Source: Galdieria sulphuraria
Lineage: Eukaryota > Rhodophyta > Bangiophyceae > Galdieriales > Galdieriaceae
Length of the DNA: 37,885 nt
Direction of reading: 5' to 3'
Assembly (NCBI RefSeq): GCF_000341285.1
Contig: NW_005178405.1
Location: 1 to 37,885 of the forward strand
Shown: positions 1-37,885 of the stretch, in pieces
How positions within the stretch are numbered: the first letter of the stretch is position 1
Layout of the letters: the number at the start of each line of letters is the position of its first letter
Position numbers and translations under genes: made by a program
The notes under the pieces: model-generated
Told to the model about the DNA's origin: nothing
What the model saw: only the letters and a program-made list of their open reading frames with translations
The model's database searches: none

Positions 1-3000
1 CGACAATTTCTAATGGAAATTAAGAATAAGCCTGCCTTGTTAACACGTTTCATTCGTTATGTGATTATGAGTCTGATTATGGGAGCTTTATTTTGGCAGA
101 CAAGTACGGATGAAGCAGGTGCCGGTGTATTTCCGGGTATTCTGTTTATTTCTATTATTACGATTGGTTTGGGTTCTATGAGTACTTTGCCCGGTATATA
201 TGAGACTCGACAAGTATTCTACAAACAAAAGGATGCCAATTTCTTTGACCCACCTCCTTATATACTTGCACAAACTGTAGTAGACTTTCCACTTACCTTT
301 TTAGAGTCTTTGATATACTCGGCTATTTTGTATTTCATGGCAGGTTTGAATTCTGCCGATGGTGGAAGAAAGTTTGGCTTCTTTTTATTTGCAATGTGGA
401 TAATCGATATGGCTATGAGTACTATGATTCGTATGATTGGAGTTGGAACGAGATCTTTTCATGAAGCTACTGCAGTTGCTCCAGCTATTATTATATTAAA
501 TGTTGTATTTGCAGGCTTTATTATTCCTCGAAATGATATTCCTGGTTGGTGGATTTGGCTTTATTGGTTGAGTGCTTTTAATTATATTCTTGATTCCGTC
601 ATGATCAATCAATATGTGGGACTCAAGCTCTATTGTTTGAGTAGCGAATTTGTTCCTAAACTTCCTACCCCTTTTGAATCCTATGAAACATGTCCTGTAA
701 GTACTGGAGTTGCTTATTTAAAGGAGCGTTATGGTATTTTTACTGCAGTTTATTGGAAATGGTTGGACATTGTTATTGTCGTTGGATTTTATTTGTTTTT
801 CTTATCTCTTTCCGCTTTGGCTTTAATGTTTATCCGATTCTCTACCAAAGCTTTTATTAGACCAGAAGGCTCCTCACCATTGGAAGAAGAACGTCTTGAA
901 CATTCTTTAAGAGTTAGTCAAATATCATTACCACGTTTAGACTCCCAAAGCGTCTCCACATCTCCTCAAGGCAATGATGAACAAGTTGTAGTCAACCCAA
1001 GAATAGAACAAGATGCTGTTGATATGTCTGTATTGAACAATGAAGTTGGTACAGAAGAAGAACAACAAGATGCAAGAGTGGTAGATAGACAATCTACTGA
1101 AAGTAATAGAGCGGATAGTTCAGTAGCTATGAGAAGTTTTGCAGCTCATGATATTGGTTTTCGTCCAGTTTATATGACTTGGACCAACTTGAGCTATTTT
1201 GTGAAGGTTTCAAGGAAGTATGCTAAAGAAAAGACTGGTCAAGATACCAACGAATTGCAACTTCTACATGATGTCAATGGATACGCAGTTCCAGGTAGAA
1301 TGATTGCGTTGGTTGGAGCATCTGGAGCAGGAAAGACTACTTTATTGGATGTATTGGCTCAAAGAAAGACACAAGGTCGCACTTTGGGACAAATTTTACT
1401 GAATAAGAAGCCTATCGATCGATTCTATCGAAGAATTGCAGGTTATGTGGAACAATTTGATATACACAACGAATACGCTACTGTAAGAGAAGCTTTAGAA
1501 TTTTCTGCCATGTTGAGGCAACCACATGAAGTAACGAGAGAAGAAAAGTTGTTAGCAGTAGATAGAGTTTTGGATATTCTTCAATTGAGAGAAGTGGAAC
1601 ATCGTCTGGTTGGTTCAGCAACTTCCACAGATGCTGGAGGTATTTCAGCTGAAGCAAGGAAGAGGTTGACAATTGGGGTGGAGTTGGTTAGTCGTAGTTC
1701 GGTTTTGTTTTTGGATGAGCCAACTTCAGGTTTGGATGCTCGTGCAGCTCTTGTAGTGATGAAGACAGTTCGTAGAGTGGTTGATACTGGGCGTACAGTC
1801 ATTTGTACTATTCATCAACCTTCGACTGAAATATTTGAAATGTTTGATGACTTGCTGTTATTACAAAAGGGCGGTTATACGGCATACTTTGGTCCATTGG
1901 GCCATCATTCCCAGACTATGATCGACTACTTTACAAGAAAAGGAGCTTCTCCTCCCAAGTCTGAAGAGAATCCTGCTGATTGGGTGTTAGAAACTATCGG
2001 TGCAGGTATTGGACGAGGAGGACCCAAAGATTGGTCTTCAGTATGGAGAAGTTCATATGAGAATCGAAAATTATTGGCTCAGTTAGAATTGCAGCCTGAG
2101 GAAGAAGAAGAAGAGAAGAGACAGGACGATAACGAGAAGGATCATGAACAATTGGATTGGAGTCATATTCAACCCATTGTTCCATCGGATGCTGAGCCTA
2201 TAGAGTTTGAACGCTATATGGCATCTACTTCCAAAGACCAGTTGTATCAAGTAATCAAGAGAGCCTTTATTGTATATTGGAGAATGCCTTCTTACAACTT
2301 TGTTCGTATAATGATGGCTATATTCATGTCATTAGTTATTGGCTCAGCTTTCTATAAAGAACCAGCTGATCAAAAAGGAGCGGAAGTAGGAGTTGCAGCT
2401 ATTTTTATGGGTGCTTTGTATGGCATTCTTCAACTCACTTCTGCCATTCATCCTATAGAAGATGAAAGAGATGTCTTTTATAGAGAAATTTCTTCGGGAA
2501 CTTATCGTCCTTGGGTATATTGGGTTGCTATTACAATGGATGAAATACCGTATGCTGTATTTTCAGGAACAATATTTACTGTATTCTTTTATTTCTTGGT
2601 TGGTTTTCCGGGAAATCGATTTGGCCAATTTTATTTGGCTTTTGTGTTCTTTATGTTGACGGCCATCAGTATTGGTCAGTGTATCGCTATATTAGCGCCT
2701 AATCAACAAGTATCTCAAATGGTGGCTCCTGTTATCAATTCATTGATGTTTGTATTGGCGGGCTTTATTATTCCCAAGCCATCTATTCCTAATTATATGA
2801 TATGGTTATATTGGGCCAATCCTTATTCTTATGCACTGGAAGCTTTGGCAGTTGATATTTTACATGATAAGGTAAGTCTAGAGTATGCATATATTCAAAA
2901 TAGAGTATAACACACACTTGTAGAAATACTATTGTACAGCTTCTGAATATTCTGCATTTCCCAAACCACCTGGTGTTAGTTGTAGTTCACTAGGTTACTC

Positions 3001-3220
3001 ACCTGCACCTTCAGGAACAACGTGTACTGCAAGAAATGGAACAACATTTGATACTTGTTGTCTATTTTGTCAAATAACAAGTGGGGATGATATTATGAGT
3101 GAATATGGTTTGAGTTATCATATGTTGTGGATTGATATTGGTGCTTTAGCCGCTTATGTAATTGGCTTTCGTCTCTTAGCGTTGATTGGTATTCAATATG
3201 TTCATTATATCAATCGTTGA
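1..3220 (+). CDS. PDR-type (full-size ABCG) ABC transporter, 5' end missing
   Basis: ATP-driven membrane exporter of the pleiotropic drug resistance type. The frame is already open at base 1, so the N-terminal part (first nucleotide-binding domain) lies outside the window; about 1055 residues are present. Order seen: first transmembrane domain (about 1-860), acidic/serine-rich linker, then the second ATPase domain with Walker A GASGAGKTTLLD (about 1315-1350), signature RKRLTIGVEL, Walker B SSVLFLDEPTSGLDA and H-loop CTIHQPS (about 1660-1830), then the second transmembrane domain (about 2270-2860). A 52-nt intron (2872-2923, GTAAGT...TTGTAG) joins in frame to a last exon 2924-3220 encoding a Cys-rich extracellular loop and final membrane segment (YVIGFRLLALIGIQY). 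Without this intron the protein would end early at 2910. The stop lies 43 bp from the stop of the convergent neighbour. Confidence 0.93.
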
Positions 3221-3263
3221 AGAAACAGTCTCTTCTGTTTTGTCTCTTTATGTATAAATTTGT

Positions 3264-4400
3264 TCAAGTTGACGCACATGGTTCCTTCCTCCCCTGAACT
3301 TTTTCTTCCCATTGATAATTGTTCCTTGTTGCAATGATATATTTTGTGACCATATTGTTGAGTCGAAGAAACCAAAAAATACCACAACTAGCAAGAATTA
3401 TAGAAGAAAAGGACACAATATACCACAAACAAGCTTTCATTCCACTCGCACTATCTCGATACAACGGAATATTCAAATTGGTACCAAAACTATTGGCCGA
3501 CTAGTCGTCACACAGTCCACATAAAATAAATGTGTCTCTTCTCAAGTGACTACTTACCGTTGAACCGATCAATATGGCACACAACAAAATGTTGAAAAAG
3601 AAACTAAACACGATGAGTTTTGTTTTCTCACAAAGTATCCGATGATGATGAACCAGGTTTTGTGATTCCAACCCATTTTGATAGCAACGAACACGCTTTC
3701 TTAATTCATCCAGTTGCTATACAACATAGGCAATTCATTCTCTTTTCTGTCTTGCGATTGGTCTTACCTTGAATAACGAACAATGTTGTTGTTTTCCATC
3801 CATTATTATCTGCCAACTCGTATTATTGTGTTTGGTTTGTAAAGATAGTTGAATACAATGCATATCCAATTCTTTTTGGACAAGTTTCAATAAAGGACAA
3901 TGGTTGACAGCTTTCACATACACACTCTTACAAGGACTATGCATTGCGTCAACTATATGTGCACAAGAAGATATTTGTCTTCGATATTCAGGTAAACATA
4001 TCATCAGAAACAGGATATAAAAGCCAATAGTGCCTAACCACGAAGAAGTTTGGAACCATGGGCATCGTTGCACTTCTTCTTCCAGAAGAATCCGGTTCAC
4101 GGGTCTAGGACTATCGATCAACAGCATCTTATCCGACAGAATAATAGCTTTGTATCCCGCACTACAAATGTATACGCTCTCATTCTCTTCTTCCCATACA
4201 CAACAAGGTTCTTGTGAAGCTAAGAAGCGTATAAAGCTTTGTTTCATTTGAAGAACTTCCCAACTGGATCTCTGTTTCAAGTTTTTCAAATAAGGTTCAA
4301 TCAAAGCTTCTCTAGTAGTAAAATAACTATGAATCTGCCCATTAGAACTCACTTGTGTGATGGAATATTCGAGAAGAGGATACAAGTCTCCAGCAGTCAT
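3264..4400 (-). CDS. CorA/MRS2-like cation channel protein A (GTN motif)
   Basis: Probable Mg2+/divalent cation channel subunit of the MRS2 family, 342 aa. Exons 4400-3768, 3716-3558 and 3500-3264, with introns of 51 and 57 nt, all phase 0. The N-terminal half has an MRS2-like core segment (KAIILSDKMLLID). A helical region leads into two membrane segments (LIVFSFFFNILLCAILIG and ACLWYIVSFSSIILASCG). The loop between them reads FGTNLNIPLY, where the family has FGMN...P, so the selectivity motif is GTN instead of GMN. The middle exon is exactly 53 codons in phase 0/0, as in the divergent neighbour at 4479-5570, and the last intron is four residues before the FG of the loop in both, which marks them as paralogues. 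An acceptor-like TTAG just upstream of the ATG leaves room for an extra 5' exon. Family assignment is inferred from motif and topology. Confidence 0.75.
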
Positions 4401-4478
4401 AAGATACCCAAGATTCCCTAATCAATCACACAAAACAACAGGACAATCCTTGACAATTGTTGTTGGTGGAAAACAAGG
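4401..4478. promoter_or_regulatory. 78-bp shared divergent promoter region
   Basis: Only 78 bp separate the start codons of the two head-to-head MRS2-like genes. It must hold the start sites of both unless one has an undetected 5' exon. No TATA box or other element stands out. Role inferred from position only. Confidence 0.45.
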
Positions 4479-5570
4479 ATGTATGATCGGTTGAAAGTAG
4501 TTCCTGATGATTTGATCCAAATAAATAAGGACAGAAAAGTAAAGAGGTTGGAACAAAATGATATTCTCAGTAAAGCAGTACAGCAACCAGGAGGTAAGAG
4601 GCAAGGAATGGCTGTAGTTGATATTTTTTCATTGGACCTTAGATGTATTTTGTTGTTTCTTGAACATTCAACTGATAGTAAACAGTGAAAGAGCTATTCT
4701 TGGGAACATCACTAGTGTGGAATGCATCGAATTGTGTCGGTTATTAGCAGGTCATTTGGTTTGGTTGGAAGAGGAATTGTGTGATTTCCGATTGGAAGCT
4801 ATTCTGGGAGCACTGTTGTGTAGTTCATATTGTGAGTGGACAGCGTGGGAAAGAGAAAAGGAGCAATTCACACAACAATGGAACGCGTTGGAGAACTTGT
4901 CTTCTTTGGATACGTGGAAATGGGCTCTTGGTATAAGAGAACGAGTAGAGACTATGTTGCAACGTGTAAAGCTGCTCACTTCCATATTTACTACACTCCT
5001 TTCAGCCAATGCAACTCACTTCAGTAACTTTATGGTCGTACAAGATGATAAAGAATGGGAAAAGTTGTTGAATGAGAAGCAAGATATTGTGGGGTATACT
5101 TTGGAAGCAGCATTACAGGTAAGTTATATAATATATATATATATATATATATAATGATATGAATCTCTTTTGAATAGAAAACTTGTCTAGTGGAAAACCA
5201 ATTGGCTCGTTGGAAAGACAAACTGGATAGTTTGGTAGACTTGTATTCAATAGGTAATGCAGCCTTTGATGCCAGAATGTGGTCATTGGACCTTTTAGCT
5301 ACCATTCTCAGTGTTTGCTTTGCGATCTATGGAATGGTAAGTAGATTCACTTTTTCTTGCAATAACTTTAAGTATCTCCAGTTTTCCCAATTCTTTGGGT
5401 ATTATGTACAACTGCCCATTTATAATATGGGCAACTCCAGTCAATATTATTTTTATGGAATCGCGGGAGGTATTACTATTGCATTGTCCATTACTATCTA
5501 TTTCTCTTCACGTTGGTTTTTGCGTGCTTTTTATCATGTCTTCTCTTATGACTCCCCTTTCCAAAAATAA
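4479..5570 (+). CDS. CorA/MRS2-like cation channel protein B (GYY in place of GMN)
   Basis: Second MRS2-like protein, about 312 aa. Exons 4479-4593, 4643-5118, 5178-5336 and 5382-5570. Introns: 49 nt, 59 nt (carrying a TA microsatellite) and 45 nt. Family features: SERAILGNI (MRS2 has ERAILVNL), DFRLEAILGALL (MRS2 has FEFRALEVAL), long helices, then membrane segments LLATILSVCFAIYGM and YYFYGIAGGITIALSITIYF. The loop after membrane segment 1 reads FSQFFGYYVQLPIY, aligning with FGMN...IP of canonical members, so Met-Asn of the GMN signature are Tyr-Tyr. The third exon (53 codons, phase 0/0) matches the middle exon of the neighbour on the other strand. Start ATG chosen as the first ATG after the divergent spacer; a distal 5' exon with a targeting peptide cannot be excluded. 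Confidence 0.75.
5125..5153. repeat. (TA)n microsatellite inside an intron
   Basis: About 14 TA dinucleotides within intron 2 of MRS2-like gene B (intron 5119-5177). Confidence 0.9.
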
Positions 5571-5610
5571 AGTATGGGAATAGTTGATTTGTGATGATAA
5601 GAAGATAGAG

Positions 5611-5838
5611 TCAGTAGTTCCTCCTTCTTCTAGAAGCTGCTGCTCTGCGTCTACTAGCGCCTTGTCGAGTATCTGCTGGTCTCGAACTAGATTTTCGTTT
5701 CCTTCTCTTGGAAGGTCTTTTTGTCTTTAAATCAAAGTGAGTTTCATTCTCCAATACTTCCTCTTGTTGTTGAATGGATAATATATTCTGATATTCTTCT
5801 TTACAACTGGGGTCATAAAATTCCTCTAAACCAACCAT
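5611..5838 (-). CDS. Small protein with a very basic Arg/Ser-rich tail
   Basis: Single-exon 75-aa frame. The first 35 residues are acidic to neutral (MVGLEEFYDPSCKEEYQNIL), the last 35 are packed with Arg, Lys and Ser (KRPSKRRKRKSSSRP, SRRRAAASRRRRNY), as in nucleic-acid-binding or nuclear proteins. I do not recognise the family. It fits the regular alternation of strands: stop 40 bp from the stop of the convergent MRS2-like gene B and start 142 bp from the divergent proteasome gene. No intron is needed. Real gene likely; function unknown. Confidence 0.55.
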   Translation of the reverse strand: MVGLEEFYDPSCKEEYQNILSIQQQEEVLENETHFDLKTKRPSKRRKRKSSSRPADTRQGASRRRAAASRRRRNY

Positions 5839-5980
5839 TTCTCAAAGCGCAAACCAATCAACGATGCAAAAGGAAGAAAGACTTTTATACGAATCCATAA
5901 AGTTTGGCGCCATTTCAAAGAAATAGCATTTTTTTCTAAACCCAATTGGAAAAGAAGAATTGTGAAAAGAGAGAGAGAGA

Positions 5981-6766
5981 ATGTGGAAGGAAGAGCAATA
6001 TGCTGGTGTTTCTATACCCAACGACTGTTTACCTTTTACAACTGAGCAACACATGCTTGGTGTAAGTTTTGTTAGAGTGTTAACAAGAAACTTCTCACTC
6101 CTTTATGCTAGACCACTATTATGGCGGTAGAGTTTGATGGTGGAGTAGTGTTGGGTGCAGATTCGAGAACTACGACTGGAGCCTATATTGCCAATCGTGT
6201 GAGTGACAAAATAACCCCACTTTCAGAAAGAATATATTGTTGTCGTTCTGGTTCAGCAGCGGATACACAAGCGATTGCCGATTATGTCCGTTACTATTTG
6301 TCCATTCACCAGTTAGACCTGGATGACTTGCCTTGTGTGAAAACAGCGGCCTCCATTTGTCGCGAGCTTTGTTATTCCAACAAGGATAGATTACTTGCTG
6401 GTATAATCTGTGCTGGTTGGGATCCCCTTTACGGTGGTCAAGTAAGAAGAGAGAAGGGCCTTTTTTCATAAGTATTGACTTCCTATTTTCAAGGTTTACA
6501 CCATTCCCTTAGGAGGTACTATGATTCGACAACCTTATTCTATTGGTGGAAGTGGTAGTACTTATATTTATGGCTTTTGTGATGCACACTTCCAAAAAGG
6601 AATGAGTAGAGAGCAGTGTATCGATTTTACAAAAAAAGCAGTAGCATTGGCTATGGCAAGAGATGGAAGCTCAGGAGGTGTCATTCGTTTAGTAGTCATA
6701 GAAAAGCAAGGCGTTTGGAGAGAAATGATTGCCGGAAATCAGTTGCCTGTTATCTCTGCAGAATAA
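5981..6766 (+). CDS. PSMB6: 20S proteasome subunit beta1 (PSMB6 type, caspase-like)
   Basis: Catalytic subunit of the 20S proteasome core, 227 aa. Exons 5981-6061, 6112-6441 and 6494-6766, with introns of 50 and 52 nt, phase 0. The first intron lies exactly at the autoprocessing site: exon 1 encodes a 27-residue propeptide ending HMLG, and exon 2 begins with the catalytic threonine ([19 protein letters not shown]). Counting from Thr1, Asp17 and Lys33 of the catalytic triad are present (GADSR; NRVSDKI). IYGFCDAHF and [16 protein letters not shown] are typical of the beta1 C-terminal half. The start ATG follows a GAGAGAGAGA purine tract. Confidence 0.95.
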
Positions 6767-6868
6767 GAATTCCAATAAGATTGTTTCTGTTCCTTTCTTA
6801 TTCCATAATGTATATATTATGGAAACCTAAAGCTGATGATGACAAGTCACTCTTATTTGTTGATTTTC

Positions 6869-9098
6869 TTATCCCAAAATATAAAGAGACTTGTTCAATA
6901 TCTTATTGGCTTCATTCGTACCCACAATTCTTTCCATAGACAAAGCATCCAAATGGTCATAAAGGATGAGTACGGTGGGTATGAATGGTGCATTTTCTAA
7001 ACTGCGAACCAATTCTTCATAAAATAGTCCATGTTCTAAACAAGAATTGAGTTGAAACTTCAAAATACCACAAGACTTACCAGGCAATTGATAAAATATC
7101 AAGTTGGAAATACCGGATAAAGTTTCTCTATAATAGAAATAGAATCTTTCTGTCATCAAATAAAATTGTTTGCTATTCGATACTCTTTGAATATTTTCAC
7201 TATATGAAGACTTTACAACGTACCTGTTATCTTTCTTCACTTGAGCAATATGTTTTTGACTGGAATATTCACATAAAGTCTCAAATGACAATTCGCCTGA
7301 TTTTTGTTTTTGATAGAATATATTCCTTATCTGTATATAGTCAAAATAACTTGGAATAAATATCAATGTTTGGTTTCTATGGATTGAATAACGAGATAAT
7401 ACTTTCTCTATAAAAAACTATAACATTCATCAACTATATAAAGGTTATCCCGGCATGACAACTTGCAACTTACCTCACGTCTACATACGACGGAATCCTT
7501 TAAACTGTTACTTGGAGGAAGTTTCTCAAATGTTTGACGAATACGAATGCTGATTCTCTCTTTCCAATCCTTGTTAGATACAATGCCTAAATGATGAGGA
7601 ATATATCTTGCTTTTCCTTCTATATTATGACAATGAGTTCTAAATAGCGATAATAAATGATGAAAAATATAGTTGCTTATAAAAATAGTTTGTCGATAGT
7701 ATTTTGTCTTTGCTTCCAATGCTCGTTGAGTAACACGAGAGATATCCGTTCCATGCAATCCTTTAGGCAAATGATTCATTCGCTCAAAGACACAACGTAA
7801 GTGTTCCCAATTCTAAATCTATTCAGTTGTTCATTACGATATTTATCGAGTCAACTTACTTGCATCTCCATCACATCTGCACGTTCTACAATACATATTT
7901 CAATATTGGATAACAAGTCAGCACCAGAATGCTTAGGAGACTTTTCCAAATCTTCCCTTTCCATGAGTCTTTTTAAACCCAAAGGTGAAGCTACAATCAT
8001 ATCACTATGATAATAATCACTAAACAACTTTATAGAAGCTCCCATCCTAATACCCATACTAAAGTCATCATCGGTATTTCCTTGAAACACTTGAATGTAA
8101 TCCAAAGGTTTCGAAATATCTTCTTTTAGACTCTCTTCATAAAATTCTCTTTGAAAGCGTTCATAGTTCCTGATAAATCTATCTTTCAACAACTCTAACA
8201 ACATAGAAACTACATCATAAGCAACATTTCTCATAGGAAGTAGTATCAATACTCGAGGTCTAGTAAAGCCTTGGTCTTTAAGTCTCTCTGATGATAATAG
8301 AGAAGATGGTTCAATGGTTTGTTGTATTTTGTTGTTGCGTATTATTCGTTGACGACATCGTAATATATACGTGATAGCATGTGCTAAATAGATTGGTCTG
8401 ACTAACTTGGATTGTAAACAATAATCAGGTAATTCTAATATACCATCCATCCAGTGGGAACAAACTAAACCTGTCCATCGTTCTTCCATTCGAGTACAGA
8501 CTTTAGGGTTTCCATGGATTGGTTCACGTAAAGATACAACTCGTTGAATCATCTTCTGTTTCCATCCTAAACTTGATAAAGAAAGGCGTTCGCCTTGTTG
8601 AAAACTGTTGACGATACTTCTATCACTATATTTAGAAATGTACCAATCTACGGCATCGAAAGAATCTAGTTTCTGTCTTTGTCTAGTATAGAGTGAAGCA
8701 CTATCTAAGTCTGTATCCGGTAAATGTTTTTGAAAGTGTTGTCTTTCTCTTTCCATGGCAGATGCCATATTTGTTGACTCTCTGGAACACTCAATTTCTT
8801 CCAGTTGCACTTTAGGCGCCAAAACGGATTTTCTCTTCTCTTCACTATCATTCAATGACTGAGAAACTGATGAATAGTTGGGGTTTGTGGATAACAATTT
8901 CTGCAACTTTTCCAAGGGAGCTTCCAAAGACTCTTCATCATATGGTGACATTAAGTGTTGCATAGCTTGGGAATCTGAACAAGTTTTTAAGTCGTCTTGT
9001 TCCCATTTCTTCAACAGTTGTCTCTGAGAACGTAAACCTTTATTCCTTTTCCAACTCGTCTTTAATAACTTTTGTGAAGGATCTCGCTTCCTTCGCAT
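6869..9098 (-). CDS. UTP25: UTP25/DEF-like small-subunit processome protein
   Basis: Nucleolar helicase-like factor for 18S rRNA maturation (UTP25, also called digestive organ expansion factor), about 695 aa. Exons 9098-7860, 7812-7474, 7417-7224 and 7184-6869. The first two introns (47 and 56 nt) are required to keep the frame. The last, 39 nt, is itself a multiple of three, so it may be retained; removing it improves the match to the family. Family motifs: GFTRPRVLILLPMRN, VFQGNTDDDFSMGIRMG, SIKLFSDYYHSDMIVASPLG, IEICIVERADVMEMQ-NWEHL, TLIFIPSYFDYIQIRN, LMTERFYFYYR. As in other UTP25 proteins, Walker A and DEAD motifs are degenerate. The N terminus is Lys/Arg-rich. Confidence 0.9.
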
Positions 9099-9513
9099 AT
9101 TGCTCGTCCACCCCGATACAAATTCTTTGATCGATCAACACACTTTTGAAAATATTTGTAAATTCTAGTCATTTGTTGAACAACTGCCACTAGCAATTAG
9201 ACTATAGGTGAATGAAAGAGAAGTTTTTACAAGAATGAAGCGAACGAGATGGAAGCAACCTATTGTAGGAGAAGCTTGCGCAAAAGAGTAAAGATTGTTC
9301 AGGAATCTAGTGAATATGACTTTGAGGAGAAACGAGTCCAGTGTTTATATAAGGGCAACTTGGAATATTTCTTTCTTTCCCTATCAAAAATAAACTAACT
9401 GGCCAATCATAAGGTCCTAACTAACCACAATAAAGGAAAAGTGGTGAGAACAACCCCCACTCTCTCATCTTCCACGGTCGTTCAAAAGGCTCCAAGAATT
9501 GTAAGTTTAGAAG
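9099..9513. other. Intergenic stretch, possible tiny plus-strand gene
   Basis: Upstream region of UTP25 and downstream region of the small minus gene at 9514-9726. The only coding hint is a 49-codon plus-strand frame, listed separately. A second open plus-strand stretch at about 9433-9500 (KVVRTTPTLSSSTVVQKAP) ends in a GTAAGT; I could not join it convincingly to the first. Confidence 0.4.
9249..9398 (+). CDS. Possible small ORF or first exon, basic N terminus
   Basis: 49-codon frame starting ATG GAA GCA. The first 36 residues look protein-like (RRSLRKRVKIVQESSEYDF), the rest is hydrophobic and may be intron. It would restore the strand alternation broken here by two consecutive minus-strand genes. 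No homology recognised and no secure splice to downstream sequence. Weak candidate. Confidence 0.25.
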   Translation: MEATYCRRSLRKRVKIVQESSEYDFEEKRVQCLYKGNLEYFFLSLSKIN

Positions 9514-9726
9514 CTATCTGCTGCTTTTGTCACTTCCAACTGGCCCTCCTCCTTGGCTCTTTCTTAAGAGCTCCTCCATTTCGTCAATGGAAATACTGTC
9601 AACTAAAGATGTATGTTTTCGTTCCAGTGTTCTCAAAATCCTTCGAACTTGAGACTCTGATAAATACTGTTTCAACAAGTTTTCTAAGCGTGTCCAATAA
9701 TCAATCTCCTCTATTCGAGTATCCAT
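9514..9726 (-). CDS. Small helical protein of unknown function
   Basis: 70-aa single-exon frame. The sequence is amphipathic and charged (YWTRLENLLKQYLSESQVRR, SISIDEMEELLRKSQ), predicted mainly helical, ending in a Gly/Ser tail. The ATG follows a long purine run (GA-rich, 9727-9765 on the plus strand as CT), as seen upstream of several other starts here. I do not recognise a family. No donor site is seen near its 3' end, so the stop looks real. Confidence 0.45.
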   Translation of the reverse strand: MDTRIEEIDYWTRLENLLKQYLSESQVRRILRTLERKHTSLVDSISIDEMEELLRKSQGGGPVGSDKSSR

Positions 9727-10090
9727 TCTTTTTCTCTCTTTCTTTATCTCTCTCTCTTTCTCTATAAGTTGTTCCCTTCACCAACTCAAATCGCAACAAC
9801 AATTTGTGATGAATAATTAGAATGTAAAAGCATTTATTGAAGCTTGAAGAATCTCGTAAATTGTTTGTGGCTTTCTTATGTTGTAAAACAACCCAAAGTC
9901 TATTCAACCGAATAAATGTATCATATGAATAAGCTGCATTTGGTTGATACAAATGAAGTGAATTCATAACCAACTCACTTGTTTGACGATTCTAGTCGAT
10001 AAATCACAAATCGTTCTAACAGAACGTCCCAGAAAATCTTCCTCAATTCCATTGGGAAACAAAACGATTTGATGGAAACTGACAAGTGTA
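9727..10090. promoter_or_regulatory. 364-bp divergent upstream region with a purine tract
   Basis: Lies between the ATG of the small minus gene (9726) and the ATG of the LRR/RING gene (10091). It begins with a CT-rich tract that becomes a GA-rich leader on the minus strand. It also contains minus-strand frames that stay open over part of its length, discussed in the findings. No TATA element stands out. Confidence 0.35.
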
Positions 10091-13000
10091 ATGCCAGTCC
10101 AACTATCATTCAAAGTACTCAGTCTAAAAAGACGCAAAACTTCTGACTCGGAGTTGAATCAGATGCAACCTTTGAGTTGCGAAGAAACTTCAAATATCAA
10201 GTCCTCTACAAACGTTTTCAACTTTGAGGTTTCCAACTTTCTAAGAGAAGCTATTTTTAAGTGTATAACTGGTAGAAACTCTCTACTGGAAGCAGCAAAC
10301 TTTGAATATAGAACTGTTCCAAGTTTTATTCAACTTCTTGATAAGCTCGATGATAGCTGTAGGGGTTGGTTGTTAGAAGATTGCAAGTTTGTCAACCTTA
10401 ACCTCCCTTGGACACGTTCAAGTCTACTTGGTCACCTTGAAGTATTTTTTACGGAATATCCAAAGTTGTTTGAGCATGTTGTGATATGTCGCTCAGAGAC
10501 AAAGCTTTCTCAACTTTGTGAAGCTTTGAAGAGTTTTTTGAAAACAGTGCCAACATTATCTGCTAAAAGACTACTTTTCCTTCAAGTTGATGATAAGGAT
10601 AGTTCTTCTATACTTGAGTTGTTATCTATTCTTTTTCAAAAAGGATATGGTTCATCATTTCTTTATATAGACTTGGATATGTTTGACTTATCGAAGAGTT
10701 GGACTGTACTAGTCACTTGTCTTCAGTTGATTTCACGAGTTGAGTTTTTTGCGATGAATAGCAACAAAATTTCCAATGAGCAACTATTGATACTTTTGAG
10801 AATACTACACAAGGCCTTTCTTGGTTCTATTCATGCTTCTTTATGTGATCAATGGAGAATACCTCATTTTTTTTATATTTTAGAATTCTGTCAAACGAAA
10901 CAAATATCATTGAAAGCAAGTTTTGATTTTCTGAGTTTGCAATTATTTCGTATTAGCTTTGATGCTTTTGAGCCTTTTTGGACGACAAGTGAAGTTGAGA
11001 TGAATCTTTCGTTGAAATCTATTAGTTCAGAAGGAGCGCAATATTTAAGTGAAGCATTGAAAGTCAACAATACATTGACTGAATTGGATATTCGTAGTAA
11101 TAACATTGCGTCAGAAGGAGTGCAATATTTAAGTGAAGCATTGAAAGTCAACAATACATTGACTAAATTGGATATTCAATAATAATAACATTGCGTCAGA
11201 AGGAGTGCAATATTTAAGTGAAGCATTGAAAGTCAACAATACATTGACTAAATTGAATATTGGTGATAATAACATTGAGTCAGAAGGAGCGCAATATTTA
11301 AGTGAAGCATTGAAAGTCAACAATACATTGACTAAATTGGATATTCGTAGTAATAAGATTGCGTTAGAAGGAGTGCAATATTTANAGTGAAGAATTCAAA
11401 GTCAAACAAAACATTGACTGAATTGGATATCAATAATAATAACATTGATTCAGAAGGAGTGCAATATTTAACTTTGAAGCTATTGAGAAAGTCAACAATA
11501 CATTGACTAAATTGAATATTCGTTATAATAACATTGCTTCAGAAGGAGCGCAATATTTAAGTGAAGCATTGAAAGTCAACAATACATTGACTAAATTGAA
11601 TATTCGTAGTAATAACATTGCGTCAGAAGGAGCGCAATATTTAAGTGAAGCATTGAAAGTCAACAATACATTGACTGAATTGGATATCAATAACAATAAC
11701 AATGCGTCAGAAGGAGTACAATAGCAAAAGTGAACGCATATGAAAGTCGAATCAAGACATTGACTAAATTGAATATTGGTTATAATAACGTTGATTCAGA
11801 AGGAGCGCAATATTTAAGTGAAGCATTGAAAGTCAACAATACATTGACTAAATTGGATATTCGTAGTAATAAGATTGAGTCAGAAGGAGCGCAATATTTA
11901 AGTGAAGCATTGAAAGTCAACAATACACTGACTAAATTAGATATTAGTTATAATAACATTGATTCAGAAGGAGCGCAATATTTAAGTGAAGCATTGAAAG
12001 TCAACAATACATTGACTAAATTGGATATTGGTTATAATAACATTGCGTCAGAAGGAGTGCAATATTTAAGTGAAGCATTGAAAGTCAACAATACATTGAC
12101 TAAATTGAATATTCGTCGTAATAACATTGATTCAGAAGGAGCGCAATATTTAAGTGAAGCATTGAAAGTCAACAATACATTGACTAAATTGAATATTAGT
12201 GGCAATGCAATTCCGTCAGAAGATATACGAGCAAAAATTCACCCATATTTAAAGCGTAATCAAGAGCGATTGGCAAAGAACAAAACTTCTTTTCATGCTT
12301 GTAATATCGATGTATCTTCTACTCAACTAGCTTTGAAAAACCAAGTGTCAACGCAACAACAAACCAACTCGATGGAATTTTTTATTAGCTTAGACCAAAC
12401 TTATTTACGATACAAGAATACGGTTTGGAATGAAAGTACATTGTTGTTTATCATATATATGCAACATCGAAGACTTGAATTATTTGACTCAGGTTTTCAG
12501 GCAATGATTTATCCACCATATGAAATGATGACTTATTTCGTAATGGATGCTTCAAACCAAATGGATATTCGAAAGCTGCCCGAGTACTTTGAAACGGATG
12601 ATTTTATTTGTTCTATTTGTTGCTTTATCTGCAATCATCCTTTTTGTTCGGAGAACTGTAGCCATGTCTTTTGCCAAGGTTGCATTGAAAGTTGGAACAA
12701 AACAACTTGTCCAACATGTCAAACAGTTTGTACGAATTGGAAATATTCACCCCTTGCAGAGAATTTTATTTTAAAATTACGTTTGCGTTGTCCTCTTGAA
12801 TGTGGTTGGCATGGAACCTTAATGGATTATGAAAAGAATCACAAAACAATTTGTCCAAATGAGATGGGTAAATGCAGCTCATGTGACTTGACAATGAAGC
12901 GATCTCAATTTGTCGATTCTCATAATAGAAAGTGTGCTTATCAACTTGTTTCATGTGATTATTGTTATTGTGACATTCCATCGTCGTTGCTTGCTGCTCA

Positions 13001-13268
13001 TATTGCTCATGAATGTGCATCAGCTCCCATTGTTTGTAGTGCTTGTAAAGGTTTCTTTCTGACATGGCATTCTTGGAAGCTTCATATTGAGAAAGAATGC
13101 GAGAGAGTATCGGAACGATGTGACTATTATGATTATGGTTGTACAGAATACTTGGAGCGAGGTCATTTGAAGAAACATGAAACTGAAGCAATAGCTTATC
13201 ATCTTTGTTTGTTAAAAGATGCTCTTCAAAAGACTCGACAAGAAGTCCGTTGCCAAAGTCTATTTTAA
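10091..13268 (+). CDS. LRR - RING - TRAF-type zinc finger protein (frame disturbed in repeats)
   Basis: Probable E3 ubiquitin ligase-like protein. The N-terminal part (about 300 residues, 10091-11000) has no recognised domain. It is followed by 14 ribonuclease-inhibitor-type leucine-rich repeats of 28 residues (GAQYLSEALKVNNTLTKLDI), a short linker, a RING-like finger (CSICCFICNHPF, NCSHVFCQGCIESW, CPTC; about 12605-12720) and Cys/His-rich TRAF-type zinc fingers to the stop (about 12780-13190). The reading frame is open on both sides of the array, but within 11170-11760 four 84-bp units carry 1, 2, 5 and 5 extra bases and one base is N (11385). The net shift is +1, so the frame does not recover. 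As these changes cluster beside an N inside near-identical repeats, sequencing or assembly error is likelier than a true pseudogene. An alternative ATG lies at 10073 in another frame and soon stops. Confidence 0.7.
11003..12215 (+). repeat. Tandem array of about 14 LRR-coding units, 84 bp each
   Basis: The core CAATATTTAAGTGAAGCATT recurs starting near 11039, 11123, 11208, 11292, 11376, 11462, 11551, 11635, 11719, 11808, 11892, 11976, 12060 and 12144. Spacing is exactly 84 except 85, 86, 89 and 89 around the disturbed units (11376-11808). Intact units are nearly identical at the DNA level; they differ mainly in the few codons around IxxNNI. This indicates recent expansion or ongoing homogenisation. 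Confidence 0.9.
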
Positions 13269-13465
13269 ACTTTTTGGAATTGTGAGTTTTTATAAAAACT
13301 GGTGTTTTTTCTTATCATTTCATAAATGAAGTTTCAAAATATTCATTTGCCTGGTGAACCTTGTCTTTATCACTATTCTCATGAAAGTATTTAAAATAGC
13401 CTTGATTTCATCCAAGTGAATCAACACTATTCCTTTCATCTTTTTCTTTTGGAGTATCAAAATAT

Positions 13466-15528
13466 TTATTTCTTTTCATAAAACAAAATATAAGCTTCTG
13501 ATAATGAAACCAATTGTGGAATGGCCTCCTTTACTTGCAAATCCTGGATTCATCGGTCTTATAATGAAAACTTTTCTTCAAATCTAATCACTTACTTGTA
13601 TTTCAAACCAACTATCTGATGCCTTGTGTCGAATATAACAACGATATGTACCTCCTTTGGGCTTACCATCATGAATCACTACAGCTGTCAAGTCATAAAC
13701 AACACCATTGCTCTCTATTCCTGTTTTCCTTATTCAACTTGGATATTATGATTATTATTATCCATATACCTGGACAAGACATCGATAGATATTCTGTCAT
13801 ATCCAAATCTCGAATAGGAAAATGAACAATCGAAATATTCTTTTCCCAAACAAAATTACTTCTAACTATCAAATGAACACTTGGTTCCTTTCTTCTCCTT
13901 TCTTTACTTACTTGACAAATCTCTTCATCACTAAAATCAAACAATAAGGTAATCTTCGCAAACGATATCGATAAGAATGACCCGTTTGAACATCATGATG
14001 AAGTTCTTGTTGTACAAAACGACTCAATAATGAAGCTAATGAAACCTATGAGAATGAGATAGTACTTGTACATTCATATATTATTATCTACTACTATTCT
14101 TATTATCAAGTACCTGTGGAATCATGTTCCGTTCCAAAGAATCCTTAAACAATGGCATGGGAGGTAGTTCCAAACTAAGAAATAGAAATTGGGACAATTT
14201 GTGATCCTTTTTGATTACTAAACAAAATATGTGTCAATAGTGTGTGATCGATAGTGAATATTAAAATTTCTTACATTGTTGACTACTCTTTTCATTTGCT
14301 TGAAAAGTTTCTATTTCCATTTGTCCTTCAAATGTATTCTTCATCAACGGTTTTTGACCTATATTTATTTATATATATATATTGACTCTGGCAATTAAAG
14401 AAATATACATTACCTGCTCTCATCAAGTCATCTTGTAATGAATGCAAAAACCAAGCAAGAAACTCAACTGGATTGCCCTAAATTCAGTAAGGGTTATTTT
14501 ATGCGGCATATACAACCATGGACAATGCAACTTGCTTGTTGTAAAATAGGAAATCGTTTCTTGCTTCTTTTCACAATTTCCTAAAAGTTGACAATCACTT
14601 CATTCTCTTTTTTTTCAACATGTATGGATGCTATCACCCACTTGAACCAACTCATGTGGCGAGATTTGACTTCGAAAAGGTCTCGGGTTCCAAAATTTGC
14701 GCATAAATTCTCCAAATGAAGCAATCAAAGGATGTTCTATGGTGTCTTGTTTATCCATTTGATACAATAGAAAGAAATCGCGCAAAGGTTTCTATTTCAA
14801 TCGATATTTCTTCTTAGCAATCTATTCAGCTCTACTTACGATTCGAACGAGTGCTTGTAAAATAACGTTGATATAGTCGGTAGCTTGCAAGTTGCTCATT
14901 CCCAACACACCCTGATAACGAATTTTCCCTTCCAACGTTCGAAACTTGACAATTCGTTTGTCCAATTCTTCCACCTGGTCAAAGTTACTATCAGTCATCA
15001 TCGTTACAACATCAGAGCACTTGCCTGAGCCTTATCCAATCGAGGATTCAACACAGCTTTTATATCTTCCAACGTTGGGTCCACCACTTGATAATTTTCA
15101 GGCAAACAATAAACCTTCAACAGTCAATGAAAGAGTCTCTCAAAGGTTCTAATAGATACTTTTTCTGTTTCCAAATGAATAAACAGGTGATGGTCATATT
15201 CGATAGCGTGTGCAAAAGCTGGTGTCTTGGGCCCTCTATCCAACAACAACGCGATAATATCATAAGCAATCTATTTACTCGTTTGATTTCTTCTTCCCAT
15301 TTACCTTCCTTGAAAATATTTTCCACATACGAGACAAGCATATACATTGTGTCTTTCCAGTGTGACACAACACAACTCATAACGACGTCAGAACTTCATT
15401 GGGTCATCGACGCTACTTACTTTTTCATAGTCAAAGTCCAATACTGTTCTATCGATGGTATCCATATAAGGACATTCACGACCTGAACGAATATTTTTGG
15501 AAACAGTTGAACTCTCTTCCTTTTGCAT
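13466..15528 (-). CDS. USP39: USP39/SAD1-type spliceosomal ubiquitin-hydrolase-like protein
   Basis: Tri-snRNP assembly factor, catalytically dead member of the ubiquitin-protease family, 451 aa in 14 exons: 15528-15421, 15375-15305, 15235-15160, 15114-15025, 14974-14840, 14791-14642, 14580-14536, 14477-14414, 14358-14275, 14217-14114, 14045-13912, 13861-13770, 13720-13596, 13543-13466. All junctions keep the frame. Motifs: CPYMDTIDRTVLDFDYEK, the ZnF-UBP segment NVYACLVCGKYFQGR, YCLPENYQVVDPTLEDIK, GVLGMSNLQATDYINVILQA (Asp where active proteases have Cys, as in SAD1), WNPRPFRSQISPHELVQ, and C-terminal HDGKPKGGTYRCYIRH and SEAYILFYEKK. Introns 4 (15024-14975) and 7 (14535-14478) use GC donors (GCAAGT). 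The spliced protein is continuous although no single exon exceeds 50 codons. Confidence 0.93.
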
Positions 15529-15600
15529 GAACACAATATCCAGTTGCTTTACAACGCAATCCAATAGGAGAATAATTGATCATTTCTCTCTCTTTGTGAA
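15529..15600. promoter_or_regulatory. 72-bp divergent promoter between USP39 and FAHD1-like genes
   Basis: Start codons of the two genes face away from each other across 72 bp. A pyrimidine-rich TTTCTCTCTCTTTG precedes the plus-strand ATG. Role inferred from position. Confidence 0.4.
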
Positions 15601-16335
15601 ATGATTTCTTCCAAAGCTATTTGTGTTGGCAAAAACTATGAGAAACATGCTCGAGAAATGGGTGATATGACTACTTCACGTGGAGAACCTATTCTATTTT
15701 TGAAACCTAGTTCCAGTTATTTGGAACAAGGTAATCCCATCCTATTACCTAAAGGAGCCCAAGTCCATCACGAAGTAGAGTTGGGAGTTGTTATAGGCAC
15801 TAGTGCACAAAATGTGAGTGTAGAACGTGCCTTGGACTATGTGCAAGGCTATCTATGTTGTTTGGATATGACAGCTAGGAATTGGCAATCCACTGCAGCT
15901 TCCAAAGGTGAACCTTGGACCTTGGCAAAGGGATGCGATACCTTTTTGCCTATGAGTAATCAAATACCTAAAGAACGTATTCCAGATCCCCAAAAACTGG
16001 ATATATGGCTCAAAGTAAGGAAATAAAGTTGTATATTTTATGATGAGTGACCATTTTGAGCAAGGTCAATGGAGAATACAGACAACGTGGATATACAAAG
16101 GATATGATATTTTCTGTTGCAGAGCTTATTGCTTATACGAGCAAATATATTACGTTGTATCCTGGTGATCTTTTATTGACGGGTAAATAAATATACAATA
16201 TATGGGAATGGGAAGAATAGTCATCATGTTGTAGGAACTCCAGAAGGAGTAGGACCCGTATATGATGGTGATGTGATAGAAGCAGGTATCACAGATATCA
16301 CGGAAATGCAATTTTTATGCAAAGCCAAGTCGTAG
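15601..16335 (+). CDS. FAHD1: FAHD1-type fumarylacetoacetate hydrolase family protein
   Basis: Member of the FAH family closest to FAHD1 (acylpyruvate hydrolase/oxaloacetate decarboxylase, usually mitochondrial), 210 aa. Exons 15601-16014, 16065-16182 and 16235-16335, with introns of 50 and 52 nt. Metal-binding residues are visible: the two Glu of [11 protein letters not shown] and the Asp of [10 protein letters not shown]. Other signatures: [71 protein letters not shown]. Length is normal for the family. There is no obvious presequence, as the catalytic fold begins almost at residue 1. Exact substrate cannot be told from sequence. Confidence 0.92.
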
Positions 16336-16423
16336 ATGAATAATAAAACGATGCAGTTTCTCTCTATTTTTGTATTTTCTTCATAAAACGATGAATACTA
16401 TGGCTCATCTATCATTTTCACAA

Positions 16424-16441
16424 ATATATATATATATATAT
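16424..16441. repeat. (TA)n microsatellite
   Basis: About nine TA units directly beside the stop codon of the CHO2-like gene (16443-16441), between two convergent genes. Confidence 0.85.
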
Positions 16442-18594
16442 TAACTTTCTCCCATCATTCGTTGTAAACTCCAAACTACTTTTGTATACAATCCTTGTTG
16501 ATTCCATCGACGTACATCTTCAGCAGCTTTCCTCAACGCTGCTTTACTTTCTTGACGAGCATACAACACTTTCATTTTCATTCTCGTAGCTTGATGACTC
16601 CATTCCATTCGTCTTCTTCTTGCTTTATCTCGAATCTTTTCTCGTTCCTTTTTCGCTCGCATCTTAATAGCACTCGTCAAATGTTGTACAAGAGGAGTGG
16701 ATACAACTTTGGCAGCTCCTTTACGAAATTGTAATTCCAATGCAGCTGCTTCTCTTCTCTTCGAATAACAACGACCAATATGAGGTGACTCTACTACATG
16801 TAAAAACAATACATTGAATGCTTGTGATAACAAGGCAAACCAAAATGTTTCCCAATTGCGTCCCATCACAGCCATTCCATACATCCATAAATGACCCAAT
16901 ATACTATACATATTATCATAGGATTCATTTCATACTCTCCATTCTTCTACTACTTACCAATCAGGATTGTTCATAAATCGATAAATACCCGTATAAACTG
17001 GAGAATCGGTTCTAGGTTCAAAGAAAAAGTCACCATAATACCAACCATAATCACCAATGGCCATATAAGAAGACATCGAACCATAAATGGATAAAAGAAT
17101 ACAAATCAAACCACCGGAGAATGTCGCCCATTTGGAAGACGAAAGCATATTGGATCGAACAAACTTCATCAAAGTAGAAAAATGCTCAACAAAGGAGCCT
17201 TGTAAACCATAATCAGCAATCCACAAGCGAAATGCTGCTGAAATAAATACAGCGTGATTCATGACCAATGAAAAATTGTATAATCTACGCCATTCTAAAA
17301 AGGCTTCTTCCATAGTATACCCACGACTTTGAAACTGTTTGGTAATCCATCCATAACGTGACTGTTTGTATAAAAGATAGCCCAATCCTATCCAATGAAA
17401 ACATCTCCAAAATATAACATGCATTATATAAAAAGTTTTGCTACTCGTAGAAAATATGCTGAATAGAATAAGCCAACTGAGTAAAACAAACAATGCAAAA
17501 TCACTGCTTCTTAATAGAAATATGTGAAGAAGACCAGTTAACTCACTACCAGAACGAACATAATCGGCATGAATGAGAGAATCATCTCCTGTTTGAGGTA
17601 TTCCAGTATTGTACTTGTCATGATTGGGTTTGGAATATAATCTCTGAATATGAGGCTCTTCTACCAACATAAGAAATAAGAGTTGACTGCCATGTGAAAA
17701 TAATGAAATAAACAACAAGTTGTAGGATTGCGCTATGAGACAACTTCCATAATAAGCAGCATAACCAATAGTATACATAGGGTGAGGAAACAGTTCGAAT
17801 ACTCCATCAAATACCAACTCTCCTTGAATTCGAAAAAAAAAGTCTCCCCAAAACCACGCATAGTCTCCAATACATCGATGAGCTGAGACTTTGGACCAAA
17901 AACAAAATATCAAAAGGGAGAATCCTAAAGCATAACAACTGACAAGTTGCCAAGTGAATGCATTGGGCCATCGAAAACTCTTCAATGCCAAAAAGAAGAA
18001 AGCAACTCCATCATTAGCCAATATTATAGTTGCTATTCCACGAAAGACTAACCAAGACCAGAATTCGTCGGGATACGAATCCTCAGTATATTTAGATAGC
18101 TTCCTTCGATAAGGCTTGAGTAACCACACTCTAAGGTTATCTGGTAACCGTCGATAAAATGATATAAAAAGTCCTCTTTTGCTTTGACCGTCGAGAATCA
18201 CACCTAGAAAGACATTATAGGCCAATCTCCAAAACAAGAATACGACAACATAGAAAGCATAATGCAGTTGGGCTGCAAATAGAAAACAATACAATAAACC
18301 CAACGTACATATATTGCTAAACACTTCAAAGAGGGTCCATAAAGTAGGATTAAGTAGTGCCTCCATCATATCGGGTAAAGGAGGAAGGAGAAATCTTTCA
18401 CCACAAGCAAGAATGCCTATTCTTACTTTGGAAGGCAGTACACCATCTTGTTGATTGTTCCATGAGTCCTCTTCCCAATTAGATTGAGTTTTCTCATCAT
18501 CATGGCTTTTATCTGAGTTTTCTTTTTCCTGATGGACAAGGTTCGAAGGAGGAGATTGGTTCTTTCTGTGTCGCAACGTGACTTGATCGGACAT
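16441..18594 (-). CDS. CHO2: CHO2-type phosphatidylethanolamine N-methyltransferase
   Basis: Multi-pass ER enzyme methylating phosphatidylethanolamine towards phosphatidylcholine, about 699 aa. Exons 18594-16958 and 16903-16441, intron 54 nt. The fold is duplicated as in fungal CHO2: the first half has ELVFDGVFELFPHPMYTIGY with VEEPHIQRLY; the second has TDSPVYTGIYRFMNNPD with VESPHIGRCY. The N terminus carries a hydrophilic Ser/Glu/Gln-rich segment; many membrane segments follow. The C-terminal about 90 residues are strongly basic and helical (RAKKEREKIRDKARRRR). Start chosen at 18594 (MSDQVTLRHRK). An in-frame ATG at 18654 would add 20 basic residues but overlaps the start codon of the divergent gene. 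Confidence 0.9.
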
Positions 18595-18652
18595 GACAAA
18601 TATTCTCTTATTTTGGAATTTTCTTGTGATTACCGTCCCACGCCTGACTTTC
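18595..18652. promoter_or_regulatory. 58-bp spacer between divergent starts
   Basis: Shortest divergent spacer in the window (CHO2-like and DPH4). The alternative CHO2 start at 18654 would make the two ATGs overlap in a CATG palindrome. Regulation therefore probably relies on elements inside transcribed sequence (inference). Confidence 0.35.
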
Positions 18653-19042
18653 ATGGAAACAACTAGTAGACTTTATGAAAGGTTGCAGTTAAAACCCAAT
18701 GCGAGACCATCAGAAATAAGAAAAGCTTTTTTACAAGTAGCAAGAAAAGTTCATCCAGACAAACAACGAGACAATGAAAACGCCAATGAAGAGTTTTGTA
18801 ATGTAAAGGAAGCTTATGACCGCCTTGTAGAGAAGACTCCATCTCCAGGAATAATAGTAGAGCAAGTTCCTCTCACAGAATGGAAGAAAGTGGACTTGGG
18901 TCATTCCAATATAGTTTACCAAACCAACTGTCGTTGTGGTGGGCAACTGGTTTTGAATCAAGACGAAATCATCTCATCCCTTGATGGGTTGGTTCCTTGT
19001 GACAATTGTTCTTTGTATGTGCAAATAGTGTCACAATTCTAA
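18653..19042 (+). CDS. DPH4: DPH4/DNAJC24-type diphthamide biosynthesis protein
   Basis: J-domain protein with a CSL zinc finger, 129 aa, single exon. It serves diphthamide synthesis on elongation factor 2 together with DPH3 (family knowledge). The J domain spans about residues 3-60 with the HPD motif intact (ARKVHPDKQRDNENANEEF). The C-terminal CSL finger shows its four cysteines (CRCGG ... PCDNC). Length is typical. The stop is 23 bp from that of the convergent oxidoreductase gene. Confidence 0.92.
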   Translation: METTSRLYERLQLKPNARPSEIRKAFLQVARKVHPDKQRDNENANEEFCNVKEAYDRLVEKTPSPGIIVEQVPLTEWKKVDLGHSNIVYQTNCRCGGQLVLNQDEIISSLDGLVPCDNCSLYVQIVSQF

Positions 19043-19065
19043 CGGACAGAACCATCATACAAACT

Positions 19066-20517
19066 TTATCGAGTACTAGTAGCAGAGTGAACATAGTCGA
19101 CTTGTTCCACACGAATAGGTCGACCTTCCATAAAACTTTTCTTTGCAGCCAATGCAATGACCACAGGAGCTCTTCCATCCCAACCAGTAACTGGGACAGG
19201 TTTGTTATTCAAAATGCAATCGCAAAATTGATCGAGTTCCTCAATAAAAGACTCCGTGTATCTTTCCATAAAAAAGTGTAGAGGTAAATCTCGCATAATA
19301 CTTTGACTGGTTGAAATAACTGCCGAATTGGGATAATTGTTGTTGATATGCACAGAACCTTGGGAACCAAATACTTCACAACGTTGGTCATAACCATAAA
19401 CTGCTTGACGAGAATTGTCAATAGTTGCTACAACTCCATTGCGGAATTGTAATAAAACGATGGAAGTATCCACATCTCCAAATTCCTTCATTTCAGGTAC
19501 ACAATGAATGGCTCCAACTGCATATACTTGTTCTACTTCATCTCCAATCAAAAATCTTGCCCTAGACAGAATGAGTATATACTATAGCCCATCCAATCTA
19601 ATGGATATAATGCTTACATATCAAAGTCATGAATGGAACAATCCAACCAAATTCCACCAGAACTCTTTAGATATTCCAAAGGAGGTGGAGAAGGGTCTCT
19701 ACTCACGATGTGTAAAATTTGTGGTGTTCCAATCTGAAACATGAAATCAATCCTTCTTCACAATTTTCTATACACAACTTACTTCACCACGAACAATAGC
19801 TTGTCGGACTCGAGAATAATTCTGATCAAATCTTCTATTAAAACCTACTTGTAGTTTTACTCCACATTCTTCCACTACTTGTAAAGCCTCATCAATTTTC
19901 CTCAAATCGGTATCGATAGGCTTTTCACAAAAGATATGTTTCCCTGCTCTTGCGGCTTCCATGATTTGTTTGGTATGTTGATTGGAAGCAGAACATATAC
20001 AAACGGCATCCACGGAAGGGTCCTACAACATATCATATATGAGGATATGTTCGATGGACTTGGAAATCAAACTGAATACTCTACCTCCAATAGCACATGA
20101 TAATCATAATAAGGTTTACAACCTGTTGCCAAGCTACATCTTTCCGCCAATTGTTTTGTTCCTGAAGCTACTCCAACCAGTCTTCCCTTTTTGATGCGAA
20201 AAGCCAAGTTCTCGGCATGTACTTGACCAATTCTTCCTGCACCAATAATTCCGATATTTACTGTTTCTGAAGATTTTTCACCCAAACTAGTATCAGATAC
20301 ATTAGCAGTAGGTGCAACTCTCATATTCCATTGAAAAGTAGTTAAACGACGAGGACTCATAACAGGTTTGCACTAGACAACTGTCAGCACAATCTAGAAC
20401 CACATATATGTGTATAATTATTACCCATGAATGTGTTGAGTTGTGCTTGCATAAGCCTATCCCTCCTTGCCAAGTACAAGTTTTTTTAGAATAAACGAGT
20501 GACCCTGCAAAAGCCAT
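19066..20517 (-). CDS. Gfo/Idh/MocA oxidoreductase, myo-inositol 2-dehydrogenase-like
   Basis: NAD(P)-dependent oxidoreductase, 410 aa. Exons 20517-20425, 20372-20085, 20022-19783, 19733-19618 and 19561-19066, with introns 52, 62, 49 and 56 nt. The Rossmann start NIGIIGAGRIGQVHAENL lies about 70 residues in. The catalytic Lys is in HIFCEKPIDTDL, and the substrate motif GGIWLDCSIHDFDMARFLIG carries the conserved Asp and His-Asp. This pattern is closest to inositol 2-dehydrogenase (IolG), which oxidises myo-inositol to scyllo-inosose; the substrate is inferred. The extra N-terminal about 70 residues (basic, Ser/Thr-rich, first exon MAFAGSLVYSKKTCTWQGG) could be an organelle-targeting peptide. 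Bacterial IolG proteins lack it. Confidence 0.87.
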
Positions 20518-20730
20518 CTTCTCCCTTTTCAAGAAAAATAGAAAGAATCAATGAATTTCCAATAGAGAGAGAGATAAATCGTTATCTCGTCCATCATTCA
20601 TCTATCTTTCTTTTCTAATAGTTGGTGAAGAAAGAATAGGGTACTTGATATAAGAGAGTTGGTATTCTAAAATCATTATGAAATAGAAAATAAAGGAATA
20701 TGATCTTTTGATAGGAAAGAAAGAGACGAA
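20518..20730. promoter_or_regulatory. 213-bp divergent promoter region with purine tracts
   Basis: Between the oxidoreductase start (20517) and the fusion gene start (20731). Contains GAGAGAGAGA near 20564 and GGAAAGAAAGAGACGAA immediately before the plus-strand ATG. Confidence 0.35.
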
Positions 20731-23433
20731 ATGATTTGTCAATACAAGTCATTCACATTTGTTCTTTCTATAGAGTTGATCATGGCCATTGCGGTTATCG
20801 GAGGAACGGCATTATTGAAAAGCAACTTGTTTGCTCATTTCCAACCAAAGCAAATAGAAACCAAGTTTGGAAAAGTTATCTTATATGTGGATGAACAACA
20901 TAACTGCTTCTTTTTGCAGAGACATCACGCTGATGTGTCCCTTCAAGGGGCCTACAGTCTACCTCACCTCATCAACCACCGTGCCAACCTGGTTGCCTTG
21001 TCACAATGCGTAAGTTGATTCTGCCACTTGGACTCAACTTGTGTTCATCATCTGTATATAGAAAGTTCAATCCATTATTGCTATTTGCTCCGTAGGAAGT
21101 TTGAAGCCTACCCTTGCTCCTGGTACTATCGTCGTGCCCAACGACTTTGTTGCTCTATTCTCTCCTCCCATCAGTGTATTTGATGACAATCAAAGTCATA
21201 TAGTGCCTGCAATTCATCCAAATTGGAGAGAGAATATCATTTCAGTATTGCAACAACAACAAGGAGTAAAGATTTCAACTAGAGGAGTATATGTTCAAAC
21301 ACAAGGACCTCGTTTTGAAACTGCTACCGAATCCTTATTTCTCAGCCAACTCGGAGACGTGGTCGGTATGACTGCAGCAACAGAAGCCGTATTAGCGAGT
21401 GAATTGGGAATACCTTATGCTATGGTATGTTCGGTGGATAACTATGCCAATGGAATAGCCTCGCAGACCCTTTCTACACAAGATTTTCAATCAAGTGTAA
21501 TACAACATCAAAAACATGTGGAAGAAATAGTTAGTTATTTGGTCGATTATTTCGTAGGTAAGCCAAATGAATCATTGTATTTCGATAAATAGCAAGAATA
21601 TTTCCAGGTTCATCTTCTCGCAATCCATCTGCACTTGTATCACCCGTTACTTTGGATACTAGAGAACTTGTAGATGTTATCATTCATGCGCAATGGATCA
21701 TAACAATGGATGACCAAAGTGCTCTCGTATTGCCAAGTATGAAGAAAAATAATCATTCTATGGAATGCTATTTAAAGGACCATTCTCTTGTCATACATAA
21801 TGGAATCATTCAGCATATCTTGCCTTTTGAAATAGCTCAAAAGAGCTATCAAGCAAAAGAACAAGAATATCTAGACAATCATTGTCTATTGCCAGGATTC
21901 ATCAATGCTCATAGTCATGCAGGGTTGGCTTTCTTTCGTGGAATGAAAGAAGAACAAAATTTGAATAAATGGCTAAGAGAAACTATTTGGCCTATGGAAG
22001 ATGCCTATTTACCAATCTATTTGAGAGATGCTACTTTTTTGGCTGTTGCTGAAATGATTAGAAGTGGTATTACTTGTTTCAATGATATGTATTGGATTCC
22101 AAGAAATACTTGTGAAGTAGCAACACAAGTTGGCATCCGTGCTATGGTAGGAATAGTTGCGATAGAATTTCAAAAAGAGTGCAACAGCACTTTGGAATAT
22201 ATAGACAAAGGACAAGATGTTTGGCAAGAATTTCAACATTGCGATATTTTGCATTTTTGTTATGCACCGCATGCACCTTATACAGTGAATGATCAAACTT
22301 GGGTAAGTCATGAATATTTCAAGTTACTAGACAGTTTCAACCATTGGGCTTTTGTATCATGATAGCAAGTGATCATCCAAAGGAGCTTATCTAATGGTCT
22401 ACCCATTCATACGCACCTTCATGAAACCAATGAAGAATGTGATGCATCGATGAATTTGGATCGGGTATGGATATCGTTCTTATATATGTTGTCATTATTC
22501 CGAGTTGTGAATATTCTCTTTCTGTGTGTTGTTAGCAATCCTCTGTTTGTCACTTGTCTGAAAGTCCTGAAAGACCTTTATCTAATTTGAAGAAACTGGG
22601 TCTGTTGAACTGTCATGTCATTGCGGCACATATGGTAGAAGTGAATAGAGAAGAATTAGAATGGCTTGCTACTTGTAAGCAGTTTCATGTAGTGCATTGT
22701 CCTACATCTAATATGAAATTGGTAAGTAGACTATATCAGTTATACAAATAAACCAAACAAGACTCGAATAGGGTTGTGGATTTTGTCCTATTGAAAGATT
22801 ATTGGATGCTGGAATCAACGTGGCATTAGGAACGGATAGTTGTGGAAGTAATAATTCGTTGGATATGCTACAAGAGATAAAGACCGCAGCTTTGTTATCC
22901 AAAGGACGAACCAAAGACTCAACAAGCGTTCCTGCATATGGTTGGTTTTAATTGTTGCTTTCATTTAAATATTCAATAAGTGGGTAAAAATGGAATAGAA
23001 GCGCTATCTATGGCAACGAGTCGTGCAGCTCGAGCCCTAGGTTTAGAAGATAGAATAGGAAGTCTTACTCGTGGAAAGGCAGCCGATGTTATTGCAATAG
23101 ATCTTAAGAGCTTTGTCGAAACAAGTCCAGTAAGCGAATTATCTTTTATGCAACAGACAAGTTGACCCTACTGAGGTATACAATCCGATGTCTTCTATTG
23201 TTTATTCAGCCAAGCGAGAACAAGTAACTGATGTTTGGGTACAAGGAAGAAGGCTATTGAAAAATCGAAGTTTGACCACTCTGTCCTTGGAAAAAGTCTT
23301 GAAACATGTCGACAGGTTATATTATTCTACTACAAAGCTTCATATTATACTGACAATGGAGTGGGTCTTAACTAGGTGGCAAGAGTTTCTTGCCAGTCAG
23401 TCAAGTGTCGAGAAAGTTGGCAACCATAAGTAA
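20731..23433 (+). CDS. Fused methylthio-purine-nucleoside phosphorylase / MTA-SAH deaminase
   Basis: Bifunctional protein of 756 aa in nine exons: 20731-21009, 21062-21557, 21608-22302, 22366-22464, 22536-22721, 22772-22940, 22981-23129, 23176-23315, 23376-23433. Residues about 18-258 are a purine nucleoside/MTA phosphorylase: AIAVIGGTALL, HLINHRANLVAL, ICSVGSLKPTLAPGTIVVPN, TQGPRFET, VGMTAATEAVLASELGIPYA. Residues about 275-756 are an amidohydrolase of the MTA/S-adenosylhomocysteine deaminase type with all metal ligands visible: PGFINAHSHAG, PIHTHLHETNEE, VIAAHMVEV, VALGTDSCGSNNSLDM. Deaminase followed by methylthioinosine phosphorylase is a known two-step bacterial route; here both are one chain. 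Intron 2 falls exactly at the domain junction. The start at 20731 could instead be 20782 (MAIAVIGG). The seventh intron must end at 23175 (46 nt) to keep the frame. Confidence 0.9.
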
Positions 23434-23782
23434 CTCCACTGCCATTTCTGGAGGAAATTCAAAAGGAGGCAAGTTTCCTTCCGTTTGTTCGTACATAATA
23501 TGATAATAAAAGTATTCACAAACTTTTTCCAGCAAGTGTCCAGGTATTTCATTGAGTATCATTTGTCCTGTTTTAGCTTCCGAGAAGTCACCTAGACAAA
23601 GTTGACACAAGTTTTCACCTTTACATCCTTTACCTACTTTCCAGAGTTGTTTTCAAGAATTTGGAAACTTTTGCGCATTCTTCTGCAACATAAAATTCAA
23701 ACCCGTCTGAGCTTTTCAACAATACGTAGCCTTGAGGTACCTTCCTCGTAAGAAGTGCGCCTTTTTCATTTTTCTGTGTCAT
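23401..23782 (-). CDS. ELOC: Elongin C
   Basis: SKP1-like adaptor of Elongin and Cullin-RING (BC-box) complexes, 111 aa. Exons 23782-23638 and 23591-23401, intron 46 nt (donor GTAGGT). Motifs: YVLLKSSDGFEFYVAEECA, ILNEIPGHLLEKVCEYFYYH, PPEMAVELLMVANFLDT, the last matching the invariant C terminus of Elongin C. Length matches the family. Its final 33 coding bases overlap the final coding bases of the convergent fusion gene (stop 23433). Confidence 0.95.
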
Positions 23783-23839
23783 TTTTTCTTTGTCCCCCAA
23801 AAAAATCTGATTTTCTTCATCATCTTTGGGAAAAAGTAG

Positions 23840-25098
23840 TTATGAAGGCATGACAAAGAAGACGGGATACAATGGAACTACATAATCTTTCCTAGAAATA
23901 ATTTGAGACAAACTTAGTTGTTGAGACACTACTATCTTTGATCCCATTTCATTCTCTGCTATAGGAGAAGCTTCTATATTTCCATTCTTGTTCGAATACA
24001 GATATTCTACTGCACTATTCATTTCTTCCAAACAAGGAGTCCAATTAGTATAATAGAAAACTTTTAGATGTTCTTGATGATACAAGCCACGATAGTCCCA
24101 AGGCGCCCTTTTGGAGAATAACAAGGCCAACAATTCACAAAGTTTTACATTTTCTACACAATTCTCCAACAAGTCACTTTGGCCCTCATAAACAGGGTAG
24201 ACAAAAAGTACTGGCCAACTTAACTCATCATTAGATAATATTTGTGGTTGGAAGTAGGATGACCACTTTTGAGTGACAAACAAAGGCAATCCTAAACGTA
24301 TATTTCTATCTTTCAAAGCGTTGATGAGACTTTGTAAATTTGTTTTCTTTTCTAGTTGTAGTTGCACTTCTCTTCTCTTTTCTTCTTCTTGTTGTCTACT
24401 TTGTGTTGCTATTTTCTCTTCCAATTCCACTATTCTCTTATATTCCAAAGCATTATTTTCTTTGGCTTGTTGTAACAATACTTGTGCTTGTTTCCACTTT
24501 TGAATAGCCAAGGCAGCTATACAACCTCTATTATATTCACTCATTCAATGGACTGCAATAACATCCACCATTCTTCAACACTCTTACCTATAATAGGACT
24601 TTTCAAAAGTTCCCAACGCTAGTGATTGTTGACAATCTTCTAAAGCTTTTCCATAGTTTTTCAATGCTAGTTGTGCTGCTGCTCTATTACTATACAACAC
24701 ACAACCTGTCCAAGGGTCCAACCCTGTTTCCTTTTGCCATTCGTGTAAAGCTTTTGTATAACAGTCGATAGCTTGTTTATACTTTCTAGAGTTTTCCTTT
24801 GAGTCTAACATTCCAAGTATTCATATTCTTACTTTTTGATATAAAAAGCTTTTCCTTTTTCTTGCCAATCTTGTATCTTTTCTGTTGTACTCGGTTCATC
24901 AAAAGCCAAGTGTGAGAGTGCACCCAAACAAGTCTTTTCCGTCTCTTCGTCTAGTTCTTGAGGTTTAGGTAAAGAATAGTTACTGGGACAAAACAGTGGT
25001 ATATCATTCCAATCTATTTCTTGTTTCAACTCGACTCTTTCCATATGATTTTGCATTGTTGAGAGAACAAATGGATTTCTTGAACGATTCCTTTCCAT
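23840..25098 (-). CDS. TTC4: TTC4/CNS1-type Hsp90 co-chaperone with TPR domain
   Basis: 383 aa. Exons 25098-24833, 24785-24588 and 24527-23840, with introns 47 and 60 nt. The first intron acceptor must be the CTCTAG at 24787-24786 to join KAFYIKK to KYKQAIDCYTKAL, giving a normal TPR. TPR helices: GCVLYSNRAAAQLALKNYGK, RGCIAALAIQKWKQAQ. A coiled-coil segment follows (LEEKIATQSRQQEEEKRREV). The C-terminal wheel domain has the family motif WDYRGLYHQEHLKVFYY. The start is uncertain: ATGs at 25098, 25056 and 25044 all lie inside the last exon of the upstream RNase II-like gene, which stops at 25026, so the two same-strand coding regions overlap by 19-73 nt in different frames. Confidence 0.9.
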
Positions 25099-27334
25099 AG
25101 AATGTTGGGATTGGCTATTTCCTTATTCCCATGACAAGTGAACCAAATACCCCATAAATAAATACGTAAAGTAACCATAGGATATTTCTTTCTTCTTTCA
25201 AGGTTATCTTTTCTCTTGATAATTGGATGATACTCCCAAATATCACTCATCACATAGAAAGGTTTTTCATTCATACGACATCCACGTTGAAACACCCATT
25301 GTTGAAAGAATCGATTACATATCTTGACAAGTCGAATATGTTTCATTCTATCTTTCTTATTTTCATAATATTGCAAAACATCTTTCCAAGTGGTTTCCTA
25401 TACAAAAAGAAAAGAGAGAAAGGAACAAAACACATTCTTCATCCTACCTACTTACTTCACCAATGCATAGGCGTTGTATCATCAAGTCTTCATATTTTCT
25501 TAAAGGACGAGTACCCAAACGTTTCTTGTTTTTCCTAATCATACGTTGGAATTTGTTCACTTCTTTGTCTTGTTGAAAAGAACAAATCATCATCGATGAT
25601 GATAGTACATGTTTTCGAATAAGTGCACTTGCTCTAGTCAAATAGTAGTCTAATAAATATTCTATATTCATTTTGGATATTGGACGAGGTATCGATTGTG
25701 GTTGTTGTTGATCAAAACAGATAAAAGTCCATAAAATATTCCAATCATTCTCCATCATCATGGTTTCTTCTTCCTTATCCACGATGGTGAGTCCAGTTGG
25801 TGAAAACCGATAACAACGATGAATAGGAGGAATCTGCATTGGAACAAGTTCTTCTTTGATGACTTTACAAGTATGTGAAATATCTATATGAAAGCGAGCT
25901 GCCAAAGTATCATTGTTCCATTCTATAATATATTCGTTGTGTGAAAGTAATCAATTACACTTTTTGCAACTTACCTGTAGAAAAGGACAATAATCGTAAC
26001 CATTTGGGTGGCAACATATGAAATGTTTTGTTTTTCATATACAAAGTTTCTTCTCTACGTCTGGCTTCTTCATCCAATGGACAACCCGTTGGAATATAAG
26101 AAGCAACATCAATGATATGAACACTTACAATCACATAATGATCATTCACTCTTTCCACACTAATAGCATCGTCCAATGCTATCGAGTCTTGAGTATCAAA
26201 ACAATAACTATGAAGTGAATGATGATGATTCAACTTGTGAGAACAAGAAGATTCCATTCTCTTCTCTCTTTGTCTTATGATGGGATGCATCCATTCTTCT
26301 TCAAAAGATGGTAAGAGTTGCAACTCAGTACTTGAAGGAATCATAGAACCACATTCTTCCAACAAGCAACATAAACTTTGTAAACTTGGCGTAACATTCA
26401 AACTCTTTAAAACAACTTGAGCTTCTTTGTCCAAATGGCCTTCATATAGACATTGTTCTAAATGTCCTATCCACTGAACTGCATCTACAAATAGCAATGG
26501 ACTCATCGAAATCAGTCGTCCTCTTTCATAAGCACTCTTCGAATACCACTCTTCTTTATCTTTCCAAACACTATCCCATAAAAGTTTCCAAGCAAACAAT
26601 GACTTACTTCTCCTCGAAGCTCTCGACTCAACTATAAAGCCTTGGCCTGGTGGACCTCTTCGAAAATGTTGCTTCAAACTCTTTAATACAAGTCCAGTGA
26701 CTATCCAATGACACAAGTCTAACTGTCTTCCTGGAAATAAATATTGACAAAATAAATAACTTGGAAAGCTACGTTCATTATCCATCTTCGAAAATGACTG
26801 ATACATGCCTTCCACGTGTTGGAATGAAATGGAAAACAAAATGGATTCCACTCGACTAGAAATAACACGAAAAGACTTCCATATACTATGATGAAGACTT
26901 GAATCGGATACACTAGTTGCGGTACAAAAGGACAATCCATCTGGTTGTGAACCTTCATAAATGTCCACTACATTACCCATAGAAATAATATGGGGCTTGA
27001 GTATGCCAACAACTTTTTCTTCTTCTTCTTCATCATCATCAAACAAACTAGGAAAATGACAACCCAAGACTTGCAAGACAAGGTCTGTTCCACTTCGGCG
27101 AGATAACGGAGCATCCAAAACTACGCCATGCATTAGTTTTTCATGTTCTATATAGGAAATCCAACTGTGCTTTAACAAGTTGCTTTTCGAAATAGAATGG
27201 GATTTCTTCCTCTTCATAACCGAACAAAAGCAATTCAAAAACGGTTTGTGGTAACAACGTCGATCGTGTACTAGAAATTGGGAAGACTTTCTAGTTGTTC
27301 GTTTATGATAACAAGGAGAAGTGATCCGTTTCAT
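25026..27334 (-). CDS. RNase II/R family (RNB-domain) nuclease, probably organellar
   Basis: 3'-5' exoribonuclease family member, about 732 aa. Exons 27334-25975, 25922-25456 and 25397-25026, with introns 52 and 58 nt. N-terminal SH3-like/linker region, then the RNB domain from about residue 370: CFDTQDSIALDDAISVERVN, VSVHIIDVASYIPTGCPLDE, FHMLPPKWLRLLS, and later RPLRKYEDLMIQRLCIGE. The basic, Ser/Cys-rich N terminus (MKRITSPCYHKRTTRKSSQF) suggests an organelle presequence; an in-frame ATG at 27370 would add 12 residues. In the catalytic cluster, Asp at positions 1, 9 and 10 (E. coli RNase II D201, D209, D210) is present, but the residue equivalent to D207 is Ala. The protein resembles organellar RNase II/DSS1-type enzymes (inference). 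Confidence 0.85.
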
Positions 27335-27609
27335 ACGAAACGATGAGCAAAAGATGGTGAAACACAACATCCAAAAGTCTATCTCCCACACCCCCCACCA
27401 AAAAGAACAGAAGAATAGAAAGCCAACGATCTTTTCTTGGATACTTGCTTCGATCGTTTGGTTGGTTATCTTTGGATATATAAAAAGAGAGAAAATGTGT
27501 TTTATAAAAAGCGTCCTTGTTTGGAGAATCAATAGCGAATAAAGAAACAAATATCCTTTCGTTCTTTTGAAAGTATAGTGAATTGAAAACTAAATCACGT
27601 GAATTCCTA

Positions 27610-28013
27610 TTATACGCCTTTGTATGTAGTATAACCAAAAGGACTGAGGATCAAAGGGATATGAAAGTGGGAAAAATAACTTCCAACCGAAAAGACCACG
27701 TCACAGAATGGATAAAAACAAGTCATGCTCTGTTTTGAAAAGTATTCTAAACAATGAAAACGGATTTTGTATGTACCTAAAAAGTTGGTGACTTGTAATA
27801 ACTATGACGATGAAAAGACTTACCAGGTGCCAAAGTTCCATCAGGGGCAAGTTGGTCAACGCGACCATCCGCATTGGTCTCATCTTCTACCATAAGAGAG
27901 TACTTTTCATCCCTCGTATTCTCTTTGTAATATAAAGATACTCGAATGCCTTGAGCAGCAGTACCACATACTGAGTCTATTACGTGGACACTTAGTCCAC
28001 TCGTATCGGTCAT
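27610..28013 (-). CDS. 5-hydroxyisourate hydrolase (transthyretin-like)
   Basis: Second enzyme of urate breakdown, opening 5-hydroxyisourate; 118 aa. Exons 28013-27824 and 27776-27610, intron 47 nt. Without splicing the frame would stop after about 80 residues and lack the active-site tail. Motifs: LSVHVIDSVCGTAAQGIRVS, ETNADGRVDQL, and SHFHIPLILSPFGYTTYKGV, the C-terminal signature with the two His. The family's terminal Tyr-Arg-Gly-Ser is Tyr-Lys-Gly-Val here. No signal peptide or peroxisomal presequence is visible. The upstream side opens into a 1.7-kb gene-poor stretch. Confidence 0.92.
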
Positions 28014-29737
28014 CCCCCCAAACAACTCCTCTATAAAAACTCTATTTTTCCAACGTGGAATCCTCTCCTAAAAATTCAAGTGTATCAAGGCACAAAACTG
28101 GATCACTGTGAAATAAAGTCTGCGTTCTTCGACCTGTCAGTGCAAAAAGTTGTTGCTAAAGAAATTCATACAATGATCACACCTAATATCCTCAATAATG
28201 TCAAACACAAACAAAACCCAAAACTGGTTCGTATAAAAAATTGTCAACAGAACTTGTTATTACTTCTAGCAAGCCATTTATGAAAGAGGTTCTGAAAGCA
28301 AGTAGAAACTAAACAATCATTTACTTTTTAAGTATTAAAAAGAATCCTCCTTTGCAATACTTACGAAACATTTGATCTTCTTTGATACACATAAGTCAAC
28401 AAACTAGCAGGTAAGAAAAACGGGTAAAGCTCACATTCTTTCAAAAATAAGACAGCTGCTTAAAATTTTATTGTTGCTATCAGGTGCCTGTTGAAAACAA
28501 GTGTCTAGACAAAGTTACTAATAGAAGTTAACTTTCATTGATGCGTGTTAATTGGAAAAGAAAGTTACGTTAAATTAAAACAGACTTAGCATGTTGACCC
28601 AAAAAAATTAAAGAAAATGATCAACGATAAATTCAAAAAGAAATTAAAAAACACCAAAATTTTAATTTCAAGTTTGTTTATTCTGAAATTCACAAAAAAT
28701 AGATCTAAATGATAAAAAGCACAAGAAAGAAAAAGTGATTAAAATTACGACTGATTTAGTAAATAACAAGCAACATATTGTAATAAGCTACAACGACGAA
28801 TAGCTTCACAAGCTTTTATTTTCAAAATTGCAAAAACTAATTTTTTTATTATTATTGCACTACTACTTGTCTTTGCTACCTACAATTATTTTTTAAAAAA
28901 AAGAAAACGTGCCATCATGAAACAAATAACCTTCCTTTTCTTCCAGTTCTATTATTTTTTAAAAATCTCTCTTTTTGCTTATTTGTATTTTTTGTGTGTG
29001 ATGCTATTCTTCTTAGTCATTTATCCGGATTTTTATCAAATTTAATCTGTTTGTTGTTTATTTTGAGTTCTCTAACAATTTTTTCGGATTATCTTTCTTG
29101 TTCTTCTGCTGTTTTGGTTTTTTTGAAGTTGACGTTGCAAACGACACTATAAGGTTTAGTGTATGTACTTGGTTGTTCGCAGTTTCTTTTTCTTTGCAAC
29201 CTTGTGGTCTTTCCTCTAACTTGTGAGCAGTAGTATTCTCAAGACTTGTTAGGTTTGTTTGGAGCTAGATACAGCAGCGAAGAGTGGTTTTTGACGCTGG
29301 AAGAATATTTGTAGACAAGTTTATTCCAAGATCCTGTTTCATACTGCTTTTAGTCAAGACTACTTTTTTTGCCATGAAAATTCGAATGTTTCTTTTCCAA
29401 GAGTGTACAAAAAACATAATGATGAAATAAAAACGAACACTGACTATTCCCCATTCACGTCAATCATGGAGAAAACAGTAAGAGAGGCAAGTAAAACTAC
29501 TTTCGATCGTCAGTTGAATGACTACGCCATATCTTCCAAGACTTGCCTCGAAATTGGACATCACTAATTATTTCTCTTTCTGATCATGAACCTTTTTTCT
29601 TTGATAGTGAGAAGCACTTGAGATTGCAATAATTCCATTTCTTTGTACGTGTGTGTGTGTGTGTGTAAGTTGGTCTTTCTAAGAGCTGATTGATCGACAT
29701 TGGATTTTGTGTTGTCGATATTGTTTTAGAGAAAGGA
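28014..29737. other. 1.7-kb AT-rich stretch without convincing protein genes
   Basis: Upstream region of both the HIU hydrolase (-) and the small membrane protein gene (+). Most of it is very AT-rich with poly-A/T runs (28540-29080). A segment at about 29120-29340 is visibly less AT-rich. A (GT)n run lies at 29649-29667. A 67-codon plus-strand frame at 28080-28283 looks random. I saw no tRNA, U1-U6 or 5S signature. Confidence 0.5.
29649..29667. repeat. (GT)n microsatellite
   Basis: About nine GT units, 70 bp upstream of the next plus-strand start codon. Confidence 0.85.
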
Positions 29738-30179
29738 ATGGAAGCTCACTTAAGAAAAATACGTCGTAGAAACCGTATTGTATTTGCTGGTTGTACTGTA
29801 TTTGTTACTGTTGTTTATGCAGCCACTATGATTAGGGTAAGTACGGGTACGTGTTGAGCATAGCCTTTCAACTAAACCCAGTTTTTTTTGCAAGATGAAA
29901 CAAACAGCACCAGGAAATTTGGAGGAAATGGTAGGTTGATATATTTTATTTCGTTCTATTACAACGGAAACTGGATGATAGGAACCATTACCTCCTGAAG
30001 AAGATGAAGAAGAATCACAGAACAAAGGTGTCGTTGATAAGAACGCACAAGGTTGACTACAAAAGACAACTGTTACTCAAATAAATCTTACATAGCTAGG
30101 AAGACCCACAGAGTATGAACCCTTATTGCAACAGTTGAAAAAGGCAAAAATAACAAACACAAACTTTACAGTCTTTTAA
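29738..30179 (+). CDS. Small single-pass membrane protein, possibly COA3-like
   Basis: 94-aa protein built from four small exons: 29738-29836, 29895-29930, 29982-30051 and 30100-30179, with introns of 58, 51 and 48 nt. A basic stretch [11 protein letters not shown] precedes one membrane helix ([19 protein letters not shown]). An acidic segment [11 protein letters not shown] follows, then a conserved-looking tail ([18 protein letters not shown]). Basic patch plus one helix resembles mitochondrial cytochrome oxidase assembly factor COA3, but this is only a guess. The third donor is weak (GTTGAC). If not used, the protein ends after GVVDKNAQG at 30056. The stop codon overlaps that of NDUFV1 on the other strand. 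Confidence 0.6.
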
Positions 30180-31651
30180 TAAGCGGCCGAAGAGACAGTT
30201 TCATTCTGTTTTGTTTTTTGCTGCTGTTTTGCTAGTTTTTGTTGATACACGTCAATACGACGTTCCAACTCTCCTCGAAAGTGACGAATGAGTCCTTGAA
30301 CTGGCCAAGCTGCAGCATCACCCAAGGCACAAATAGTATGACCTTCAATTTGTCGTGTTACCTCATTCAACATATCAATTTCTTCCTTAGCTGCTTCACC
30401 TCGTCTCATTCTTTCCATAATATTCCACAACCAGCCTGTCCCTTCACGACAAGGTGTACACTGACCACATGACTCATGCTTATAGAATTTGGATAGCCTA
30501 GCAATGGCATGCACAATATCTGTGCTTTTATCCATTACTATAACTGCAGCAGTTCCTAAGCCAGATTGTACTTCCTTCAAGGCATCAAAATCCATCATTA
30601 CATCGTCACAAATACTTTTAGGGATCAATGGTACCGAAGACCCTCCTGGAATAACTGCCAACAAGTTATCCCAACCACCACGAACTCCTCCCGCATGTCT
30701 TTCAATAAGTTCTTTGAGTGAAATACTCATTTCTTCTTCCACAGTTGTTGGACTATTTACGTGACCACTTATACAAAACAATTTGGTTCCAGCATTTCCC
30801 TTTCTGCCAAAAGAAGCGAACCAAGAAGGACCTCTTCTTAATATAGTTGGAACTACGGAAACAGTTTCGACATTGGTAACTGTAGAAGGACATCCATACA
30901 AGCCAATATTGGCTGGAAAAGGAGGTTTCAATCTTGGCTTTCCTTGCTTTCCTTCCAAAGATTCCAAAAGTGCGGTTTCTTCACCACAAATATAAGCACC
31001 AGCACCATAATGGACATAGACATCAAAGTCATATCCGGTAAGACAAGCATTTTTACCCAAATATCCTTTTTGATATGCTTCACTGACTGCATGTTCCAGT
31101 CTCTTTCTTTCGTGCACGTATTCACCTCGGATATAAATATAGGCTGCTCTAGCACCCATGGCTCTACCAACCAATAAACAACCTTCCACCAACTTGTGAG
31201 GATCGTTTCTCATAATTTCTCTATCTTTACAAGTTCCTGGTTCAGATTCGTCGGCGTTTACCACCAAATAGTTGGGCCTTCCATCTGAAACTTTGGGCAT
31301 AAACGAGTACTTCAAACCCGATGGAAACCCTGCACCACCTCTCCCACGTAGTCCTGAAGCCTTTATTTCGTTAATCAGCCAATCCCTTCCCTTGAGAACC
31401 AAATCCTTGGTTGCATACCAGTCTCCTCTCTTTTCTGCACCCTTTATTGTCCAATCCAATTCTCCATACAAGTTGGTAAATATACGGTCTTTGTCTTGTA
31501 AACCTCCAAAACTCTTTTCAGCGTTGGAAGCTCTCCAAGTTTCCTTTTTAGGTGCCTCCGTAGCAAATCCCCTTAAAGATGGACAATGACTGATAACAAG
31601 TTTTGTGTTGACAGTAAAAACCCAAGTTGAACTGGCTTTCCAAATAGACAT
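30176..31651 (-). CDS. NDUFV1: NADH dehydrogenase (complex I) 51-kDa flavoprotein 1
   Basis: FMN- and NADH-binding subunit of mitochondrial complex I (NuoF), 491 aa, single exon. N-terminal presequence of about 30 residues ([20 protein letters not shown]...GFATEAPKK). NADH/FMN motifs [33 protein letters not shown] and [20 protein letters not shown]. The N3 4Fe-4S site shows [17 protein letters not shown] and the distant Cys in [15 protein letters not shown] Lys/Gln-rich tail follows. Its intron-free structure contrasts with most neighbours. Confidence 0.97.
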
Positions 31652-31793
31652 GGTCCAACTCGGAAATGACTATTCCTAATGAATGCAATAATTCTCCAAT
31701 TGCGCCAAAATGAGAATGCATTTTTTCATGATGCAAAAATAGGGAATGAAACCACACAAACTATTATTTTATATATATATGAAAATAGACAAA

Positions 31794-32933
31794 TCAAGCT
31801 AGTTGTGCTACTATGACTGAAAATTCTGGAGCAACTTCCAACATCGAAACATGAGGAATATTTGCTTCTATAAACCACTGACGATATTCTTCAAAAGTAA
31901 AAGTATCTCCTTCTGTCGTATTTACCAACATGTTGAGAGCAAATAACAAAGGATAAGCAGGTCCAGTACGCTCATTATTTGGAAACATATCAATAACCAC
32001 AACTTTCCCTTGAGGTTTCAAGGCTTGAGCCAGCTTATGAAACAATGTCTTGGAAGATTTTTCTCCTTCCGAATGCACAATATTCCCAAGAATAGCAATG
32101 TCATACTTTTGTTCACCCAAGTCTACCGTCTTCAAGTCACCTGCTAAATAGTTGAATTGTTTATCCACTTCATGATGTCGTACATAAGACTTGGTCAGTT
32201 CTAATATCTTTGGAAAATCTTGTGCAGTAACCCTAACTTTGTTGGACTTTTCAGCCAAAGGAATACTCCATACACCAGAGCCACAAGCAATGTCGATTAC
32301 TTCCAAAGCAACATCCTGTCTTCCTTCCAGCAACTTTTCAGCCAAACGATTGGCCTTACCCAAGCTCATTTGATGTAGAGATTTTACCAAATGCGGGAAA
32401 AACTCTTCTGCCTTCTTTTCCTGATCAACTGTCATACAAGGTTGACCTGTCTTGATTACATTGTTCAAGTTGGACCAGGCAATCCAGTGATCATCGTTCT
32501 CATGCATAGCACCTACATACTCTGGACTTGATTTCACCAAAAACCTGGCACTACAAGGTAGCAGTTCATAATGGTTGGGTTTGTCCTTTTTCAAAAATTC
32601 CATGCCAACCAAAGCGTCCAACAACTTGCTGATACCCCGAGAGTTGGCGTCTGCAGCTCTTGCTATTTGTTCCACTGAGTGGTTTCCTTGAGCTATATGA
32701 GTAAAAACACTCAACTGTATTGCAGTCATAAGTGTCCTTGCACCTGTATAGCCATGGATTATGCGACTTATTTGTTGCAACTGTTGTTCTCTATCGTCTT
32801 GTGAAGCCATAATTGGATACCTATATTTGTGGTGAAACGCACAACAAGGTTGTCGAGAACAAACAGATGAAAATTTATTACGGTTTAGGAAAAGATTCTT
32901 ATCCAAGCAAACGATGAACGATACTCGAGTCAT
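31794..32933 (-). CDS. Class I SAM O-methyltransferase, dimerisation-domain type
   Basis: 379 aa, single exon. Winged-helix dimerisation domain (about 45-140: QLSVFTHIAQGNHSVEQIAR, GISKLLDALVGMEFLKK), then the SAM-binding fold with motif I VIDIACGSGVWSIPLAEK, followed by DIAILGNIVHSEGE and GKVVVIDMFPNNERTGP. This is the plan of plant COMT, ASMT/HIOMT and bacterial CrtF/polyketide O-methyltransferases; it looks most like the bacterial branch (impression, not a search). The first 41 residues may be a transit peptide; an alternative start is the Met at 32810 (MASQDDREQQ). Substrate unknown. Confidence 0.85.
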   Translation of the reverse strand: MTRVSFIVCLDKNLFLNRNKFSSVCSRQPCCAFHHKYRYPIMASQDDREQQLQQISRIIHGYTGARTLMTAIQLSVFTHIAQGNHSVEQIARAADANSRGISKLLDALVGMEFLKKDKPNHYELLPCSARFLVKSSPEYVGAMHENDDHWIAWSNLNNVIKTGQPCMTVDQEKKAEEFFPHLVKSLHQMSLGKANRLAEKLLEGRQDVALEVIDIACGSGVWSIPLAEKSNKVRVTAQDFPKILELTKSYVRHHEVDKQFNYLAGDLKTVDLGEQKYDIAILGNIVHSEGEKSSKTLFHKLAQALKPQGKVVVIDMFPNNERTGPAYPLLFALNMLVNTTEGDTFTFEEYRQWFIEANIPHVSMLEVAPEFSVIVAQLA

Positions 32934-33173
32934 TTCTAAAGCAATCTCTTTTGGGAAGACATAATGTCAATAGGACATTCTTCTAGAAGGCTCATAAGTA
33001 GCCCAACCTTAAGATAGTATTCGCAACAATACTCTCCATAAAGTAATGATACCGTATCGATAAACTCTGAATGGTCCATAGAAAGGCAAGTCTTGAATTT
33101 CTCTTATCCACGTGTCAGCAAAAGGCTGTGACACTTTTGGCGCCATCTTTTTTTCTTTCTTAAATGGGGGAGG
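32934..33173. promoter_or_regulatory. 240-bp divergent upstream region
   Basis: Between the methyltransferase start and the histone-fold gene start. Ends in a T-rich tract and a purine-rich leader (GGGGGAGG). No specific element recognised. Confidence 0.3.
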
Positions 33174-33617
33174 ATGGTCGTTGACGACCCTATGGAACAG
33201 TCAACTGTAAAGACAATATGGACACTTCCACAATCACGAGTAAAAAAGATAATGAAACTGGATGAAGACTCGTTACTTGTGCGGGAAGAAACAGTAGCCG
33301 TGGTTACCAAAGCAACAGTAGTATTGTTACTTGAAACTACCTCTTCCTCGTAACTTGGACTCTAGGAACTATTTGTGGATTATTTGGTAAAAGAAAGTAT
33401 CAAAGATAACAAGGATAAGTTGAGTTACAAGGCCCTGTCAGAAACTGTTCATTCCGTTCCAGCACTACACTTTTTACGAGGCAAGTTGAAATACTTTTGT
33501 TGTTGGCACGTATAACTTTTTCCAAAAGAGGTAGTTCCAGAAAAACTAAGTGGTGAGTACTTGTTGTTTCGAGATGGTGGTCCTGAAAAAGAAGAAGCAA
33601 TACAACAAGTAGAATAG
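33174..33617 (+). CDS. Histone-fold protein, CHRAC1/POLE4(Dpb3)/NF-YC-like
   Basis: 115-aa protein assembled from exons 33174-33317, 33366-33480 and 33529-33617. Intron 1 is 48 nt (GTAGTA...TCTAG); intron 2 is 48 nt with a GC donor (GCAAGT...AAAAG). After splicing it reads as an H2A-like histone fold of the NF-YC family: LPQSRVKKIMKLDEDSLLVR, EETVAVVTKATELFVDYLVK, KDKLSYKALSETVHSVPALH, FLREVVPEKL. Such subunits pair with an NF-YB-like partner in DNA polymerase epsilon or chromatin-remodelling complexes. The short acidic tail (GPEKEEAIQQVE) fits CHRAC1/POLE4 better than NF-YC. An in-frame ATG at 33192 is a possible alternative start. The exons are too short to show up as long ORFs. Confidence 0.8.
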
Positions 33618-33638
33618 AAACAGGATAAACCCTTCTTG

Positions 33639-33875
33639 CTAGTCGACCACTCTATGCCTCTCGGCTGCAAGTGGAACGTAAAGAGGATGAGTGTAGAAGT
33701 TGAGATTCTGGCCAGTGAAACCGTGCACTGGAATAGTTGCTTTGGCAACTAAGAACGACGCTGTTGTTGTTGTTACTATTATTATTTCTTGTTGGCGATA
33801 AAATGGCTTTGGGTAATTGATAGATTGTGCATATTCTTTGTCTAGTATCTTCATGACTTTTTCTTCATCATACAT
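33639..33875 (-). CDS. Small protein with one likely membrane segment, unknown
   Basis: 78-aa single-exon frame beginning MYDEEKVMKILDKEYAQS, with a hydrophobic stretch EIIIVTTTTASFLVAKATIP and a Tyr/Pro/His-rich C terminus (YTHPLYVPLAAERHRVVD). Charged N terminus, one helix and small size recall accessory subunits of mitochondrial complexes, but no family is recognised. The stop is 21 bp from that of the convergent histone-fold gene, and a TA repeat abuts the start codon. Confidence 0.55.
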   Translation of the reverse strand: MYDEEKVMKILDKEYAQSINYPKPFYRQQEIIIVTTTTASFLVAKATIPVHGFTGQNLNFYTHPLYVPLAAERHRVVD

Positions 33876-33894
33876 ATATATATATATATATATA
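33876..33894. repeat. (TA)n microsatellite next to a start codon
   Basis: About ten TA units immediately upstream of the small minus-strand gene's ATG (33875). Confidence 0.85.
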
Positions 33895-36800
33895 GGCTAT
33901 GGATAGAAAAAAGAAAAGGGCCGAGCTGAGCTATTCCAAGAACTCATGTTTTGCTGATTGACATTCGTAACCTAACACCTTTTAAGAAAACGCTTATCTA
34001 GAGTCACCTTGATAACTAATCGTATGTTGTCACTTATTATACATCATATAGTGATACTATTTCATTTTGCAATGACTGATTCCCTGAGTCTTTTGATATA
34101 TTCTTTGGTGCAAATTCAATGAGTCTCTTTCAAAGTGGCTAAAAAAGATTGATGATTTTTCTATCCAATATTTCGTCTTATCCATAATCGATGAATGTAA
34201 AGTTATGTGCACATTTACTTGTGTTTCATACAATTCGATGAAATCTGGAAATGGTCATCCTTCAGTTGTATATGACAATTCTATTTCTGTTATCGTTCCA
34301 ACTTGTTGTAAGACTCACAATTCCATTCCTCCGTAAGTCCTACAACATCAGCAGAAAGATGTCTTTTGAGACTCGACTTGCCAAGAAACAATATCCAAGA
34401 AGAAGAAAGATAGCAACTCTCCTAGATTATTCAAATGTAGTGAATTGTCCAAGGGAATACAGTAAAACTCTAGAAAATAGGCAAGTTGCTGATTGATTAT
34501 TTCACTGGATGGAAGAGTAGAATAATATCCTTGTCAATTATCGGTAAGAAAGTTCATTTGTATCACCAAGAAATTGTTGCGTAGGAGACCCAAGGAATAT
34601 GAGAAAAGTATCTTTTTTGAGAAACTTTTATGATGCAACTAGTTTGTGAAAAAGAGATAAATCAGTTGCAGATATTTGAAATGAAGACCTTTACGAAACA
34701 ACAAAAGAGTAAGAACATCGTCGAATCAAATAAACATACAATTATATTGTGTGGAAAGAAAGACTGAAATATTCGACATCACTATGGAATATTGAAAAGC
34801 ATTCCATGGCTGATAACATAGGAATAGTCTTTTTGGATATTCTATTATCAAAATCAATAAACAACAATAACAAGGGTTGATACATAAAAGACAAAAAACA
34901 GCAACTCCATCAATGCCAAATAGCAACTGCTGACAATGTAAAAGTGAAAACAATTCTCAAGCAAAAAGGCAATTTGTTCCTCGGATATGTTTCAAACAAT
35001 ATATTTTAAAATGGTAATAGTTCATTCAGCTATTGAATGTCTCTATGGATCGAGACAACATTCCGCATTCAAAGTTTTTAGGGACTCTTTCTTGAAATCC
35101 AAAGAAATAGTTCTTGTCTAATATTTCTTGAAATTCATAGTGGTTTCATTATTGGTTTATTGAATTTGTTCCATTTCTTTCGTCGTAAACATTCTTTATG
35201 TAATGGAATGATTGATAATTGAGTTTACTAAATTCAATTCTTTGTATCGAGTCGTCTATATTTAGTCATCCTTCTTACTATATTCTGCTCTCTTTCTCGA
35301 AATGCTTTCCGTTCTTTGGGTACTAACATCACATCTTCAATCATAAGTTGGTCAATCTAGCCCTTTTTCAGTGTCATTTCGGCTATTAGCACTGAAAATC
35401 TATGAATTGGTTTATTCACAACTTTTCATTCCAATTTGTTGTTTATCTTTTTTTGTTGATTTCAAGTTGCTTGCAAAACTATTATTTTGTTTTCAATTTA
35501 TCCACTCTATTATAAATCAGTCGTCACTTCCTTGTCCTTTGATGATGTGTTGAATACTTTTATCTGTGAAAAAGCTATAGTTTTTATAGATCAACTCTAG
35601 CTTTTCTTTTTGTTGTTCCAAAGGAGTGAAATCCTCGTTGTTATGGTCATGCTTCCTGCAGATAAAGAACAACTCACTGTTGATGAAAATAGTATTTCAA
35701 CTCCTCTCTCTCTCTCTCTATATATATATATAAATAAATATAAATATCAAGTAGCAATATTCTGAATCAAAAGATGAGTTTAGGATACAAAATATCAACT
35801 GCCAACACACGAATCCAATGGTATGTTGATCTTGGAGAGATATAAATAAAAGTCACAAATAAGCTCTAGAATAGCAAACTAGCTTGAAACACAATGCAAC
35901 CATCAAAAAGGAGTCTTGGACACAAGTCTTTTACTCCATGAATAGAAAAGGTATATGGAGTCTCAAGAGTCAAAGAAAACGACCAACAGTTTTGGATTCA
36001 CAAAATGGACTCAACAAAGGTTGCTCTCAAGTCAGAATTCTGCAATATAGTAACTAACCAAGAAGAAAGCAACATTCAATAAACTTGACAACTCGAGCTT
36101 TTCATTATATTCAACAAACTCGAATATAAAACAGCACGAGCCAAAAGATAACTGTGAAGATAAGTTAAGCTTTGAAAGGTGCAAAGTTTTCTAGAAACAC
36201 CGATAATACTTGGACCACTACTTTTACAAACCTACTAACTCAACAGAGGTTCATGTTGAAACTTCAAATGATTGCCATAGACATATTGCGGAACTCAAAG
36301 GAAAATTCATTGAGCTACGTGGCAAAGAAATACCTCAAACATGGAGGGTACCTTTTATACAAAAATAAAAATGCACAATATCACTTTTATGAACGACTCA
36401 GTGACCAAACTCTATGAAAATTTGAGAGAGTTGAAGAGAATGAAGCCAGATTTTTGCTAAAACCATTCACGACGCTAAAAGCATCGGCGTTTCCTTTAGA
36501 GGCATACTAAGAGTTACTCTTTCGCTTGATAATCCTTTTGGTTCACATTACTAGCAGAGAGAATATCAAAAGACTTTTAGATGACAAGGGAAACATTAAA
36601 GACTAGTAAAAGTCAAGTCTTTTCAGATTCCTTGCTACAACTAGTGCCAAATAAAGTAAAAACCAAACTTTACTTTCTCAAAGTAGAGTCGGCCTGGCAT
36701 CTACTTGTACTTTCCTTTTTACTGATACAATAGTTTGGAGGAGGATTCCTTCTAATGACTGAGTAATTGTCTGACAACTTAAACTTCACCCTTTCTTCAT

Positions 36801-37282
36801 CATTACGGACGTTACAAAATTTATCTAGTAAGGTAGGTTTGTCTTCAGATAAGCTCTGTGATTCAAAAAAGGTTTGATAGAACGCTGCAAGAGTTTAGTT
36901 CTTAGAGCGATTCCTACAATTTCTCAAAATTCTTATGTGTAAAAGATAACAACGTGTATCAACCTTAACATGACTTTGCACTCGTGTCTCAGTTTTTATA
37001 TGATTTGTTGTCTGTTCTTCCTATCCATTTCATTGACCAATCAAAAGTAATCTCTCAATTCTACAATAAAATATAGTCCTCAAATATAGAAACTAGTACC
37101 AATTCATAGTTGAACTCTTTTCACATTCAGGCTGCTTACTAAGAGTCATAAAATCCAAAGAGGAAGCTGATCGTCTGATGGATGGCTGTAAATACTTTAT
37201 AATTGTCTCGTTGAAAGAAGCAAACAAATGACAATTGAAAAGTAGTCTATGATTTTGGTTCGAGTCCCTGGAAGTTCTCTTC
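33895..37282. other. 3.4-kb gene-poor AT-rich stretch
   Basis: No ORF here has family-like sequence, and I could build no multi-exon gene. Short frames exist at 34251-34496 (+) and 36172-36417 (+). The latter sits in a reading frame that stays mostly open, with interruptions, from about 35938, and may be remnant coding sequence of unknown origin. A CT/TA low-complexity tract lies at 35701-35745. The rest appears non-coding or decayed. Confidence 0.45.
35701..35745. repeat. (CT)n-(TA)n compound low-complexity tract
   Basis: CTCTCTCTCT run passing directly into TATATATATA and AAATA-type repeats. Confidence 0.85.
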
Positions 37283-37885
37283 ATGTATTGGAGAATTTTT
37301 CTGGTTCTTTCATGTATTCTGATGCTTGGAGAATGTCACCAAATAGGTTATTCCCATCCCAGTATTTATACAGTACAAGTTCCCAGAGGACCCGATATCC
37401 ATGTGATATTTGGAAGTAAGGTGAAGGTAGATAACCGTACTTTATACAAGGTCTTTTCCACAACCTTAGTTCCTCCAGTGAATATAACAGCAGATATTCC
37501 AGATTGTAGAGAATCTGGCTTTGAAGAAACTAGTTTGAAAGTAAATGATACTTTGCTGGATACAAGTTTTGTTCCCAGTTTGTGTCCTCTAGAAAATGTT
37601 TCGTTGACAGAAGGAAGAGTCTATGAGTCTGTTCAAGGAGGTCATCGTATTCAGTTTCAAGGATATTTGGAAGAAAGCTCGTTGGAACCCTTTTTGCAAG
37701 ATGACGCTCCTGCTTCTTTCCTTACTCAGATAGGACAAGTGCGACCGGAAGTTTCTCGTTCGTTTGATAGTCCTGGTTTACACGTCGTGACAATACCTGA
37801 ACATGTCCACAAAGCCAGAGGTTTGGTTATTGGTGGAGGTGGTGCTGGAGGTTCACGAGTAACGCTTTGTTCTGCTATTCCCGTG
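37283..37885 (+). CDS. Secreted or membrane protein with signal peptide, 3' end missing
   Basis: Frame open from ATG 37283 to the end of the window (201 codons). Clear signal peptide MYWRIFLVLSCILMLGEC. The rest has several N-glycosylation sequons (NRT, NIT, NDT, NVS) and scattered Cys, typical of an extracellular domain. Near the window end is a glycine-rich stretch GLVIGGGGAGG. No family recognised. It may be a cell-surface or wall protein. No intron is needed in the part seen. Confidence 0.7.
   Translation, partial: MYWRIFLVLSCILMLGECHQIGYSHPSIYTVQVPRGPDIHVIFGSKVKVDNRTLYKVFSTTLVPPVNITADIPDCRESGFEETSLKVNDTLLDTSFVPSLCPLENVSLTEGRVYESVQGGHRIQFQGYLEESSLEPFLQDDAPASFLTQIGQVRPEVSRSFDSPGLHVVTIPEHVHKARGLVIGGGGAGGSRVTLCSAIPV

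Follow-up and report, generated by a model that had tools for sequence, protein, structure and literature searches.

A fused phosphorylase–deaminase gene in the red alga Galdieria sulphuraria and its probable role in the salvage of 5'-methylthioadenosine

The stretch of DNA analyzed here (the window) comprises 37,885 nucleotides of contig NW_005178405.1 from Galdieria sulphuraria (NCBI RefSeq GCF_000341285.1; 12,045,016 bases in 102 contigs). The gene under study occupies positions 20731/20782–23433 of the forward strand and consists of nine exons that form one spliced frame encoding a phosphorylase domain and an MTA/SAH-type deaminase domain. Its eight introns are of 46–71 nt each, GT-AG throughout, and translation from the Met codon at 20782 reproduces, letter for letter, P0001, a G. 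sulphuraria protein of 733 aa whose NCBI name covers the deaminase half alone. The start of exon 7 was placed at 22999 because the residues VGKNGI, which a start at 22981 would add, are absent from P0001, P0002, and P0003. A single copy of the gene was found in the assembly using 165 aa of exon 2 as the query. Its features are as follows, with boundaries from the spliced model unless another basis is given:

20731–20781 (+): possible N-terminal extension (Met1 to residue 17) upstream of the NCBI start codon; open frame, start of P0001 at 20782
20782–21009 (+): exon 1, N-terminal part of the phosphorylase domain (TIGR01694 positions 2–73)
21010–21061 (+): intron 1, 52 nt, GT-AG
21062–21557 (+): exon 2, remainder of the phosphorylase domain, with GPRFET and VDNYANG (alignment)
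Within exon 2 (+): codons of E162 (21317–21319), N203 (21440–21442), and A205 (21446–21448), by alignment
21558–21607 (+): intron 2, at the domain junction, 50 nt, phase 1
21608–22302 (+): exon 3, linker and first part of the amidohydrolase (deaminase) domain, with the NAHSH metal ligands at 21910–21918 (profile match, alignment)
22303–22365 (+): intron 3, 63 nt
22366–22464 (+): exon 4, deaminase, HTHLHE with H490 and E493 (alignment)
22465–22535 (+): intron 4, 71 nt
22536–22721 (+): exon 5, deaminase, H538 (alignment)
22722–22771 (+): intron 5, 50 nt
22772–22940 (+): exon 6, deaminase, D590 in GTDS (alignment)
22941–22998 (+): intron 6, 58 nt, acceptor set by P0001, P0002, and P0003
22999–23129 (+): exon 7, deaminase
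23130–23175 (+): intron 7, 46 nt
23176–23315 (+): exon 8, C-terminal part of the deaminase
23316–23375 (+): intron 8, 60 nt, a multiple of 3 and free of in-frame stops
23376–23433 (+): exon 9, C-terminus and stop

Elsewhere in the window, at 10091–13268, two long open reading frames were seen by eye to carry many near-identical leucine-rich-repeat units (LKVNNTLTKLDI-type), and the second of them continues, also by eye, into a RING/zinc-finger-like part.

The initial annotation had described a phosphorylase and an amidohydrolase with its metal ligands in one spliced frame, and had placed an intron at 21558–21607 at their junction. Both statements are borne out, since the product equals P0001, from which this intron is removed, and both domains exceed the Pfam gathering thresholds (PF01048, phosphorylase superfamily, 109.1 bits against 25.1; PF01979, amidohydrolase, 183.3 bits against 25). 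These Pfam scores, as well as the equivalog scores that follow, were computed on a model containing the six extra residues VGKNGI. The scores for the curated equivalogs lie below their cut-offs, with 482.1 against 540 for NF006549 (TRZ/ATZ family hydrolase, taken here to be of the MTA-deaminase type), 165.8 against 274.85 for TIGR01694 (S-methyl-5'-thioadenosine phosphorylase) and 143.5 against 223 for NF006599 (S-methyl-5'-thioinosine phosphorylase), and the fusion is therefore filed at the superfamily level. When a 15-member family profile was compared with the PDB, MTAPs led the matches (2a8y, 166 bits) and 3ozb ranked fifth (151).

The homologue search, in which 3391 of 7999 candidates scored passed an E value of 0.001, yielded, among the 120 best homologues listed, 21 complete or partial fusions with the domains in the same order. 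All 21 sequences carry the deaminase residues H343, H345, H490, H538, D590, and E493 (HxH, HLHE, H, D); the roles of HxH, H, H, and D as metal ligands, and that of the HLHE glutamate, are assumed. The solved relatives nearest to this half include one named MTA/SAH deaminase and one holding methylthio-coformycin, and 4f0s, of the same deaminase family, holds inosine. The rows listed in the whole-model fold search span residues 261–720, so this search is silent on residues 1–242.

The phosphorylase pocket, which had been regarded at first as matching neither known type, proved to carry the base-contacting letters of a 3ozb-type phosphorylase and not those of an MTAP. GPRFET and VDNYA of the algal protein align with GPRLET and VVNPA of Pseudomonas aeruginosa 3ozb, and the aligned MTAPs show GPRFST and TDYD (2a8y, 1wta) or GPRFSS and TDY (1cb0, as far as the alignment extends). 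In this alignment Glu162 occupies the MTAP serine position, and Asn203 and Ala205 the positions of two MTAP aspartates. The 6-aminopurine pocket of the MTAP type (Ser after GPRF; TDYD) is absent, GPRFET and VDNYA being found instead, whereas E162, N203, and A205 match the 6-oxopurine pocket of the MTIP type (Glu in GPR[FL]ET; Asn and Ala in N-x-A). The PDB name of 3ozb is methylthioadenosine phosphorylase; we take it to be, by activity, the methylthioinosine phosphorylase PA3004, and PA3170 (PDB 4dyk/4gbd) to be the MTA deaminase of P. aeruginosa. Given the alignment and the presumed roles of the residues in 3ozb and in human PNP (Glu201, Asn243, and His257, the last of which we assume to hold the 5'-OH), the three algal residues are those that a 6-oxopurine base would call for, and the pocket letters thus predict a 6-oxopurine substrate, the kind of product expected from the fused deaminase. 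All 21 fusions have E162 and N203, and A205 occurs in 19 of them (fusions among the 120 best homologues listed); the 120 phosphorylase relatives listed all retain the Asp and Asn of VDN. The position equivalent to His257, which is defined by hand alignment only, is histidine in none of the 21 fusions, so the 5'-OH-binding His of the human PNP type would be lacking, a feature that would fit a 5'-methylthio group better than a 5'-OH.

Fusion of the two domains is not confined to G. sulphuraria. Among the named fusions are those of G. phlegrea (P0002, 63% identical), the thraustochytrid Hondaea fermentalgiana (P0005, 40%), and an MMETSP transcript (P0013, 37%), and the source names of these three give one activity at most. 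Free-standing phosphorylases of the fusion type occur in Porphyridium, Rhodella, Balamuthia, and Magnetococcales. In the phosphorylase tree, which leaves out P0014 and P0020, whose phosphorylase parts are short, as well as 40 of the 120 matches and the first 140 residues of P0129, the Galdieria rows stand apart from the non-Galdieria fusions. A grouping of all fused rows, as a single origin would require, was rejected on this quick tree (p-AU 0.017; 22 rows against 77, the 22 being 19 fusions and P0121, P0122, and P0127, a group chosen after the tree was seen). Independent fusions are not claimed, since in the deaminase tree (20 of 96 non-fused deaminases omitted) the fused and kin rows, together with the free-standing P0038 and P0054, are not split by the clade of the other 74 rows. 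Two deaminases of the same family, P0026 and P0075, have a long N-terminal region that by eye resembles a worn-down phosphorylase; profile comparison of this region gave 23.8% probability and an E value of 0.00085 over 55 columns, and a degenerate phosphorylase domain is not claimed for these two.

In some prokaryotes genes for the two domains lie side by side. One genome per GTDB species was scanned for loci with the fusion-type phosphorylase, and a related deaminase gene was seen downstream, on the same strand and in the same order, in 34 of the 80 best loci (of 585). The deaminase HMM match begins 42–184 nt past the phosphorylase stop in 30 of these 34 and 441–1378 nt past it in the other four. 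Such a neighbour is missing from 46/80 loci (best 80 of 585), for 42 of which 1500 nt or more of sequence was available downstream. Glu and Asn are present in 76/76 aligned phosphorylase ORFs from these loci (best 80 of 585), although one of the two scan patterns demanded the Glu, and only two of the 76 have His at the His257 position. In a Firmicutes MAG (L100:7962–11432) a phosphorylase gene, a SAH-hydrolase-like gene (named by eye) and a deaminase gene lie in a row. The algal deaminase is 44–47% identical to free-standing deaminases (best twelve rows, the named ones being mostly from Gammaproteobacteria) versus 30–39% to the phosphorylase-adjoining deaminases in 31/34 cases with long alignments; the other three are fragments (63–207 aligned residues, 26–46% identity). 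The suggestion that the junction intron marks a fusion of neighbouring genes is therefore not upheld, and the fusion does not appear to be simply a neighbouring gene pair run together.

The rest of the assembly was examined for genes of purine and methionine salvage. Besides the fusion gene, no phosphorylase of the PF01048/MTAP type, and hence no separate MTAP, PNP, or MTA/SAH nucleosidase, was visible in the 12.05 Mb (PF01048, and TIGR01694 with E up to 10), with the reservation that the genome searches work exon by exon and the one with PF01048 missed exon 1 of the fusion gene itself, so that another phosphorylase split into short exons may have escaped, and that the assembly is possibly incomplete. 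Adenosine deaminase was likewise not found in the assembly, its lone PF00962 match being an AMP deaminase. HGPRT (C38), APRT (C22; 119.7 bits, and 108.7 bits on one exon in a second search), and MtnA (C41) are present, and the spermidine-synthase family is represented by five exon-level matches. Two of these family exons, G000:C2:135040–135414 and G000:C68:51787–52161, have identical scores of 142.1 bits and perhaps reflect a recent duplication. Acireductone dioxygenase (PF03079) was not found in the assembly (the control matched in 5/14 prokaryotes); with MtnA present, the lower steps of methionine salvage may be unusual. The SAH hydrolase domains PF05221 and PF00670 were also not found in the assembly (controls 9/14 and 14/14, all prokaryotes). 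This enzyme is, to our knowledge, nearly universal in eukaryotes, and the failure to find it could reflect an assembly gap. The type of base salvage was considered as a means to discriminate between release of adenine and of hypoxanthine and was discarded, HGPRT and APRT both being encoded.

The protein is probably a bifunctional enzyme of MTA salvage. On this reading the C-terminal amidohydrolase, with a divalent metal, would deaminate 5'-methylthioadenosine (MTA), the by-product of spermidine synthesis, to 5'-methylthioinosine (MTI), and the N-terminal phosphorylase would cleave MTI phosphorolytically, yielding hypoxanthine and 5-methylthioribose-1-phosphate; HGPRT would rescue the former and the latter would pass to the isomerase MtnA. 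We infer catalysis, substrates, the order of the steps and the union of both on one chain in vivo from the 6-oxopurine signature of the pocket together with the failure to find another such phosphorylase in the assembly, and from the eukaryotic fusions together with the shared gene order in 34/80 prokaryotic loci (best 80 of 585). The deaminating route on one chain, as first proposed for this gene, is thus well supported, although not proven. Against it stand the three missed equivalog cut-offs, the lead of MTAPs among the PDB matches of the family profile, the presence of APRT, which makes adenine salvage possible, the failure to find acireductone dioxygenase in the assembly, and the 46/80 unpaired loci (best 80 of 585).

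Some of the same observations would be accommodated by general adenosine salvage, in which the fusion stands in for adenosine deaminase and PNP (adenosine to inosine to hypoxanthine) and MTA is a minor substrate. The failure to find adenosine deaminase or another PF01048 protein in the assembly agrees with this idea, and inosine also fits the 6-oxopurine signature; the non-histidine residue at the His257 equivalent in all 21 fusions and the nearest solved deaminases speak against it, although 4f0s holds inosine, and this alternative is judged unlikely. A broader role, as the sole exit of the alga for 5'-thio- and 5'-deoxy-adenosines, in which SAH, MTA, and 5'-deoxyadenosine would be deaminated and their inosine products phosphorolyzed, is suggested by the failure to find SAH hydrolase (PF05221, PF00670) or MTA/SAH nucleosidase in the assembly; it appears quite improbable, and if true would make this alga a eukaryote without SAH hydrolase. 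The N-terminal half might also be a direct MTA phosphorylase releasing adenine, with the deaminase half acting on, e.g., SAH or 5'-deoxyadenosine. APRT, the higher score of the phosphorylase domain with TIGR01694 than with NF006599, and the MTAPs heading the PDB matches speak for this view, but the aligned MTAPs have S/D/D where the algal protein has E162, N203, and A205, and adenine release explains neither the fusion nor the gene pairing with an MTA-type deaminase, which leaves it very doubtful.

Whether the two halves are made as one protein bears on the bifunctional reading as well. If intron 2 is retained, a TAG at 21590–21592 ends the frame and leaves a 252-aa phosphorylase from Met 20782; were the intron kept in much of the mRNA, two separate proteins would exist in vivo and the fusion would be the minor form. 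The close metagenomic relatives P0121, P0122, and P0127 stop a few residues past VGK/IGK, as would happen if translation continued into the junction intron. The deaminase P0003 begins at the junction, yet P0121 and P0003 run seamlessly across other intron sites, which in P0003 lie downstream. These ends may reflect genes called on a relative with few introns, genes that are in fact separate, or transcripts that keep the junction intron; a prokaryotic gene caller reading into the intron yields the same truncated ORFs. Since, moreover, the NCBI model is spliced through the junction and distant eukaryotes have fused proteins, one of them from a transcript (P0013), predominantly separate proteins are most improbable. 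In the broader and quite improbable reading given above, retention of the junction intron could act as a switch between the fused enzyme and a free phosphorylase.

In photosynthetic and other eukaryotes the textbook route begins with MTA phosphorylase or nucleosidase. ADA, which acts in the corresponding route of Plasmodium, belongs to another Pfam family. The sequence MTA–MTI–hypoxanthine is carried out by separate enzymes in P. aeruginosa (PMC6302742) and by ADA and PNP, also separate, in Plasmodium, whose PNP (PfPNP) resembles that of E. coli in being a hexamer of family I (PMC3885546). The P. aeruginosa pair supplies the top or near-top solved relatives of both halves, 3ozb sharing the E and N-x-A residues, and the predicted two-step route is the same as far as PMC6302742 describes it, but two bacterial proteins take the place of the single eukaryotic chain; Plasmodium, likewise a eukaryote, has the route predicted for the alga and differs in its separate enzymes (PMC3885546). 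The prokaryotic neighbours, a DN-type phosphorylase and a TRZ/ATZ-type deaminase (Magnetococcales, methanogens, Planctomycetota, and others), have the same domains in the same order but as two genes, with the divergent deaminases noted above. The fusions of H. fermentalgiana, G. phlegrea, and MMETSP share the architecture (37–63% identical), those outside Galdieria differing in their place in the phosphorylase tree. Tetrahymena MtnAK and MtnBD (PMC6302742) also join consecutive methionine-salvage steps in a eukaryote, but these are later steps with unrelated domains. No description of a phosphorylase–deaminase fusion was found in the open-licence PMC literature, and none occurs in the available portions of PMC5592239, PMC6302742, PMC3885546, PMC3986220, PMC10277263, PMC5067920, PMC5158018, and PMC5988388. 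What is new is the fused form, the deaminating route being already known in Pseudomonas and Plasmodium.

That the two domains are paired repeatedly, as adjacent genes in prokaryotes and within single proteins in distant eukaryotes, suggests a link between the two steps. Because no other such phosphorylase was found in the assembly, removal of one gene, or one assay, would decide how this alga recycles MTA. If the bifunctional reading is true, the protein would represent a single-chain route from MTA through MTI to hypoxanthine in photosynthetic and other eukaryotes, and database entries that name the fusion after just one activity would need amending.
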